Assembly (NCBI RefSeq): GCF_039537965.1
Contig: NZ_BAABBM010000001.1
Span: forward strand, 1,488,001 to 1,552,000
Source of the DNA: Sphingomonas limnosediminicola
GTDB taxonomy: Bacteria; Pseudomonadota; Alphaproteobacteria; Sphingomonadales; Sphingomonadaceae
DNA: 64,000 nucleotides
Direction of reading: 5' to 3'
Positions 1 through 64,000 of the stretch are shown piece by piece. The notes below the pieces were generated by a model. It had not been told where the DNA came from and made no database searches. It saw only the letters and a list, made by a program, of their open reading frames with translations. Within the stretch, counting starts at the first letter, position 1, and every line of letters begins with the position of its first letter. The position numbers and the translations under genes were made by a program.

Positions 1-811
1 GAAGCGCGAAGACGATCAGCGACGTCTCACTGCCCGCGTCGTCCAAAGCCGCGAGCACCCGACCCAACTGGCGGTCGGTTTCCTCGTAAACGGCGAGTAT
101 GGCGTCGGGTGATGCAGCGGAGGCGAAATCGCCTTCGACCGGCCACAGGTTGTGCCCCGCGCGATGAGCTTCATACCAACCGGTGACGAACAGACCCCAC
201 GGCCTTTGCATCAAGTGTAACGTCGCGTCAGCTTTCGCACGGACGGCGGCGATCAGTTGATCGCGAATTGCTGCGCACTGCGCCGCCGTCTTGGCGACAG
301 GGACCTCGGGCCCGATCGGTCGACGGCCGAACCGCCGCCGCAAATCCTTGAGTACCTGCGGGTCCGACGATTTGGCCTCGCCAGAACTTTGATAGGACCA
401 ATTGGTGATTTGCAGACAGGGCGCGCGCTCGTCGTGAAGCGCGTGGGCTATATCGAAAGCAATCGTCGGGATCCCAGCCTCGGCCACCCGGTGCCAAAAG
501 GGCTGGCAATCAAATTGCATCGACCAGCGCGGATCGCTTACCCGGCGATAGCAGGTGTTGGCTGACGACCATTGAAAGGGGAAATACTGGCCGTGGCGCC
601 CGGGAGGCGTGCCACTGGAGAAAGTCGGCCACACGCTCGCCGAAAGAAAGCGGGCCGGCGTCTCAAGTTTGCGCAGCTCGCCACGTTCCAGCAGCGAGGC
701 GAGGGTGGGCAGCTTACCGATATTGTCCAGTATGAACGGCAAGCTCACGGCGTCGAGGCCGATCATCATCAGCCTTGGCGCGGCCTGTCTATCCTCTTTC
801 AAATGAGACAT
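1..811 (-). CDS. Alkaline phosphatase-superfamily phosphodiesterase/nucleotide pyrophosphatase-like protein (partial, 3' end beyond the window)
   Basis: I read this frame directly on the minus strand from ATG 811; it runs open to the left edge for about 270 residues, so the C-terminus is missing. Near the N-terminus MIGLDA gives a metal-binding Asp (about residue 20). VWPTFSSGTPPGRHG (about 61-74) matches the nucleophile region of type I phosphodiesterases/pyrophosphatases, with Thr63 the likely nucleophile. There is no signal peptide, so it appears cytoplasmic unless exported another way. The family hydrolyses phosphodiester or pyrophosphate bonds; here the neighbours suggest a nucleotide-sugar or lipid-linked substrate, which is inference. 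It is divergent from the flippase-like gene at 899. Family call is good, substrate unknown. Confidence 0.8.
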   Translation of the reverse strand, partial: MSHLKEDRQAAPRLMMIGLDAVSLPFILDNIGKLPTLASLLERGELRKLETPARFLSASVWPTFSSGTPPGRHGQYFPFQWSSANTCYRRVSDPRWSMQFDCQPFWHRVAEAGIPTIAFDIAHALHDERAPCLQITNWSYQSSGEAKSSDPQVLKDLRRRFGRRPIGPEVPVAKTAAQCAAIRDQLIAAVRAKADATLHLMQRPWGLFVTGWYEAHRAGHNLWPVEGDFASAASPDAILAVYEETDRQLGRVLAALDDAGSETSLIVFAL

Positions 812-898
812 ATGTGGCCGTTGCCCCTACCGCTAAGCGAGCAGTTTCAGCGCCTGTGATACAGCTTTACGCGAACAAATTCTCGCAAGGATTGAAGC

Positions 899-1861
899 GT
901 GAGAGTGCGTAAGTGGGACACCCGCGGCCTGCTGAAGCTCGCGATCAAGTGCGTCGTGACGGCTGGATTGCTATGGGCTGCGTTCCGCAGCGTTGACGTC
1001 GGCGCCGTCTCGAAGCTGCTCTCGGGACTGGACCCTGTCGCGGCAGCTTCGGCACTCGCCCTCACCGCACTGATCGTTGTCTCCGACGCAATGCTTCTTG
1101 AAGGTATCCTGCGAAATTTCGAGCGCCGGATCCCGTTCGGGACGGCGCTTATCTACAGCCTCGTCGGCTGGTTCTTCAGCAATGTCGCGCCTTCGACGGT
1201 CGGGGGAGACATATTCCGCGCGGTGCAATTATCGCGGGCGGGCACAACCATCGCGACCGCCGTCCGCGTCATCGTCTCGATGAGGCTGCTTTCATTCACG
1301 AGCCTCGTTGCAGTCATGCTTATAGGCTTTCCAATCGCGATTGGCCGACTTGAGAACCATCGTGACGTCGTGCTCCTCGCAACGGTGTTAGCGGCGGCGT
1401 TGGGAGCTGTGCTTGCCTTGGCCTGCTTTCGGCCGAGGCAATGGCCCGAACGATGGTCGCTCGTGCGCAAGTTTCGCACGCTCTCAGACGATTTCCAGAG
1501 GCTGCTCGCCCCGAGCTTGCGCAGCGGCATATTGTGGTTGGCTGCGCTCGCTCAGCATGGGTTGCGAGTTGGCATTTTGGCCTGCCTCGCCGCAGGCCTG
1601 GGCCTGCACATCCCGCTGGCGACTCTGTTCGCGCTGGTCCCTGCAGCACTGCTCATCGCAATGGTGCCAATCTCCTTTGGGGGATGGGGCGTTCGCGAAG
1701 TCACATTCGTTTATCTGCTAGGGGCAGCGGGCAACGACGCAGAATCCGCACTTTCGCTGTCGATTGCGTTCGGCGTCTTGCGCTTGGTGGTGGGCCTGGC
1801 TGGCGGAGTGACCTGGACGCTGGTCAGCACCCATCATTATCGCGTCGATACGCCCACCTGA
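899..1861 (+). CDS. Flippase-like integral membrane protein (UPF0104 / lysylphosphatidylglycerol synthase TM-region family)
   Basis: A 320-residue polytopic inner-membrane protein with a GTG start and an AAGG ribosome-binding site about 8 bases upstream. It has around eight hydrophobic segments and the family-typical features FSNVAPSTVGGD (about 96-107) and a GGWGVRE motif (about 258-264), seen in the LPG synthase transmembrane region/AglD-like family. Only the membrane half is present; the soluble aminoacyl-transferase domain of MprF is absent, so lipid aminoacylation is unlikely. Family members are thought to flip lipids or lipid-linked sugars. The surrounding glycosyltransferase and oxidoreductase genes fit that role. 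Its 3' end overlaps the convergent aldo/keto reductase gene by 25 bp. Confidence 0.85.
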   Translation: MRVRKWDTRGLLKLAIKCVVTAGLLWAAFRSVDVGAVSKLLSGLDPVAAASALALTALIVVSDAMLLEGILRNFERRIPFGTALIYSLVGWFFSNVAPSTVGGDIFRAVQLSRAGTTIATAVRVIVSMRLLSFTSLVAVMLIGFPIAIGRLENHRDVVLLATVLAAALGAVLALACFRPRQWPERWSLVRKFRTLSDDFQRLLAPSLRSGILWLAALAQHGLRVGILACLAAGLGLHIPLATLFALVPAALLIAMVPISFGGWGVREVTFVYLLGAAGNDAESALSLSIAFGVLRLVVGLAGGVTWTLVSTHHYRVDTPT

Positions 1862-2784
1862 TCTCGCCACAGCTGGTCCAACCGTTCCAGCACTGAGTCG
1901 GGAAGCGGGGGCGCCAACGCAGCGGCAATGTTCTGCCGGAGATGAGCCGCGTTACCGGTCCCTGTCAGGACGACATCGATCCCATCTTGATGGCGGCAAT
2001 AGCGGTACGCGAGCTCAGACAAATCAGCCGCGCCCGCTTCCTCCAGCAGCTCTGCGAGCGCAATTCCTTCCTCGCCGTCCTGCGTCTTTGAAAGACCGCG
2101 CAGCGCGAACATTCCAATGACGCTCACGCCTTTGTCTTTGGCCCGCGGAATGAGGACGCGGGCCGCGCTCGAGTTCTGCAAGCTGAACCCGACCATCATG
2201 GCGTCGGCCCATGAGTCATCGAGGGCGGCGCTCAGCATGGAGTGACCTGGGTCGTTAAGAAAACCCTCTGTGATGCCGACCATCCGGAGTTTTCCCTCAT
2301 CCTTCATCCTGAGCAGCTCGGGAACAACGCGCGCAACCGCCGAGGAATACTGCTGTGGCGAAACGGCATGCAGATGGAGGATGTCGATCCGGTCCGTGCG
2401 CAATGTCCTGAGCGATTGTTCCACGCGCTTCCGCAATACGCCCGCTGAACAGCTCCACCCGCTCCGCCGGGCAATCCAGGATGATACCTGATTTGCCCGC
2501 CTCATCCGGGCAAACGGAAACACGGCCGGGCCGATATGCACTTTCGTTGAAATAAGGACGCGATCGCGGCAATCGGCGAGAGCCTCGGCAAGCAATTCAT
2601 CAACGCCGCCGCAGATGCCTGCACCGTCGAAGAAGGTAATTCCCTCGTCCACAGCCGTACGAATAAGGGTCACCGCGTCGGACTTCGTCGCGCCTTTCAC
2701 CAGGCCGAAGCGACTGCTGCTTCCTCCGCCAAGTCCAATGACGCTGGAGACCAGTTCCGATCCGCCGAGCCGCGCATAATCCAT
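1837..2784 (-). CDS. Aldo/keto reductase-family protein with catalytic Tyr replaced by Cys
   Basis: A 315-residue TIM-barrel protein of the aldo/keto reductase superfamily. The N-terminus (RLGGSELVSSVIGLGGG) and the FFDGAG region are typical. Ungapped alignment by eye to the usual DTAxxYGxSE motif puts Asp53, Cys58 (normally the proton-donating Tyr), Lys81 (in ISTKV) and His139 (in LHLHAV) at the tetrad positions. Three of four catalytic residues are kept and the Tyr is not. An extra Arg/Trp/Cys-rich stretch lies around residues 92-118. It may therefore not be a classical NADPH-dependent carbonyl reductase. It lies between envelope-glycan genes and is divergent from the FAD oxidoreductase at 2910. 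Family call is firm; activity is uncertain. Confidence 0.88.
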   Translation of the reverse strand: MDYARLGGSELVSSVIGLGGGSSSRFGLVKGATKSDAVTLIRTAVDEGITFFDGAGICGGVDELLAEALADCRDRVLISTKVHIGPAVFPFARMRRANQVSSWIARRSGWSCSAGVLRKRVEQSLRTLRTDRIDILHLHAVSPQQYSSAVARVVPELLRMKDEGKLRMVGITEGFLNDPGHSMLSAALDDSWADAMMVGFSLQNSSAARVLIPRAKDKGVSVIGMFALRGLSKTQDGEEGIALAELLEEAGAADLSELAYRYCRHQDGIDVVLTGTGNAAHLRQNIAAALAPPLPDSVLERLDQLWRDQVGVSTR

Positions 2785-2909
2785 CGCTTGCAGTCTTCGC
2801 CCATCTGCCCGTGGTGCTCAATGCCAACGGTGAGTTCGTGCCCATTGATGGAAGCGGCGGTCTCGCAATGAGACGCGCTGAAATGCCGTAGTTCCAAAAC
2901 TCACCGTTA

Positions 2910-4472
2910 ATGCGTAGTTTGCTGAGGGGAACATTGGGGCGTGTTCGATTGGCTGATCGCGACTACCGAACGTTCGGCCGGAGCGAGCCGCATCCAGGCG
3001 ACAGCCGCGCCACCGCGGCGGGCGAGTCCGTGGTCATCATCGGCGCCGGGCCGGCCGGACTCACCGCATCGTACGAACTTGGCAAGCTAAGCCAATCGCA
3101 CAGCGCGATAGTGCTTGAAGAAAGCGGCCATGTCGGCGGCATTGCCCGAACCGAGACGTACAAGGGTTTTCGGTTCGACATCGGCGGCCATCGCTTCTTC
3201 ACGAAAGTGAAGGAGGTCGAAGAACTCTGGCACACCGTCTGCCAGGACGATTTTCTCCTTCGTCCGCGGCTCAGCCGTATTTTCTACCGGGGGAAGTTTT
3301 ACGACTACCCGCTGCGAGCCTTGAACGCCCTTCGCAACGTCGGTGTGTACGAAACGGTGCGGATCATTCTCAGCTATCTGAAATGGCAAGTGCGCCCTCA
3401 TCGGGTCGAGGAGAATTTCGAGCAGTGGGTAATGAATCGGTTCGGCGGACGGCTCTTCCAGCACTTCTTTCGCAGCTACACCGAAAAGGTCTGGGGCATT
3501 CCGTGCGCCGAAATTCGAGCGGATTGGGCGGAGCAACGCATCAAGAGCTTGTCGCTAAAGGAGGCGGCGCTCAGCACGCTCACGGGCAAGAGCAATAGCA
3601 CCAGCCTGATCGAAGAGTTTCATTATCCGAGGCTGGGCCCGGGCATGATGTGGGAGAAGTTCCGCGACCGCGTGCGGGCTTTTGGCCACGAAGTCCGGAT
3701 GAACAATCGGGTGGTTCGCATCGTGCACGGCGACGCCAAGGTTGAGGCTGTCGAGGTGCTCCATGAAACGGAAGCCGGCTTCTCGACCTACATGCTCGAA
3801 GCTGATCATTTCATCTCCTCGATGCCCATTAGCGACTTGGTGCGCGCGATGGACCCGCCGCCGCCCCTCGCGGTCCGGAAAGCAGCGAAACACCTGAAGT
3901 ATCGCGACTTCCTGATCGTTGTGCTGATCCTCGACCATCCCGATCCGTTCGCTGACAACTGGATCTATGTTCACAGCCCCGAGCAGCGGGTCGGCCGCAT
4001 TCAGAACTTCAGGGCATGGTCACCGGATCTCGTTCCGGATCCGGCCAAGGCGAGCATCGGCATGGAATATTTTTGCAACGCCGGCAGCGAGCTATGGGAC
4101 ATGGCGGATGCCGACCTGATCGCGCTCGCCGGGCAAGAGTTGGCGCAACTCGGACTAGCGCGCGAAGGCTCGGTGGTCGATGGAACGGTGATCCGTCAGC
4201 CCAGAGCTTATCCCGTCTATGATCGCGATTATTCGCAGGCTCTGGCGACTATTCGCGACTGGATCGGCGGTTTCGAGAATCTGCAGGTGATCGGCCGCAA
4301 CGGCATGCATCGCTACAACAACCAGGATCATTCCATGCTGACTGCGATGTTGGCGGTGCGCAACATCATGGGAGAGCAGCATGATCTGTGGGAGGTGAAT
4401 GTCGAGCGTTCGTATCACGAGGAGTTCGAGGTCAGTCACAAGCATCCGAAAGCGGCGCTGGCTGCGGAGTGA
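2910..4472 (+). CDS. NAD(P)/FAD-dependent oxidoreductase (amine oxidase / UDP-galactopyranose mutase-like)
   Basis: A 520-residue flavoprotein. The dinucleotide-binding motif VVIIGAGPAGLTASYEL begins at about residue 41, followed by GGIARTE and FDIGGHRFFTK, typical of the protoporphyrinogen oxidase/UDP-galactopyranose mutase-like clade often found in polysaccharide loci. About 40 residues precede the Rossmann motif, more than usual, so an internal start is possible. No signal peptide or membrane segment is seen, so it is probably cytoplasmic. Its stop overlaps the GTG start of the glycosyltransferase by 4 bp, implying translational coupling and a shared pathway. The likely role is modification of a sugar or lipid-linked intermediate; the substrate cannot be read from sequence. 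Confidence 0.88.
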   Translation: MRSLLRGTLGRVRLADRDYRTFGRSEPHPGDSRATAAGESVVIIGAGPAGLTASYELGKLSQSHSAIVLEESGHVGGIARTETYKGFRFDIGGHRFFTKVKEVEELWHTVCQDDFLLRPRLSRIFYRGKFYDYPLRALNALRNVGVYETVRIILSYLKWQVRPHRVEENFEQWVMNRFGGRLFQHFFRSYTEKVWGIPCAEIRADWAEQRIKSLSLKEAALSTLTGKSNSTSLIEEFHYPRLGPGMMWEKFRDRVRAFGHEVRMNNRVVRIVHGDAKVEAVEVLHETEAGFSTYMLEADHFISSMPISDLVRAMDPPPPLAVRKAAKHLKYRDFLIVVLILDHPDPFADNWIYVHSPEQRVGRIQNFRAWSPDLVPDPAKASIGMEYFCNAGSELWDMADADLIALAGQELAQLGLAREGSVVDGTVIRQPRAYPVYDRDYSQALATIRDWIGGFENLQVIGRNGMHRYNNQDHSMLTAMLAVRNIMGEQHDLWEVNVERSYHEEFEVSHKHPKAALAAE

Positions 4473-5521
4473 CCACTTCCGCCGACATCCCTCACAGCAA
4501 ACTCGCGGTCGTCATCCCCGCTTATAATGCGGGTGCTACCCTGCCCGCATGCCTCGCCGCACTGACGCAGTCGCGACGCCGATCAGACGAAATCATCCTG
4601 TTCGACGATGGTTCGGGGGATGACACCGCGGAGATCGCGCGCTTCTACGGCGCCAAGGTCATCAGCGGCGAAAGGCCCGCGAAGGGCCCCGCGGCTGGCC
4701 GCAACCTCGGCGCAGCCGCTGCCGCAGGCTCGATCATCGTGTTCGTCGATGCGGACGTAGAGGTCGGGCCAGAAGCGCTCGGCAAGCTCGAAGCACCGAT
4801 CGCGGCCGGCCGGGCAGTCGCCACTTTCGGTTCCTATGACGACAGCCCGAAGTCGCGCCGGATCGCGGCCCTGTACGCCAATCTGCGCCATCATTGGGTG
4901 CACCAGCATGGCCGCACCGAGGCATTCACATTCTGGAGCGGCTTGGGCGCAATCAGAGCAGACGTTTTTCGTGCGCACGGGGGTTTCGATACGGCGTTCG
5001 CCAAGCCAAGCATCGAGGATATCGATCTCGGTATCCGCATCATCGAAAGCGGCGGCCGCATCATGCTCGTGAAGGACGCACTTGGCGCTCACCACAAGGA
5101 TTGGGGTGTCCTCCAATTGTGGACCACGGACATCTTCCAGCGAGCGATCCCTTGGGCGCGGCTTATCAAGGACAAGCGCGGACGCGCTGACGATCTGAAT
5201 ATTTCGCGGCGGGAGCGGGCCTCGGCCGTCGCAGCGCAGCTGGTCGTGCCCGCACTTGCTGCGGCGGCATGGAATTGGAATTGGTGGCCCGCGCCCGCCA
5301 TAGCGATCGGCGGCTACTTGGCTCTCAACGCCAACTTTCTCGCCTTTCTGTACAAGCACGGCGGCGCACGACTGGCAGTCGCAGGAAGTTTCCTGCACTG
5401 GTGTTATCACATCTATGCGAGCGCCACTTTCCTGCTGGTGGCAACCGGCCTTCTCTCGCAAAGCGCCCGCAGCAAGATGATCATCGCCAGCACGGGCAGA
5501 ACCCAGGCCACGCGCCCCTGA
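4469..5521 (+). CDS. Family 2 glycosyltransferase with C-terminal membrane segments
   Basis: The reading frame is open from 4388, but the start is taken as GTG 4469, which overlaps the previous stop as GTGA and leaves only a few residues before the conserved KLAVVIPAYN. The protein is 350 residues. GT-A fold landmarks are DDGSGD (46-51, nucleotide-sugar binding) and the metal-binding DAD (94-96) within FVDADVEV. Around 160-180 the FDTAF/IEDIDLGIRI stretch resembles the acceptor/catalytic ED motif of GT2 enzymes. Hydrophobic segments near the C-terminus suggest membrane attachment, as in dolichol-phosphate-sugar synthase-like or lipid-linked transferases. The 3' end overlaps the convergent membrane-protein gene by 109 bp. 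Confidence 0.9.
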   Translation: MTTSADIPHSKLAVVIPAYNAGATLPACLAALTQSRRRSDEIILFDDGSGDDTAEIARFYGAKVISGERPAKGPAAGRNLGAAAAAGSIIVFVDADVEVGPEALGKLEAPIAAGRAVATFGSYDDSPKSRRIAALYANLRHHWVHQHGRTEAFTFWSGLGAIRADVFRAHGGFDTAFAKPSIEDIDLGIRIIESGGRIMLVKDALGAHHKDWGVLQLWTTDIFQRAIPWARLIKDKRGRADDLNISRRERASAVAAQLVVPALAAAAWNWNWWPAPAIAIGGYLALNANFLAFLYKHGGARLAVAGSFLHWCYHIYASATFLLVATGLLSQSARSKMIIASTGRTQATRP

Positions 5522-6924
5522 TATCGATCCGTTACGCCCGAAAGTGCACCGCATATGGCAGCGTTCGCGATCAACCCGACAGTGGCGACGCCGACGGCGG
5601 CAATTTCGACCCGCGTTAGTCGTCCGCGAAAAACCAAGAGAAGCATGATGCTTGCTGCGAAGCCAATGTAGATCGCCACCTCGGCGATGTTCCGGAGCAG
5701 CGGCCTGTCGGCCCGTACCTGAACGAGTGTCGGATCTTCCCCGCCAACCAGCTTCACGCCGAATATGAGACCCTGCGGCCCGAATTTGACCAATTGGTTT
5801 AGGCCGTTTCCGGCCGACCGGCGAAACTGTTCCACCGGATATTCAAAGGCGGCACGCCGCACGATGACGCTCTCCTCGGCGCGAATCCGCTCCATCTGTT
5901 CGGAGCTCGCGCGATACCGGACGCCGCCTTTCGACCAAAGGAAGTCACCCACTTTACGCGGCGGATTCGGTCCGAAGACTTCGCAAATGGCGTAGCGCTC
6001 TGTCGCGCAATGTTCCCGCAGATACCACGCGCCCGGTCCATCCGCGACGGAGCGGGCAAGCAGGATTGGGTAGCGTTTGGGTGAAAGGCTCGCTTGGCCG
6101 AAAGCGAAGTATGAAGTCCCAAGGAGTGCCGCGACAGCCAGAACGAAGGGGCTGGAAAACCATACGAGACGCTTGAGGCGCCTTTCCGGCGAATTTCGAT
6201 GCAGCCAAAAATTGGCGCTTGCACCTGCAACGAGCACGCAAAGTCCAAGAGGCAAATGGCTGCCATGCGTCGTCATGCAAAATGCAACCAGCAACACCAG
6301 CGTCGACCGAATGGCCAGGGTCGTGCGCTCAAACAAAACGGTCAGCGCCACTGCGCCGGCGATCATCACCCCGGCAAGAATGTCGGGCACTGCATAAGCT
6401 GCATACCATGGCGCCGAGGTGAGAAAGGCGGCGCCCGCCGCGACGAGCACGGCGGTCATTACGCCCCCGTCGGGATCGACCAGCCGCTTGAGGAAGGAAA
6501 TGACCAGCGCAACAGCCGCGGTCTGGACGACAACGAGCGGGACAAGCGCGTCATAAGGACCGCGCAGGATGTACGTGACGACGCTGTAGATAAGTGACCT
6601 AACCCCGCCCGACTGCGAAATCAGCACGGTGACGACGGCGCGCGGATCTGCGCCCGTTTGGTGGACGGCTGGCGCACCGAACAACGACTGCCACCAATTA
6701 TCGAGAATGAGCAGGCCGGTATGGAATCCCAAGGCTCCGCCACGGAGATAGCTTGTGCTGTCTTCCATGTAGAAAGGTCCGCCATTGACGGTGAACGGCC
6801 AAAGCAAGAACAGAAGCGTGACGAAGTAGGCGACAGCGGCCCCGCCTAGGCGGCCCGGCCTTAGAGAGCGCGTGGGCCTCACCGCTCGGCCCGCTTCTGC
6901 AGTCGTGGAGCCCCCGATCAGCAC
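5413..6924 (-). CDS. Large polytopic membrane protein, unknown function (possibly GT-C-like)
   Basis: A 503-residue protein with roughly ten to eleven hydrophobic segments. The first (about residues 29-47) is followed by a loop containing YMEDSTSYL. An acidic pair in the first periplasmic loop is a hallmark of GT-C glycosyltransferases, but the resemblance is limited to that and the topology, so the role is inference. A soluble stretch around 270-400 has two Cys residues and many charged residues. The first 25 residues are Arg-rich and a later start is possible. It converges on and overlaps the glycosyltransferase gene; the last membrane helix lies within the overlap. No family is recognised with confidence. 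Confidence 0.75.
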   Translation of the reverse strand: MLIGGSTTAEAGRAVRPTRSLRPGRLGGAAVAYFVTLLFLLWPFTVNGGPFYMEDSTSYLRGGALGFHTGLLILDNWWQSLFGAPAVHQTGADPRAVVTVLISQSGGVRSLIYSVVTYILRGPYDALVPLVVVQTAAVALVISFLKRLVDPDGGVMTAVLVAAGAAFLTSAPWYAAYAVPDILAGVMIAGAVALTVLFERTTLAIRSTLVLLVAFCMTTHGSHLPLGLCVLVAGASANFWLHRNSPERRLKRLVWFSSPFVLAVAALLGTSYFAFGQASLSPKRYPILLARSVADGPGAWYLREHCATERYAICEVFGPNPPRKVGDFLWSKGGVRYRASSEQMERIRAEESVIVRRAAFEYPVEQFRRSAGNGLNQLVKFGPQGLIFGVKLVGGEDPTLVQVRADRPLLRNIAEVAIYIGFAASIMLLLVFRGRLTRVEIAAVGVATVGLIANAAICGALSGVTDRYQGRVAWVLPVLAMIILLRALCERRPVATSRKVALA

Positions 6925-7147
6925 GAACGAGAATTCTCACGAACAACGGGTGGCCGCAAGTGAACGGCGGCGTCTATCACCGGTCATCTTCCAGCGCGGC
7001 TATCCACTACTCGCTGGGAAGTTGGCAAACATCGTCCGTCACCTGATCACGCGCTGCGAAGTTGTCCGGATCAGCGCACAAGGCTTTGCGCAAGAATAAC
7101 CATCATTTTCGGATACGGGCATTTACTGATACAGTCAGGGTTTATCC

Positions 7148-7166
7148 CACCATTAGAATAGTGGTG
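7148..7166 (+). promoter_or_regulatory. Inverted repeat in the leader of the histidine kinase gene
   Basis: The arms CACCATTA and TAGTGGTG pair around a GAA loop (one T-G wobble as RNA). A smaller repeat, ACTG-ATA-CAGT, lies at 7125-7135. They sit 26-65 bp upstream of the kinase start in a 288-bp divergent intergenic region (6925-7212) that otherwise shows no gene. It could be an operator or a leader hairpin. There is no T-tract, so it is unlikely to be a terminator. Confidence 0.35.
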
Positions 7167-7212
7167 ACCTCCCAGTTCGTGCGTCCCGGAGGTGATGATT
7201 TCCGGGGGGCAA

Positions 7213-8337
7213 ATGACACGGGATCCGCTTCTAAAATTGAGACCGATCGAACCATCGGCAGCTATTCCGCTGACAGCGGATGATGGCACAGCTCAACTGC
7301 TGGGATCTGCCTTTGCAGGTACAATGCAGGAGTTGATCGACGATTTGCCGGAGCAAATCGCGATCCTCGATGACGGGTTCAACATCCTGGCGGTGAACCG
7401 CGCCTGGAGGGACGTCGTAACGCGGCATGGTTACGTCAACGCCTTGCCTGGCTACAACTATCACACGGTTTGTGCCCAGCATGCCGCAGCGGGCTATGAG
7501 CCCGCTGCTGAAGCGGTTGCAGCTCTTGATGGCCTACGTTCAGGCAAGCACAGCTTCTGGCAACTGAACTACAATGGTCGAGAGCGCTGGGACGGGCGCG
7601 ATTTCCAGATCTGCTTCCATCGCATCGTTCGAGGTGACAACAACTTTACATTGGTCACGCGCTTCGACCTGACCGAAATCAACGAACTTCGCCGGCTAAA
7701 GTCCGAATTCAATCGGGCGCTGGAACAAGGCCAGGCCAGTGAGCGGCTAAGATTAGGACGAGAACTGCATGACGGCACCTCGCAAGTTCTCACCGCGATC
7801 GGCCTGCTAATCTGTCGCCTGAAAAGAGAGCCACTCAGCGCGCAAACGTCCGCTCTCGTCGAAGAACTGCAGGAGCTTCTGGGTGAGGCCCATCAGGAAA
7901 TCCGCTCGATCTCCTACCTCGCTCACCCCCCCGCGCTCGACAAGCTGGGCCTGGCAAATGCCATGAAGCTCCTGGCTGAGGGATTTGCTCGCCGCACCGG
8001 CCTCGAAGCCTCGTTCGAGATCCTGGGTGAATATGATCCCGTTTCAGCGACAGCCAAAGCCGCGATCTACCGACTCGCTCAGGAAGCTCTCTCGAATGTC
8101 CATCGTCACGCGCATGCAAATCGGATCCGAGTTCAGATCTTTTGCCGCGCTTCCGCGACTCATTTCGTCATTGCGGACGACGGCGTCGGAATAAAGCCGG
8201 AAGCGCTTGCTGGGGGTTGCAGCGGCGTTGGCCTGGCAAGCATGCGTTCGCGCATGGCCGAGATCGGCGCTCGACTAACCGTTCGCAACTTGCAGCCTGG
8301 AACTGCAATCGTCGCAAGCTTGCCGAAGGGGTTGTGA
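7213..8337 (+). CDS. Orphan PAS-domain sensor histidine kinase (HisKA_3 / NarX-type)
   Basis: A 374-residue soluble sensor kinase. A PAS-like domain (about 40-155) begins with LPEQIAILDDGFNILAVNRAW. The dimerisation/phosphoacceptor region has GRELHDGTSQVL, whose His (about residue 186) is the expected autophosphorylation site of LuxR-type two-component kinases. The C-terminal HATPase has AQEALSNVHRHA (N box), DDGVGI (G1) and GVGLASMRSR (G2). No membrane helices are present, so it senses a cytoplasmic signal. A GTG at 7192 and ATG at 7195 are in-frame alternatives; ATG 7213 follows a run of six G. No response regulator lies next to it; the next gene encodes a GAF protein, so the partner is elsewhere. 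Confidence 0.87.
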   Translation: MTRDPLLKLRPIEPSAAIPLTADDGTAQLLGSAFAGTMQELIDDLPEQIAILDDGFNILAVNRAWRDVVTRHGYVNALPGYNYHTVCAQHAAAGYEPAAEAVAALDGLRSGKHSFWQLNYNGRERWDGRDFQICFHRIVRGDNNFTLVTRFDLTEINELRRLKSEFNRALEQGQASERLRLGRELHDGTSQVLTAIGLLICRLKREPLSAQTSALVEELQELLGEAHQEIRSISYLAHPPALDKLGLANAMKLLAEGFARRTGLEASFEILGEYDPVSATAKAAIYRLAQEALSNVHRHAHANRIRVQIFCRASATHFVIADDGVGIKPEALAGGCSGVGLASMRSRMAEIGARLTVRNLQPGTAIVASLPKGL

Positions 8338-8539
8338 CGTGACCTCCTGTGGGAGCAAATCAAGAGATTCCGTCTAAGGCCTATTCCAGGTTGATACATG
8401 CCAGCCCGCATCCGCTTATCGGTGATTTTCCCGACAGACATTGCTGCTGATCTGGAAACAATGGCAACGATCTGCTCACTCGGTGCGGTCTAAGAGCGGA
8501 TAGGTCGCGTGGCCTTGAAGAAGCCCGAAGGGATAGAAG

Positions 8540-9325
8540 ATGGCTCTTGCCGTGGCGCTGCAGGCTTCACTTCGCATTCGCGAGCGTCGGATTCCGCTCG
8601 AACTCGCGAACGGAGATGCCCTCGAAAGCGTGCTCACGAGAGACCTGCTCGCCGTGGAGGCCATTTCAGACGGCGATCCGATTACGTCAATCCTGTTGCT
8701 CGACGCAGACGGAAGACGGCTGTGGCACGGGGCAGGGCCTCGCCTGCCCCGATCCTATTGCGATGCAATCGATGGGGGCGAGATTGGGCCATGCGCGGGC
8801 TCTTGTGGCACCGCCGCATATCTCGGCCGGCCCATCTACGTGAGCGACATCGCAACCGATCCGCTCTGGGCCGACTATCGTGATCTCGCGCTGCCGCACG
8901 GGCTGTTGTCGTGTTGGTCGACTCCCATCCGGGACGAGCAGGGCACGATCCTGGGCACATTCGCGATCTATCATCGAACGATCGGCAATCCGTCGGCCGA
9001 TGAAGTCGAAGCGATCGCCATGATCACGAACCATGTCGCTCATGCCATCTTGCGCTCTCGAACTGCGGAGACACATGAGCAACGCGCGTCACGCCAAAAC
9101 CGTGATCGCCCATTCCTGAAGCTCGTCCGCGATGACAATGGGCTCGATGCATGCGTGGGGTCCGTCAATCTGCTCCTGCGCGCAGCAAAGCTCCATTCGC
9201 TCGCTGACCAAGTTGAAAACTGCGCAGCCAAGTCAGAATCCAAATCTGAAGCAGAAGCTCTGAGAAAAATCGCGCGCAGGTGCCGAAAGCTGATTAGCGC
9301 CATTCGAACGCAAGTCGCGACGTAG
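8540..9325 (+). CDS. GAF-domain protein
   Basis: A 261-residue cytoplasmic protein with AAGGGA about 7 bases upstream of the ATG. A GAF domain covers about residues 10-175. GPCAGSCGTAAYLGRP and the following VSDIATDPLW are the pattern seen in GAF domains of redox or light-sensing hybrid kinases, and the two Cys residues in CAGSC could bind a ligand or act as a thiol switch (inference). The C-terminal 80 residues are charged and lack kinase or GGDEF motifs, so it has no output domain that I can recognise. It lies 202 bp downstream of the PAS kinase on the same strand and may serve it as an accessory sensor. Confidence 0.82.
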   Translation: MALAVALQASLRIRERRIPLELANGDALESVLTRDLLAVEAISDGDPITSILLLDADGRRLWHGAGPRLPRSYCDAIDGGEIGPCAGSCGTAAYLGRPIYVSDIATDPLWADYRDLALPHGLLSCWSTPIRDEQGTILGTFAIYHRTIGNPSADEVEAIAMITNHVAHAILRSRTAETHEQRASRQNRDRPFLKLVRDDNGLDACVGSVNLLLRAAKLHSLADQVENCAAKSESKSEAEALRKIARRCRKLISAIRTQVAT

Positions 9326-9415
9326 GATCGGCTAGGAGCATCCGGAAAGAGCACGGTGGCCACTGGAGTCACTCCAAGCAGTGCCGACACTTTGAATACC
9401 TGGCCCGTCGACACA

Positions 9416-9838
9416 TCACTTCGCTGGTGGAACTTGCCCTTTGTGCCGCTGGGGTCTGGTATTCCAGCAAGTCCCGCGCGAAATCAGTACATTATCGCCG
9501 AGTGAGGCTACGTCCGTGATCTTGCCGTCCGGATCGACCCGAGAAATGACCGCTGCTTGGCGAATGACGAAGACCCGGTATCTGGCGTTACGGCCGATCC
9601 ACGGATCTTCGATTTTGTCGCAGGCTCCCTCCCGCCTGCAGCGATAATAATATCCGGCGCGTTTGCCCTGTGAGGTCGCGAAATCGCCCAAATATAGTTT
9701 GAGGGTTGGCGCGACATTCCTGCACCCGTTCGGGGCGCAAAGCGTGACCGATTCAATTTGGCATTCCTGCCAAAAATTCGCCGCGGAAGCCGCTCCAGAA
9801 TTTAGGGTGAGAGCCGCGATGATGGTAACATAACGCAC
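9416..9838 (-). CDS. Small secreted Cys-rich protein, unknown function
   Basis: The frame is open from 9892, but GTG 9838 is the likely start because it gives a signal peptide directly (VRYVTIIAALTLNSGAASA). The mature part of about 120 residues has Cys in ECQIE, LCAPNGC, YRCRREGAC and GTCWN, an even number that suggests disulfides, so it is probably periplasmic. No enzyme motif is visible and I do not recognise a family. It belongs to a patch of small and secreted proteins of unknown function between 9416 and 12331. Confidence 0.65.
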   Translation of the reverse strand: MRYVTIIAALTLNSGAASAANFWQECQIESVTLCAPNGCRNVAPTLKLYLGDFATSQGKRAGYYYRCRREGACDKIEDPWIGRNARYRVFVIRQAAVISRVDPDGKITDVASLGDNVLISRGTCWNTRPQRHKGQVPPAK

Positions 9839-9963
9839 TGGCGCAGTGTCGCATCCGTAGCGAACCTCCGCAACGGGCGGCGGCAAGTCCAAAGACCGCG
9901 CTTCGCATCCGGCATCCGGCTAATGCTGCAACGGTTCGAAAACCGAACTAAGCCGCTGTCGGC

Positions 9964-10137
9964 CTAGGCGTGATATTGGTCCTCGGTAGGTAGCGTTTCG
10001 AAAGGAGGCTGAAGATCCTTGGCGCGGTAGGCCTCTTCGGTGACGAAGTAGGCTTTTCCGCTGTCGATCACATAGGCGCGAGCCGGGCGGTGCTCTGTTG
10101 CCGCAGTGCGATACCGACCGTCTGTGAGCCTGCGCAT
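9964..10137 (-). CDS. Small conserved-looking protein, unknown function
   Basis: A 57-residue product starting at ATG 10137, chosen over the upstream in-frame ATG 10155 because GGAGGA lies 4 bases before it, inside the longer frame. The product is basic at the N-terminus (MRRLTDGRYRTAATEHRPAR) with a short beta-rich middle (AYVIDSGKAYFVT). It has no membrane segment or cysteine. Function unknown. Good initiation signals and typical amino-acid composition support it as a real gene. Confidence 0.55.
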   Translation of the reverse strand: MRRLTDGRYRTAATEHRPARAYVIDSGKAYFVTEEAYRAKDLQPPFETLPTEDQYHA

Positions 10138-10263
10138 AAATCCTCCGTTCGTCATTAAAGCAGAATGGGTGGCGAACCCGCACGAAGGTAAGCCTGCGTG
10201 GGCGTCACCAGCGTTTGAAACCCTGACGCTCGGCCGGTGGCAGGTTCGCGTAGAGGGCGGGTG

Positions 10264-10458
10264 TTACCCGTTCGCGCGACGCGGGACTAAGCGTTCGGCT
10301 AGGTCACATTGGGCTAGGAAGTCGCGCATCATATAGGTGACGGAGTCATATGGTCCCAGCTTCACCGCCGCGTCTTGGCCCGGCCAGGTGGCCCAGACAG
10401 CGTCATCCATGAAGCTGAAAATGATGGTGCCGGTGTTCGGCTCGTTGTGTGTCGACAT
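10264..10458 (-). CDS. Small cytoplasmic protein, unknown function
   Basis: A 64-residue protein starting at ATG 10458, preceded by GAGGAG at 8-base spacing. The frame is open further upstream to 10830, but the upstream part has unlikely composition and the ribosome-binding site points to this start. The sequence (NTGTIIFSFMDDAVWATWPG and then LGPYDSVTYMMRDFL) looks like a small folded domain with no signal peptide. No family recognised. Confidence 0.6.
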   Translation of the reverse strand: MSTHNEPNTGTIIFSFMDDAVWATWPGQDAAVKLGPYDSVTYMMRDFLAQCDLAERLVPRRANG

Positions 10459-10774
10459 GAATTGCGTCTCCTCATCAGCGGGAGCGCAACTGTCTCTCAG
10501 GCACCGGCAGCTAGTATGATTCCGGCGATGTAACAGCCCTACACCTTGGAGAGCGGCAAAGATAGCGGGGTTTATCTCGATTGGGTCGGCAGTGGATCGA
10601 AGCTGCCTCTCGCATCGAGGGGGACGGTTGAGCTTTCGCGTCGGTCCGCTGGTCATCGACGCCGCTCTAGCGCCCGTCACAGCCCGGTACGGCAAAAAGT
10701 CTATCGTTACATTACCGTAGCGACCAGAGAAGGTCAGGTGGGCTATTTCATTATTCCGAAAAAGAGAGTCCGAG
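10459..10774. other. 316-bp region with no convincing gene
   Basis: This is the divergent intergenic region between the 64-residue protein and the secreted protein at 10775. Open frames cross it on both strands but have poor composition. One 30-codon plus-strand frame from TTG 10628 to TAG 10720 follows GAGGGGGA at 4-base spacing and reads naturally (SFRVGPLVIDAALAPV), so a microprotein is possible but unproven. The region must also contain promoters for both flanking genes. Confidence 0.4.
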
Positions 10775-11407
10775 ATGATGGATGCACGCGTAAGTTTGGC
10801 GATCCTCGCCGTTTGCGCGAGTTGCTCCATGATCGGTAGCGCAACGGCAAAGCCGTATGCGCATTGGCCGAAAGAGCTCCGGGTCGAGAACGGTTACCCT
10901 CATTCGGAAGATCCTTGCCGCCGCGTCGGCGAGACCCCGGCCACGGTGGACTTCCTCGATGATAGCGCAACGCTCGTCGGCTGCCCGAGCAGACAGAGCG
11001 CAGCGCACATCCGGGGCAAGGTGGTCGGCAACGTGCGCGGCATCATCCTGATATCGGCGCCGAACGGCGACACGCTTCATCCCGCCGACGCTGACGCCAA
11101 AGTCCCCGCCACGAAGTATAACGCCACGGCGGCAGTGCCTTGCCAGAACGTCGGAGGATCATCGCCAACCTGTGACGCGGGGGTGATCCGATCCTCCGAT
11201 CAGATTGCCGTCGAAATCAAGCTCCCGGACGGTATGACGCGCGTCTTGCTGTTCGACCCTAAAGGTAAGTTCATCACTCATGCCAGCGCACAGGCGGACG
11301 GCTCCGCAGCGCTCCAGAGCAGTGCCCGTCGGGAGTCCGACTGGACGATCGTGACGGTCGGCCGCGAGCAGTACCGCATTCCCGATGCCTTCGTCCTCGG
11401 GGACTGA
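10775..11407 (+). CDS. Secreted protein, unknown function
   Basis: A 210-residue protein with a clear signal peptide ending near SATA (about residue 25). Two ATGs are adjacent (10775, 10778), with AAGAGAG upstream. The mature protein has four Cys (in DPCRR, VGCPS, VPCQN and PTCDA) and a beta-rich pattern including IRGKVVGNVRGIILISAP and VEIKLPDGMTRVLLFDP. It is probably periplasmic and disulfide-bonded. No catalytic motif is recognised. It is the first of two same-strand genes for exported proteins. Confidence 0.7.
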   Translation: MMDARVSLAILAVCASCSMIGSATAKPYAHWPKELRVENGYPHSEDPCRRVGETPATVDFLDDSATLVGCPSRQSAAHIRGKVVGNVRGIILISAPNGDTLHPADADAKVPATKYNATAAVPCQNVGGSSPTCDAGVIRSSDQIAVEIKLPDGMTRVLLFDPKGKFITHASAQADGSAALQSSARRESDWTIVTVGREQYRIPDAFVLGD

Positions 11408-11521
11408 AGGCCTTTCCACGACCACTGCGTAGCGGGTGGTCCAGTCGCGTTCGGTGCCGACACTGTCGGCGTCATGTCTATCTGCCCGCCGATGATGTCG
11501 GGGGCAGCGCGGGCGTCATCA

Positions 11522-12094
11522 ATGAAGAGGTTCAATCGGAAATTGCTTACAAGCTTGCTGTGCGGGGTAGTGCTGCTTCAGTCTGCTGCTGCCGCCGCCG
11601 AGCTGCCCGGCTCGGTGCGCGACCTGCCCGGAGCGCGCGCCGCGGGCGGCGAGTCCACGCTCGAAACGCGCGGCTTTTCTATCGCGTCGAGCACCACGCT
11701 CAACGGGCGGAAGATCAATTACTGGTGGAACGGCAACACCAAGGAATGCATTCGCGTCGCCACCTATGATGGCCACTTCGAGGATGTGACGGTCGCCTCT
11801 CACGCCGACTGCAAACAAAGGAGCGGCAATGGCGCCGCCACCGCGGCAGCCGTCATCCTTAGAACCGCGGCGGTCGTCGGCGCCGTCGCGCAAAGCCAGA
11901 TGCACGACCACAACCGTTACGATCATCAGGGCAGCTCGCAATATCGTCGCGGCTACGACGACGGGATCAACCGCCGCGGCTATAACAATTACAACAACTC
12001 CAGCGCCTACGAGGATGGGTTCGCCGAAGGGCGGCGCGCGCGCCGCGGCAATGACGACGGCGACTATGGTCCGTACGGCAACTTCGGCGACTAA
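11522..12094 (+). CDS. Secreted Gly/Asn/Arg-rich protein, truncated by an in-frame stop
   Basis: The start is ATG 11522, giving the signal peptide MKRFNRKLLTSLLCGVVLL and a cleavage site near AAAAAE. An in-frame ATG at 11474 is less likely. After a folded N-terminal part (INYWWNGNTKECIRVATYDG, then a Cys in HADCKQ) comes a hydrophobic Ala/Val segment and a low-complexity stretch rich in Tyr, Asn, Gly, Asp and Arg. Translation ends at TAA 12092-12094. The same frame stays open for another 79 codons that read as a natural C-terminal domain, so the gene looks interrupted by a nonsense codon. Function unknown. Confidence 0.6.
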   Translation: MKRFNRKLLTSLLCGVVLLQSAAAAAELPGSVRDLPGARAAGGESTLETRGFSIASSTTLNGRKINYWWNGNTKECIRVATYDGHFEDVTVASHADCKQRSGNGAATAAAVILRTAAVVGAVAQSQMHDHNRYDHQGSSQYRRGYDDGINRRGYNNYNNSSAYEDGFAEGRRARRGNDDGDYGPYGNFGD

Positions 12095-12331
12095 CCTCAC
12101 GGGACCTACAATACGCAGGACAACTTCCGGGAAATGCAAGGCCGGGACCGCGATTACGTCATGAGCAGGCTCGCGCAGCGCGGGTTCGTGGTGCGCGACA
12201 CGAAGAACACCGGCAACGGCCATTACACGACCATGTGGAGGCACTCCCCACGCCAGTGCATCATCGTGGGTTCGCGCCATGGCACCGTCAATTCGATCCA
12301 GCGCACCTCGGAGCAGACCTGCCGGGACTGA
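12095..12331 (+). pseudogene. In-frame C-terminal continuation of the secreted protein, cut off by TAA 12092-12094
   Basis: This segment is in the same frame as the upstream gene and has no other stop until 12331. It encodes a compact domain (DRDYVMSRLAQRGFVVRDTK, then a Cys in PRQCIIVG and SEQTCRD). An ATG at 12134 could start a separate 65-residue product, but it lacks a convincing ribosome-binding site and no signal peptide would precede it. The simplest reading is one 269-residue ancestral gene now split by a nonsense mutation; a sequencing error or readthrough cannot be excluded. Confidence 0.5.
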
Positions 12332-12350
12332 TCGCACCCATCGCTGACAT

Positions 12351-12908
12351 TCACCTGTTTATACGGGTGATCTTCGAACCTTCGAGGCCTATGCCAGCCA
12401 TCAACCCCTTCTGCCCGAACGGAAACGCGTAAACGTCGTTTGCAAGTGTCGTGGATGTCGTGCTCATCGCCTTGCCCTTGTCGACGACGACCACGCTAGG
12501 CCCGGAGCCGATCGCCCATCCACCGCTCTTGCTCAGATATTGAAGCGATTTGTCGTTCATCAGGAACAGCGCGTAGCTGAACGACTGCCCTCCAGCCTGT
12601 AGGCCGTAAGAGACCGCGCCAATCTTGTAATAGGCAGTCGGCCGGCCGCGAACGAAAAGGACGCCTTCGCCGCCCTGCCCACCGACGATGAAACCCGCTT
12701 TCACGATTTTGGGAAACACGAGAATTGCGCGGGCATCTCTGCCGTACCGGACGGCTCGAGCGGATTGCGAGTAGAGGCGCTGAAGTGCGGCTCTGCCGTC
12801 CGCGTTGAGCTGCGCGGCAGTTGCGGCGTGAGCAACCTGGCAGAAACCGCCGGACGTGCTTGCCAGAGCGAGACCTAATGCGACGAACCTAGTCTGGACG
12901 ATCTTCAT
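12351..12908 (-). CDS. YSC84/SYLF-domain lipid-binding protein, exported
   Basis: A 185-residue protein starting at ATG 12908, preceded by GGAGG at about 8 bases; the frame extends upstream to 13172 but without such signals. The signal peptide ends near VAHA (about 28). The remainder matches the SYLF/YSC84 pattern: ARAILVFPKIVKAGFIVGGQ, GVLFVRG, YYKIGAVSYGLQAGGQS and a terminal AFGQ-like FPFGQKGLMAG. SYLF domains bind phosphoinositides in eukaryotes; bacterial members are exported proteins of unclear role, probably membrane-associated. It is divergent from creD. Confidence 0.85.
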   Translation of the reverse strand: MKIVQTRFVALGLALASTSGGFCQVAHAATAAQLNADGRAALQRLYSQSARAVRYGRDARAILVFPKIVKAGFIVGGQGGEGVLFVRGRPTAYYKIGAVSYGLQAGGQSFSYALFLMNDKSLQYLSKSGGWAIGSGPSVVVVDKGKAMSTTSTTLANDVYAFPFGQKGLMAGIGLEGSKITRINR

Positions 12909-13095
12909 CTTATGGCCTCCAGCAATCATGACTCTGCGATTCTGAGCGAAGATCGAGAGGTCCGACATCGGCAAATGAACTGACTTGCAGCGAATGCGGG
13001 CGACAGCGCCGAGCGCCGAGCAGTGCCTACAAATTGACGATGAACCGTGCATTTCTGTAGACGAGTTGAGTTTAAGTCGATGATGGAGATGCGCG

Positions 13096-14505
13096 ATGGA
13101 TGGTTTTAGAGCGACACGAACGCCCGGCGGCAAGCTGGCGCTGGCAATCGCAATCGGCCTCCTCCTCACCATCCCGCTCTTTTCGATTTACCTCCTCAAT
13201 TACGACCGCCAGTCGCAGTCGCGCGAAGCGACTTCCTCGATCACCGCGGGCTGGGGTTCGGAGCAGGCCGTGACCGGGCCGCTGCTCGTCATACCCTACC
13301 ACGCGACGGCCACGGAGACCGTGGTCCAGAATGGCAAGAATGTAACGACGATGAAGCAGGTCAATCGCGAGCTGACGCTGGCGCCGGAGGCGGTCGAACT
13401 GTCGACCGACATCGATCCGCAGGTGCGCAAACGGTCGATCTATGAGGCGGTCGTTTACGACGCCAAGTTCGGGGGCAAGGCGCGCTTCGCCTTCCCGCCC
13501 GACCTGGCGAGAACGGGCGTCGACCCATCGCAAATGGATTTCTCGCGCGCCGAACTGCGCTTCGGCCTGACCGACCCACGCGGCCTTGGCGCCAACCCTT
13601 CCGTCTCGGTGAATGGTCAGCCGCAGCGGTTGCAGCCCGGCGGCGGCAGCGGCGGCGGCCGCGGTTTCTTCGCCTGGGTCGACGCCACGCCACTGACCAA
13701 GAAGCCGCTGGTGATCGACTTCGCCTTCAACTTGCGCGGCAACGAAGCGCTCAGCCTGTCGCCTGACGCGGGCGACACGCGCTGGAAGGTGCGCTCGTCA
13801 TGGTCGAGCCCGAGCTTCGGCGGCGGCTTCCTGCCCGGCACCCGCAAAATCGACCAGAAAGGCTTCGAAGCGACCTACAATATCGGCAACCTGGCGCTTG
13901 GCCGGTCGCTGGTCAGCACGGCGGACGCCGGTGAGCCGACGCCTGCCGACAAGGTCGAGGCGCCAGCTGTCGATATGGCTCCCTATGTCAACAACAATGG
14001 GGGAACGCCGCAAAGCGCGCAGATCAGCCTGATCCGCCCGATAGACCTCTATTCGCAGGTCAACCGGGCGACCAAGTACGGCTTCCTGTTCATCGGCTTC
14101 ACCTTCCTCGCACTGCTGATGTTCGACGTCATCGGCGGCGTGACGGTGTCGGCGGTCGAATATCTTCTGATGGGCGCGGCGCTGGTGCTTTTCTTCGTGC
14201 TACTCCTCGCCTTCGCGGAAGTGATCGGCTTCACGCCCGCCTACGTCCTCGCTTCGACCGCAATCGCGGGACTGAACACCGCTTATTCCGCCGCCGTGCT
14301 GCATAGTTGGCGGCGGGCCGGGTTCATCGGCGCCATGCTCGTCGGGCTCTACGCCGTGCTCTACATCCTGCTCAGCCTTGAGGCTTACTCGCTGCTGATC
14401 GGCTCGCTGCTGCTCTTCGCGGCGCTTGCCGGCGTGATGTATGCCACGCGCCGCATCGATTGGGGCGCGAGGCGTGAGGAAGCGGAGGTGAAATCCGCGG
14501 CGTGA
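13096..14505 (+). CDS. creD: Cell envelope integrity inner-membrane protein CreD
   Basis: A 469-residue protein close to the usual CreD length, with GGAG 8 bases before the ATG. An N-terminal membrane helix (about 14-35) is followed by the family sequence WGSEQAVTGPLLVIPY, a large periplasmic domain (about 55-310), and four to six C-terminal helices ending in YATRRIDW. A Gly-rich linker GGGSGGGRG sits at about 178-186. CreD is the CreBC-regulated inner-membrane protein tied to colicin tolerance and beta-lactam response; no creBC genes are adjacent here. The stop overlaps the next possible start (GTG 14502) by 4 bp. Confidence 0.93.
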   Translation: MDGFRATRTPGGKLALAIAIGLLLTIPLFSIYLLNYDRQSQSREATSSITAGWGSEQAVTGPLLVIPYHATATETVVQNGKNVTTMKQVNRELTLAPEAVELSTDIDPQVRKRSIYEAVVYDAKFGGKARFAFPPDLARTGVDPSQMDFSRAELRFGLTDPRGLGANPSVSVNGQPQRLQPGGGSGGGRGFFAWVDATPLTKKPLVIDFAFNLRGNEALSLSPDAGDTRWKVRSSWSSPSFGGGFLPGTRKIDQKGFEATYNIGNLALGRSLVSTADAGEPTPADKVEAPAVDMAPYVNNNGGTPQSAQISLIRPIDLYSQVNRATKYGFLFIGFTFLALLMFDVIGGVTVSAVEYLLMGAALVLFFVLLLAFAEVIGFTPAYVLASTAIAGLNTAYSAAVLHSWRRAGFIGAMLVGLYAVLYILLSLEAYSLLIGSLLLFAALAGVMYATRRIDWGARREEAEVKSAA

Positions 14506-15437
14506 CGCCCCGAAAGTTTGTCGCTAGGCGGCGTCCGATGACTACTCAAGCAGTACCGCCCAAGCGTATCTTTCCAACGTCCGAGGTCGACGCACGTGCC
14601 GCCGAGCATGTGCCGTCGATACCGCAGACAGAGAACCCCGCCTATAAGCTGGCCTTCCAGGACGAAGAGTTCCTGCTCCGCGAAGACTTGCGGCCGGTCC
14701 GCTTCCAGCTCGAGCTTTTGAAGCCCGAACTTCTGCTCAACGAAGCGGAGATCGGTTCGACCTTTGTGTTCTACGGCTCGGCCCGAATTCCCGCGCCGGA
14801 CATGGCCGATGCTCTGTTGGCGGCAGCGACCAATCCGGAGCAGGAGAAGATCGCCGAGCGGCTGAAGGCGAAGTCGCAATATTACGAAGTGGCGCGTGAG
14901 CTTGCGAAGCTCGCCAGCACCTGCGGCTGCGACGAGGAGGGCAAGCGCCACTTCGTCGTCTGCTCGGGCGGCGGGCCGTCGATCATGGAAGCCGCGAACC
15001 GCGGCGCAGCGGAGGTCGGCAAGGAATCGATCGGCCTCAACATCGTGCTTCCGCACGAGCAGCTGCCGAACCGCTACGTGACCCCCGGGCTAAGCTTCCA
15101 GTTCCATTATTTCGCGCTTCGCAAGATGCACTTCCTGCTCCGGGCTCGGGCGGTGGCCGTGTTCCCGGGCGGATTCGGGACCTTTGACGAGATGTTCGAG
15201 CTGCTGACGCTCATCCAAACCGGCAAGGTCCGTCCGCTGCCGATCCTGCTGTACGGCAAGGATTACTGGAACCGCGTCGTGAATTTCGAGGCAATGGTCG
15301 AGGAAGGAGTCGTGGCGCCGCACGACCTCGATCTCATCCACTGGACGGAAAGCGCCCAAGATGGCTGGGACTTCGTCAACAATTTCTATGCGGAAGACCC
15401 GGTGCCGGCGCGCGAGCAGTCCGGGCCGTCGGAGTAA
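14502..15437 (+). CDS. LOG-family protein (TIGR00730-like nucleotide monophosphate phosphoribohydrolase family)
   Basis: A 311-residue cytoplasmic Rossmann-fold protein. GSARIP (about 90-95), SGGGPSIMEAANRGA and the signature PGGFGTFDEMFELLTLIQTGK-type motif (about 222 onward) identify the LOG/lysine decarboxylase-like family, whose characterised members release ribose 5-phosphate from nucleoside monophosphates to make cytokinins. The N-terminal 80 residues are an extension seen in the longer bacterial subgroup. GTG 14502 overlaps the creD stop; ATG 14538 is an equally plausible start, giving 299 residues. It is probably cotranscribed with creD, although a shared function is not evident. Confidence 0.88.
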   Translation: MTPRKFVARRRPMTTQAVPPKRIFPTSEVDARAAEHVPSIPQTENPAYKLAFQDEEFLLREDLRPVRFQLELLKPELLLNEAEIGSTFVFYGSARIPAPDMADALLAAATNPEQEKIAERLKAKSQYYEVARELAKLASTCGCDEEGKRHFVVCSGGGPSIMEAANRGAAEVGKESIGLNIVLPHEQLPNRYVTPGLSFQFHYFALRKMHFLLRARAVAVFPGGFGTFDEMFELLTLIQTGKVRPLPILLYGKDYWNRVVNFEAMVEEGVVAPHDLDLIHWTESAQDGWDFVNNFYAEDPVPAREQSGPSE

Positions 15438-15440
15438 GCC

Positions 15441-16133
15441 TTACGGCTTCTTCGTGCCCGCCGCGCCACCGGCATCGCCGCCACTGGTCTGCGGCGACTT
15501 GCCTGCCGCACTGGCAGGAAGCGTCGGCTCCTTCTCCGCCTTCTGTGGACCATTGCCAGCACCCGTACCCGGCTTCTCGGCCGATGCGTCAGTCTTTGCC
15601 GCGGGCGCTGCCGGAAGCGGCAGCGGGCTGTCACTCTTGGTGTTGAGGAAGGCAATCACGTTCGCCCGGTCCTGCGGGCTTCCGAGACCGGCAAAGGTCA
15701 TCTTGGTGCCTGGCGCGAACGCCTTCGGGCTGCTCAGCCACTGCGCCAGATTGTCCCAGTTCCAAGTGCCGCCCTTCTTCGCCAGCGCGTCGGAGAAGGC
15801 AAAGCCCTTGCCCTGACCGATCGGCTCACCAAGCACGCCCCACAGGTTCGGGCCAAGCTGGTTGGCGCCGCCCTTGTCGGCGTTGTGGCAGGCCATGCAC
15901 TTGTTAAAGACCTGCGCGCCCTTGGCGACGTCGGCCTTGGCAAGATATGCCTCGATCGGCTGCTCGGCCTCGGCTGCGCCGCCTTCGCCTTCCTGCTCAA
16001 CGCCGGCAATCGGGTAACCCATCTTCTCCGGCCGCTCGCTGGCGAACATCTCGCCCGCGACGATCGACGTGCCTAACGCCACAATTCCTGCGAACAGCGT
16101 CCAGCCGGCAATGGTATTGAAGCGGTCGTCCAT
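15441..16133 (-). CDS. Membrane-anchored class I cytochrome c with a Pro/Ala-rich tail
   Basis: A 230-residue protein. An uncleaved N-terminal helix (about 9-28) anchors it in the inner membrane with the heme domain in the periplasm. The heme site is CMACH (79-83) and the distal ligand is Met145 in PGTKMTF, as in CycM/cytochrome c552-type proteins that carry electrons from the bc1 complex to cytochrome oxidase. The region after about residue 165 is a 60-residue Ala/Pro/Lys/Gly-rich low-complexity tail without Cys. It converges on the LOG gene with only 3 bp between stops. Confidence 0.92.
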   Translation of the reverse strand: MDDRFNTIAGWTLFAGIVALGTSIVAGEMFASERPEKMGYPIAGVEQEGEGGAAEAEQPIEAYLAKADVAKGAQVFNKCMACHNADKGGANQLGPNLWGVLGEPIGQGKGFAFSDALAKKGGTWNWDNLAQWLSSPKAFAPGTKMTFAGLGSPQDRANVIAFLNTKSDSPLPLPAAPAAKTDASAEKPGTGAGNGPQKAEKEPTLPASAAGKSPQTSGGDAGGAAGTKKP

Positions 16134-16206
16134 GAAGTTTCCCTGGTTTTCCCGCGAGCGCGAGCGAATGGATTTGCGCCGCCTTTAAGGGCGAGAATGC
16201 GAGGCT

Positions 16207-17055
16207 TCAAGCACCGAGCCATTCCTCCAGCAAGGTCCTTGCGATGGCGGTGCGCGGCGGTGGCTGAAACGCCGCGCCTTCTTCGCCGGAAATCGCGGCT
16301 TGCACCTCATCGCGAGAGAACCAGCGGGCATCTTCAAGTTCCATCGTATCGATGGTCAGGTCTGTCCCGAGCGCTTGAGCGCGGCAGGCGATCATCAGCG
16401 AGGATGGAAACGGCCACGGCTGGCTGGCGACATAGCGGACGTCTCTGACATCGATGCCCGCCTCCTCCTTCACCTCGCGCGCCACGGCGTCCTCGATCGA
16501 TTCGCCGACCTCGACGAAGCCCGCCAGCGCGGAGTAGCGGCCGGCGGGATAATGCGGCTGGCGGCCGAGCAGGACGTTGTCCTCATGCTCGGCAAGCATG
16601 ATCACGACCGGGTCGACGCGTGGGAAATGCTCAGCCGAACATTGCGGGCAGCGACGCGACCAGCCGCCGCGGACGATGTCGCTCGAATGGCCGCAGTTGG
16701 CGCAGAAACGGTGGCGTACGTGCCAGCGGGCAAGACTCAACGCGGCAGCAAATAAGGGTGCGTCCGAATCGTCGAGTTGGGCGATGAGCGGAAGGACGCT
16801 GAACGCCATCGCGGCAGGTTCGGCGATAGCGGAAAAATGCGGTGCGCCCGCTCTATCGAGCCCCAGGAACAATGACCCGTCGGCCACCGGCCGCCACTGC
16901 AGCTTGCCGTTGTCGTCCATCGCCGGAAGCCCGTCGCGCCAGACCATCTCGCGCCCGTCGCGGCGGGCGCCAAGCTCGGCGAGCCCGTGTGGCGACGCGC
17001 GCAATGCATCGGCGCGGTCGAGGCCCGGCCCTGCGAAAAAGGCCTTAGGCGGCAC
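16207..17055 (-). CDS. nudC: NADH pyrophosphatase / RNA decapping hydrolase NudC
   Basis: A 282-residue Nudix hydrolase that splits NAD(H) to NMN(H) and AMP and can remove NAD caps from RNA. A zinc ribbon has Cys118, Cys121, Cys136 and Cys139. The Nudix box starts at Gly179 (GFVEVGES) and continues through REVKEEAGI. SQPWPFPSS at 211-219 is the NudC-specific signature that separates it from other Nudix enzymes. The start overlaps the mutY stop by 11 bp, so the pair is likely cotranscribed; both products act in nucleotide or genome quality control. Confidence 0.95.
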   Translation of the reverse strand: MPPKAFFAGPGLDRADALRASPHGLAELGARRDGREMVWRDGLPAMDDNGKLQWRPVADGSLFLGLDRAGAPHFSAIAEPAAMAFSVLPLIAQLDDSDAPLFAAALSLARWHVRHRFCANCGHSSDIVRGGWSRRCPQCSAEHFPRVDPVVIMLAEHEDNVLLGRQPHYPAGRYSALAGFVEVGESIEDAVAREVKEEAGIDVRDVRYVASQPWPFPSSLMIACRAQALGTDLTIDTMELEDARWFSRDEVQAAISGEEGAAFQPPPRTAIARTLLEEWLGA

Positions 17056-18043
17056 GGCGCTCGCTTGCGCTCATCACCAGCTCGGCAGCGCGCCGAAACA
17101 GGGTCGGGAGCCCGGCCTCGTCGATCCCGGCGACCGGCTGCCACCATCCATCGCCAACCGTCTCGGAAGCGACAATGATATGAAGGTCGAGCGAGAAGTG
17201 CGTAAACACGTGCCGCACCACGCCGATGGAATTAAGGTTCCGCGGCGGAGTCTCGGTCATTTCGCTCGTCGGCAATGCCGCCATGCCGCCGAGCAGGCCC
17301 TTCGCCGGACGGCGCACCAGCCAAACCTGGCCATTCCACTCCGTCCAATAGGCGGCGGCATGCCGGTGAGGACGAACACGCTTCACCTTCGGCGCCGGAA
17401 ACTGCGCTGGCGCCCCACTGGCAAAGGCGGCGCACTCGCTTCGCAGCGGGCACTCCTGGCACGACGGACTTCGCGGCCTACAGATTGTCGCGCCGAGATC
17501 CATCATCGCCTGGATCAGGTCGCCGGGACGCGCCGCCGGCAACATGTCGAGCAGCAAAGGCTCAATGATTTCGCGCGGCGCGTGGCGCAGCCTATGAAGG
17601 CGGGCGATGACGCGTTGGACATTCGTGTCAACGGCAGGCGCCCGCTCACCGAACGCAATCGCCGCAATCGCGGCGGCTGTGTAGGCGCCGATCCCGGGGA
17701 GCTGGCGGAGCTCGACAGATGTGCTGGGAAACCCTCCCCGCTCTGCGACCGCGCGGGCGCAAGCGATCAGGTTCCGCGCCCGGGCATAATAGCCAAGCCC
17801 CGCCCATTCGGAGAGCACATCCTCGTGGCGCGCAGCCGCCAACGCCTCGATCGTCGGCCAACGCTCGACGAAGCGCTCGAATCTCGGCCGCACGGTCGCC
17901 ACCGTCGTCTGCTGAAGCATCACCTCGCTCAGCCACACGCGATAAGGTTCGGGCGCCGGCTCGCCGGGCGCCGCGCGCCACGGCAAGCGCCTGAAGTTAT
18001 CCACATAATGTTGGATCAGCAGCGCTGCGGTATTGGCGGTCAC
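17045..18043 (-). CDS. mutY: A/G-specific adenine glycosylase MutY
   Basis: Removes adenine mispaired with 8-oxoguanine. The frame is open from 18187, but GTG 18043 is preferred: it leaves about 20 residues before the conserved LPWR, as in characterised MutY, and avoids overlapping the divergent dciA gene. In the 332-residue product, Glu40 lies in the SEVMLQQT motif, the helix-hairpin-helix is LPGIGAYTAAAI (115-126), and catalytic Asp139 is in VDTNVQRV. The iron-sulfur cysteines are Cys188, Cys195, Cys198 and Cys204 (C-X6-C-X2-C-X5-C). The C-terminal Nudix-like 8-oxoG recognition domain is present. Confidence 0.94.
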   Translation of the reverse strand: MTANTAALLIQHYVDNFRRLPWRAAPGEPAPEPYRVWLSEVMLQQTTVATVRPRFERFVERWPTIEALAAARHEDVLSEWAGLGYYARARNLIACARAVAERGGFPSTSVELRQLPGIGAYTAAAIAAIAFGERAPAVDTNVQRVIARLHRLRHAPREIIEPLLLDMLPAARPGDLIQAMMDLGATICRPRSPSCQECPLRSECAAFASGAPAQFPAPKVKRVRPHRHAAAYWTEWNGQVWLVRRPAKGLLGGMAALPTSEMTETPPRNLNSIGVVRHVFTHFSLDLHIIVASETVGDGWWQPVAGIDEAGLPTLFRRAAELVMSASERRAA

Positions 18044-18070
18044 ATATTCGCTATGGCATGCTCGACGTTC

Positions 18071-18622
18071 ATGTCGAAGCGAAAGCAGCCCCAGGAAGAT
18101 TCGCCGCGCAGTTGCCGCGCCCAGGCGGCAGGTGACCTGCTGGGCGCGATCGGCGGCGTTTCCTTCCGCCGCTTTGGCTTCGTCCAAAGCTCGATCGTCA
18201 GCCGCTGGTCCGAGATCGTCGGCGAACGATATTCCAAGGTCTCATCACCCGAATCGATCAAGTTTCCGGCCGGCAAGAAGGTAGGGGGCTGCCTGACCTT
18301 GCTCGTAGACGGGGCCCACGCGCCGCTGATCCAGCATCTGACGCCGATGATCGTCGACCGTGTAAACCGCTTCTTCGGCTATGCCGCGATCAACCGCATC
18401 GTCTTCAAGCAGGGCAAGCCGCCCGCCGCCCCGCCCCGCCCGGAGCGCCCTCAGCTTTTCCCGGTGCCCAAGGAGCTTGGCGAAGGTTTGCGTGAGATCG
18501 CCGATCCCGAGCTTCGCGCCTGCCTGGAGTCGCTTGGCGCAAAAATTGCCGCTACCAGCGGCCCGCCCGCGCTATCCAGCGACGGCGAAGAGCCCATACC
18601 CGTGATCAACCGGAGCAAATGA
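18071..18622 (+). CDS. dciA: DUF721 / DciA-family protein
   Basis: A 183-residue protein beginning MSKRKQPQED; ATG 18053 is an alternative start six codons upstream. The conserved DUF721 domain covers about 20-110 (IVSRWSEIVGERYSKVSSPE, then a KH-like LTLLVDGAHAPLIQHL stretch and VNRFFGYAAI). DciA-type proteins interact with the replicative helicase DnaB and replace DnaC in most bacteria. The C-terminal part is Pro-rich and probably disordered. The gene order mutY-dciA-dsbA-smc is, from memory, common in alphaproteobacteria. A much longer open frame upstream in the same phase is an antisense shadow of mutY and nudC. Confidence 0.85.
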   Translation: MSKRKQPQEDSPRSCRAQAAGDLLGAIGGVSFRRFGFVQSSIVSRWSEIVGERYSKVSSPESIKFPAGKKVGGCLTLLVDGAHAPLIQHLTPMIVDRVNRFFGYAAINRIVFKQGKPPAAPPRPERPQLFPVPKELGEGLREIADPELRACLESLGAKIAATSGPPALSSDGEEPIPVINRSK

Positions 18623-18626
18623 ACCG

Positions 18627-19391
18627 ATGAAGGTCCGCATTCTTCTCGCCGGCGCGATGGCCGCCTTGGCATTGGCCGGCTGCAAAAAGAGCCAAAGTGG
18701 CAGCGAAGGCAGCACGCCAGTCGCCGAAAGCGGCAAGGTGACGATCACGCAGGCCGCACCGCCGCCGGGCGGCACTTGGGGCGACGTGGTCAACGCGACC
18801 ACCGCCGGGTTCATGATGGGTAACCCCGAGGCGAAGGTGAAGCTGGTCGAGATCGGATCTCTGACCTGCCCGCACTGCAAGAAGTTTGAGGAAGAAGGCG
18901 CGCCCAAGCTCATCGAAAAATATGTGAAGAATGGCCAGGTCAGCTGGGAATTCCGGCCTTACGTCATTCACGGGCCGCTCGACATGGCAGCCAACATCAT
19001 CGCCCGCTGCAATGGCCCGAAGTCATTCTTCCCGCTGAGCATGGCCTTTTACAAGGATCAGACGGCCTTTTTGGACAAGATCCAGGCGGTTCCGCAGGAC
19101 AAGCTCGCAGAGACCCAAAACCTGCCGACGAACCAGGTGTTCGTGCAGATGGCGAACCTGATGGGCCTGCAGGATTGGGCGGCCGCACGGGGCGTGCCGC
19201 AGGCCAAGAGCAACCAGTGCCTCGCCGACCAGAAGATGATCGACAATGAGGTTCAGTTCACCGCCGACGTCAGCAATCAATATCCAGAATTCTCCGGCAC
19301 GCCCGCGTTCATCATCAACGGCAAGATGGCCGACAAGGACGTGACCGAGTTCGAGAAGCTCGATCCGTTGCTCGAGGCTGCGGTAAAATGA
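18627..19391 (+). CDS. DsbA-family thioredoxin-fold lipoprotein
   Basis: A 254-residue thiol-disulfide protein starting 4 bp after dciA. The N-terminus is a lipoprotein signal with LAGC, so Cys19 is the likely lipidated residue, followed by KKSQSGSEGS as a tether. The active site is CPHC (81-84) in GSLTCPHCKKFEEE, and a cis-Pro loop lies in GTPAFIINGK. Two further Cys (in IARCNG and SNQCLAD) may form a structural disulfide. It is a DsbA-like oxidase or isomerase anchored to the membrane facing the periplasm. Its stop overlaps the start of a second DsbA-like gene as ATGA. Confidence 0.9.
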   Translation: MKVRILLAGAMAALALAGCKKSQSGSEGSTPVAESGKVTITQAAPPPGGTWGDVVNATTAGFMMGNPEAKVKLVEIGSLTCPHCKKFEEEGAPKLIEKYVKNGQVSWEFRPYVIHGPLDMAANIIARCNGPKSFFPLSMAFYKDQTAFLDKIQAVPQDKLAETQNLPTNQVFVQMANLMGLQDWAAARGVPQAKSNQCLADQKMIDNEVQFTADVSNQYPEFSGTPAFIINGKMADKDVTEFEKLDPLLEAAVK

Positions 19392-20095
19392 CGCGCGTCT
19401 GCCGCTTAGTCGCGGCGGCATTGGCGATCACGGTGCCGGCGGGTGCGCTCGTCGCCAAGCCGGCGCCGAAGCGCGCTGTCGCTAAGGTCGACTGGACGCG
19501 GACCTTCGGCACGACGAGCGCTGGCGGCTATGTCGTCGGCAATCCGAAGGCCAAGGTCCAGGTCATCGAATATGGTTCGCTGACCTGCCCGCACTGCCGG
19601 CACTTTGCCGCGACCGCGGTGAAGCCGCTGCTCGCAAATTACGTCCGCACCGGAAAGGCGAGCTACGAGTTCCGCACCTTCGTATTGAACGGGATCGACC
19701 TTGCCGCAACGCTGGTCGCGCGCTGCAATGGGCCGGCGCACTTCTTCCCGATGGCTGACCAGCTTTACGCGACGCAGCCGACGTGGAGCGGAAAGGTCGA
19801 AAAGTTATCGCAGGCGGATCAGGACAAGCTCAACGCTTTGCCCCAGCCGCAGATGATGGTCAGCATCGCGAAGACGACCGGGCTTCTGCCGATTGCGGCA
19901 TCGCACGGCATCCCGACCGCAAAGGCGCAGCAGTGCTTGACCAGCCAGGCACAGGCTGACGGCCTCATGCAGATGATCAAGGGCGGCGAGGAACTTGGCG
20001 TGCAGGGCACCCCGACGATCTTCGTCAACGGCAAGAAAGTGCCGGCGTTCGATTGGGCGTCGCTGGAGCCGTTCCTGAAGGAGGCCGGAAGCTAG
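19388..20095 (+). CDS. DsbA-family periplasmic thiol-disulfide protein
   Basis: A 235-residue paralogue of the preceding lipoprotein with an ordinary signal peptide (hydrophobic 6-21, cleavage near LVAK) instead of a lipobox. The active site is CPHC (67-70) in EYGSLTCPHCRHF; the cis-Pro loop is GTPTIFVNGK. The two extra Cys of the first protein are conserved (VARCNGP, AQQCLTS). The 4-bp ATGA overlap implies coupled translation, giving one tethered and one soluble oxidant. DsbB, encoded at 32149, is a likely reoxidant for one or both. Confidence 0.9.
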   Translation: MTRVCRLVAAALAITVPAGALVAKPAPKRAVAKVDWTRTFGTTSAGGYVVGNPKAKVQVIEYGSLTCPHCRHFAATAVKPLLANYVRTGKASYEFRTFVLNGIDLAATLVARCNGPAHFFPMADQLYATQPTWSGKVEKLSQADQDKLNALPQPQMMVSIAKTTGLLPIAASHGIPTAKAQQCLTSQAQADGLMQMIKGGEELGVQGTPTIFVNGKKVPAFDWASLEPFLKEAGS

Positions 20096-20116
20096 GGTGA
20101 CCGCAGGGGGGCTAAT

Positions 20117-23100
20117 TTGCGCATCCGGCGACTGAAGCTCAGCGGCTTCAAGAGCTTTGTCGAACCCGCCGAGTTGCGGATCGAGCCGGGGCTGACCGGC
20201 GTCGTTGGCCCCAACGGCTGCGGCAAATCCAATCTCCTTGAAGCTATCCGTTGGGCCATGGGCGAATCCAGCCCCAAGTCGCTCCGCGGCGGCGGCATGG
20301 ACGACGTTATTTTTGCCGGCACCGCAACGCGACCACCGCGCGACTTCGCCGAAGTCACGATCCTGTTGGAGCACCAGACTGGCGAGGACGGAGAGCGCGG
20401 CGAAAGCGAGGTCACGCGCCGGATCGAACGCGGGTCAGGCTCGGCCTACCGGCTCGACGGTCGCGATGTCCGCGCCAAGGACATTTCGCTCCTGTTTGCT
20501 GACGCAGCGACCGGTGCGCATTCGCCCGCGCTCGTCAGCCAGGGCAAGATCGGCGCAGTCATTGCCGCCAAGCCGGTGGAGCGGCGTCAGCTACTTGAAG
20601 AAGCAGCCGGCATTTCGGGGCTCCACGCGCGACGCAAGGACGCCGAGCAGAAGCTGCGCGCGACCGAGGCCAACCTCGCCCGGCTCGGCGAGATCCTCAG
20701 CGATCAGGAACAGCGCGCGTCGCAGCTGCGGCGGCAGGCGCGGGCAGCGGAGCGCTACCGCAAACTCACCGACCAGATCCGCGCGGTCGAAGCGCGTTTG
20801 CTCCACGCCCGCTGGGCCGAGGCGGAACGGACAGCCGCAGCCGCCAATGCCGAAGCGAAGGCCGCTGGCGAGCAGGTAACATCTATCCAGGCTGCAATCG
20901 TCGAGGCGCATGCCGCGCAGGACCGAGCGAACGCCGCGCTGGCCGAGAAGCGCAAAGCTCTGGAGGACCTTCGTGAGCATGGTCACGAACTGGCGCACCA
21001 GCTCGCCGCCGCTCGCGCACGCCGCGACACCGTTGCCCGCAGGCTTGCCGAGATCGACCGGCTCGATGATTCGCTGTCCGGCGACATCGCGCGCGAGGAA
21101 GCGCTTCAGAACGATGCCGGGCGAACCATCGCACAGCTGGAGGACGAGCGGACTGCGATCGAGCAGCGTCTGGCCGACAGCGAGAACCATGCTGCGCGGA
21201 TCGCGACCGAGCTGAGCACGGCGGAGACCGCTTCGCGGGAAGCAGAAGCGGCCCTCGCCGAAATCCTCGCGCGGCAGGCGGCGATGCGTGCCGAACGGCG
21301 CGTCGCCGAGGCTGCACTCGAGGCGGCGCGCGCACAGCGCGCCCGCACCGAGCAGGAGCGAAACAAGCTCGCCGAGCAGCTCGCTTCGCTTGGCGACGGC
21401 AGTGAGGAAGTGCGTGCGCGAAGCGAAGCGGAGGCTAAAGCGAAGGCCGCTGCGCAAGCGCTCGCGATCGCCGAACAGCAGCGGGTCGATGCCGAACAGG
21501 GGCGTTCGGCCGCCGCCGAAGCCCGCGATGGCGCCGAGAGCAAGCTTGCCGCCGCGCGCGCGGCAGCCTCTGCAGCGAAGTCGGAGCATGATGCCTTGGC
21601 ACGCGCGCTCGACCAAGGCGGCGGGGCGGCGATCGCCAGCCTGAAGGCCGAGCCGGGATACGAACGGGCGCTCGCTGCTGCACTTGGCGAGGACGCGGAC
21701 GCAGCGGTCGGCGAAGGCGACAGTCCGCGCCGCTGGCAGGGTAGCGAAACGCTTGCGTCCGATCCCGCCTTGCCGGCCGGCACCGATTGCCTGGCTGATC
21801 GCGCGACGGCTCCGGCCCAGCTATTGCGGCGCTTGCGGCAAGTAGCCGTCGTTGAGCAGGACAATGGGCAGCCTCTCGCCGTTGGCCAGAGGCTCGTTAC
21901 CCTCGACGGCCGGCTGCGGCGGTGGGATGGCTTCGTCGCAGAAGTTTCGGGCGCCGCAGCCGCTGAGCGGCTCCTTCGGGTGAACCGCCTCGCATCACTG
22001 GCGGCAGAACTGCCGTCGTTGCAGAGCAAAGTTGAATCGGCGTCCGGCGAGCGCGACGCGGCCATGGCGCAAATGGAGCAATGCCGCACTGCGGCCGAGC
22101 AAGCGCGCAACGCGGCGCTGTCGGCAGAACGCGATGCGCGCGACGCCACGCGGGCGGGCGACGCGGCGTCCACTGCCCTGGAGCGCATCGAGGCGCAGCG
22201 CGCGGGGCTTTCACAGCGGCAGGCGGACCTCGAACCCGTTATGGAGGCCGCAAGCGCGGCAGTTGCGTCTGCAGAGCGCGCGCTTGGCGCGCTTCCTGAT
22301 CCCGCGGCGCTCGAGCATAAGGTCGAAGGTGCGCGAGGCCGGGCCGCCACGGCCGCTTCTCAGGTTGCCGACAAGAGGGCGGAGGCTGCGATGAAGGCGC
22401 GCGAAACCGCCGCCGATCGCGAACGCTTGAGCGCCGCATCGCGTGAGCAAGGCGACTGGCGCAAGCGGCAAGCTGACGCAGAGAAGCGTCTGGGCAGCGC
22501 GCGGGAACGGCAGACGCAGCAAAGCGCCGAGCGGGCGGAGCTCGAAAAGGAGCCAGCCGAACTCGACGCGCAGATCGGTGCGTTTGAACGCGCCAACAGC
22601 GAAAGCCAGGTCAAGGTGGGCGAAGCGGCGTCTGCCGAGCGCGCCGCCGAGGAAGCGGTGGTTTCGGCCGGCTCGGAAGTCTCTGCTGCGAATGAGCGGG
22701 TCGCGGACGCCCGCGAGCGCCGCGCCGCCGCCTCCGCTCGCGCCGAGGCGCAGCAGGCTCGCGCCACGGAGCTTGCTGCGACCAGCGTCGATCGCTTCGA
22801 ATGCGTCCCGCAGCGGCTGCCTGAAAAGCTGGGCTTCGATGCCGATGTCGTCCGCGACGCCAATGTCGAGTCCGCCGATCTTGAACGGCTGACGGCAGAA
22901 CGCGAGCGGATCGGGCCCGTGAACCTGGTCGCCGAGCAGGAGCTCGCCGAGCTCGACGAATCGAGGACCAAGGGCGCCGAGGAGGCCGAAGAATTGACCC
23001 AGGCGATCAATCGCCTGCGCGGATCGATCGGCAACCTTAACCGCGAAGGCCGGATTCGGCTGCTCGAAGCCTATGAGAGGGTCGACGCCCACTTCCGTCG

Positions 23101-23536
23101 CCTGTTCACGACGCTGTTCGACGGCGGCCAGGCGCATCTGGAGCTCGTTGAAAGTGACGATCCGCTGGAGGCCGGCCTCGAGATCATGGCGCAGCCCCCG
23201 GGGAAGCGCCTGTCGACGCTGACCCTCCTTTCCGGCGGAGAGCAAGCACTGACGGCGGTGGCCCTGATCTTCGCCTTGTTCCTGACCAACCCGGCGCCGA
23301 TTTGCGTGCTCGACGAAGTCGATGCCCCGCTCGACGACGCCAATGTGGAGCGCTTCTGCGAACTGCTCCACCGCATGACGCAGGAAACGGATACCCGCTA
23401 CCTCATCGTTACGCACAACGCCGTGACGATGAGCCGGATGGACCGGCTCTACGGCGTTACGATGATCGAAAAGGGCGTCAGCCGCCTCGTATCCGTCGAC
23501 CTGGGAGGTGCGGAAACGCTGCTCGCAGCAGAGTGA
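20117..23536 (+). CDS. smc: Chromosome segregation ATPase SMC
   Basis: A 1139-residue SMC protein that organises and segregates chromosomes with ScpAB. The start is TTG 20117, preceded by AGGGGG; it places MRIRRLKLSGFKSF at the expected N-terminus. Walker A is GPNGCGKSN (31-39). Two long Ala/Glu/Arg-rich coiled coils (about 170-490 and 640-920) flank a hinge around 495-620 that is shorter and less conserved than usual. The ABC signature LSGGEQ is at 1038-1043 and Walker B is ICVLDE at about 1062-1067. The gene is probably cotranscribed with the upstream dciA-dsbA genes (21-bp gap). Confidence 0.96.
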   Translation: MRIRRLKLSGFKSFVEPAELRIEPGLTGVVGPNGCGKSNLLEAIRWAMGESSPKSLRGGGMDDVIFAGTATRPPRDFAEVTILLEHQTGEDGERGESEVTRRIERGSGSAYRLDGRDVRAKDISLLFADAATGAHSPALVSQGKIGAVIAAKPVERRQLLEEAAGISGLHARRKDAEQKLRATEANLARLGEILSDQEQRASQLRRQARAAERYRKLTDQIRAVEARLLHARWAEAERTAAAANAEAKAAGEQVTSIQAAIVEAHAAQDRANAALAEKRKALEDLREHGHELAHQLAAARARRDTVARRLAEIDRLDDSLSGDIAREEALQNDAGRTIAQLEDERTAIEQRLADSENHAARIATELSTAETASREAEAALAEILARQAAMRAERRVAEAALEAARAQRARTEQERNKLAEQLASLGDGSEEVRARSEAEAKAKAAAQALAIAEQQRVDAEQGRSAAAEARDGAESKLAAARAAASAAKSEHDALARALDQGGGAAIASLKAEPGYERALAAALGEDADAAVGEGDSPRRWQGSETLASDPALPAGTDCLADRATAPAQLLRRLRQVAVVEQDNGQPLAVGQRLVTLDGRLRRWDGFVAEVSGAAAAERLLRVNRLASLAAELPSLQSKVESASGERDAAMAQMEQCRTAAEQARNAALSAERDARDATRAGDAASTALERIEAQRAGLSQRQADLEPVMEAASAAVASAERALGALPDPAALEHKVEGARGRAATAASQVADKRAEAAMKARETAADRERLSAASREQGDWRKRQADAEKRLGSARERQTQQSAERAELEKEPAELDAQIGAFERANSESQVKVGEAASAERAAEEAVVSAGSEVSAANERVADARERRAAASARAEAQQARATELAATSVDRFECVPQRLPEKLGFDADVVRDANVESADLERLTAERERIGPVNLVAEQELAELDESRTKGAEEAEELTQAINRLRGSIGNLNREGRIRLLEAYERVDAHFRRLFTTLFDGGQAHLELVESDDPLEAGLEIMAQPPGKRLSTLTLLSGGEQALTAVALIFALFLTNPAPICVLDEVDAPLDDANVERFCELLHRMTQETDTRYLIVTHNAVTMSRMDRLYGVTMIEKGVSRLVSVDLGGAETLLAAE

Positions 23537-23549
23537 TCAATCCGCTATT

Positions 23550-23568
23550 GCGAATGACTATCATTAAC
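23550..23568 (+). promoter_or_regulatory. Fur-like iron box upstream of the siderophore receptor
   Basis: A 9-1-9 imperfect palindrome with halves GCGAATGAC and ATCATTAAC. It matches the classical 19-bp Fur consensus at 14 positions by my count. It ends 34 bp before the receptor start, where it could overlap the promoter and repress under iron-replete conditions. It lies in the 66-bp gap after smc. Confidence 0.55.
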
Positions 23569-23602
23569 ACTAAACCCCTTTGCATCGTCCAAAGGGGAAA
23601 CA

Positions 23603-25735
23603 ATGACTCGCCTGCTTGCCGGTTCAATTGCCGTACTTCTCGCCTGCAGCGCCGGGCGCGCCTTCGCCGCTGACGCTGCTGCAGATGCCGGAACGGCCGA
23701 TGCCGGGGACAAAGGGACGATTACGGTAACAGGGCAGCGCGTGCAGTATGGCGTTCGAAAGACGAGCACTGCAACTAAGACGAACACTGACATCAAGGAC
23801 ATCCCTCAGGCGCTGACGGTCATCACCGCTGCGCAAATCGGAGATCAGCAACTGCGGTCTGTTTCGGACCTCCTCAATTTCGTGCCCGGCGCCTCCTACA
23901 ATTCAGGTGAAGGCAATCGCGACACGCTGGTGCTGCGCGGCAATTCCAGCACCGCCGATTTCTTCGTCGATGGCGTGCGCGACGACGTCCAGTATTTCCG
24001 CGACTTCTACAACGTCGACCGCGTCGAGGTGCTCAAAGGCCCCAACGCCATGATCTTCGGTCGAGGCGGTGGTGGCGGCATCATCAACCGCGTGCTCAAG
24101 CGGCCGAGGTTCAACACCGCGCGGTCGCTAGCGGCGTCGGGCGACGGCTTCGGCGGGTTCCGCCTCGCCGGCGACGCCGATCAGCCTCTCAGTGGCACCG
24201 TCGATGTCCGACTCAACGGTATGTACGAGAACGGCAATAGCTTTCGCCGCCATGTCGACCTGAAGCGCTATGGCATCAACCCGACCGCCGCGCTGATGAT
24301 CGGCCCGGACACGCGCATCGACCTCTCGTACGAATATTTCCACGACCGCCGCACCGCGGATCGTGGCGTGCCGTCGCTGGCCGGCGAGCCGGTTCGCGGA
24401 TTCACCCGCACCTTCTTCGGCGACCCGAACGACAGCTACGCACGGGTCAGTGCAAACGTCGCGACGCTCGGCATCGAACACAGCTTCAACGAGGGCCTGA
24501 CGCTGCGAAACCGCACGATGTTCGGCAACTTCGCGAAATTCTACCAAAACATCTTCGCCAACAGTGCTGTCCTGCCGGCGACAGCGACGCTGCCCGAACG
24601 CGTCCGTCTTGGCGCGTATAACAACCGCAACGACCGCACGAACCTCTTCAGCCAGACCGATCTGATCTGGGAGAACCGTCTCGCCGGCATCGACCAGACA
24701 CTGCTCGTCGGCTTCGAAATCGGCCATCAGAAGTCACGCAATCTCCGCAACACGGGCATCTTATCCGGATCCAAGCTCATCGATGGCAATGCGGTGCCGC
24801 TTAGCGATCCCACCGTCGACGTCGAAGCCGTGTGGGCGCCGATTGCCAGCGATGCCAACAATCGGGTCAAAGCAAGTGTCGCCGCAGCCTACATCCAGGA
24901 GCAGCTGCGCCCAGCGAGTTGGCTCGAGATCGTCGCCGGGATTCGCTTCGATAGCTTCAACACCCATGTCGACGACCTGCGGCCGACGAGCCCCGGCACG
25001 TTCAACCGTCGCGACAGCCTCTGGTCTCCGCGCCTCGGAATCGTCTTCAAGCCGGCCGACAATCTGTCGATCTACACGAGCTACAGCCGTTCCTATTTAC
25101 CGCAATCGGGAGACCAGTTCAGCGGCCTCACCAGCATCACGAAAGGCCTTACACCGGAGCGCTTCGACAATTACGAAGCGGGCGCGAAGTGGGAGATTTT
25201 CGATGGCCTGCTGGCGACAGCGGCGCTCTACCAGCTCGATCGCACCAACACCCGCGCGACCGATCCCACCGACCCGACGCGTATCGTGCTCACCGGCGCC
25301 CAGCGCAGCCGCGGCATCGAGCTCGGGCTCGAGCGTAGCATCACCAGCCGCTGGCTCGTCTCGGCGGGCTACTCACTCCAAAAGGCGGAGATATCCAAGA
25401 CCACGACTGCTGCGTCAGCCGGCCGCGAAGTGCCGCTCGTCCCGCGCCACAGCCTCTCACTTTGGAACCGCTATGACCTGACCAAACAGTTCGGCGTCGG
25501 CGTCGGCCTGATCGCTCGATCGAAGACCTACGCGACTATCAGCAACGCGGTGAAGCTGCCTGCCTACGCCCGCGTCGATGGCGCCCTCTTCTACACACTG
25601 CCGCGCGGGGTCGAGGCGCAGATCAACTTGGAGAACCTCCTTGGCGCGCACTATTTCCCGACCGCCAACGCCGATAACAATATCGCGCCGGGCGCACCCC
25701 GCACGATCAAGGCCACCGTCGGCTACAGCTTCTAG
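23603..25735 (+). CDS. TonB-dependent siderophore receptor
   Basis: A 710-residue outer-membrane receptor. The signal peptide ends near AFAAD (about 23). The plug domain (about 60-165) contains DIPQALTVITAAQI, LRGNSSTADFFVDGVRDD and VEVLKGPNAMIFGRGGGGG, the usual siderophore-receptor plug landmarks. The rest is a 22-strand barrel ending in Phe (ATVGYSF), the outer-membrane insertion signal. Together with the Fur-like box upstream this points to ferric siderophore uptake, similar to FhuE/FcuA-type receptors; the exact siderophore cannot be read. The stop shares a CTAG with the convergent udgX stop. Confidence 0.92.
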   Translation: MTRLLAGSIAVLLACSAGRAFAADAAADAGTADAGDKGTITVTGQRVQYGVRKTSTATKTNTDIKDIPQALTVITAAQIGDQQLRSVSDLLNFVPGASYNSGEGNRDTLVLRGNSSTADFFVDGVRDDVQYFRDFYNVDRVEVLKGPNAMIFGRGGGGGIINRVLKRPRFNTARSLAASGDGFGGFRLAGDADQPLSGTVDVRLNGMYENGNSFRRHVDLKRYGINPTAALMIGPDTRIDLSYEYFHDRRTADRGVPSLAGEPVRGFTRTFFGDPNDSYARVSANVATLGIEHSFNEGLTLRNRTMFGNFAKFYQNIFANSAVLPATATLPERVRLGAYNNRNDRTNLFSQTDLIWENRLAGIDQTLLVGFEIGHQKSRNLRNTGILSGSKLIDGNAVPLSDPTVDVEAVWAPIASDANNRVKASVAAAYIQEQLRPASWLEIVAGIRFDSFNTHVDDLRPTSPGTFNRRDSLWSPRLGIVFKPADNLSIYTSYSRSYLPQSGDQFSGLTSITKGLTPERFDNYEAGAKWEIFDGLLATAALYQLDRTNTRATDPTDPTRIVLTGAQRSRGIELGLERSITSRWLVSAGYSLQKAEISKTTTAASAGREVPLVPRHSLSLWNRYDLTKQFGVGVGLIARSKTYATISNAVKLPAYARVDGALFYTLPRGVEAQINLENLLGAHYFPTANADNNIAPGAPRTIKATVGYSF

Positions 25736-27159
25736 CCCGCTAGCTCCGCGGCGCGGTCCTTGATGCGCTTGAGGTCGCGGACGAACAGGGCGCGCTCTTC
25801 GCGGCGGCGGTCTTCTTCGGGAATCCGAAGAAGGAAGCTGGGGTGGACGGTGATCCAGCATTCGCTGCCGTCGGCGAGCTGGAGCGGGACACCGCGGTTC
25901 TTGCCGATCGCCATCGTCTTGCCGAACAGGCTGTGCGCGGCGGTTGCACCTAGGGCGACGGTTACCGGCGGGCGGATCAGCTCGCGCTCATGCTCGATCC
26001 ACCAGCGGCATGCTTCGATCTCCCCGGCGCCCGGCTTGCTGTGGATCCGTTTCTTGCCGCGCGGCACGAATTTGAAATGCTTCACGGCATTGGTGACGTA
26101 GGTCGTCGAGCGGTCGATCCCGGCCTTCTCCAACGCTGCGTCGAAGAGCAGTCCGGCCGGGCCGACGAACGGACGGCCGGCGAGGTCTTCCTGGTCACCC
26201 GGCTGCTCGCCGACGAACATGATCGAAGCGTTAAGCGGGCCCTCGCCGAACACGGTCTGGGTCGCATGCTTGTAGAGGTCGCAGCGCGTGCATTTGCGCG
26301 CGCCCTTCAGCAGGGCTTCCCACGATGCGCGAAGATTGCCGCCGGGCTCGATGCGGCTCTCCGCTTCAAGGGCGTGCTGCAACCCTTCCTTGGCGACGGA
26401 CCGGTCGACCATCTCCAGCTCCCTGTGCCGCGCTCCGGCGATCAGGGGCTGAACGAGCGAGGTCTCCGGCATGTTGCGCCAATATTTCTTCGGCATTTCC
26501 TTGAGCATGGCGCCGACCTTCAGCCGCGCCGGATTGAAGATGCTGGCGTAATAGGTGCGCCACGTCTCCTCCAGCGGGTCGCCAGCCGGCGCTTCGGCTC
26601 GCGTGGCGCCGGGGCCCTCGGTCAACCTCTCGCCGTCCCAATGGATCGACAGCTCCGGGGTCAGGATCGACCAGCGCATGTTGGTGAAGCGATTGACGAA
26701 GAAGTTCGCGGCCCGGCGGACGATGTGATGCTCTGGCTCGAAGAAGGCGACGAAGCGATCGTCGATTTCCCGGAAGCGAACGAAGGCGTGCATCTTGTGA
26801 ATATCGCGCCGGACGGCCTTCGCGAGATCCTGCAGGCGGCGGACGAGCGGATCGGCCTGGTCGTCCAGCGCGTGACGGTCGGCCTTCAGCCTTAAGAGCA
26901 TCGCGTAGAGCAGCGCGAACCGTTCCGGGTCCAAATGGCAGATGACGGACTTGGCAAGGTCGACGAAAGCGCGCGGGACGGGGAAGCTCGGCGCCGGCGG
27001 CGGCTCGACGTCCGAACCGAACAGGTCCGCCTCGCCGCCTTCGACCTGCCAGACGACCGCGCTTGCGGGAACGCCCGCTTCGGCGAGGTCGCGCGCGGCG
27101 TCGCGCCAACCGTCGAAATCGTCGGGCGCGGGGAGCGTTACGCGATTCGCATCGATCAT
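25732..27159 (-). CDS. udgX: DUF4130 - UdgX fusion (uracil-DNA glycosylase family, covalent uracil-DNA-binding type)
   Basis: A 475-residue fusion. The N-terminal part (about 1-250) matches DUF4130, named 'putative DNA metabolism protein' in TIGR03915. The C-terminal part (about 285-470) is a uracil-DNA glycosylase fold of the UdgX type: GEQPGDQED at 317-325, the KKRIH loop at 369-373 and HPS at 439-441. His373 aligns with the histidine that in characterised UdgX forms a covalent bond to the abasic sugar after uracil removal. Cys290, Cys293, Cys384 and Cys434 can hold the iron-sulfur cluster. ATG 27159 has AAGG upstream; GTG 27177 is an alternative. It follows the radical SAM gene by 20 bp in one operon. 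Confidence 0.92.
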   Translation of the reverse strand: MIDANRVTLPAPDDFDGWRDAARDLAEAGVPASAVVWQVEGGEADLFGSDVEPPPAPSFPVPRAFVDLAKSVICHLDPERFALLYAMLLRLKADRHALDDQADPLVRRLQDLAKAVRRDIHKMHAFVRFREIDDRFVAFFEPEHHIVRRAANFFVNRFTNMRWSILTPELSIHWDGERLTEGPGATRAEAPAGDPLEETWRTYYASIFNPARLKVGAMLKEMPKKYWRNMPETSLVQPLIAGARHRELEMVDRSVAKEGLQHALEAESRIEPGGNLRASWEALLKGARKCTRCDLYKHATQTVFGEGPLNASIMFVGEQPGDQEDLAGRPFVGPAGLLFDAALEKAGIDRSTTYVTNAVKHFKFVPRGKKRIHSKPGAGEIEACRWWIEHERELIRPPVTVALGATAAHSLFGKTMAIGKNRGVPLQLADGSECWITVHPSFLLRIPEEDRRREERALFVRDLKRIKDRAAELAG

Positions 27160-27179
27160 TGGGCCTTCGCGTAACACGA

Positions 27180-28424
27180 TCAGGCCGCAAACAGCTCCAG
27201 CTGATGTTGTTTCGGCGCAATCAGCATGCGCAGGTCGGCTCGGTCAGTTACCAAGGTCGGCCGCCAATCCGACGTGCTGATGAACGGGCGCACCTTCGTG
27301 ATCGACAAGGTCAGACGGGCGATGTCGTCGAGCCCAAGCTTCCGCCAACGCCGTGACGAAAGGATGCGCTCCACCGCCTTGGTTCCAAGCCCGGGAACGC
27401 GCAGTAACATCTCCTTTGGCGCCCGATTCACGTCGACCGGAAAGCTTTCGCGGAACTTGAGCGCCAAGGCGAGCTTGGGATCAATGTCGAGGGGCAACAT
27501 GCCATGCTCGTCGGCCGCGCTCTGCACCTCCTTCGGCGCGAAGCCATAGAAACGCATCAGCCAGTCGGATTGGTAAAGTCGGTGCTCGCGCATCAGCGGC
27601 GGGCGCTGGAGCGGTAGGACCGCGCTGGCGTCGGGGATCGGCGAGAAGGCCGAGTAATAGACACGGCGCAGACCGAAGCGAACATAGAGCGTACTTGCCT
27701 TGCCGACGATGTCAGCGTCGCTTGCGGCGTCGGCACCGACAATCATCTGCGTCGACTGTCCTGCAGGCGCAAACTTTGGGGCCGACTTGAAGTGCTTCGC
27801 CGCGTCCCCGGCATCAGCAATCGACGCTTTCATGTCGCGCATTGCGCTCTCGATCCGGGCGGCATCCTTCTCCGGCGCCAGCTTGGTGAGGCCGGTTTCG
27901 GTCGGAAGCTCCACGTTGATCGAAATGCGGTCGGCATGAATGCCAGCCTGCCGAACCAGCTCCGGGTCGGCGTCGGGAATCGTCTTCAGGTGAATGTACC
28001 CGCGAAAGTCGTGGTCCTCACGCAGACTGCGGGCAACCTCGACGATCTGCTCCATCGTGTAGTTGGACGAGCGGATAATGCCGGAAGAGAGGAACAGGCC
28101 TTCGATGTAGTTGCGCTTGTAGAAAGCCAGCGTGAGCCGGACGACTTCTTCCGCCGTGAACCGCGCGCGACGGACGTTCGAGCTCTTGCGATTGATGCAA
28201 TAGGCGCAGTCGAAGATGCAGCTGTTGGTCAGCAGGATCTTGAGAAGCGAGATGCAGCGTCCGTCGGGCGCGTAGGCGTGGCAAATGCCCATGCCTTCGG
28301 TCGATCCAACGCCCTTGCCGCCTTTGCTGTTGCGGCTCGATGTCCCGGACGATGCGCAGGACGCATCATATTTTGCCGCGTCAGCAAGGATCGCGAGCTT
28401 TGCCTGGACGTCCAACTGGGCCAT
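27180..28424 (-). CDS. UDG-linked radical SAM protein (TIGR03916-like), putative DNA modification/repair
   Basis: A 414-residue protein. The radical SAM cluster motif is CX3CX2C at Cys69, Cys73 and Cys76 (NSCIFDCAYC). The core continues through LFLSSGII and the SAM-binding strands, with ISINVELPTE typical of this subgroup. The C-terminus (about 335-375) has a helix-hairpin-helix DNA-binding motif, VPGLGTKAVERIL, so DNA is the probable target. This is the family that regularly sits beside DUF4130/UdgX genes; its reaction is, as far as I know, undetermined. An exact LexA-type box lies directly upstream, so SOS induction is expected. No clear ribosome-binding site precedes the ATG, consistent with a leaderless transcript. 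Confidence 0.92.
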   Translation of the reverse strand: MAQLDVQAKLAILADAAKYDASCASSGTSSRNSKGGKGVGSTEGMGICHAYAPDGRCISLLKILLTNSCIFDCAYCINRKSSNVRRARFTAEEVVRLTLAFYKRNYIEGLFLSSGIIRSSNYTMEQIVEVARSLREDHDFRGYIHLKTIPDADPELVRQAGIHADRISINVELPTETGLTKLAPEKDAARIESAMRDMKASIADAGDAAKHFKSAPKFAPAGQSTQMIVGADAASDADIVGKASTLYVRFGLRRVYYSAFSPIPDASAVLPLQRPPLMREHRLYQSDWLMRFYGFAPKEVQSAADEHGMLPLDIDPKLALALKFRESFPVDVNRAPKEMLLRVPGLGTKAVERILSSRRWRKLGLDDIARLTLSITKVRPFISTSDWRPTLVTDRADLRMLIAPKQHQLELFAA

Positions 28425-28426
28425 GT

Positions 28427-28441
28427 GTTCTATTTATGTTC
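28427..28441 (-). promoter_or_regulatory. LexA (SOS) box, GTTC-N7-GTTC
   Basis: The plus strand reads GTTC TATTTAT GTTC, an exact match to the direct-repeat operator recognised by alphaproteobacterial LexA (GTTC-N7-GTTC). It ends 2 bp before the radical SAM start codon, where bound repressor would cover the promoter or transcription start. A second element, GGAC-N7-GTCC (inverted repeat, 28444-28458), lies next to it. The 125-bp gap also serves the divergent DUF885 gene. Confidence 0.75.
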
Positions 28442-28549
28442 TTGGACTTTTTATGTCCATACAGGCATTTAGCGGTAGTCGACGAACCGGCGTTGCAATC
28501 AGCCATAACGCGCTTAGGCTCCGCCCCACACTGCTTGGGGGATGGGCAG

Positions 28550-30310
28550 ATGCGCAAGTTGACAACGTTGCTCGCGGCCGCGGCCGTATTGTCGATTTCG
28601 GCGCCGGCGTTCGCCGGGCCGACCGAAGATTTTCACGCGCTGATGGATCAGTACTGGGCCACGTTGCTCAAGGAGTCGCCGTTGCTGGCAAGCCAGGCGG
28701 GCGTCCATGAGTATGACGCGCAGCTCGACGAGGTCGGCACTGTCGCGATGGACCGGCAGACGGCCGAGGCGGCGGGCTTCCTCAAACGGCTCGAAGCCAT
28801 TCCTCCAGCATCGCTGACCGCCGCCGACCAGGCCAATTATGCGATCCTGCGCGGGCAGCTGAAAAACAGCATCGAGTTCAATCGCTTCGGCGAGCGGATG
28901 GTGCAATATTCGTCGAACGGCAGCTACCACAACAGCCTGCTTGACCAGCTGACATCCTTTCCGCTGCGCACGCGCGCGGATTACGACAACTATCTATCGC
29001 GGCTCGCGTTCTTGAAGCAGCGCATCGACGCTTACGGCGCGATGAGCGCGGACGCGGCGCGCAAGGGTTATGTGCAGCCCTGTGTCACCGAGACGCGGCT
29101 CGCCGGGACCATCACCGGTGTCGTAGCCGCCGACCCAACCAAGTCGCGCTTCTACGCACCGTTCACCGGTGTTCGCCCAGCGACGATCGCGCCGGCCGAC
29201 TGGGCGGCGATGCAGGCGAAGGCCCGCGACATCGTCGGCGGGCAGATCAACCCCGCCTACACCAACCTCGGCGCGGTCTTCGCCAAGGATGTCATCCCGC
29301 GCTGTTCGAGGACAATCGGCGCCTCCTCCCTGCCCCAGGGCAAGGATTATTATGCTTGGCTCGTCCGGTTCCACACGACGACCGGCAAGACACCGGACGA
29401 GATTCACCAGCTTGGCCTCAGCGAGGTTGCGCGCATTCGCGCCGAGATGGACGATGTCGCCAAGAAGGCCGGCTTTGCCTCGCGTCAGGCGATGATCGCC
29501 GAGATGCGGACCAACCCCAAATATTTCGCCAAGACGCCGCACGAACTAATGGAGGCGGCCGCGCTCCAGGCAAAGATCCTCGACGGCAAGATGCCGACCC
29601 TGTTCGGCCGTCTTCCGCGCCTTCCTTATGGCGTGAAGGAAATTCCGGCCGAGACCGCCGAGGGCAACACAACCGCTTACTATATTCCCGGCAGTCCGGA
29701 CGCTGGGATTGCCGGCACCTACTTCGTCAATACCACCCACCTCGACCAGCGGCCGCTGTGGGAATTGCCTGCGCTGACGGCGCATGAAGCCGTGCCGGGC
29801 CACCATAACCAGATCGCGCTACAGCAGGAGCTAGAGATGCCGCCGTGGCGGCGGTACACGACCTTCTTCACGGCCTTTGTCGAAGGATGGGGACTGTATT
29901 CGGAGCGGCTCGGTATCGAGATGGGCCTCTACGATACGCCCGAGAAGAACATGGGCCGCCTGTCCTACGAAATGTGGCGCGCCTGCCGGCTGGTGGTCGA
30001 CACGGGCATCCACTCCAAGGGCTGGACCAAGAAGCAGGCGGTTGCCTTCATGAAGGACAATACCGCGCTGACCGACGAGAATATCGACGCCGAGGTCAAC
30101 CGCTACATCTCCACGCCCGGACAGGCGCTCGCTTACAAGCTGGGCGAGCTGAAATATCGCGAGCTTCGGGCGAAGGCGGAAAAGGAGCTGGGCGGAAAGT
30201 TCGACGTGCGCCGCTTTCACGACGAGCTGCTGGGGCAGGGCCCGCTGCCGCTCGATGCGGTCGAGACGCGGATCAACGCGTGGATCGCCGCGGAGAAAGC
30301 GAAAGCCTAA
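28550..30310 (+). CDS. DUF885-family exported metallopeptidase-like protein
   Basis: A 586-residue protein starting at ATG 28550 with GGGGGA 7 bases upstream. The frame is open further upstream, but this start gives a signal peptide (MRKLTTLLAAAAVLSISAPA, cleavage near AFAG). HEAVPGHH at about 412-419 is the DUF885 signature and resembles a zinc-peptidase HExxH-like site, followed by an EGW motif (FVEGWGLYSE). Family members are thought to be periplasmic or secreted peptidases; substrates are unknown. It is divergent from the SOS-boxed operon and shares stop-codon bases with the convergent DUF1206 gene. Confidence 0.9.
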   Translation: MRKLTTLLAAAAVLSISAPAFAGPTEDFHALMDQYWATLLKESPLLASQAGVHEYDAQLDEVGTVAMDRQTAEAAGFLKRLEAIPPASLTAADQANYAILRGQLKNSIEFNRFGERMVQYSSNGSYHNSLLDQLTSFPLRTRADYDNYLSRLAFLKQRIDAYGAMSADAARKGYVQPCVTETRLAGTITGVVAADPTKSRFYAPFTGVRPATIAPADWAAMQAKARDIVGGQINPAYTNLGAVFAKDVIPRCSRTIGASSLPQGKDYYAWLVRFHTTTGKTPDEIHQLGLSEVARIRAEMDDVAKKAGFASRQAMIAEMRTNPKYFAKTPHELMEAAALQAKILDGKMPTLFGRLPRLPYGVKEIPAETAEGNTTAYYIPGSPDAGIAGTYFVNTTHLDQRPLWELPALTAHEAVPGHHNQIALQQELEMPPWRRYTTFFTAFVEGWGLYSERLGIEMGLYDTPEKNMGRLSYEMWRACRLVVDTGIHSKGWTKKQAVAFMKDNTALTDENIDAEVNRYISTPGQALAYKLGELKYRELRAKAEKELGGKFDVRRFHDELLGQGPLPLDAVETRINAWIAAEKAKA

Positions 30311-31110
30311 GCGGCGATCGCCTTCTGAACCTTGCGCTTGATGTGGTCGGTGGGGGGCTTGTTGATCGAGCGGTAGCGCGCCTCGATCATCGAGTAGACG
30401 CCGAACAGCAGAAGCCCTGCGGCAACCGGGACTTGCAGCGGGCCGCGTAAGGTATCGAGCGCTTGCTCGAGCCCGCCCGTCTCCGCCGCGCTATGATAGA
30501 AAGCGCCCTTGGCGAGCAGGTAGCCGACGGTGATGAAGATCACGCCCCGTGCCGCATAGCCGATGCGGCCAAGCCAGCGCGCGGACGGCCGACGGGCCGC
30601 ATCGTCGAGATGGTTTAGGAAAGAGCAGCTGAAGGCCTTGTAGATCTGCACCGCGCCGGTTCCGAATAGGACGGCCGCGGCGACAGCGAGAACTAGGGCG
30701 CCCGCTGGCAGGTGAAGAGCCTGTGCGATATGTTCGTGCGCGTCCCCGGAATTGGCGCGGCCTTGCACCATGATGCGCGCCGCCTTGTAGGCGAGGAAAA
30801 GGTAGATTGCGCCGCTGCCGGCGGCTGCGATGCGCCGGCGCCAGGCCTTGGGGTGATGACGGCCGCTATCCATCCCGAACGCAGCGTCGCATGCTCGCCA
30901 GAAGCCGTATCCGGTCATTCCGACGACCAGCAGGATGGTGAGCCAGCGGCCAAAGCCGTGGTCGAGATATTCCATCGCGCCGGTCAGATCCTCGGTTCGC
31001 CCGGTGGCGATCACCAGCAGCGCGATGACAATGTACAAAAGGCCGCGAACGAGGAGGCCGAACCTCGCCAGCCACTGAAACTTGCTCTGTTCGGTCAGGT
31101 CGGTCGCCAC
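30307..31110 (-). CDS. DUF1206 membrane protein
   Basis: A 267-residue inner-membrane protein with six hydrophobic helices arranged as three similar helix pairs. Each repeat begins with an aromatic/RxG pattern such as ARFGLLVRGLLYIVIALLVI, KAARIMV and ARWLGRIGYAARGVIF, as expected for the threefold DUF1206 repeat. The C-terminus is basic (HIKRKVQKAI). The function of the family is unknown. It lies alone between convergent DUF885 and the secreted protein gene upstream at 31561. Confidence 0.9.
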   Translation of the reverse strand: MATDLTEQSKFQWLARFGLLVRGLLYIVIALLVIATGRTEDLTGAMEYLDHGFGRWLTILLVVGMTGYGFWRACDAAFGMDSGRHHPKAWRRRIAAAGSGAIYLFLAYKAARIMVQGRANSGDAHEHIAQALHLPAGALVLAVAAAVLFGTGAVQIYKAFSCSFLNHLDDAARRPSARWLGRIGYAARGVIFITVGYLLAKGAFYHSAAETGGLEQALDTLRGPLQVPVAAGLLLFGVYSMIEARYRSINKPPTDHIKRKVQKAIAA

Positions 31111-31153
31111 GCAGGCACAACGCCGCTGCGTGGCAATCCGGTTCCCTGAAGCC

Positions 31154-31561
31154 TTACTGCTCGGGCGGAGTGGTGTCTGGCGACTTCTGCTGGTTCTGTT
31201 CGCGCGCGTCGCGAATGACGCGCGTCAGGCAGCCGGTATAGCCGCCCGGCCCGACGGGCGAGCAGCTGTTGATTCCGGTCGAGCCGACGGTTTCAAGCGC
31301 CTTGGACCTGTTGGCCCAGGCCTCGGTCTGCTGGCGGGTGCCGCTCGGGCGCAGTTTCTCCGGGATGCGAAAGCGATCAGCCTCCGGGCGGCGTGCGCAG
31401 ACGACCACCTGATCGTCGGTCGAGCGCGGGCAGGGATCGTTGCCGTAAACGACAATCTCGGCGACGTTCGACGATGCCTGGGCAAGTGCGGGCGCTGGCA
31501 GGGCGACGAGACCCCCGGTGGCGCTTGCCGCCGCGGCGAGGGTGATGATCAGCTTCGTCAT
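31154..31561 (-). CDS. Small secreted Cys-containing protein, unknown function
   Basis: A 135-residue protein with a signal peptide ending near ALAQA (about 29). The mature part has Cys in DPCPR, VVCAR, NSCSP and TGCLT, so two disulfides are possible. EIVVYGNDPCPRSTDDQVVV and CARRPEADRFRIPEKLRPSG look like conserved blocks; I associate this pattern with uncharacterised sphingomonad periplasmic proteins but cannot name a family. It is 43 bp upstream of the DUF1206 gene on the same strand. Confidence 0.75.
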   Translation of the reverse strand: MTKLIITLAAAASATGGLVALPAPALAQASSNVAEIVVYGNDPCPRSTDDQVVVCARRPEADRFRIPEKLRPSGTRQQTEAWANRSKALETVGSTGINSCSPVGPGGYTGCLTRVIRDAREQNQQKSPDTTPPEQ

Positions 31562-31615
31562 TGCTCTAACGCGTCCTTTCCAGGGCTCCAGCGGGCGAGA
31601 GACGCCCCAAGTTCC

Positions 31616-32152
31616 TTATATCCGCTTCGACAGTCCGATGGCCACCCTGCACCCGGCACGGATCGCCGCGGTCAGCAGAGGATAGGCCGGCGCATTCGTC
31701 GCGCCGGCGGCGCGGGCCGTGTCACGGTGTTCCAGTTCCTCCGCCTGGAATTCCGCGATGTCGCCCGAAAGCTCCGGGTCGTCATCGCCCAGTTCGGCGA
31801 GCTGGCTGGCGTAATGCTTGTCGATCTCCGTCTCGACCGCGTCGGTGCAGGCCAAGGCGGCCTCCTCGGAGATAAGTGCGGTTGCAGCACCTAGCGCAAA
31901 TCCAGTGACGTTCCAGAACGGCTGAAGCGCGGTCGGGCGAACCCGCCTCTGAGCGACGAGCACGTTGAAGCGCGCCAGATGCCGCTCCTCCTGCGCCGCC
32001 ATGCGCGCGATCAACTTGGCTTCCGTGCCGTTGCGGCGCAGCACAGCGAGCTGCCCGGCGTAAATGCGGGTCGCGCCATATTCGCCGGCATGGTCGACAC
32101 GGATCATTGACGCGCGGTCTGGCCGCCGATCTCCGGGCCGCCAGCCGATCAT
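31616..32152 (-). CDS. coq7: Demethoxyubiquinone hydroxylase Coq7
   Basis: A 178-residue di-iron monooxygenase that hydroxylates demethoxyubiquinone late in ubiquinone synthesis. The start ATG 32152 overlaps the dsbB stop (ATGA); the frame is open further upstream but that is a shadow of dsbB. Iron ligands fall in DHAGEYGA (Glu24), EERHLARF (Glu55 and His58), a central Glu in VETEID, and EELEHRD (Glu139 and His142), the expected two ExxH sets of the Coq7 carboxylate protein family. It is a soluble protein that associates with the membrane. Coupling to dsbB is interesting because DsbB passes electrons to ubiquinone. Confidence 0.93.
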   Translation of the reverse strand: MIGWRPGDRRPDRASMIRVDHAGEYGATRIYAGQLAVLRRNGTEAKLIARMAAQEERHLARFNVLVAQRRVRPTALQPFWNVTGFALGAATALISEEAALACTDAVETEIDKHYASQLAELGDDDPELSGDIAEFQAEELEHRDTARAAGATNAPAYPLLTAAIRAGCRVAIGLSKRI

Positions 32153-32670
32153 CGACGCGCGCCGCGCAAACTGAGCAGAAAGATGATCGCTGCGCCACTC
32201 AGGGAAAGGATGGCGTTCCAGCCGGCCATCGAAATGCCGAGGAAGGTGAACTGGATCTGGTCGCAGCGGACGAGCGGCGCGTGCGTGATCTGCTTGAGCA
32301 GGTCGGCCGTGTTGGTGCCGTGGATTGTCGCGGTGCAGGTCGTGAAGCCTTCGAACACCTTGGCTTCGACACCCGCGTGGTAGACGCCGATCGCGCCGGA
32401 AACCGCGATCGCAAGCGCGGCCAACATCGTGAGAGAGCGCGAGCGCTTGGTCTCGGCCGGCGCCGTGAAGGCGAGCAGTGCGAGAAGGATCGCCGCGCCA
32501 TGCGGCCAGCGCTGCCAGTAACACATCTCGCAAGGGTGGAGCCCACCGAGATACTGCGAGCCCAATGCGCCGCCCAGAAGCGCGACCGGCAGAAGCAAGG
32601 CAATCAACCGCGCGACCGCGGCCGGCGACCAGGCGGAGGAGCTGCCCCGAACGGCGATCGCTTCGCTCAT
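32149..32670 (-). CDS. dsbB: Disulfide bond formation protein DsbB
   Basis: A 173-residue inner-membrane quinone reductase with four membrane helices that reoxidises DsbA-like proteins. The first redox pair is Cys47/Cys50 in HPCEMCYWQR, the family signature. The second pair is Cys112 and Cys136, in the periplasmic loop before RCDQIQFTFLGISM. It is in one operon with ctpA upstream (7-bp gap) and coq7 downstream (4-bp overlap). Two DsbA-like partners are encoded at 18627-20095. Confidence 0.93.
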   Translation of the reverse strand: MSEAIAVRGSSSAWSPAAVARLIALLLPVALLGGALGSQYLGGLHPCEMCYWQRWPHGAAILLALLAFTAPAETKRSRSLTMLAALAIAVSGAIGVYHAGVEAKVFEGFTTCTATIHGTNTADLLKQITHAPLVRCDQIQFTFLGISMAGWNAILSLSGAAIIFLLSLRGARR

Positions 32671-32677
32671 CAGGCTC

Positions 32678-34021
32678 TTATCGCGACTTCTTTTGCGGCG
32701 CGGCGGAGGCGACCGCCGCAGGCGCGGCCAGCCGCTTCAGCGTGTTCAGCGCATAATAGAGCTGGAAGTCCTTGATGCCCTTCTTCTCCAGCTCGTCCGC
32801 TTTCGCCGAGAAACGCGGATCGGGCGTGTCGTCACCCTCCAGCAGCTTGTCCTCGACCTTGGACTGCGCGAGCAGGTGGCGCCGAAGGTCGGCTTCGCGG
32901 ACGACGCGGCGGTCCTTATAGTCCGGGTCGGTCAGCTGCGGCACGGCAATGTCGGGATCGATCCCGCCCGCCTGAACCGAGCGGCCCGAGGGCGTATAGT
33001 AACGCGCCGTGGTTAGACGGAGCGCCGCATCCGGCCCCGTCTGCACGACGGTCTGGACTGAGCCCTTGCCGAAGCTCTTTTCACCCATGATCAGCGCGCG
33101 GCGGTGATCCTGCAGTGCGCCGGCGACGATCTCCGACGCCGAAGCGGTGCCGGCATCTACGAGGACGACGACCGGAAGGCCGTGCGCGAGGTCGCCCGGA
33201 CGGGCGTAGTAGCGCTCGATATCGTCTTTCTCGCGACCCCGTTGGGAGACGATCTCGCCGCCTTCAAGGAAAGCGTCGCTGACGTCGACGGCCTGGTCGA
33301 GCAGTCCGCCCGGGTTCGAACGGAGGTCGACGACATAGCCGAGCGGGTGCCCGCCCGTAGCCTTGTCGATCGCAACAAGCGCCGCCTTGGTCTGGTCGGC
33401 GACGTTGCCCGAGAAGGTGTTGATGTTGATGTAGCCGATACCGTCTCTGATCTCCCACTTCACGGCGCGGACTTCGATCCGCTCGCGATTCATGGTCAGG
33501 TCGAGCGGCTTGTCGCGGCCCGGACGAACGATGGTCAGCTTGATCGGCGTACCCGGCTCGCCGCGCATCTTCGACACGGCTTCGTCAAGGCTGAGGCCGT
33601 AAACCAACTCGCCGTTGATGTGGGTGATATAGTCGCCGGCCTTCACGCCGGCGCGCCACGCCGGCGTATCTTCGGTGGGTGCGATGACCTTTACCGCGCC
33701 GTCCTCAATGGAAACGGTGAGGCCGAGACCGCCGTAATTGCCGTCGGTGGTGGTCTTCAGCTGATCGAAGTCGCTCGCTTCGACGTAGCTCGAGTGCGGA
33801 TCGAGCGAGGAGAGCATGCCATCGATGGCGCCCTTGATCAGCGTCTTGTCGTCGACCTTGTCGACATAGTTCGCCTTCACTCGCTCATAGACGCTCATGA
33901 ACTTCTCGAGCTCTTGGTAATTCGTCGTGTCGGCGGCAGCGAAGGAGCTGGTCGCCGCGGGCACAAGCGTGAGAGCGCCGAGCACGGCGAGCGGCGGGAG
34001 ATATTTGCGGATGTTTTTCAT
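32678..34021 (-). CDS. ctpA: C-terminal processing peptidase (S41 family, CtpA)
   Basis: A 447-residue periplasmic serine protease. ATG 34021 gives a normal signal sequence (MKNIRKYLPPLAVLGALTL, cleavage near SFAAA); the frame is open to 34054. The order is a conserved N-terminal region with SSLDPHSSYV, a PDZ domain (about 95-180, including GDYITHINGELVYG), and the protease core. The catalytic Ser lies in DAGTASASEIVAGAL and the Lys in MGEKSFGKGSVQT. Such proteases trim exported proteins or regulate peptidoglycan hydrolases; adjacency to an EnvC-like gene supports a cell-wall role. Confidence 0.94.
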   Translation of the reverse strand: MKNIRKYLPPLAVLGALTLVPAATSSFAAADTTNYQELEKFMSVYERVKANYVDKVDDKTLIKGAIDGMLSSLDPHSSYVEASDFDQLKTTTDGNYGGLGLTVSIEDGAVKVIAPTEDTPAWRAGVKAGDYITHINGELVYGLSLDEAVSKMRGEPGTPIKLTIVRPGRDKPLDLTMNRERIEVRAVKWEIRDGIGYININTFSGNVADQTKAALVAIDKATGGHPLGYVVDLRSNPGGLLDQAVDVSDAFLEGGEIVSQRGREKDDIERYYARPGDLAHGLPVVVLVDAGTASASEIVAGALQDHRRALIMGEKSFGKGSVQTVVQTGPDAALRLTTARYYTPSGRSVQAGGIDPDIAVPQLTDPDYKDRRVVREADLRRHLLAQSKVEDKLLEGDDTPDPRFSAKADELEKKGIKDFQLYYALNTLKRLAAPAAVASAAPQKKSR

Positions 34022-34054
34022 GACGTCGCGTCCTGAGGGGCTTTTCCCAGACAT

Positions 34055-35236
34055 TTAGCTGCCTTTAGGGTCCTTTGACAGGCTTTGAGATGAACCTGCG
34101 ATGATAGCAGGCGAGATTCGACGTCCATATTGGGACAATTCGACCTGCAGCGGTCCAAGCGCCCGACCGACATCCTCGCCGAGCGCGACCCGGTCGCCTG
34201 GCTTGAGCGCCGAGGAGATGTTGACGAGGAGGCTGAGCCAGCCGCCGCCGTGGTCGATGATCAAAACCCCGTCATAATCGTGGAAGGGGCCCGAAAAGCG
34301 TACGGTGCCGGCCGCGGGCGCGGTGACCGGCGCGCCGCGCCAGGTTGCGAGCGTCAGCCCGCGCGCGCGGACGCCGCTCTCGTTTACCGCAGCAAGTCCT
34401 TCGGTGACCGCGGCGGCAGCGGGCAGCTGATAGGCGAACGGAGGTGGCGTCAAACGCCCCTCGCCTGCCGTCGGCCGTGGCGGAGCAGCGTCCTCGCCGG
34501 CTAGCTGTCCGGCAAGCGCGGCAGCGCTCCGGCTACTCGATTCCGATCCGCGAAGCCGCTCGACACTCTCCGATGCCGCGATCGCAACATCGCCGGCGCC
34601 GAGCGCGGCCGAGCCAGACTTGGCCGCGAGCTGGAGTGCGCGCTGCTCCAGCGCGGCAAAGCGTTGCCGCTTGGCGCCAAGGTCCTTGCGACTGCCTTCC
34701 AGTTCCGACCGCGCGGCCAAGGCGCTCGCCTCCAGACGCCTGCTCTCGTCGAGCTGAACGGAAAGCCTGGCGGTCCGCGCGCGGATGATGGGCAGTGTGG
34801 AGTCCAGCAGTAGCCGGACCTTCACAAGCTCGTCGGCGCTTCCGCGGTCGGCGATCGCCAATAGTGGCGGGCGCTGCGCCATCACCGCGAGGCCAGCGAG
34901 CAGCGAGGCGACCGGTCGCTGTTCCTCCGCCAACTTCCGCTGGTGCGCGGCCACGAAAGCCGACGCCATCCGGAGCCGGATGTCCGCAGCTGTGATGCGC
35001 GCTTCGGCAGCTTCCATGCCCTGCGCTGCGGCAGCCTGCTCGGCGCGCACTCGATCGACTTCGTTGCGGGCGTTGGCCGCAAGCTGGCTGAGGCGTCCGG
35101 CTTCCTTTTCGGCCGCAGCCTGCTCCGATTGCGCTCGTTGAAGATCGCTATCGGGCGTGCTCGCCGGCGTGACCACCGGCGCGCTTGCCGCAACCAGCAG
35201 CGGCACGGCAATCAGGACGAGGGCGAACCGGCGCAT
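34055..35236 (-). CDS. EnvC-like murein hydrolase activator (degenerate M23/LytM domain)
   Basis: A 393-residue exported protein: signal peptide (about 1-20), a long Ala/Glu/Arg-rich coiled coil (about 30-225), then a LytM-like domain (about 270-385). The expected zinc ligands are mostly lost: the region that should read YAHLS has LVNISS, and HLHFE is replaced by LQVEL. It is thus probably catalytically dead, as in EnvC, which activates amidases instead of cutting peptidoglycan. It lies between rlmH and ctpA on the same strand, consistent with a cell-wall remodelling unit. Confidence 0.9.
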   Translation of the reverse strand: MRRFALVLIAVPLLVAASAPVVTPASTPDSDLQRAQSEQAAAEKEAGRLSQLAANARNEVDRVRAEQAAAAQGMEAAEARITAADIRLRMASAFVAAHQRKLAEEQRPVASLLAGLAVMAQRPPLLAIADRGSADELVKVRLLLDSTLPIIRARTARLSVQLDESRRLEASALAARSELEGSRKDLGAKRQRFAALEQRALQLAAKSGSAALGAGDVAIAASESVERLRGSESSSRSAAALAGQLAGEDAAPPRPTAGEGRLTPPPFAYQLPAAAAVTEGLAAVNESGVRARGLTLATWRGAPVTAPAAGTVRFSGPFHDYDGVLIIDHGGGWLSLLVNISSALKPGDRVALGEDVGRALGPLQVELSQYGRRISPAIIAGSSQSLSKDPKGS

Positions 35237-35239
35237 GTC

Positions 35240-35662
35240 CTATCCTTCGCGGTGATAGGGATGGTTCGCAAGGATCGCCGTTGCGCGGAACAGCTGCTCC
35301 GCCAGCATCGCGCGCACCAAAAGGTGCGGCCAGGTCGCGGCGCCGAAGGACAAAAGCAGGTCAGCGTCCTGCCTCTGCTCTTCGGGGTGCCCGTCGGCGG
35401 CACCGATCAGGAACCGGCATTCCCGCTTTCCGGCATCGCGCCATGCCTCAAGCTTCTTCGCCAGTTCGATGGACGTCATTGTCGAGCCGCGCTCGTCGAG
35501 GACAACGGAGACCGAATTGCCGGGAAGCGGGGCAAGACTACCGCCTTTGTCGGGAAGCTCGGTCAGCTTGGTCGGCCAAGCGATCCTTTTGACGTAACGC
35601 TCGACCAGCTCGGCCTCCGGAGAGCGGCCGATCTTCCCGCGCGCAACGATGTGAAGAAGCAC
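35240..35662 (-). CDS. rlmH: 23S rRNA (pseudouridine1915-N3)-methyltransferase RlmH
   Basis: A 140-residue SPOUT methyltransferase. Conserved segments are VVLDERGSTMTSIELA, FLIGAADGH (the knot region binding SAM) and LSFGAATWPHLLVRAMLAEQ followed by the C-terminal NHPYHREG, a near-perfect family ending. The start is GTG 35662, directly after the stop of the beta-lactamase-like gene with no spacer, which implies coupled translation. It sits in the nadD-rsfS-rlmH ribosome-related block. Confidence 0.95.
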   Translation of the reverse strand: MLLHIVARGKIGRSPEAELVERYVKRIAWPTKLTELPDKGGSLAPLPGNSVSVVLDERGSTMTSIELAKKLEAWRDAGKRECRFLIGAADGHPEEQRQDADLLLSFGAATWPHLLVRAMLAEQLFRATAILANHPYHREG

Positions 35663-36517
35663 TTACTGTGCGGTGAGAGCCGGCCGGAACGGCCATGTGA
35701 AGGCCGACTTGAAGCCATCGTAGATCGCACGGGCTGCTTCGGCTATCGTCCGCGGGCGATCCGCGCCGCCGCGCGTGAAGATCGCAACGGCGATGCGGCG
35801 GCCGTCCGGCATGGTGATGAAGCCGACGTCGTCGGCGAGGCCAGTCAGCGTCCCGGTCTTGTGCTCGACCGGTGTTCCGCTGGGCAGCAGCGCCTTCATG
35901 CGGTTCTTGCCTGTCTCGCACTGCGACATCAGGTCAAGCAGGTAATTACGGCTCGACGGTTTGATCAGCTCAGCCTTGTAGATGCGGCGAAGCAGGTCGA
36001 CCATTGCCGTCGGCGTGCTGGAATCGCGGCGGTCCCAAAGGTCGCGCTTGGCGCTTAGCAACTGCGCGATCGTGCGGTCGACGCGAAGGCCGGTGACGCC
36101 GTTATCGGTAAGCCAATTGTGAAGAACGGTCGGGCCGCCGAGATCCTTGAGGATGATGTCGGTCGCGACATTGTCGCTATGGATCAGCATCCGGCGCATG
36201 AGGCTGCGCACCGGCTGTCCATTGATCGTGTCGTCTAGAGAGCGCCGGCCATGGTCGACTTGTGCAAGGTAAAGCGCGGCGACCGCGACCTTTACCGTGC
36301 TGGCCATCGGGAACGGCGTGCTGCCCTTGATGCTGACCGTCTCGCCGCTGTTAAGGTCGAGCGCGGCGATTCCGACGTCGGCCGACTTGCCGGCAACGAG
36401 GTAGCTCAATTGCTGTTCGAGGCTGACGAGGCTCGCGGACGACGCCGCCGCCGCGGGCTGCGCGACGAACGCCGAAATTGACACCAGCAGTGCAACAAGA
36501 CGGTTTCTCGGTAGCAT
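35663..36517 (-). CDS. Class A beta-lactamase-fold serine hydrolase lacking Glu166
   Basis: A 284-residue exported protein from ATG 36517 (signal peptide ends near PAAAAS). The active-site serine motif is S73TVK76, the SDN loop is S114DN116 and the KTG motif is K220TG222, all intact. The omega-loop region after VDR has TIAQLLSAKRDLW in place of the usual WEPELN-type sequence; no Glu occurs there, so the deacylating Glu166 and Asn170 are missing. It may acylate with beta-lactams without turning them over, or act on another substrate such as a peptidoglycan peptide. It starts 5 nt after the rsfS stop and abuts rlmH. Confidence 0.88.
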   Translation of the reverse strand: MLPRNRLVALLVSISAFVAQPAAAASSASLVSLEQQLSYLVAGKSADVGIAALDLNSGETVSIKGSTPFPMASTVKVAVAALYLAQVDHGRRSLDDTINGQPVRSLMRRMLIHSDNVATDIILKDLGGPTVLHNWLTDNGVTGLRVDRTIAQLLSAKRDLWDRRDSSTPTAMVDLLRRIYKAELIKPSSRNYLLDLMSQCETGKNRMKALLPSGTPVEHKTGTLTGLADDVGFITMPDGRRIAVAIFTRGGADRPRTIAEAARAIYDGFKSAFTWPFRPALTAQ

Positions 36518-36522
36518 GGCCC

Positions 36523-36927
36523 TCACCCGCGTGCCGTAGCACTCACGCCTGAATCGTCGCCAAACGCCCACATTCGTTCCAAATTGTAAAAATTTCTAAC
36601 CTCTGGACGAAAGATGTGCACGATAACATCATCCGCGTCGATTAGCACCCAGTCCGCTGCCGGGAGCCCTTCGATGCGGACGTTGCGGCCAAATTGCTGC
36701 TTGATCTTGTCAGCAAGCTTAACCGCCATCGACGCGACTTGTCGTGTCGAGCGACCCGAGGCGATCACCATATGGTCGGCGATATTGGACTTCCCCGTCA
36801 GCGGGATGGAGATGACTTCCTGCGCTTGATCATCGTCCAGCGACTGGAGGACGAGCTTGTGCAGCTCCTCGACCTCAACGGGCGTGCCTGCCGGCGCGCC
36901 GGAAGTCTCATTGGGATGGTCAGTCAA
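36523..36927 (-). CDS. rsfS: Ribosome silencing factor RsfS
   Basis: A 134-residue member of the Iojap/RsfS family, which binds ribosomal protein uL14 and blocks subunit joining in starvation. The start is TTG 36927 with AGGAG at 6-base spacing; an upstream extension to 37167 is a shadow of nadD. Conserved blocks are SNIADHMVIASGRSTRQV, GLPAADWVLIDADDVIVHIF and FYNLERMW near the end. It overlaps nadD by 8 bp, and the next gene starts 5 nt after its stop, so expression is coupled. Confidence 0.94.
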   Translation of the reverse strand: MTDHPNETSGAPAGTPVEVEELHKLVLQSLDDDQAQEVISIPLTGKSNIADHMVIASGRSTRQVASMAVKLADKIKQQFGRNVRIEGLPAADWVLIDADDVIVHIFRPEVRNFYNLERMWAFGDDSGVSATARG

Positions 36928-37570
36928 GGGGTCTCCTGGCGAACAGGGGTTTAGCCAGACGCCCGCGCGTCTTAGCGGATTTCGGCGTTCGGTTATACCA
37001 GCTGGGATCGTGCGCGCGGATAGCGGTTGCGGACGTGGGGTCAGGCGGCAGGCGAAGGAACAGGATCGCCGGTGCACTCCACTCCGTCCAGTCATTTGCC
37101 TGGCTAGGAGGCCGGACGAACCTTCTAAGCCAGCCCATCGCGCGCGCCGCGTGGGCAGCTGAATCATAACCGGGCCGGCGAATCACCGCAATCGGCACTT
37201 CGCGCGCTAAGCCCCTCCAATCGCGCCATAAGTGAAAATTTGGCAGGGTGTCGTTTCCAAGCAACCAAATGAAGCGGTCTTGCGGGTAGCGCGTCTTGAG
37301 CTTTCGCACCGTCTCGACGGTGTAGCGCGTGCCTTCCCGTAGTTCGAAATCACTGACCCGGATCGGCGCCCGGCGCGCCATCCGCTCGGCGGAAGCGAAG
37401 CGCGCTTCGAAAGACGCCATGTCCCGGGCACCTTCCTTGAGCGGATTTCCCGGCGACACCAGCCACCAGACCTCGTCGAGCCCGAGCGTCCGCATCGCCT
37501 CGAGGCTGATGCGCCGGTGCCCCCGATGCGCAGGGTTGAAGGAGCCGCCAAGGAGACCGATGCGCGCCAT
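36920..37570 (-). CDS. nadD: Nicotinate-nucleotide adenylyltransferase NadD
   Basis: A 216-residue enzyme that makes deamido-NAD from nicotinate mononucleotide and ATP. The nucleotidyltransferase signature GGSFNPAHRGH is at 8-18 with the HxGH pair at His15 and His18. A C-terminal SATAIRAH matches the ISSTxIR motif. It is the first gene of the minus-strand run nadD-rsfS-(lactamase-like)-rlmH-envC-ctpA-dsbB-coq7 and is divergent from the DUF3667 gene by 56 bp. Confidence 0.94.
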   Translation of the reverse strand: MARIGLLGGSFNPAHRGHRRISLEAMRTLGLDEVWWLVSPGNPLKEGARDMASFEARFASAERMARRAPIRVSDFELREGTRYTVETVRKLKTRYPQDRFIWLLGNDTLPNFHLWRDWRGLAREVPIAVIRRPGYDSAAHAARAMGWLRRFVRPPSQANDWTEWSAPAILFLRLPPDPTSATAIRAHDPSWYNRTPKSAKTRGRLAKPLFARRPLD

Positions 37571-37626
37571 CGAACAGCAGCTAGCATGAGGCCCCGTGCC
37601 CGCCTAATATCCGCGCGGGGGTTAGA

Positions 37627-38664
37627 ATGGGCGAATTCGAAGCGATTGGCGACGCAATCACGGGCGGTTTGGTGGCGCGTGCGGTCGAGCCTCAGGCCGG
37701 TGAGACAGGCGGCCACACCCATGAAAAGAACTGCCTTAACTGCGGCACCAAGCTCATCGGGCCCTATTGCTCCGCCTGCGGGCAAAAGTCGCACGTCCAC
37801 CGCTCGGTGAGGGGCTTCCTGCAGGATTTCGTCCAGGGCCTCTTCAATTTCGAAGGCAAGATCTGGCGGACGCTGCCGATGCTGGCGTGGCGGCCTGGCG
37901 AAATGACCCGCCGCTACATTGCCGGAGAGCGGGCACGTTTCATCTCGCCGGTCGCTCTCTATCTGTTCACCGTCTTCGCGATGTTCGCCGTGCTGAATTA
38001 TACCGGAGCACTCGGCTCCGGTACGACCAAGAATTTCAAGGAAGGCCTGAAGACCGAAATCGTCGACGCGCAGGCGAAAATCGTGAAGCTGGAGGCTCAG
38101 CGCAAGGCCGACCTCGCTGCCGGGAAGCCTGTCGCGGAACTCGACAAGAAGATCGCCAAGCGGAAGGAAGACATCGCCGAGACGGCGAAGATGCTGAGCG
38201 GAACGCCCCTAGTCACCGGCGATATCGACAACGGCACGCCCGGCTGGCTTCGGCCCTTCATCGAAAACGCGCGCGACAACCCGGAGGTCGTGACGATGAA
38301 GGTCCAGGATGCGGCGTCGAAATACAGCTGGATGTTAATCCCGCTTTCGGTGCCCTTCATGTGGCTGCTGTTCCCGTTCCGGCGAAGCTTCAACACCTAC
38401 GATCACGCCGTTTTCGTGACCTACTCGCTGTCGTTCATGATGATGCTCGTGATCGCCAGCGGATTGCTGGTCAGTGCGGGGCTGACCGGCCTGGCCGGGC
38501 TGCTGTTTTTCGTCCCGCCGTTCCACATGTATCGCCAGCTCAAGCAGGCGTACGGGCTAGGCCGGTTCAGCGCGATCATGCGGACGATGGCCCTTGTCAC
38601 CTTTGCCATCATCGCAGCTGCATTGTTCGCGGCGACAATCGCCGCCATCGGCGCAAGCAGCTAG
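37627..38664 (+). CDS. DUF3667 zinc-ribbon membrane protein
   Basis: A 345-residue protein with GGGGG before the ATG. An N-terminal zinc ribbon has Cys36, Cys39, Cys48 and Cys51 (NCLNCG, PYCSACGQK), followed by the family block RSVRGFLQDFVQGLFNFEGK. One helix lies near 110-130, a charged coiled-coil loop at 140-215, and three more helices to the C-terminus. DUF3667 proteins are membrane proteins of unknown role. The stop shares a CTAG with the convergent gene. Confidence 0.88.
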   Translation: MGEFEAIGDAITGGLVARAVEPQAGETGGHTHEKNCLNCGTKLIGPYCSACGQKSHVHRSVRGFLQDFVQGLFNFEGKIWRTLPMLAWRPGEMTRRYIAGERARFISPVALYLFTVFAMFAVLNYTGALGSGTTKNFKEGLKTEIVDAQAKIVKLEAQRKADLAAGKPVAELDKKIAKRKEDIAETAKMLSGTPLVTGDIDNGTPGWLRPFIENARDNPEVVTMKVQDAASKYSWMLIPLSVPFMWLLFPFRRSFNTYDHAVFVTYSLSFMMMLVIASGLLVSAGLTGLAGLLFFVPPFHMYRQLKQAYGLGRFSAIMRTMALVTFAIIAAALFAATIAAIGASS

Positions 38665-39038
38665 CGACGGCAGGGATATTTCTTCTGAAGGATGCGGAGC
38701 ATCGCGTCCCGCAGGCTCATCCGCACGCGTTCGACGGCCGGAATGGCTTCCAGCCCATCGATGAACTCGAACGAGCCCAGTTGCGCGCGAGGTGTTGGCG
38801 AGCAGTGGAGGACGGGCTTTCCGGCGCGCTCAGCCGCGCGGCGTTCATCGCCGATCGACTTGCCGACCGCGGTGGCCTCGGCCTTGAGCCGTCCGTAGTC
38901 GCTGTCCATCAGCGCAAACGGCCCCTTCCCCTTCAGCCGGTTGGCGCGGTCGAGGAAGTTCTGCGCGCTTCCGGGCGGCGCGGCCAGGACCGGAACGGCG
39001 ATGGAAACGGCCACTGCCACAAGGATCGATTTACGCAT
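38661..39038 (-). CDS. Small secreted protein, unknown function
   Basis: A 125-residue protein from ATG 39038; the frame extends 8 codons upstream, but those lie in the ftsH terminator. The signal peptide ends near VLAAP (about 20). The mature part is helical and charged with two Cys (LHCSPT, KYPCRR) that may pair. No family recognised. The ATG directly follows the T-tract of the ftsH terminator and the only ribosome-binding-like sequence (GGAGTGG) lies in the terminator stem, so expression may depend on readthrough or on stem opening. Confidence 0.65.
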   Translation of the reverse strand: MRKSILVAVAVSIAVPVLAAPPGSAQNFLDRANRLKGKGPFALMDSDYGRLKAEATAVGKSIGDERRAAERAGKPVLHCSPTPRAQLGSFEFIDGLEAIPAVERVRMSLRDAMLRILQKKYPCRR

Positions 39039-39080
39039 AAAAAAGCCACTCCACAGCACCACGCCGCAGAGTGGCTTTTA
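39039..39080 (-). terminator. Rho-independent terminator of ftsH
   Basis: On the minus strand the arms AAAAGCCACTC and GAGTGGCTTTT pair over 11 bp around a 17-nt loop and end in a run of T. It starts 20 bp after the ftsH stop and runs right up to the start codon of the secreted-protein gene at 39038. Confidence 0.75.
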
Positions 39081-39099
39081 GCCTTGAACGACAGGTGAA

Positions 39100-41055
<1,956 letters not shown>

Positions 41056-41092
41056 TGCAAAGCGTCTTTCCGGGCAGAAGGCCCTCAAGCCT

Positions 41093-41123
41093 CTAAAATA
41101 ATCGCAATCAGGCCAATAACAAT
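41093..41123 (-). promoter_or_regulatory. Candidate sigma-32-type (heat-shock) promoter of ftsH
   Basis: On the minus strand ATTG, 17 bases, then ATTATTTTAG compares with the alphaproteobacterial RpoH pattern CTTG-N17-CYTATNTNNG, differing only at the first base of each element. It is about 38 bp upstream of the start codon. The same DNA can also be read as a weak housekeeping promoter (TTGTTA, 16 bp, TATTTT), so the sigma factor is uncertain. Confidence 0.45.
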
Positions 41124-41187
41124 GCAGGCCTTAGGGGCTGGTGAACGGGGCAGTCCCGGATTGGCTCGGATTATCGGTCTCTAAGCC

Positions 41188-42369
41188 TCAGGAAAGGGCG
41201 GCGAAAAGCACCGCAATCGCGACCGCGACCAGCGCGAAGCTCGCCGCCATTCCGACGTGCCGGCCCATGCCGGATCGGTGCAGCTTTACCTCCCGCCAGA
41301 CGAAATAGGCGAAGCCGATGAGCGCCAACACCACGATGCTGAGCCCGACCCGGGCGAAATCCCCACTCGCCAGCCAGTAAAACAGCGCCGCGACGATCGC
41401 GGAGGCGGGAATGGTGATGAGCCATGCTACCATCACGGTCTTGGCAATACCCCAGCGAACCGCGGAAGCGCGCCGCGCCGCGCCGGCGCCGATGACACAG
41501 CCGGTGATCGTGTGCGTCGTCGACACCGGAATGCCGAGGTAGGACGCCGCGAAAAGCATCACCGACCCGGCAGCGGAGGCGGAGAACCCCTGGTGCTGGT
41601 TGAGCTTGGTAATGCGCGTGCCCATCGTTTCGATGATTCGCCACCCTCCGGTGAGGGTGCCCAGGCCGATCGCCACATAGCAGCTAAGCGCCACCCAATG
41701 GGGCACGTGGAACTCGCCGTTCAAATGGCCGGTCGAATAGAGAAGCACGCTGATGATACCCATCGTCTTCTGGGCATCGTTCAGGCCGTGACCCAGCGAA
41801 TAGGCGCCCGCCGACACGAGGTGGAGACCGCGAAACGTTCGCTCTGCGCCCCTGACACTGGCGCGAACGCCCATCCAGCTCGTCGCCAGCATGATCGCCA
41901 TGGTGAGAATGAGGCCGAGCGTCGGCGAAAGGACGATGGCGATGAGCGTCTTATTGAGGCCGGCCCATTGAATGCTGCCTATGCCTGCATGAGCGACGCC
42001 CGCGCCGACGATTCCGCCGACCAAGGCATGGCTCGACGAGGACGGAATGCCCTTAAGCCAGGTGACCACGTTCCAGAACATAGCGCCGACGAGCGCGCCG
42101 AAGACGACGGCGGGCGTGATCAGATCCTTGTCGACGAGGCCTTTGCCGATCGTGTCGGCAACCTTGTGAAGCTCCGGCCATTGCAGCGCGAGGAAGTAGG
42201 CGCCGAAGTTGAAGAAGGCCGCGAACGCAACGGCAAGCGCAGGGCTCAGAAGCCGCGTGCCGACCACCGTCGCGATCGAATTGGCTGCATCGTGAAGCCC
42301 ATTGAGAAAGTCGAATGCGAGCGCGACGACGATCAGGCCGATCAGCAGCGGCAGCGCGAGCTCGTGCAT
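41188..42369 (-). CDS. PiT-family inorganic phosphate transporter
   Basis: A 393-residue permease with about ten hydrophobic helices. The inverted-repeat signatures are FDFLNGLHDAANSIATVV near the N-terminus and GVRASVRG...LGHGLNDAQKTMGII in the second half, both typical of PiT. It imports phosphate with protons or as a metal-phosphate complex; some PiT-like proteins carry sulfate instead. It is 12 bp downstream of the DUF47 gene, its usual partner, and ends a run of four same-strand genes beginning with a TauE/SafE exporter. Confidence 0.93.
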   Translation of the reverse strand: MHELALPLLIGLIVVALAFDFLNGLHDAANSIATVVGTRLLSPALAVAFAAFFNFGAYFLALQWPELHKVADTIGKGLVDKDLITPAVVFGALVGAMFWNVVTWLKGIPSSSSHALVGGIVGAGVAHAGIGSIQWAGLNKTLIAIVLSPTLGLILTMAIMLATSWMGVRASVRGAERTFRGLHLVSAGAYSLGHGLNDAQKTMGIISVLLYSTGHLNGEFHVPHWVALSCYVAIGLGTLTGGWRIIETMGTRITKLNQHQGFSASAAGSVMLFAASYLGIPVSTTHTITGCVIGAGAARRASAVRWGIAKTVMVAWLITIPASAIVAALFYWLASGDFARVGLSIVVLALIGFAYFVWREVKLHRSGMGRHVGMAASFALVAVAIAVLFAALS

Positions 42370-42381
42370 CAGCCGGCCGTC

Positions 42382-43023
42382 TTAGGCATGATCGATGACG
42401 ACGCCGTCGATCTCATTAGCGACGTCCTCGACCGCGTCGGTGATGCGCTCCAGATGCTTGTAGATTTCGCGCGCGACGATGAACTGCATCGGCTCTCCGG
42501 CATTCTCCTGGAAAGCCTTTTTGAGACCGGCCGCATGGGCTTCGTCCGCATCGCCCTCCAGCCGAACGATCTTCTCGGTGATGGCGTGGAGCCGGGCACC
42601 ATTGCTGCTGATGTCGCGCAGCAGCGGCATTGCCTCAGCGGCGAGCGAGGATTGCTCCGCGATCATCGCCACCATCTGCTTCATCTCCGGCGTAAAGCGG
42701 GCGATATCGTAGGTGTCGATGGCCCGCGCCGTCGCCTGCACTTCATCGACGGCATCGTCCATCGCCCCGATGAGCGAAGTGATCGCGCCACGGTCGAACG
42801 GCGTCAAAAAGGTGCGCCGGACGGTGCGGAGCACCTGACGAATGATTTCGTCGGCCTGATGCTCGAAGCGGTTGATGTCCCCGATATGCTCCTTGTGCGG
42901 CGTGCCGCCATCGACGAGCTTCGAGAGCGACTTGGAGGCGCTGACCAGCGTCGCCGCATGCGCTTCGAACATACCGAAGAAGTCGCCCGTTTTGGGCAGC
43001 AGCCGCTGAAACCAAGCGAACAT
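42382..43023 (-). CDS. DUF47 / PhoU-like accessory protein of PiT
   Basis: A 213-residue all-helical protein of the DUF47 (TIGR00153-like) family, related to PhoU. AAGGGG lies upstream of the ATG. Segments such as HKEHIGDINRFEHQADEI and FDRGAITSLIGAMDDAVDEV carry the acidic metal-binding pattern (ExxxD) of the family. It is thought to regulate the adjacent PiT transporter, usually encoded next to it as here. The spacing (12 bp) supports cotranscription. Confidence 0.93.
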   Translation of the reverse strand: MFAWFQRLLPKTGDFFGMFEAHAATLVSASKSLSKLVDGGTPHKEHIGDINRFEHQADEIIRQVLRTVRRTFLTPFDRGAITSLIGAMDDAVDEVQATARAIDTYDIARFTPEMKQMVAMIAEQSSLAAEAMPLLRDISSNGARLHAITEKIVRLEGDADEAHAAGLKKAFQENAGEPMQFIVAREIYKHLERITDAVEDVANEIDGVVIDHA

Positions 43024-43089
43024 TCTTTTCCCCTTAGACCGGCAGGGCGCTTAGTGGACGACAGAGAAAGCAGCAAGCAGGCGGCCTGA

Positions 43090-44172
43090 TCATTCCGCCC
43101 CCTTGGTAGTCGCGTCCACCGCATAGTCGTCGCCGTAGAACTTTGCCGTGCTCAAGGTGTGGAAGGCGATGGCCTGGATCGGCTCATATCTCGGGGGGCC
43201 AAGGCCTGGCAAAACGGCGAGGATCTCGTCCTCCCACAAATAGACGTTGGTCGGGAACGACACGCGGGCGGTGGTAAGATGCGAGCCGTCGCTGGGCTTG
43301 CCGACGCGATGGGTGGTCGACGGCAGCCGGTCGTTGGTCAGGCGCTGCATGTAGTCGCCCGTGTTAATGACGACCGACCCCGTCGGCGCGCGCATCCGTA
43401 CCCATTTCCCCGAGCGGTGATTCCAGACCTGCAACCCGTCGATTCTGGTGGCCGGAAGGATCGTGAAGAGGTCGACGTCCTCGTGGCCAAGCAGGCGGCC
43501 GGCGCCTGAGCGCACCTGATCCTCCGTCATTCGCGGGTAGTAGTTGAGACGAAGCCCGAAATTCGTGCCGGTCAGCCTGTCGTCGAGCAGATGAGGGTCG
43601 CAACCGATCCCCTGAAGCATCGCCTGCGCGATTGGCCTGAAGAGGGCTTCGTGCGCCAGCACCAGCCGACGAAAGCGTTGTTCGTAGCCGGCAACGGGCC
43701 AATAGTCTTCAACCCGAAAGGCGCTCGTCCGCCGCTGCGGAACATCGAAGGCCCGGCGGCACCAGACCCAGCCTTCGACGAGATCGGGATGGATTTCGCT
43801 CGTCTGCTCAATCGGGAAATAGCCTTGGCTGACACTCCCGTGACGTTCGGCCCGGAACCGCATCTTCTGCTCAGGCGACGTCGACTCGAAGAGGTCGAGC
43901 GTGTCGTCGTGGGCGTCTTGATAGAGCGCGGGATCGACGCCGTGTCCGGTCAGGACCGCGAAGCCGATTTCCTGTAATGCGGCGCCGAATTCCACCGCGA
44001 AACGCTCGCGGTCGGAGGCGTCGCCGCGCAGGAACGGCTCCAAGTCGAGCGTCGCAATCTCATAATCTTCGTCGAACTCATCACTCTCATGCTCGGCCAG
44101 GCCATAGGTGTGCGCCTTGCGAACCTGGTCGTATTTCTTGAAATCTCGATTGAAGGCGCGCGGTCGCGTCAT
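43090..44172 (-). CDS. 2-oxoglutarate/Fe(II) oxygenase, isopenicillin N synthase-like
   Basis: A 360-residue soluble oxygenase of the IPNS-like family. The N-terminal DIOX_N part includes IATLDLEPFL and EIGFAVLTGHGV. The iron facial triad is His230, Asp232 (HED) and His288 (STTHRV); Arg303 and Ser305 (RVS) would bind the 2-oxoglutarate carboxylate. The sequence GSVVINTGDYMQRLTN before the distal His is typical. The substrate is unknown. The ATG overlaps the stop of the TauE/SafE-like gene by 4 bp, suggesting the two products act together. Confidence 0.92.
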   Translation of the reverse strand: MTRPRAFNRDFKKYDQVRKAHTYGLAEHESDEFDEDYEIATLDLEPFLRGDASDRERFAVEFGAALQEIGFAVLTGHGVDPALYQDAHDDTLDLFESTSPEQKMRFRAERHGSVSQGYFPIEQTSEIHPDLVEGWVWCRRAFDVPQRRTSAFRVEDYWPVAGYEQRFRRLVLAHEALFRPIAQAMLQGIGCDPHLLDDRLTGTNFGLRLNYYPRMTEDQVRSGAGRLLGHEDVDLFTILPATRIDGLQVWNHRSGKWVRMRAPTGSVVINTGDYMQRLTNDRLPSTTHRVGKPSDGSHLTTARVSFPTNVYLWEDEILAVLPGLGPPRYEPIQAIAFHTLSTAKFYGDDYAVDATTKGAE

Positions 44173-45065
44173 GCCGGCGTAACGGCTGCCGTCGCCGATT
44201 CGGCCTTGTGCTCACGCCGGCCCTTGATCGCCGAATGCGCCATGATCGCTGCGGCATAGAGGACGACCACGATTACCAGCCACCGCAGGGTCTCTACTTC
44301 CATGCTCTTTACGATGAAGGCGGCGACCAGCACGGCCGGAATGCCGCCGATCGCAAGTCCGAGCACGACCCTGAGGTCGATCTGCCCAATTCGGATGTGC
44401 CGGACACTGGCGCCCGCACCGCACAAGCATGCACCGGCGGCCATGATGGGGAAGCAGAGGCGCGGGTCCATACCCATCAGGCTGAGGATCACTAGCGTCG
44501 GCGCGTAATTCCCAACGCCGAAGTTCAGGAGAATCCCGAAGCCGAAGCTAGCCGCAATAGCGACGATAGTGAGCGTCGGAGAGAGGGACGACGCGGTACC
44601 CCCACCAGGAAACCAGTGCCGATTCAACCCGGCGTAGGCTGCCGCTGCCAGAACAAGGCCGATCGAAACCGTCATCTGAACGATCCACACCCGCGTCCGC
44701 ACCACCAAAGGTGCGCCTAGCAAGCCACCAAGAAGGATCGCGATGGACGATCCGAACAGGAGGACAGGATCAACCAGCACGCCGAGTAGAATGAGGAAGA
44801 TGATGCTCTCGGCCATTGCCGGCGGGGTCAGGCCTACCAGCAGAGTAGGCGGAATAAGGCGGTCAGGAACGAGCTTTCGAAGCTTCAGCCAGGCCGTAGT
44901 CGGCGCGAACGAGCCGATACCCAAAGTATCGAAGAAGCTGACGATCGCTCCCACCGCTGCAGCCTCCAGGGAAGGCAGCGCGCGCTTCTCCAAGGCCGAA
45001 CGAACGAGAATGACCGCAAAGAACAGTATCGCCAGGCCGAGCGGAACCAGGATTGCAGTCAGCAT
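44169..45065 (-). CDS. TauE/SafE-family membrane exporter
   Basis: A 298-residue protein from ATG 45065 with AGGGGGA at 5-base spacing; the frame extends a little upstream. About eight helices are present, with the duplicated TauE/SafE pattern (AVGAIVSFFDTLGIGSF in the first half; GILLNFGVGNYAPT in the second). Family members export sulfite, sulfoacetate or other small organic anions. It is the first gene of the minus-strand run with the oxygenase, DUF47 and PiT genes. The coupled oxygenase suggests release and export of a sulfur oxyanion or similar product, but this is inference. Confidence 0.9.
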   Translation of the reverse strand: MLTAILVPLGLAILFFAVILVRSALEKRALPSLEAAAVGAIVSFFDTLGIGSFAPTTAWLKLRKLVPDRLIPPTLLVGLTPPAMAESIIFLILLGVLVDPVLLFGSSIAILLGGLLGAPLVVRTRVWIVQMTVSIGLVLAAAAYAGLNRHWFPGGGTASSLSPTLTIVAIAASFGFGILLNFGVGNYAPTLVILSLMGMDPRLCFPIMAAGACLCGAGASVRHIRIGQIDLRVVLGLAIGGIPAVLVAAFIVKSMEVETLRWLVIVVVLYAAAIMAHSAIKGRREHKAESATAAVTPA

Positions 45066-45192
45066 GCTTCCCCCTTTGCCTGGCGCACCATGACCCATGG
45101 CAGCAAGCTGAACAGCAGTTCACGAAACAAATCCGCTCACGGAACATTTCCCAGAGACTCGCAGGTTGTGCGGTGAGGAGCCGCTTTTCGCA

Positions 45193-45456
45193 ATGACCTT
45201 ACGCTGTCACCTTTTCGGCCACGTCCGCTCCGCAAGCCGGGCGGCGTTCGACGAAAAGCATCAGTTCTGGATCAGCGACTGCAAGCGCTGTCACATCCTG
45301 CTGGTACGCGAGCAGGATGGAAAATGGGCGCCATTGCCCCGCCAGCCCGACAGGCTCGACCCGATCCAGCGCATAGAGCCGGTGATCGCCGACGACACGC
45401 TTGAGCTGTCCGAGGAGGATGAACCGGCGGCCTTTGCGGCTGCGGTGGTCGCTTAG
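45193..45456 (+). CDS. Small conserved-looking protein with possible zinc-binding motif
   Basis: An 87-residue protein. ATG 45193 is chosen with GAGGAG 12 bases upstream; an in-frame TTG at 45166 is an alternative. The N-terminal half has RCHLFGHVRS and WISDCKRCHIL; Cys and His here could form a small zinc ribbon, a pattern I recall in short uncharacterised sphingomonad proteins. The C-terminal half is acidic. Function unknown. Its stop shares bases with the convergent tilS stop. Confidence 0.7.
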   Translation: MTLRCHLFGHVRSASRAAFDEKHQFWISDCKRCHILLVREQDGKWAPLPRQPDRLDPIQRIEPVIADDTLELSEEDEPAAFAAAVVA

Positions 45457-46424
45457 CCGCCTCGCCGCGGCGGCGCCTTGGAGAACCGCCAGTCTTTCCC
45501 GCCCGAGCATAACACGCCTCGGATCGTCGTCGTCTCACCACCGGCGAGAGCCTCGAGGAGACGGTCCAGCTCGCGGCCCCTAAGCTCTGCGCCACGCCCT
45601 TCGGTCGCGAGTTGGCCGATGGCCCGCGCGACGATCCGGCGGCGGATTTCCGATGGTGCGTCGCCGGCGCGGTAGAGCAGCTCGCCGTTGGCATCGAACA
45701 CCGAATGATCCCATTCACGCGCGCTGGCCCAATTCAATGCGGCATGGGCGCGCCGCAAATTGGTCGCGCTCGCGGCGAGACCCTCCCGATCAAGCCAGTC
45801 TGCTCTGTCCAGCGCCTGGCGGACACGCACGCGCTCATATTGGGTGTCGTCGTTGCTGGGATCGTGAGCCGTAAGCGAGCCAGCGTCGCGGCATAGCTGC
45901 TCGAGCTCCACATGCCGCCAGCCCAACAAAGGGCGAACCAGTAGAATGCGCGAGCCTGGTACCGCTCCTTTCGCACCCATACCCGCGAGGCCGCGAACAC
46001 CGGACCCGCGATTGAGCCGCATGACTAGCGTTTCGACCTGGTCGTCGAGGTGATGCCCGGTCGCCACCGCCCGCAGCCCGCGATCCTGCGCCCACGCTCC
46101 CAGCAGCTTGTAGCGCGCCGCGCGGGCCCGCTCCTGGATCCCAGTCTCCGGCTTTTGCGGCCAGTCCACGGTGAGGATTTGGTGGCCAACGTTCAGGTTC
46201 TCGCAGAGCTCAGCGACCTGCGCTGCTTCCCTAGCACTTTCGGGACGAAGCGCATGATCGACCGTCGCGGCTTCAACCTTTCCCGGTCGGGCCGCTGCAG
46301 CAAGAAGCAATAACGCGACGCTGTCCGGGCCACCGGAAACCGCGACTCCAATGCGCTCGCGCGGATCGATTAACTTGTCGAGGTCGGCCTTGAAGCGTTC
46401 GACCAGTGCGGCGTCGGGTACCAT
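45453..46424 (-). CDS. tilS: tRNA(Ile)-lysidine synthase TilS
   Basis: A 323-residue essential enzyme that converts C34 of the CAU-anticodon tRNA-Ile to lysidine. The PP-loop ATP-binding motif SGGPDS is at 30-35, followed by VDHALRPES (family signature) and ATGHHLDDQVETLVMRL. The C-terminal domain is short compared with E. coli, as is common in alphaproteobacteria. It lies 18 bp downstream of cpoB in the ptsP-rodZ-cpoB-tilS run. Confidence 0.94.
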   Translation of the reverse strand: MVPDAALVERFKADLDKLIDPRERIGVAVSGGPDSVALLLLAAAARPGKVEAATVDHALRPESAREAAQVAELCENLNVGHQILTVDWPQKPETGIQERARAARYKLLGAWAQDRGLRAVATGHHLDDQVETLVMRLNRGSGVRGLAGMGAKGAVPGSRILLVRPLLGWRHVELEQLCRDAGSLTAHDPSNDDTQYERVRVRQALDRADWLDREGLAASATNLRRAHAALNWASAREWDHSVFDANGELLYRAGDAPSEIRRRIVARAIGQLATEGRGAELRGRELDRLLEALAGGETTTIRGVLCSGGKDWRFSKAPPRRGG

Positions 46425-46442
46425 CCCGGCCGCATTAGCACA

Positions 46443-47381
46443 TCAGCTGCACTGCGCCTGTGCCTTGGCGTCGCTGACCTGCTTTTTGAGGTCGGCGCGC
46501 GCCTTCGATCCGTAGATGGCATCGAATTCCTGATAGACCTTGCAGGCCTGTCCCGGCTGACCGAGCTGCATTGCTGCCTGACCGAGATAGTAGAGGCTGT
46601 CGCCGGCGCGCTCGCCTGCGGGGTTGTTACGGTAATTCGCGAGGAAGGTTGCGGCAGCGTCCTGCATCTTCCCCTTGCTCATCAGCGAACGGCCGATGAG
46701 GTTGTTGGCGTAGCTGACTCGGCGGTGCTTGGGATAAGCCGCGGTGAAAGAGCGAAGCGACGCGATCGCGCCGTCGAAATCGCCCGCTTCCCAGAGCTTG
46801 AATCCCTGCGTGTAGGCGACCTCGCCCGGATCGCCTTCTGGCGTTGCGGCCGTCGTGGTCGATACGGATGCAGGAGTCGGCTCTGCCTTGGTTCCGGACT
46901 TGCCCGGCGCCGGCTTCGTCGTGCCCGGCTTGGCTGTCGGCTTCGAAGACGCCGGCTCCTGGACGACCGGCTGGACGACAGGCGCGACGGTCGCCGCCGC
47001 GCTGACGCGATGCTCCAGCGCACCAATGCGCTGATCCTGATCGGTCCGGGACTTGGCGACATCGGCTTCCAGCGACTGCAGTCGGTGTCCGTTCTCCTCC
47101 GACTGGCGGAGGAGGTCGGCCATCTGTCGTTCGAGCGCGTCGAGGCGCTGGTCGAGAGTCGCAACCGACGACTGCGTCGCCGCAGGTTCGGTGGAGAAAC
47201 CGGCCGTGTCTGCGGGCCGTCCGCGCGGGAACACCTGGCGCTGAACCTGGTCGACCTGCCGCTCGAGCCGCTCGATACGCTGTTCGGGAGTGACTTGCTG
47301 CCGCTGGGCCAAGGCTGCGGAGCCAGGCAGCAGCGCGAACGTGGCAGCCGCCAGAACGGTAATCGAACCCAATGACTTCAC
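46443..47381 (-). CDS. cpoB: CpoB/YbgF-like Tol-associated periplasmic TPR protein
   Basis: A 312-residue exported protein: signal peptide (about 1-25, ALAQ), trimerising coiled coil (about 33-140), a Lys/Pro/Ala/Thr-rich linker, then TPR-like repeats (about 190-305) beginning AYTQGFKLWEAGDFDGAI and including YANNLIGRSLMSKGK and DSLYYLGQAAMQLGQ. This is the layout of CpoB, which coordinates outer-membrane constriction with peptidoglycan synthesis at division. No tol-pal genes are in the window, so the assignment rests on architecture and linkage to tilS. Confidence 0.88.
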   Translation of the reverse strand: MKSLGSITVLAAATFALLPGSAALAQRQQVTPEQRIERLERQVDQVQRQVFPRGRPADTAGFSTEPAATQSSVATLDQRLDALERQMADLLRQSEENGHRLQSLEADVAKSRTDQDQRIGALEHRVSAAATVAPVVQPVVQEPASSKPTAKPGTTKPAPGKSGTKAEPTPASVSTTTAATPEGDPGEVAYTQGFKLWEAGDFDGAIASLRSFTAAYPKHRRVSYANNLIGRSLMSKGKMQDAAATFLANYRNNPAGERAGDSLYYLGQAAMQLGQPGQACKVYQEFDAIYGSKARADLKKQVSDAKAQAQCS

Positions 47382-47446
47382 GATGATTCCCCGACGCTTA
47401 CCCTGTCACGCGATTGTGAGCCGCCGCGGCTTTCGCGGCGATGAAT

Positions 47447-48391
47447 CTATTCGCCCGTGTTGCTCGTTGCCGGCGTGGTCTCCGCTGGCGGCGGCGCAGC
47501 GGGCGCTGGTGCGGGTTGCTCGACACGCGGGCGGCCGACCCGCGGTTTCGGCGGCGGGGCAGGCGTCGTCGCTTGGGGCGCGGGTCGCGCGGCTGCCGGG
47601 GCAGCGTCTGCCTGATGCAAAAGGCTCGCCGGCAGCAGGCTGACGTTCACCGTCGTCGCTGGAGGGCCGACGGGCGGCGCGACGGCATTGCCGACGTTGA
47701 TCCGGAGCGCTTCGGGCTTGCCGGTCTTGAGCATCGGAGCCGTGGCCGTCGCCGGCACCGCGTATGTCTGCCCTGGCTGAAGCGTGCCGGAGAAGAGCGA
47801 CGCGCCGCCCTTCTCGCTGACCTGGAACCAGACCGGCGCCGTTGCGGTGAGGACTACCGGCCCCTGGGCCGGTGCAGACGGCGCGGCGGCTTGCGGCTGC
47901 GCGCTCGTCTCAGCTGCGGGCCCCTCGGCGGCCGTATTCATCGGTTCGTCGGGCTGCTGAAGCGAGCGCTGGTTCAGCCAGCTCATCAGCGCAATGAGGA
48001 CGATCACGGCAGCGATCATGCCAAGCACGAGCGACTTGGGCATGGTTCGGCGCGGATCGGCCGGCTCGAACGACTCCATCGTGTTGGCGGTGAAACGCTG
48101 TCCGCCCATTTCAGCCCGGAGCTGGTCGCCGATCTCCACCCGGTCGAGGCCAACGGCGCTCGCATAGCTCTTGGCGAAACCGATCGTGTAGGTCGGCGCC
48201 GGAAGCTCATCCCACTCGGCATTCTCGATGCTTTCGAGATGCCGGCGCGGGATGCGGGTTTGGGCCGCGATGTCGTCGAGGGAGAGCTTGGTCTTTTCGC
48301 GAGCCGTGCGGAGTTGTTCACCGACTGTCGGCACCTCGGCTTCGGTCAGTTGCTCGTCGATCGCTTCGATTTCAGTGTCGCGCTTGGGCAT
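47447..48391 (-). CDS. rodZ: RodZ-like helix-turn-helix cytoskeletal membrane protein
   Basis: A 314-residue protein with an N-terminal helix-turn-helix (about 23-92: GEQLRTAREKTKLSLDDIA, IPRRHLESIENAEWDELP, YTIGFAKSYA), a single membrane helix (about 119-139), a Pro/Ala/Gln-rich linker and a periplasmic beta domain of the DUF4115 type (VWFQVSEKGGASLFSGTLQPG). This is the RodZ layout, linking MreB to the cell wall. The C-terminal 60 residues are Pro/Ala-rich. It is 30 bp downstream of ptsP. Confidence 0.9.
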   Translation of the reverse strand: MPKRDTEIEAIDEQLTEAEVPTVGEQLRTAREKTKLSLDDIAAQTRIPRRHLESIENAEWDELPAPTYTIGFAKSYASAVGLDRVEIGDQLRAEMGGQRFTANTMESFEPADPRRTMPKSLVLGMIAAVIVLIALMSWLNQRSLQQPDEPMNTAAEGPAAETSAQPQAAAPSAPAQGPVVLTATAPVWFQVSEKGGASLFSGTLQPGQTYAVPATATAPMLKTGKPEALRINVGNAVAPPVGPPATTVNVSLLPASLLHQADAAPAAARPAPQATTPAPPPKPRVGRPRVEQPAPAPAAPPPAETTPATSNTGE

Positions 48392-48421
48392 AGGTCCTGT
48401 TTGAGCGCTGAGCCGAAGCTG

Positions 48422-50689
48422 TCAACTGATTGTGACGCTGTGGCGGCGCGCCCAGTCGGTCAGCGTCTTGCGCATGTCGCGCGGTGGCTTGACCAATAGC
48501 CGGTCGAGCTTGTTGCGGATGGCCGCCGCATCGAGCGAGCGCACCATCGCCTTGACGGGGCCGACGGCCGCCGGCGTGATCGAGAAATTCTCGGCGCCGA
48601 TGCCGACGAGTGCCATGGCTTCGAGCGGCCGCCCCGCCATCTCTCCGCACACCCGCACCGGCACATTTGCCGCGCGCGCCTGGTCGAGCACGCGCTTGAG
48701 GAAGCGAAGGATCGCCGGGCTCAGCCAGTCATAGCGCTGGGCAAGACGCGGATCGGAGCGGTCGGCCGCAAACAGGAATTGCGTGAGGTCGTTCGTCCCG
48801 ATCGACAGGAAATCGACGCGCGGAAGCAACTGGTCGAGCATTTCGGCAAGGCTCGGCACCTCCAGCATGGCGCCGAATTCGATGCGTGAGGGCATCGCCC
48901 TCTTTGCCTTTCTCGCCCAGGCGATCTGCTCCTCGAACAGGGCCCGCGCCTCTTCATACTCCCACGGCTCCGAGATCATCGGGAACATGACTCGCAGGAC
49001 CTTGCCCGGCGCCGCCTCAATGAGGGCGCGGGCCTGCGACTTCATCAACGCCGTGCGGTCGAGCGACAAGCGAAGCGCGCGCCAGCCCATCGCCGGGTTC
49101 TCGGCTTCGTCCTGGATGTCGGTGAGATAGGGCAGCGCCTTGTCGCCGCCGATGTCGACCGTGCGAAAAACGACCGGCTTGTCGCCCGCCGCGTCGAGAA
49201 CCTTGGTGTAGAGCCGCTGCTGCCGTTCGCGTCCCGGCAAGGTCGCAGAGACGAGGAATTGGAACTCCGTGCGGAACAGGCCGATCCCGTCTGCGCCGGA
49301 CATCGACAGGGTCGCTGCATCCTCGGCAAGGCCCGCATTGACCATTACGCTGACGTGGACGCCGTCGCTCGTTTCGGCCGGAAGGCTTCGAATCGCGGCG
49401 AACTGCGCCTGCCGCTTCTGGCTCATCGCCATGCGATGCTCGAAACCGGATACCAGCGCGCGGTTGGGGCGGACGATGACGCTGCCCGCGTCGCCATCGA
49501 CGAGGATCGCTTCGCCCTCCTCGACGCTATGGCGAATATCGGACAATCGGCCGATGACCGGAACGCCGATCGCGCGCGCAACGATCGTCATGTGCGAGGT
49601 GAGCGAGCCTTCTTCCAAAAGCACCGCCTTGAGCCGCCTCTTGTCATATTCGAGGAGATCGGCGGGCCCGAGGTTCCGGGCGATCAACACGGTGTCGCGC
49701 GCCAGCCCGGTCTGCGCCGCCGTCCCGAGCCGGCCGGAAACGATACGAAGCAGGCGGTTCGACAAATCTTCAAGGTCGTGCATCCGCTCCTGAAGAAGCG
49801 GGTCGTCGATATCGAGCATGCGGGCACGGGTGCGTTGCTGAACCCGCTCGATAGCAGCTTCGGCGGTCAGGCCGCTGTCGATCGCTTCGTTGATTCGCCG
49901 CGACCAACCTTCGTCGTAGGCAAACATCCGGTAAGTCTCGAGGATTTCCTGATGCTCGCCGGTCATGCCGAACTCGGCCTCGCGGGCCATGGTGTCGATT
50001 TGCTCGCGCATGCGACGGAATGCTGAATAGACGCGCGCCCGCTCGGCCTCCGTGTCCTCGGCGACGGTGTGCTCGACCACCACCCGCGGCTCGTGGAATA
50101 CGGCCTCGCCGCGGGCCATGCCTGCTACCAATCTCAAGCCAGTCAGTCGTAGGGGACCGGCGCTGCGCAGGCGGCCGCGCTTGGCACCGTCGACCAGCCG
50201 GGCACCGGCAATCATCTCCGACAGCACCATCGCCACCGTCTGCAGAGCCTCGATCTCGACTTCCTCGTAGCGACGCGGCTCGGCGTGCTGGACAGCGAGG
50301 ACGCCGATCGGGCTCTCAAGCCGCACGATCGGCACGCCCGCGAAGCTATGGAATCGTTCTTCGCCCGTCTCCGGCCTGTACGCGAAGGCGGGATGTTCGG
50401 CGGCTTCGGCGAGGTTGAGAATACGTCCAGATGCCGCGATCGTGCCGACGAGACCCTCGCCCATGCGGAGCTTGGTGACGTGCACCGCTTCCTTGCGCAG
50501 GCCGTGGGTCGCGAACAGCTCGAGCGAATTGTCGCGTAGGAGGTAGATCGAACAGACGTCGCTGGTCATCGCTTCGGCGATCAGGTCGACGACGCGGTCG
50601 AGCTTTGATTGCGCGGAGCCGCGCTTGGCCATGACCTCGTGAAGACCCGTCAGGATCTCGCGAGCGGAAGCGGCGGCGGTAAGCGGCAT
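48422..50689 (-). CDS. ptsP: Nitrogen-PTS phosphoenolpyruvate-protein phosphotransferase PtsP (EI-Ntr)
   Basis: A 755-residue enzyme starting the nitrogen-related phosphotransfer chain by moving phosphate from PEP to NPr. A GAF domain (about 15-165) precedes the EI core. His366 in GSLTSHMTIVARA is the phosphorylated residue. The PEP-binding barrel includes GIGLFRTEFQFL, MFPMISEPWEYE and the Cys-containing VRVCGEMAGRP near the C-terminus. GAF-type PtsP enzymes respond to glutamine and 2-oxoglutarate. NPr and EIIA-Ntr genes are not in the window. Confidence 0.95.
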   Translation of the reverse strand: MPLTAAASAREILTGLHEVMAKRGSAQSKLDRVVDLIAEAMTSDVCSIYLLRDNSLELFATHGLRKEAVHVTKLRMGEGLVGTIAASGRILNLAEAAEHPAFAYRPETGEERFHSFAGVPIVRLESPIGVLAVQHAEPRRYEEVEIEALQTVAMVLSEMIAGARLVDGAKRGRLRSAGPLRLTGLRLVAGMARGEAVFHEPRVVVEHTVAEDTEAERARVYSAFRRMREQIDTMAREAEFGMTGEHQEILETYRMFAYDEGWSRRINEAIDSGLTAEAAIERVQQRTRARMLDIDDPLLQERMHDLEDLSNRLLRIVSGRLGTAAQTGLARDTVLIARNLGPADLLEYDKRRLKAVLLEEGSLTSHMTIVARAIGVPVIGRLSDIRHSVEEGEAILVDGDAGSVIVRPNRALVSGFEHRMAMSQKRQAQFAAIRSLPAETSDGVHVSVMVNAGLAEDAATLSMSGADGIGLFRTEFQFLVSATLPGRERQQRLYTKVLDAAGDKPVVFRTVDIGGDKALPYLTDIQDEAENPAMGWRALRLSLDRTALMKSQARALIEAAPGKVLRVMFPMISEPWEYEEARALFEEQIAWARKAKRAMPSRIEFGAMLEVPSLAEMLDQLLPRVDFLSIGTNDLTQFLFAADRSDPRLAQRYDWLSPAILRFLKRVLDQARAANVPVRVCGEMAGRPLEAMALVGIGAENFSITPAAVGPVKAMVRSLDAAAIRNKLDRLLVKPPRDMRKTLTDWARRHSVTIS

Positions 50690-50742
50690 TTCTATCGGCT
50701 ATCAGATGCGCCGCCGCGATGCCACGGACTAGGTGTTCGTCG

Positions 50743-51498
50743 CTATGCTCGCGCGGAGCGCCACCCCGTGCCGGGCACCGTGACCTTCCATTGCGGGTCG
50801 CATTCGAACCGGCGTTCCGGAACCGCGCCGAGGCTTCGGAGGCCAGGAAGATCGCGGATCGTGATCCGGCGGCCCTTCCGTTCGATCAGGCCTGTCTCAT
50901 CAAGCTGCGCGACGGTTCGATTAGCGTGAACCGGTGTGATGCCAAGCACATCCGCCAGCTCTTCCTGGGACAGCGGAAGGTCAAAGGCCGGCTCGGCTTT
51001 GCCGTTGATGACGGCAAGCCGCTGGTGGAGAAGCACCAGAAAGGCCGCCAGGCGCTGCATGGCGGTCGTCCTCGCGACAGAGGTCAGCCGGTCCATCAGC
51101 ATCACGCGCTCCTTTTGGGCGGCGAGGAACATGGCGGACGCAAGGCGTGGCACGCTCATGAACAGCTTGGCGAACTCGCTCGCCGGGATCACTTCGACCG
51201 TGACCGCGTTTAAAGCGAGTAGCGTTTCGGCGGCACCATCGAGGACCAGGCTCGGCGTCCCTAGCAGGTCGCTCGGCAGGTGGATTTTCACCATCTGCCG
51301 CGAACCCGCCGCGATATCGACGCATGCGCCGACCCAGCCTTCCGCGAGGTAGAATATCTCCCGTGCCGGTTCCCCTTGCGCCCGGATGATATCGTGCCGC
51401 CGGAATTGGCGGGTCTCGATCGTCATCCTCTCGACCAGCTCGAGCTCGAGCTGATCCAAGCGCAGGAAATCGCTAAGCTTGGGAACCGATGTCTTCAT
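50743..51498 (-). CDS. Crp/Fnr-family transcriptional regulator
   Basis: A 251-residue regulator. A cyclic-nucleotide-binding fold (about 10-130) is followed by the dimerisation helix and a Crp-type winged helix (about 160-225), with SQEELADVLGITPVHANRT as the recognition region. There are no clustered N-terminal Cys for an FNR iron-sulfur cluster. The ligand is unknown. It lies 53 bp upstream of ptsP on the same strand and may regulate it. Confidence 0.9.
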   Translation of the reverse strand: MKTSVPKLSDFLRLDQLELELVERMTIETRQFRRHDIIRAQGEPAREIFYLAEGWVGACVDIAAGSRQMVKIHLPSDLLGTPSLVLDGAAETLLALNAVTVEVIPASEFAKLFMSVPRLASAMFLAAQKERVMLMDRLTSVARTTAMQRLAAFLVLLHQRLAVINGKAEPAFDLPLSQEELADVLGITPVHANRTVAQLDETGLIERKGRRITIRDLPGLRSLGAVPERRFECDPQWKVTVPGTGWRSARA

Positions 51499-51565
51499 TG
51501 CTGAGCAGAGACCGAACTTGAGGGATGATTCAACCGTTCGCCATTTCGGCGCTTGTGTGCAAAGT

Positions 51566-52624
51566 CTAGCCCCGACTTTCGAGTGCGGCCGCCGCTTCGT
51601 CGATTAATTCCCGGATGATTGCCGCGACGGGCTCCTCGCGAGTCACCATGCCGACCGACTGGCCGGCCATGACCGATCCGGATTCGACGTCGCCGTCGAT
51701 CACCGCTCGGCGGAGGGCGCCCGCCCAATAATGCTCGATCTGGAGCTGCGCTTCAGCCATCTCGATTGCGCCTTCGTCCAGCTTTTGCGCGACCTCGCGC
51801 TGCTTGGCAGCGAAATTCTCCATCTCGCGGTTCTTCAGTGCGCGGACTGGAATGACGGGCAGGCGCGGGTCGATCTGTACGCTCGGAATGGCGTCGCGCG
51901 CCGACGCCCGGATGAACGCTTTCTTGAAGTTGGCGTGGGCAATGCTCTCCGTGGCGCAGACGAAGCGGGTGCCGAGCTGAACGCCCACCGCGCCCATTTC
52001 CAGATAGGCAGCGATCGCCTCCCCGCGGCCGATACCGCCGGCAATGAACACCGGAATGTCCTTCGCCACGACGGGCAGGATTTCCTGCGCGAGGACCGAG
52101 GTCGACACCGGCCCGATATGGCCGCCAGCCTCCATTCCCTCGATCACCAACGCATCGACCTTGGAGCGCATCAGCTTCTTCGCCAGCGCGAGCGCCGGCG
52201 CGAACGCCATGAGCTTCGCGCTGCTTGCCTTGATGCGGTCGATCGCACCGGAAGGCGGCAGGCCACCCGCGAGCACGACGTGGCCGACCCGATGCTTCGC
52301 GCAAGTGTCGATCAGTTCGCTCAGCTGCGGGTGCATGGTGATGAGGTTCACGCCGAAGGGCCGGTCGGTGCGCGCCCTGGTCTCGGTGATCTCGGTGTCG
52401 AGCAGCTCGGGCGTCATTGCGCCGCACGCGATCACCCCGAACCCGCCAGCGTTGGAAATGGCGGAAACGAGGTTGCGCTCCGATACCCAGCTCATCGCGC
52501 CGCACATGATCGCGACGTCGCAGCCGAGGAACTCGGTACCCCGATGCATCAGCTCCTTGAGACGCTCATGGCCCATCGAAGCGTGGACGGCGCGTGGTTC
52601 GGCGATCAGCCCCTCGCCGCTCAT
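51566..52624 (-). CDS. Nitronate monooxygenase / FabK-like FMN oxidoreductase
   Basis: A 352-residue TIM-barrel flavoprotein of the 2-nitropropane dioxygenase family. Typical segments are AIMCGAMSWVSERNLVSAIS, GGFGVIACG, GVNLITMHP, EGMEAGGHIG (the FMN-binding GGH motif) and FIAGGIGRGEAIAAYLEMGA. Members either oxidise nitronates or act as enoyl-ACP reductases (FabK); the sequence alone does not separate them. ATG 52624 overlaps the lysC stop by 4 bp, so it is translated with lysC. Confidence 0.88.
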   Translation of the reverse strand: MSGEGLIAEPRAVHASMGHERLKELMHRGTEFLGCDVAIMCGAMSWVSERNLVSAISNAGGFGVIACGAMTPELLDTEITETRARTDRPFGVNLITMHPQLSELIDTCAKHRVGHVVLAGGLPPSGAIDRIKASSAKLMAFAPALALAKKLMRSKVDALVIEGMEAGGHIGPVSTSVLAQEILPVVAKDIPVFIAGGIGRGEAIAAYLEMGAVGVQLGTRFVCATESIAHANFKKAFIRASARDAIPSVQIDPRLPVIPVRALKNREMENFAAKQREVAQKLDEGAIEMAEAQLQIEHYWAGALRRAVIDGDVESGSVMAGQSVGMVTREEPVAAIIRELIDEAAAALESRG

Positions 52625-53853
52625 GCCGCGCGCTCCGTGTCGAGGCCAAAGGCGGAATGAAGCACGCGCACCGCGAGCTCCAGCTCCTGCTCGCCGATCA
52701 GCGCGCTGACCTTGATTTCGCTGGTGGAGACGGCGAGCAAATTGATCTGCCGCTCGGCCAGAACCTCGAACATCTTCGCGGCCAATTGCGGGTTCGAGCG
52801 GATGCCGACGCCGACGATACTAACCTTCGCCACCGCATCGTCATGGACGAGCGACGCATAACCGATCTTGGTCTTCAGACCTTCGATGACCGACATGGCT
52901 TGAGCAAGACTGGCGCGAGGCACGGTGAAGGTAAGGTCGGACGACCCGGTGTTGGGCGTCGCCGCATGGACGATCATGTCGAAGGCGATGCCGGCATCGG
53001 CGAGCGGCGTGATGACCTGCGCGACGGTGCCGGGCTTGTCCGGCACGCCCGTCAGCGTGATCCGCGCCTCGTTCCGATCCGCGGCGATGCCGGCGATTGA
53101 GTTCCGTTCCATGTTATCTCCCGAAAGCTCGGCAACGATATCGGTGCCCGGCAGGTCCTCGAATGCGGATAGCACCCTCAACGGCAGCTTCTCCCGCATG
53201 GCGAGCCCGACCGAGCGCACCTGCAGCACCTTGGCGCCGACGCCCGCGAGCTCGAGCATCTCCTCGAAGGTCACCTGCGTCAGCTTGCGCGCCCTCGGCA
53301 CGATGCGCGGATCGGTCGTGTAGACGCCATCCACGTCCGTGTAGATGTCACAGCGGTCGGCCTTGACCCCCGCCGCGATCGCCACGGCAGACGTATCCGA
53401 CCCGCCTCGGCCCAGGGTCGCAAGCCGGCCATCGGTTGAGACACCCTGGAAGCCGGGAATGACCGCGACCGTGCCGCCGGTCAGCGCCTCGTCGAGCGTG
53501 ACTGCCTCAACGGCTTCGACGCGGGCGTTGCCATGGATGCCGGAGGCACGGACTAGCTGCCAGCCCATAAAGCTGCGCGCCTTCAATCCCGCCGCCTGCA
53601 AGGTCATCGCGAGAAGACCGGCAGTCACCTGCTCGCCGCTGGCGACCACCACATCATATTCGGTTGGATCGTGCAGCGGCGCGGCTTCCCGGCACAGCTG
53701 GACGAGGCGGTCGGTCTCGCCCGCCATCGCCGACACCACCACCAGAACCTGGTTGCCTGTCGCCGCTTCCCGCTGGACGCGCTGCGCAACGCTGCGGATA
53801 CGTTCGATGCCGGCCATCGACGTGCCGCCGAATTTCATGACGATGCGCGGCAT
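52621..53853 (-). CDS. lysC: Aspartate kinase
   Basis: A 410-residue enzyme of the first step of lysine, threonine and methionine synthesis. The ATP-binding motif KFGGTSMA is at 7-14; TLGRGGSDTSAVAIA and YTDVDGVYTTDPRIV are further catalytic-domain landmarks. Two ACT domains (about 265-400) provide feedback control by lysine and threonine. The length fits the standalone alpha-type enzyme. It is divergent from ubiG with a 52-bp gap. Confidence 0.96.
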   Translation of the reverse strand: MPRIVMKFGGTSMAGIERIRSVAQRVQREAATGNQVLVVVSAMAGETDRLVQLCREAAPLHDPTEYDVVVASGEQVTAGLLAMTLQAAGLKARSFMGWQLVRASGIHGNARVEAVEAVTLDEALTGGTVAVIPGFQGVSTDGRLATLGRGGSDTSAVAIAAGVKADRCDIYTDVDGVYTTDPRIVPRARKLTQVTFEEMLELAGVGAKVLQVRSVGLAMREKLPLRVLSAFEDLPGTDIVAELSGDNMERNSIAGIAADRNEARITLTGVPDKPGTVAQVITPLADAGIAFDMIVHAATPNTGSSDLTFTVPRASLAQAMSVIEGLKTKIGYASLVHDDAVAKVSIVGVGIRSNPQLAAKMFEVLAERQINLLAVSTSEIKVSALIGEQELELAVRVLHSAFGLDTERAA

Positions 53854-53905
53854 TCGGGCCAGGAAGCTCCTTGGGTGAGAGGCGGCGCCCTGTTAGGGGT
53901 GGCGC

Positions 53906-54625
53906 ATGGTCCAGACAAGCATCCTGCCCGCGGAGGCCGAGCACTTCGGCAAGCTCGCCGCAGATTGGTGGGACCCGAACGGCGCGTCGGCGATGCTCCA
54001 CAAGCTCAATCCGGTTCGCCTCAAATATGTCCGCGACATGGTCGACCAGCATTGGCAGTGCGACGAGTGCAACCGTCGGCCGCTGGAGGGAAAGAGTGCG
54101 CTCGACGTCGGCTGCGGTGCCGGCCTCCTGGCGGAGCCATTGGCGAGGTTGGGCGCGACGGTCACCGGCATCGATGCATCCCCCGAAGTCATCGCAATCG
54201 CTCGACAGCATGCCGCGGCCGTCGGCCTGAAGATCGATTATCGTTCGGGCGACGTCCAGGCGCTGGACGGCAAGTACGACCTTATAACCTGCATGGAAGT
54301 GGTCGAACATGTCGCGGACCCAGGCGCCTTCGTGAAGGCGCTGGCGACGCGTCTCGCACCCAACGGTCTGCTGATCATGTCGACACCCAACGCCACCGGC
54401 TGGTCGCGCCTGATGATGATCACCATCGGCGAACGCGTCGGTCAGATACCGAAGGGTACCCACGACTTCGACAAGTTTCTTTCGCCGGAGCGATTGCAGG
54501 TTCTTCTGTCCGGGGCTGGTCTCAAGTGCCTCGACGTCGAGGGCATCGCCTGGAGCCCGACTAAGGGTCTCCACCTCAGCGACGATGTAAGATTGAATTT
54601 TCTGGTCGCGGCGGCTCCCGCCTAG
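53906..54625 (+). CDS. ubiG: Ubiquinone biosynthesis O-methyltransferase UbiG
   Basis: A 239-residue class I SAM methyltransferase for both O-methylations in ubiquinone synthesis. The N-terminus has the UbiG pattern AEHFGKLAADWWDPNG, motif I is LDVGCGAGLL (66-75) and later TCMEVVEHVADP. GGGGTGG precedes the ATG. The C-terminal LSDDVRLNFLVAA is also typical. It is the second ubiquinone gene in the window, with coq7 at 31616. Confidence 0.95.
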   Translation: MVQTSILPAEAEHFGKLAADWWDPNGASAMLHKLNPVRLKYVRDMVDQHWQCDECNRRPLEGKSALDVGCGAGLLAEPLARLGATVTGIDASPEVIAIARQHAAAVGLKIDYRSGDVQALDGKYDLITCMEVVEHVADPGAFVKALATRLAPNGLLIMSTPNATGWSRLMMITIGERVGQIPKGTHDFDKFLSPERLQVLLSGAGLKCLDVEGIAWSPTKGLHLSDDVRLNFLVAAAPA

Positions 54626-54707
54626 GTTCGACCGCCTTGTTGCTGGCTGCGACCTTTACTGCGCTGAAGGTGCAGAAGCTGATCAAGCGCCTCGCCTTCG
54701 CTAGCGC

Positions 54708-55379
54708 TTAGAAATCCACCTTGTCGTAATGGCCGGGCGGCACGATCACTTCCATCCGCTCGCCAAGCAGCGGCCGGAAGCAGGGCCGTGATTTCATCAC
54801 GGCATACCAGTCCTTGGTCTGCTTGTGCCCCCGCCAGTCGAGCGCGCCGAGGTAATCGATCACCGACAAATGCGCGGCCGCGGTGAAGTCGGCGAGGCTC
54901 AGGCCCGGCCCGGCAAGCCAGCGGCGGTGGTCGAGCAAATAGTCGAGATAATCGAGATGCTCGGAAGCGACACGCATCGCTTCGCGCAATATCCGCGTGT
55001 CGGGGCTCTCCCGGCTGACGATGCGCTTCCTCATCCGCTCGTTCATCAGCGGCTCGACCGCCTCGCGATAGAGTTTGATGTCGAACCATTCGACGACGCG
55101 ACGGATTTCGGCGCGGAGCTGGGCGTTGCCGTGGATCATCGGCATTCGATCGACCGTCTCGTCGAGATATTCGACGATAGGCTGCGAGCCGATCAGCGTG
55201 ATGCCCTGATCGGGCTCGACCAGCACAGGAGTCTCGCCGGCGGGGTTCAGGTCGATGAACTCGTCGCGCTTCTCCCACGGGTTTTCGCGCACGAGCTCAT
55301 GGCCCACCCCCTTCTCTGCGAGGACGAGCCGGACTTTCCTTGAAAAGGGGCAAAGCGGGAACTGGAAAAGCTGCCACAT
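54708..55379 (-). CDS. Glutathione S-transferase-family protein
   Basis: A 223-residue protein with a thioredoxin-like N-terminal domain (about 1-80: QFPLCPFSRKVRLVLAEKG, NPAGETPVLV, SQPIVEYLDE) and an all-helical C-terminal domain with LSLADFTAAAHLSVIDYLG. The Cys/Pro/Phe/Ser start suggests a Cys- or Ser-type enzyme. Its general shape also resembles FzlA, the FtsZ-binding GST homologue of alphaproteobacteria, but I see no specific feature proving that. It faces ubiG convergently with an 82-bp gap. Confidence 0.88.
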   Translation of the reverse strand: MWQLFQFPLCPFSRKVRLVLAEKGVGHELVRENPWEKRDEFIDLNPAGETPVLVEPDQGITLIGSQPIVEYLDETVDRMPMIHGNAQLRAEIRRVVEWFDIKLYREAVEPLMNERMRKRIVSRESPDTRILREAMRVASEHLDYLDYLLDHRRWLAGPGLSLADFTAAAHLSVIDYLGALDWRGHKQTKDWYAVMKSRPCFRPLLGERMEVIVPPGHYDKVDF

Positions 55380-55413
55380 GGCGGGGCAGCTTTAGCGTGT
55401 GAGCGCGGTGCGT

Positions 55414-55857
55414 CTAGCGCTTCGGATAGGTTGGGTCAGGCATATTTGCGGCGGCGCGTTCGATCGCCCTGCTCGCCTGCTGCAGGCCATCCATCATCGC
55501 GGGGAGCGCCTCGTTCAGCGTCCTGGCCGCCTGCTGCATCATCGGCTGCGCCTGCGCGATCTGCCGCTGCAGATTTCGTTCGAAGTTGGGATCGTCGCGC
55601 CGGGCGACGTCGCGAACCGTCATGCGTCTTTCAGCCGGCGTCGCTTCCCTGCCCTCAACGGCGGCTTGGAGCTCGCCGACTCGGATGTCGAGAAGCGCCT
55701 TCGACATGGCCTGCATCCCGCGCGTCACCCGGTTGATCGTCGCAGGGTCCGTGAGCTGCGGGGGCAATTGGATCGTGTTCGGGGCTGAAGGAGCTTGTTG
55801 CGCGATCGCGGGCGTCGCAAACATCAGTGCCGGCAGGAGAATCAAGAGCTTACGCAT
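55414..55857 (-). CDS. Secreted helical protein, unknown function
   Basis: A 147-residue protein with a signal peptide ending near AIAQ (about 20). The mature protein is predicted mostly helical and charged, with IQLPPQLTDPATINRVTRGM and repeated Met/Gln/Ala segments (MQAMSKALLDIRVGEL, AQAQPMMQQAARTLNEALP). No Cys or catalytic motif is seen. It lies 36 bp downstream of uppP on the same strand; from memory, similar small proteins recur in sphingomonads near this locus. Confidence 0.75.
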   Translation of the reverse strand: MRKLLILLPALMFATPAIAQQAPSAPNTIQLPPQLTDPATINRVTRGMQAMSKALLDIRVGELQAAVEGREATPAERRMTVRDVARRDDPNFERNLQRQIAQAQPMMQQAARTLNEALPAMMDGLQQASRAIERAAANMPDPTYPKR

Positions 55858-55893
55858 GGCCGCAGCTTAGCATTGGCTGCGTCCAGAATAAAC

Positions 55894-56706
55894 TCAGCGC
55901 ATCGCCAGCCATGCCAGCGCGACGGTGCCGACGATGATGCGGTACCAGGCGAAGGGCCCGAACCCGTGGCGCGAGATGTAGTGAACGAAGGCCTTCACCA
56001 CGACGACCGCGACGACGAAGCTGACGACGAATCCGACGGCGACGGCGCTGAAGCCAATCCCGCTTGCGCCGGCCATGAGCGTGTCGCGATGCTTCACCAG
56101 TTCCAGCGTGGTCGCGCCAACCATCGTCGGGATCGCGAGAAAGAAGCTGAACTCGGCGGCGGTGCGCCGCTCGACGCCAAGGCTGAGCCCGCCCATGATC
56201 GTTGCGCCTGAGCGGCTGACACCCGGGATCATGGCCAGGCATTGGACGATGCCGACGCCGATGACGGTGCCAAGCGGCATCTCCGCAACGCCGACGATCG
56301 GCGTCTCCTTCACCATGCGTTCTATGACGAGGATGGCGATGCCGCCCACAATGAAGGCAACCGCCACGACCATAGCGTTGCCGAGCAGCAATTCGATCTT
56401 GTTGATCAGGAGGAAGCCGAGGATCGCCGAGGGCAGGAAGCCGATCAGGATGTTGCGGACGAAACGCCAGGAGATTGCCTGGCCTTTGAACATCCCTTCC
56501 AGCACCGCCCAGAAGGTTCGCCAATAGAGCACGACGATCGCAAGGATCGCGCCGAGCTGGATGATGACGTTGAACGCCGCCCATTTGTCGGCGTCGAAAC
56601 CGAGAAGCTCGGTCGCAAGAATGAGGTGCCCCGTCGACGAGACTGGGAGGAATTCGGTGACGCCCTCGACGATGCCGAGGATGATCGCGATCAGGAGGAT
56701 TGGCAT
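55894..56706 (-). CDS. uppP: Undecaprenyl-diphosphate phosphatase UppP
   Basis: A 270-residue inner-membrane enzyme recycling the C55 lipid carrier for peptidoglycan and other glycans. The two catalytic motifs are EGVTEFLPVSSTGH (14-27) and IPGVSRSGATIMGGL in the second half. About eight helices are present, the usual BacA/UppP topology. It confers basal bacitracin resistance when abundant. It is 18 bp downstream of the NDUFA9-like gene. Confidence 0.95.
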   Translation of the reverse strand: MPILLIAIILGIVEGVTEFLPVSSTGHLILATELLGFDADKWAAFNVIIQLGAILAIVVLYWRTFWAVLEGMFKGQAISWRFVRNILIGFLPSAILGFLLINKIELLLGNAMVVAVAFIVGGIAILVIERMVKETPIVGVAEMPLGTVIGVGIVQCLAMIPGVSRSGATIMGGLSLGVERRTAAEFSFFLAIPTMVGATTLELVKHRDTLMAGASGIGFSAVAVGFVVSFVVAVVVVKAFVHYISRHGFGPFAWYRIIVGTVALAWLAMR

Positions 56707-56724
56707 CGGCTAGGGCTGCAAGGC

Positions 56725-57681
56725 TCAGTTGGTGGCGGTCAAATGAATTCGCCGCCCGGCGAACTTGCCGCCCTTGTGGAAGCGGCCGAGCCATTCGTAG
56801 CCGACGGCCGCTAGCGGGGTGGCGTCGATGCCGAATGCTTCGAGTCCGGGCAGCTCGCCCGACGCTACATTGTCGCGCTGGAGCATCAGCCACTGGTCGC
56901 GGGTGAGTGGCGCGCCGGGCAGCCAGCCGAAGCTCGACAGCAACCGCCCGAACAGGTCGGGCAGCGGAACGATGTCCGGGCGCTGGCCGGTCAGATCGAG
57001 GATCGCCTCGTGAAGCTCGACCATGCTCATGATCTGCGGGCCGCCAATTTCGTAGGTCTTGCCGCCGAACTTCTGCGGCTGGATCGCCGCAAGCGCTATT
57101 GCCTTGCCAAGGTCGCGGACGAAGACGGGCTGGAATTTGCGATTGCCGGCAATCACCGGGAGAAACGGCAGGCTCGCCATTCCGGCGAACCGGTTGGTGA
57201 GATTATCCTCCGGCCCAAAGACCAGCGAAGGCCGGATGATCGTCGCGTTCGGGAAGGCCTTGCGGGCCTCAAGCTCGCCTTCGCCCTTTGATTCGCCATA
57301 GAGCGAGGGCGAGTGGACGTCGGCGCCAATGGCGGAAATCTGCACGAGCGCCTCTGCGCCCGCGTCGCGCGCCTCTTCGGCTACGTTGCGCGCGCCGTCG
57401 ATATGCACCGCGCGCATCTGCCGGCCGAAAACCCCGCACAGGTTGATGACCGTACTTGCGCCGCGGACCGCGTGGCGGACGCTCTCACTGTCGGTGATGT
57501 CCGCCCGCACGAAGCCGAGCTGACCGACCTGGCTTAACGGCTGGATGCTGTAAGCCTGGCGCGGGTTGCGCTGGGCGACGCGAACGCGAACCCTGCTTTT
57601 CATCAGCGCTTCGCAGACGTAGCGGCCGATGAAGCCGCCGCCGCCAAATACCGTTACAAGCTCGTCCGCGCGTTCGATCAT
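56725..57681 (-). CDS. NAD(P)-binding NDUFA9-like (atypical SDR) protein
   Basis: A 318-residue Rossmann protein of the atypical short-chain dehydrogenase group related to the complex I accessory subunit NDUFA9. The dinucleotide motif is VFGGGGFIGR (11-20), followed by RNPRQAYSIQ and GASTVINLCG. It lacks an obvious YxxxK catalytic pair in the standard position (LYGESKGEGE is the nearest), so it may be structural or bind NADPH. It leads the pair with uppP. Confidence 0.88.
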   Translation of the reverse strand: MIERADELVTVFGGGGFIGRYVCEALMKSRVRVRVAQRNPRQAYSIQPLSQVGQLGFVRADITDSESVRHAVRGASTVINLCGVFGRQMRAVHIDGARNVAEEARDAGAEALVQISAIGADVHSPSLYGESKGEGELEARKAFPNATIIRPSLVFGPEDNLTNRFAGMASLPFLPVIAGNRKFQPVFVRDLGKAIALAAIQPQKFGGKTYEIGGPQIMSMVELHEAILDLTGQRPDIVPLPDLFGRLLSSFGWLPGAPLTRDQWLMLQRDNVASGELPGLEAFGIDATPLAAVGYEWLGRFHKGGKFAGRRIHLTATN

Positions 57682-57772
57682 GGGGTGGCGCGATAGCCTC
57701 TGCGTTCCTAGATTGACAAGGCGGGTCAGCGGCCCCTAAGCGCCGCCGCCTGCCAGAAACGATGAGCACCGT

Positions 57773-57859
57773 GCCCAGGTGGCGGAATTGGTAGACGCAC
57801 CAGCTTCAGGTGCTGGCGCTCGCAAGGGCGTGGAGGTTCGAGTCCTCTCCTGGGCACCA
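57773..57859 (+). tRNA. tRNA-Leu (anticodon CAG)
   Basis: The acceptor arms GCCCAGG and CCTGGGC pair perfectly, followed by A and an encoded CCA (57857-57859). The D-arm region GGCGGAATTGGTAGACGC is typical of leucine tRNAs. The anticodon stem CCAGC/GCTGG encloses TTCAGGT with CAG at 57807-57809. A long variable arm (GCGCTCGCAAGGGCGT) and the T-arm GGTTCGAGTCC complete a class II tRNA. Confidence 0.96.
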
Positions 57860-57873
57860 TCGCTCTTCAGCGA

Positions 57874-59562
57874 CTATCGGCTTGTCTCCATCCTCGTGAC
57901 GCGGCCGCCGACGATTGCCGGATTGCCGCCAAGGTAAGCTTCCAGCGCATCCAGATCGAGGCCCGAATCCTGCGCGTCCTTTTCGCGCGCGAAGACGGAG
58001 AAGCCGTCGCCGCCCGAGGCGAGGAAGTTGTTGACGGTCACGCGATAGCGACGTGCCGCATCGATCAACTTGCGGTCGAGCGTCATCGACACGATGCGCT
58101 GCCCCTCCGGCCGCGACAGATCGTAGCTGAAACGGAAGTTCGATGAAGGCAGGAGCATCGACGCAAGCTTGGGCTGGCCATTCTCGACCTTGAACTGCTG
58201 TTCGAGCAGGTCCTTCAACTCCGCGCCGGTCAGGGACTTCACGACGAGATTGTTTCCAAACGGCTGTACGGCAAAGATCTGGCCGTAGGTGACCGTCCCG
58301 TCGGCTTGGGTTTGAAGCCCGGTCCGCACACCGGTCGCATTGGTGAACGACAGATCGGCGGCTCCCCGCGATTGCGGCCACGTCGCGGCGAGCTGGGCAT
58401 CGGCGATGAGGTCCCCTGCCGGCGATTCCTCATCGGTCTCGGACTTGGGGGCAGGACTGCGAAGCCGGCCAACGACGCGCGCCGCGGCCGGCGCGGCGGC
58501 TTCCGCATAGCGCTTCACAAGCGAGGCAATTTGCGGGTCGCCGCCAAGCTCCGGCCTGACCGGAACGTTCATGGCGGACGAGTCGCGCAGCGCGTGCGTG
58601 CGCGGGTCGAACTTGAGGCGGATGTCGGTGACGAGGTAGCCGTACTTGCCGCCGCTCGTCAGCAGCCGCTCCGCGCCCGCGCGCTTCAACTTGCACACAT
58701 AGGCATAATGGGTGTGGCCGGAGACGATCACCGAAATCGCCGGATCCAGCTTGTCCATGACGTCGAAGATCGGCCCGGCAATTCCCTCGCAGCCAGATTG
58801 CTGGAAAGTTGTCGGCGCCTTCGCGCCCTGGTGGATCAGGAGGACAATCGTATCCGCGCCGGCTGCCTTCAGCTTCGGGACCAGCGCATTCGCCGTTGCG
58901 GCCTCATCCGCGAAGGTCAGGCCGGCTACGCCCGCAGGAGTCACCAGCGTCCCGGTCCCTTGGAGCGTCATGCCGATGAAACCGATGCGAACGGGCCCGA
59001 ACCGGCGAACCGCGCTGCCCGGAAAAATCGTCGCTCCCGATCTGTCGAACACATTGGCGGCCAGGAAAGAGAAGCGCGCCCCTCCGAACGGCTCGAGCCG
59101 GCACGGGATCCTGGTCGTATATTTCTGACACCCGCCGCGCTGCATGCGGGTCAGCTCGTTCGGGCCCTTGTCGAATTCGTGATTGCCAACCGCGTTCAGG
59201 CTCAGGCCGACCGCATTCATCGCGTCGATCGTCGGTTCGTCCAGGAAGTAGGCCGATACCAGCGGCGAGGCGCCGATGAGGTCGCCGGCGGACACCGTGA
59301 TGGTACGTTTGTGCCCTGCCCGCAGTCGCTGGACCGCCGCGGCAAGCGCGCTGACGCCGCCGAGCCGCTGCTTCAGCTCGGTCCCGTCGGCCAGGCCGAT
59401 CGTCGGCACGTCAGGCGGCGACTCGATGTTGCCATGGAAGTCGTTGAACGCGACGATTTGAACGTCGATCGGCGCTGGGCGGGCGGCCCTTGCGGCTGAA
59501 GCGGGGAACGAACCCGCCCCGAGCAAAAAAAGCGCGGCTGTTGCAATCAGGTAACGGCACAT
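57874..59562 (-). CDS. Periplasmic 5'-nucleotidase / UDP-sugar hydrolase-like metallophosphatase
   Basis: A 562-residue exported enzyme with a signal peptide ending near ASAARA (about 26). The metallophosphatase domain has VAFNDFHGN (37-45), VGNHEFDKG and GHTHYAYVC; the C-terminal 5'-nucleotidase domain has LIADAQLAAT, SFTNATGVRTGL and VTVNNFLASGGDGFSVF, which binds the nucleotide base. It releases phosphate from extracellular nucleotides or UDP-sugars. It is divergent from a TonB-dependent receptor; Pho-box-like repeats lie between them. The stop is 14 bp after the tRNA. Confidence 0.93.
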   Translation of the reverse strand: MCRYLIATAALFLLGAGSFPASAARAARPAPIDVQIVAFNDFHGNIESPPDVPTIGLADGTELKQRLGGVSALAAAVQRLRAGHKRTITVSAGDLIGASPLVSAYFLDEPTIDAMNAVGLSLNAVGNHEFDKGPNELTRMQRGGCQKYTTRIPCRLEPFGGARFSFLAANVFDRSGATIFPGSAVRRFGPVRIGFIGMTLQGTGTLVTPAGVAGLTFADEAATANALVPKLKAAGADTIVLLIHQGAKAPTTFQQSGCEGIAGPIFDVMDKLDPAISVIVSGHTHYAYVCKLKRAGAERLLTSGGKYGYLVTDIRLKFDPRTHALRDSSAMNVPVRPELGGDPQIASLVKRYAEAAAPAAARVVGRLRSPAPKSETDEESPAGDLIADAQLAATWPQSRGAADLSFTNATGVRTGLQTQADGTVTYGQIFAVQPFGNNLVVKSLTGAELKDLLEQQFKVENGQPKLASMLLPSSNFRFSYDLSRPEGQRIVSMTLDRKLIDAARRYRVTVNNFLASGGDGFSVFAREKDAQDSGLDLDALEAYLGGNPAIVGGRVTRMETSR

Positions 59563-59662
59563 CGGAGAAGCTTCTGAATCCTTGAAGAATCGGGCGTTGT
59601 CAGGCCGCTAGGCGGTCTGGGCGACAGTTGCATGACTCAGCGTGAGCCTGTTAGCGGGCCGC

Positions 59663-59702
59663 CTGTCACTCAACTGAAACACAACTCAATTCTTACCGTC
59701 AC
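59663..59702 (+). promoter_or_regulatory. Pho-box-like repeats between 5'-nucleotidase and TonB receptor
   Basis: CTGTCAC (59663-59669), 4 bp, then CTGAAAC (59674-59680) resembles a PhoB box (two 7-mers, 11-bp period; consensus CTGTCAT/C). A further CCGTCAC at 59696-59702 is in register (33 bp from the first). The units between and after are weak matches. The position is about 100 bp upstream of both divergent starts. The 219-bp gap shows no gene. Confidence 0.4.
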
Positions 59703-59781
59703 TGCAAGTCAATCGAGCGGTCGCATTCGACGAATAGCGGCCCGCTCATCCCAAAAACTTTGTCCAGTCCTGGGGGGACCC

Positions 59782-62445
59782 GTGAAGAAATTTGTACTGC
59801 TTTGCACGACGGCAATGGCCGTCATGCCAACTGCCGCTTACGCTCAGTCGACCGGAACGGTCGAAACCGAAAAAGACTCCATCGTCATCACCGGCACTCG
59901 TGCTCGCAAGGGCACCGACGGTATCGTGATCCAGGACTCGACCAAGGCGAAGGGCCTGGTCACGCAAGAATATATTGCGAAGCAGAGCCCCGGGCAGACG
60001 TTGCTCAACACGATCAACTACATCCCGGGCGTCAACTTCACCCAGAACGACCCGTACGGCAGCTCGGGCGGCAACCTGCGCATCCGCGGCTTCGACGGGA
60101 ACCGCGTCAGCGTGACGTTCGACGGCGTGCCCCTGAACGACAGCGGCAACTACGCCGTCTACCCCAACCAGCAGCTTGATCCGGAGTTGGTCGAGCAGAT
60201 CAACGTGAACCTGGGTGCGACCGACGTCGACTCGCCGACGGCCTCGGCCGCGGGCGGCACGGTCAATTTCCGTTCGCTGATTCCGAGCAACAATTTCGGC
60301 GTTCTCGCCGACGCTTCGTACGGCACGTTCGATTTCCGCCGCGTTTTCGGCATGGTCCAGACCGGTGCGTTCGGACCGTACGGCACCAAGGCCTGGATCG
60401 CCGGCAGCCGCAACATTTACGACATGTGGCGCGGCTCGGGCAAAATCGACAAGTGGCAGGTGAACGCAAAGATCTATCAGGCGCTCGGCTCGGGCGGCGA
60501 CTTCATCTCGCTTGCCGGTCACTACAACCAGAACCGCAACAACAACTATAACAACCCGAACCTGAGCGACCTCCGCACGCTATTCGGCACCACCGAAGTC
60601 CCGTCCAGCCCGACCGAGTTCCCGGTCGTCGTCGGCGACTACAGCAGCTCGCAATGGCGTCAGATCAATCGCATCGCGTATCCCGGCGTTTGCCGCGACG
60701 CGAGCGGCAATCCGGTCACCCGTCCGGTCGGCGTCAACGGAACGGCGCAATCCGATCCGGGCACCGGCGCGACCAGCGCGACCAACGTCTGCTACACGCC
60801 GGACGGTCCGTTCGCGAGCCAGGCGGTCACCAACCTGCTGGGCGTGCAGATCAACCCGTCGAACACCGGCAACATCCGCGGTCAGTCGCGCTTCACCCTC
60901 GCCGACGGTCTCGTGCTGACGGTCGATCCGACCTACCAGTACGTGCTTGCCAACGGCGGCGGTCAGGGCGCGCTGCTGAAGGAAAGTGACGACCTACTGA
61001 AGCAGGGTGTCGCGGGTTCGCAGGGCGTCGACCTCAACCGCGATGGCGACTACCTGGACACGCTCCTCGTCGGCCGCCCGTCGATCACGAATACCAACCG
61101 CATCACGGTGCTCAGCTCGCTGGTGTGGAGGATGGATCCGAACAACACGTTCCGCGTCGCCTACACCTACGATCGCGCTCATCACCGTCAGACGGGCGAA
61201 TATTCGTACACCAACGAGAACTTCAATCTGACCAATCCGTTCTTTGGACGGAACGGCACGCCGCTGCTCTCCGCGACGGGTGATGTTCTGCAGAACCGCG
61301 ACCGTACCTCGATCGCGCTGCTCAACCAGCTGTCGGGTCAGTATATCGGCAAGTTCATTGACGATCGGCTTCGCCTGGAAATCGGCGTCCGTTCGCCGTG
61401 GTTCGTGCGCGACCTCGATCAGCATTGCTACACGCCGGTCACGGGCTCGGGCTTCCCGCTCTGCATCGCGAACCCGGTGGCGCTCGGATACCATATCGTT
61501 CCGACCGATATCGACCCCACCACTGCCGGCTCCAAGGACCTGTGGGCGCCGTTCAAGGCGAAGTACAAGTATCACAAGATCCTGCCGAACATCGGTGCGA
61601 CGTTCGCCATCAACCAGGGTCTCAGCGTGTTCGCCAGCTATGCGAAGGGACTGTCCGCGCCGCGCACGGATAACCTCTATCGCCAGCCGGTGATCTCGGT
61701 GAAGCCGGAGACGACCGACTCCTTCGACCTGGGCACCCGCTACATATCGGGCCGCTTCCAGGCTCAGGCGACCTTGTGGAAGATCAGCTACAAGAACCGG
61801 ATCGTGACGTCTTACGACCCGGATACGAACACTTCGATCGACCGCAACGTCGGCAAGGTCAGCAGCTGGGGCTTCGATGGCGGCCTTGGCGTCAAGCCGG
61901 TTCACCACCTGAACCTCATCGGCTTGCTCAGCTACACCAACGCCAAGCTGAAGGATGACATCCTCATCGGCGCGGTGAACTATAACAGCGCGAGCCCGCC
62001 TCCGGCATCGACGCTAAGCCCGTTTGAGTTCTACTGCAGCGCCATCCCGACGACCGGGACCAAGAAGGTCAACGTTTGCGGCAAGACGGACGGCAAGTTC
62101 GTCGTCGAGACGCCGAAGTGGCAGTACGGCGGACGCGTCGAAGTCGACTTCAAGCCGGTCACCGTGGGCATCCAGGCGAAACATGTCGGGGCGCGCTGGG
62201 CGACCGACGTGAACGACGTGAAGGTCAAGGGCTATACGACCGTGGACATGGACGCTCGCGTCGGGCTCGACTTCATCCCGGGCAAGAAGTCCTATGTGCA
62301 GCTCAACGTCATCAATCTCCTGAACGAGCATTATTTCGGGAACCTGTCGACGAGCATCAATGCCTATGGCTTCGGCAACAGCGCGCCGCGCTTCACGCCG
62401 GTTGCCTCGCGTGCGGTCACCGGGACACTCACGCTCGGCTTCTAA
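59782..62445 (+). CDS. TonB-dependent receptor
   Basis: An 887-residue outer-membrane receptor. The start is GTG 59782, preceded by GGGGGGA and giving a clean signal peptide (MKKFVLLCTTAMAVMPTAAYA); an upstream open extension to 59632 is unlikely. The plug domain (about 35-170) has SIVITGTRARKG, QTLLNTINYIPGVNF, LRIRGFDGNRVSVTFDGVPL and a following ELVEQINVNLG. The long barrel carries several inserted loops with Cys pairs and ends in Phe (LTLGF). The substrate is not evident. Context with a periplasmic 5'-nucleotidase and Pho-like repeats hints at a phosphorus source, but this is inference. Confidence 0.92.
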   Translation: MKKFVLLCTTAMAVMPTAAYAQSTGTVETEKDSIVITGTRARKGTDGIVIQDSTKAKGLVTQEYIAKQSPGQTLLNTINYIPGVNFTQNDPYGSSGGNLRIRGFDGNRVSVTFDGVPLNDSGNYAVYPNQQLDPELVEQINVNLGATDVDSPTASAAGGTVNFRSLIPSNNFGVLADASYGTFDFRRVFGMVQTGAFGPYGTKAWIAGSRNIYDMWRGSGKIDKWQVNAKIYQALGSGGDFISLAGHYNQNRNNNYNNPNLSDLRTLFGTTEVPSSPTEFPVVVGDYSSSQWRQINRIAYPGVCRDASGNPVTRPVGVNGTAQSDPGTGATSATNVCYTPDGPFASQAVTNLLGVQINPSNTGNIRGQSRFTLADGLVLTVDPTYQYVLANGGGQGALLKESDDLLKQGVAGSQGVDLNRDGDYLDTLLVGRPSITNTNRITVLSSLVWRMDPNNTFRVAYTYDRAHHRQTGEYSYTNENFNLTNPFFGRNGTPLLSATGDVLQNRDRTSIALLNQLSGQYIGKFIDDRLRLEIGVRSPWFVRDLDQHCYTPVTGSGFPLCIANPVALGYHIVPTDIDPTTAGSKDLWAPFKAKYKYHKILPNIGATFAINQGLSVFASYAKGLSAPRTDNLYRQPVISVKPETTDSFDLGTRYISGRFQAQATLWKISYKNRIVTSYDPDTNTSIDRNVGKVSSWGFDGGLGVKPVHHLNLIGLLSYTNAKLKDDILIGAVNYNSASPPPASTLSPFEFYCSAIPTTGTKKVNVCGKTDGKFVVETPKWQYGGRVEVDFKPVTVGIQAKHVGARWATDVNDVKVKGYTTVDMDARVGLDFIPGKKSYVQLNVINLLNEHYFGNLSTSINAYGFGNSAPRFTPVASRAVTGTLTLGF

Positions 62446-62469
62446 CCCTCAGTAGCGTAACAGGGGGTG

Positions 62470-62510
62470 GCCCGGCGGTGCTTCGTGCACTGCCGGGCCT
62501 TTCCTTTTCT
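62470..62510 (+). terminator. Rho-independent terminator of the TonB receptor gene
   Basis: Arms GCCCGGCGGTGC (62470-62481) and GCACTGCCGGGC (62487-62498) pair with one mismatch around TTCGT, followed by CTTTCCTTTT. It is 24 bp after the receptor stop and separates it from the carbonic anhydrase gene. Confidence 0.8.
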
Positions 62511-62539
62511 GAAGCGGTCACCCGCGCTAGCGTGGGCGC

Positions 62540-63061
62540 ATGCCACTCTATTCGATCGGCGATCTTTCGCCTCAGCTAGTGGATGGGGCCTGGGCTGCGC
62601 CGTCTGCCGATCTCATCGGCGATGTTCGCCTCGGCCAGCGCGCAAGCGTCTGGTTCGGCGCCGTCATCCGCGCCGACAACACGCCGATCGTCATCGGCGA
62701 GGAATCGAATATCCAAGATGGCGCGATCGGCCACAGCGATCCGGGCTTCCCGCTTACTATCGGTGCGCGCGTGACAGTCGGCCACCAGGCGATCCTTCAC
62801 GGCTGCACGATCGCCGACGATTGCCTGATCGGCATGGGCGCGCGGATACTGAACGGCGCGGTGCTGGAGCCGGAATGCCTGGTCGGCGCGGGCGCGCTCA
62901 TTACCGAGGGCAAGAGATTCGAGCGGGGATGCCTGATTGTCGGCTCGCCCGCGCGTGTCGTCCGGCAGCTCAGCGACGAGGAACGGCAGGGCCTACGCGT
63001 TTCCGCCGCGCATTACGCGGAAAAGGCCGCGCGCTACGCCGCGCTGCTCAAGACGGTCTAG
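62540..63061 (+). CDS. Gamma-class carbonic anhydrase-family protein
   Basis: A 173-residue left-handed beta-helix protein built of hexapeptide repeats (SADLIGDVRLG, ASVWFGAVIRAD, IVIGEESNIQDGAIG). The three zinc-ligand histidines of the family are present as His65 (GHSDPG), His82 (VGH) and His87 (LHG). Such proteins hydrate CO2 or act as structural homologues. It has no signal peptide. It is followed convergently by the metallo-hydrolase gene with a 14-bp overlap. Confidence 0.92.
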   Translation: MPLYSIGDLSPQLVDGAWAAPSADLIGDVRLGQRASVWFGAVIRADNTPIVIGEESNIQDGAIGHSDPGFPLTIGARVTVGHQAILHGCTIADDCLIGMGARILNGAVLEPECLVGAGALITEGKRFERGCLIVGSPARVVRQLSDEERQGLRVSAAHYAEKAARYAALLKTV

Positions 63062-63998
63062 CCGCCGGACAATATTTGTTTCGCTCGGCGGGCGGCACGC
63101 GGAGCCGCTTGTCGAGATAATAGCCAAGCAGGTCGTCGAGGTTCCGCTTGCCCAGCGGCGCGATGAACCGCGCCGCGTCCTTTTTCCACCCAGCGATGCA
63201 TTGTTCCTCGGGCGCATCGCTGTCCGCGCAATCGACGAAGTGCCGGAAGGCGCTTTTCCATTGCGCGAAGTCGCTCCTGCTCATCGCCGCGCCATGCCCG
63301 GGAACGAGCGTGACGAAGGACGAGGCTTCAATCTGGTCGAGCGCCTTGAACCACCCATCCACACATGCGGTGTCGAGGAAGGGCGCAAAGGCGACGACGA
63401 GATCGCCCGAATAGGCCGTGCGCGTCTTCGGATCGTAGACCCAGACGTCTCCTTCGGTTGCAGCAAAGCGCGCCAGGTGAAGCTCGAGCGGCCTGCCCGC
63501 GATCATGCGCTTGCCCGAAGCCGTGACCGGATCCGTCGGCATCAGGTCCGCGCGATCGTCCATGGCGGCGAAGTCGCCCAGAATCTCCGCCTTCTGCGCC
63601 TGCGCAACCTCGCCGCTCGCCAAATATTCCTCCGCGTCCTTGCGGCTGTCCTTGAGGAATCCCGACAGCGCACCCGCGACCGCGTTCGACGCGATGACCC
63701 GCGCCTTCGGATAGGCTGTCCGGATCTCCTGGTTCCCGCCGGTGTGGTCGAGATGCCAGTGCGTGTTGATGATCGCCGCGATCGGCTTGCCGCGTGCTTT
63801 CGCTGCTGCGAGGATCTTGTCGTGCTGCACCTTGTGGCGGCCGGTGTCGATGACAATCAGGCCGCCGGGCGCGTCGAGGATGATGCTGTTGCCGTCGGGC
63901 TGGCGCCCCTCCTCGAAGGTACCAGGGATGAGCAGATAGGGCGCCGGCGCTCCCGCTAATGCACTGGCCGCGAGCAGCGACATCGTAACGACAGGCAT
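63048..63998 (-). CDS. Exported metallo-beta-lactamase-fold hydrolase
   Basis: A 316-residue protein with its likely ATG at 63998, two bases from the window edge, so a longer N-terminus cannot be excluded. A short signal peptide (MPVVTMSLLAASALAG) is present. The zinc site is TH80WH82LD84H85TGG; the later ligands are GDLVVAFAP (Asp) and LVPGHG (His). The domain order suits a class B3-like or related MBL-fold enzyme. The C-terminal region has two Cys (VDCADSD, EEQCIAG) and ends in PPAERNKYCP. Substrate unknown. Confidence 0.88.
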   Translation of the reverse strand: MPVVTMSLLAASALAGAPAPYLLIPGTFEEGRQPDGNSIILDAPGGLIVIDTGRHKVQHDKILAAAKARGKPIAAIINTHWHLDHTGGNQEIRTAYPKARVIASNAVAGALSGFLKDSRKDAEEYLASGEVAQAQKAEILGDFAAMDDRADLMPTDPVTASGKRMIAGRPLELHLARFAATEGDVWVYDPKTRTAYSGDLVVAFAPFLDTACVDGWFKALDQIEASSFVTLVPGHGAAMSRSDFAQWKSAFRHFVDCADSDAPEEQCIAGWKKDAARFIAPLGKRNLDDLLGYYLDKRLRVPPAERNKYCPAARPS

Positions 63999-64000
63999 CA

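Follow-up and report, generated by a model that had tools for sequence, protein, structure and literature searches.

In the available text of PMC8565304, a COG1573-COG4277 gene pair in Bacteroidetes is predicted to be controlled by LexA, with Verrucomicrobia and Alphaproteobacteria also cited; Erill 2016 and da Rocha 2008 are among the works to which it refers. As far as that text goes, the SOS link of the operon described here is not new, being already in print there and in the works cited. As in that pair, which is called a putative uracil-based base-excision system, both families appear to be under LexA in the present operon, but here the genes are those of a sphingomonad and UdgX is fused to DUF4130; in the same text, DUF4130, the clamp motif and the leaderless geometry go unmentioned. 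The three NCBIfam models matched here (TIGR03916, TIGR03915 and TIGR03914) state neither the clamp motif nor the regulation in their model text. Mycobacterium smegmatis UdgX (PDB 6AJO, 6IOD, 8IIE and others) shares with our protein the GEQPG motif, the R-loop histidine and the HPS motif, but its solved chains are of about 200 residues and lack DUF4130, whereas here UdgX is fused to that domain behind an SOS-boxed radical SAM gene. In the imuA-imuB-dnaE2 cassette, too, a LexA box lies close to the start codon ahead of ImuA-like genes; that cassette, however, is a polymerase system, and the ImuA-like gene of the genome studied here lies about 400 kb away. The polymerases of the cassette use the clamp. 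The terms "uracil", "radical SAM" and "glycosylase" are absent from the main text of four Caulobacter/SOS papers (PMC12700426, PMC6120978, PMC9578287 and PMC12907096), and the available part of PMC1839093 lists four uracil-DNA-glycosylase genes, CC2333 included.

The operon lies on the minus strand of a 64,000-nucleotide stretch of DNA, referred to as the window (Table 1). Its first gene encodes a radical SAM protein (rSAM), which we take to be COG4277 (an assignment based also on PMC8565304). The DUF4130-UdgX fusion gene follows as previously described, its ATG at 27159 lying 20 nt past the rSAM stop. Profile searches against NCBIfam returned TIGR03916, TIGR03915 and TIGR03914 well above their cut-offs. 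Where the sequence downstream of rSAM extends for 1,600 bp or more, a fused DUF4130-UdgX gene comes directly after rSAM in 109 of 119 loci. Among the best 120 matches listed for each of two protein searches, all were close relatives.

Table 1. Features of the operon and its control region, in window coordinates.
Feature	Position	Strand	Remarks
LexA operator, GTTC-N7-GTTC on the plus strand	28427..28441	.	GAACATAAATAGAAC read toward rSAM; kept in homologues
Putative -35-like hexamer TGGACA	28454..28459	-	T[TG][GT]NC upstream of the box
Putative -10-like hexamer TAAATA inside the operator	28431..28436	-	box positions 5 and 6 conserved
rSAM gene, 414 aa, TIGR03916 rSAM_link_UDG	27180..28424	-	560.2 bits, cut-off 343.5
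rSAM ATG	28424-28422	-	box 2 nt ahead of the ATG
N-terminal stretch with three extra conserved cysteines, C23, C48 and C57	28254..28358	-	58/58 (A3), 13/14 (A2)
CX3CX2C radical SAM cluster motif, C69-C73-C76	28197..28220	-	invariant, 58/58 (A3), 14/14 (A2)
Helix-hairpin-helix, probable DNA-binding element	27351..27440	-	HHH_3, 20.2 bits, under the cut-off of 27
Candidate C-terminal beta-clamp-binding motif QLELF, residues 408-412	27189..27203	-	conserved in homologues
DUF4130-UdgX fusion gene, 475 aa from the ATG	25732..27159	-	alternative GTG at 27177 gives 481 aa
DUF4130 domain, TIGR03915, constant rSAM partner	26461..27126	-	213.5 bits, cut-off 112.25
UdgX domain, TIGR03914	25762..26457	-	315.1 bits, cut-off 189.95
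R-loop KKRIH with covalent-linkage His	26041..26055	-	His in 52/52 UdgX-bearing rows

An earlier note on this DNA had placed an exact GTTC-N7-GTTC repeat 2 bp before the rSAM start, and the repeat is present as described, GTTCTATTTATGTTC at 28427-28441 being an exact match that ends 2 nt from the ATG. The bare pattern occurs 4 times in the window against 2.05 expected, and 73 times genome-wide against 71 for a backwards control; both counts are at chance level, which rules out significance by pattern counts alone. The box is more than a chance match because of its position and conservation. It lies ahead of rSAM in 149 of 150 homologues from the order (141 on the same strand, 8 on the opposite strand), where reversed and other-spacing control patterns were found in 0-2 of 150, and in 75 of 80 loci from named relatives, against 1 of 80 for the control; two of the five named loci lacking it are alphaproteobacterial. 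Absence of the box from close relatives that keep the operon, a matter raised previously, was confined to just 1 of the 150 order homologues. Among the 141 same-strand homologues, 110 have exactly 2 nt between the end of the box and the ATG, and conservation extends to features outside the search pattern (box positions 5-8, the spacing to the ATG and a TTGNC element 18 nt upstream), but not to the flanks. By sequence comparison, then, a LexA-type operator is fixed directly ahead of the rSAM start codon.

The proposed SOS control is strongly supported by these comparisons together with the boxes at SOS genes of the same genome, which encodes LexA and carries boxes 25 bp before its lexA match and 149 bp before its recA match; further boxes precede uvrA, an ImuA-like gene and rmuC. 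Ahead of a betaproteobacterial rSAM homologue, CTGT-N8-ACAG lies 29 nt from the start. Where the DUF4130-UdgX gene is separated from rSAM, no exact box of its own was found upstream in any of the 6 testable loci (a seventh, L194, ends at the gene start and is not counted), and for this reason the partner does not always appear to be under LexA. One such locus (L190) has a single exact box match inside the separated gene; in another (L188), the gene comes after one for a hemerythrin-domain protein.

The putative -35-like and -10-like hexamers are separated by a 17-nt spacer, and the predicted +1 is the A of the ATG. The T[TG][GT]NC element occurs exactly 18 nt before the start of the box in 65 of 141 homologues, compared with 0-5 at nine control offsets, and box positions 5 and 6 are T in 139 and A in 140 of the 141. 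Base 6 of the -10 element is seldom T (22/141), and a strict sigma-70 scanner found no canonical promoter in the window. The putative operator, its -10-like core and the start codon overlap, a point missing from the earlier note. The -35-like motif, along with the A/T-rich core of the operator, suggests an mRNA that is nearly leaderless and whose synthesis LexA blocks. Not all loci need be leaderless, since 25 of the 110 with the fixed geometry have AGGA, GGAG or GAGG in or beside the box. Across the class, the leaderless module was found in 21 of 289 genomes and a backwards pattern in 9 of 289, a frequency modestly above control.

Within rSAM, the CX3CX2C motif reported previously is present as C69/C73/C76, and the C-terminal helix-hairpin-helix gives a weak Pfam match that falls below the cut-off. 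Three additional invariant cysteines, which had gone unremarked, lie in an N-terminal stretch that has low model confidence in the predicted structure, and these residues could possibly hold an auxiliary cluster. They are lacking in a Gemmatimonadota protein, one of 14 diverse sequences, which scores 303 bits against the cut-off of 343.5. Searches by sequence recovered no solved relative of rSAM at E<=0.01, and the fold search (Foldseek, best 1000 listed) returned a general radical SAM barrel, with HydE, lipoyl synthase and biotin synthase listed first. The radical SAM family to which the protein belongs is a widespread one.

At its C-terminus, rSAM has a conserved candidate beta-clamp-binding motif on a predicted flexible tail (pLDDT <50), in keeping with the consensus QL[S/D]LF or QxxLF given in the available text of PMC12309361. 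Strict matches in 137 and variants in 13 account for all 150 order homologues, and a motif or variant is likewise present in 80 of 80 named loci and 14 of 14 diverse sequences; among other long open reading frames, the same patterns were found in 1 of 675 (strict) or 6-10 of 675 (with variants). A DnaN domain match is present in the genome. Such motifs are short, and short motifs can be decoys. Occurrence of the tail from Pseudomonadota to Bacteroidota, Bacillota and Fusobacteriota points to where rSAM should act, namely on replicating or gap-filled DNA. This tail is new here, having been overlooked before.

In the UdgX half, the KKRIH loop is present as the earlier note stated; the E and Q of GEQPG (motif A) and the HP of HPS (motif B) are also kept in 52 of 52 UdgX rows. 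The roles of the GEQPG and R-loop histidine residues are taken from the available part of PMC10359453, which also describes a 4Fe-4S cluster in UdgX. The four cysteines assigned to such a cluster did not hold up as a set: C290, C293 and C384 are kept in 47, 47 and 48 of 52 rows, but C434 occurs in just 1 of 52 and so is not a family cluster ligand. H361 is conserved in 49 of 52 rows. Going by ligand positions in family-4 UDGs, this histidine may be the fourth ligand. Overall, the UdgX half aligns with M. smegmatis UdgX across about 187 columns at about 50% identity and superimposes with a Foldseek rmsd of 1.1-1.5 A, structure lists for the fusion protein being filled by UdgX matches. By comparison, this half retains the residues required for covalent binding to abasic DNA.

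The shared operon and fusion, with DUF4130-UdgX so often directly after rSAM, could be taken to mean that rSAM resolves the covalent UdgX-DNA adduct, as had been proposed, but the presence and absence of the genes across genomes make this improbable and exclude it as the main reading. In the order sample of 296 genomes, TIGR03916 and TIGR03915 are present in an identical set of 156 (a comparison of two printed lists), a pairing that is a rule of the family, whereas UdgX, unlike this pair, comes and goes. Thus, rSAM and DUF4130 are found without UdgX in two of these genomes (G193 and G276), in 9 of 74 named loci and in loci of Bacteroidota, Bacillota and Fusobacteriota, and UdgX above its cut-off is found with no rSAM above cut-off in at least 7 of the 296 (G056, G112, G176, G196, G272, G289 and G290). 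With this pairing, the focus shifts to DUF4130, instead of UdgX, as the partner that activity would require. That the box might instead serve a divergent DUF885 gene, whose ATG (28550) it precedes by about 110 bp, is scarcely credible: DUF885 lies near rSAM in just 11 of 150 and 1 of 80 loci, which assigns the box to rSAM, and the distance between box and rSAM ATG is constant.

Two other chemistries can be envisaged, both of which we consider unlikely. A photoproduct or thymine-lesion lyase resembling SplB would act on DNA, consistent with SOS control and a helix-hairpin-helix, but no SplB model appears among the NCBIfam matches, nor SplB among the best 1000 fold matches listed, which begin with the enzymes named above. 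Installation by rSAM of a DNA mark or modified base, to be read or removed by DUF4130/UdgX, would accord with the NCBI family name "putative DNA modification/repair", and atom insertions and rearrangements are frequent among the reactions of radical SAM enzymes with this class of fold. Damage handling is nonetheless a better fit to the SOS control, the clamp motif and the proximity of imuA-imuB, which is found in the same orientation no more than 4 kb upstream in 12 of 80 named loci (a survey that used an IMS-domain reading frame as the ImuB query).

We favour, with moderate confidence, an SOS-controlled operon whose radical SAM product repairs DNA while tethered to the replication clamp; DUF4130 would be its core partner and UdgX an accessory DNA trap. 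A shade less firmly, we incline to clamp-guided, SOS-induced radical SAM repair in which operator, -10 and leaderless start codon are merged, and DUF4130 is the constant catalytic or delivery partner. In this SOS operon, LexA bound over the -10 would block transcription, and upon its cleavage RNA polymerase would start at the A of the ATG, or just beside it, to give a leaderless or nearly leaderless mRNA. The rSAM protein would dock on DnaN through QLELF while its helix-hairpin-helix contacts DNA, and together with DUF4130 it may direct a 5′-deoxyadenosyl radical at a nucleotide that is damaged or has been misincorporated, where forks are stalled or gapped. The fused UdgX would cap uracil-derived abasic sites, sparing them from being cut into breaks.

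Viral relatives comprise two loci in IMG/VR and 10 records labelled phage.

The radical SAM gene, the DUF4130-UdgX gene and the putative LexA operator (SOS box) of the form GTTC-N7-GTTC all lie where an earlier note had placed them, the box reading GAAC-N7-GAAC toward the radical SAM gene. The radical SAM protein (rSAM) matches TIGR03916 at 560.2 bits against a cut-off of 343.5, and its partner matches both TIGR03915 (DUF4130) and TIGR03914 (UdgX), each well above cut-off. A link between DUF4130, radical SAM photolyase-like enzymes and UDGs is drawn in an excerpt of PMC3765255, and an excerpt of PMC8565304 shows that the COG1573-COG4277 pair has already been described as SOS-controlled. A gene for a DUF885 protein is divergent from the operon.

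Positions of the operon, its box and further features
Feature	Record	Position	Strand
rSAM gene (TIGR03916)	window	27180..28424	-
DUF4130-UdgX fusion gene	window	25732..27159	-
GTTC-N7-GTTC box	window	28427..28441	
DUF885 protein gene	window	28550-30307	
Box of second radical SAM gene (PA0069 family)	G000:C1 (own genome; L304)	453598-453612	
Separated DUF4130-UdgX gene after hemerythrin-domain gene (locus)	L188	44-526	
Gemmatirosa relative	L291	3001-4263	
Locus named Acinetobacter phage	L288 (CAKLQH020000003.1)		
Fusobacterium record	L292 (NZ_CP084075.1)		

The bare GTTC-N7-GTTC pattern carries no meaning alone: it occurs four times in the window against 2.05 expected, and 73 times in the whole genome of 2.85 Mb, where the backwards control occurs 71 times. 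Its position before rSAM genes was assessed in a sample of 296 Sphingomonadales genomes, 156 of which have TIGR03916 above cut-off; 150 homologue loci were used (149 fetched, plus the window for its own genome), the remaining six being without a listed place. This search, suggested by the earlier note, found the box on the coding strand between -200 and +15 of the rSAM start in 141 of the 150 homologues and on the opposite strand of the same interval in 8 more, compared with 0-2 of 150 for control patterns (reversed, or with other spacings). The sole homologue without a box, from another family (L009), carries GAAC-N6-GAAC. Among 80 named loci, which are biased to close relatives because they are the best 80 of 593 matches, and which are mostly alphaproteobacterial by title and overlap partially with the order set, the box lies within -250..+15 in 75, the control in one; L263, L275, L272 (Xanthomonas), L285 (Acidovorax) and L287 (Pseudoxanthomonas) lack it. 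In a Caballeronia homologue, CTGT-N8-ACAG, the beta/gamma-proteobacterial LexA site, is found 29 nt upstream of the start. The box is assigned to rSAM rather than to the DUF885 gene, since the latter is near rSAM in only 11 of 150 order loci and 1 of 80 named ones.

Elsewhere in the window's own genome, the lexA match has a box 25 bp upstream and the recA match one 149 bp upstream. Twenty of the 73 boxes, selected visually for A/T-rich cores, were fetched, and families were searched for 10 adjacent ORFs. Those fitting an SOS role were uvrA, an ImuA-like protein, rmuC and a PA0069-family radical SAM protein; rpsB, a GGDEF protein, ribonucleotide reductase and a ParB-like protein had no obvious fit, and the search gave no family for two of the 10. 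The PA0069-family gene has its box 24 bp upstream of the start.

Exactly 2 nt separate the end of the box from the rSAM ATG in 110 of the 141 same-strand order loci and in 36 of 70 in the named set. Because the 141 loci were selected for exact GAAC halves, those eight positions are uninformative further; among the pattern-free positions, T at 5 (139/141), A at 6 (140/141) and A at 8 (117/141) are conserved, as is TTGNC 18 nt before the box, with the remaining flank near random. The lexA and recA boxes of the own genome lack TA at those positions, which suggests that this TA may serve the promoter rather than LexA. The succession TTGNC, 17 nt, TATAAR-like element, six bases and ATG would, on standard sigma-70 spacing, make the A of the ATG the transcription start (+1). 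T[TG][GT]NC stands exactly at the expected place in 65 of the 141 loci, compared with 0-5 at nine other offsets. Against the promoter reading, a strict promoter scanner found none in the window, and against a leaderless geometry, a possible ribosome site (AGGA, GGAG or GAGG) occurs in 25 of the 110 fixed-geometry loci. The pattern GAACNTANNNNGAACNNATG was found in 68 of 99 family genomes (backwards control, 0 of 99) and class-wide in 21 of 289 genomes versus 9 for the control; it precedes an rSAM gene in 17 of 30 loci examined. Among the other ORFs tested after it, six are ImuA-like, none of them reaching the curated cut-off, and one is a Y-family polymerase.

DUF4130 is above cut-off in 156 of the 296 genomes, the same ones as TIGR03916 when both lists were compared by reading. 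UdgX is above cut-off in 163; at least seven genomes (G056, G112, G176, G196, G272, G289, G290) have it without an above-cut-off rSAM, and two (G193, G276) have rSAM and DUF4130 with no above-cut-off UdgX. In 119 order loci the sequence extends at least 1,600 bp downstream; the fused partner directly follows rSAM in 109 of these, DUF4130 being otherwise arranged in four and absent from the stretch in six. Among the 74 named loci whose partner could be read, 9 have no UdgX. On plasmids of Spirosoma (Bacteroidota) and Pusillibacter (Bacillota), an annotated rSAM gene is followed by a TIGR03915 gene, and the next ORFs in Fusobacterium, Phocaeicola and two phage-labelled loci (239-265 aa) match TIGR03915 above cut-off with no UDG family match. 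Because DUF4130 tracks rSAM and UdgX varies, these gene distributions indicate a core of rSAM and DUF4130, with UdgX as an addition to it. The relocated fusion gene has no exact box of its own upstream in any of six testable loci, which is evidence against the partner being LexA-controlled there. In one lineage (L188), a hemerythrin-domain gene is directly followed by the separated DUF4130-UdgX gene, without a LexA box. The locus named Acinetobacter phage looks like a bacterial contig, since glyS, glyQ and aidB surround its rSAM-DUF4130 pair, and the 2.1-Mb Fusobacterium record, held in a plasmid collection, is probably a chromosome. In 12 of the 80 named loci (L215, L216, L219, L220, L222, L223, L224, L228, L229, L231, L235, L240), the operon is preceded within 4 kb by imuA and imuB on its own strand; the gap between the end of the imuB match and rSAM ranges from about 50 bp to 1.9 kb.

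The rSAM protein ends in QLELF-AA, which resembles the clamp-binding consensus given as QL[S/D]LF or QxxLF in an excerpt of PMC12309361 and as QLxLF, usually C-terminal, in one of PMC4549789. Q[LM]xLF occurs within the C-terminal 14 residues in 137 of the 150 order homologues, the other 13 having QFELF (4), QLQLL (1) or the hexapeptides Q[LM][SA]LAL (8); among the named loci, Q[LMF]xLF is present in 64 of 80 and a variant in the other 16. Applied at equal tail lengths to 675 other long ORFs from the fetched DNA, these patterns gave 1 match to the strict form, 6 to the variant matched by all 150 order homologues and 10 to the looser one matched by all 80 named loci; with a shorter tail, the counts were 1 and 4 of 664. 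The Q aligned in all of 14 diverse sequences, after a linker of variable length; these represent alpha-, beta- and gamma-proteobacteria, Bacteroidota, Bacillota, Fusobacteriota and Gemmatimonadota, two coming from phage-labelled records and the Gemmatimonadota member being below the TIGR03916 cut-off. Residues 408-414 have pLDDT <50 in the predicted model, as would be expected of a flexible tail. A literature search combining 'radical SAM' with 'clamp-binding motif' found no publication; within the literature searched, COG4277, DUF4130 or the three TIGR models are named by three papers, and the clamp tail of rSAM was not found in print; the predicted clamp tether is the part of the operon worth an experiment. 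The Gemmatirosa relative (303 bits, below cut-off) lacks C23, C48 and C57, the extra conserved cysteines of the rSAM N-terminal stretch, and is not followed by an ORF resembling DUF4130, yet it carries a QLSLW motif at its end.
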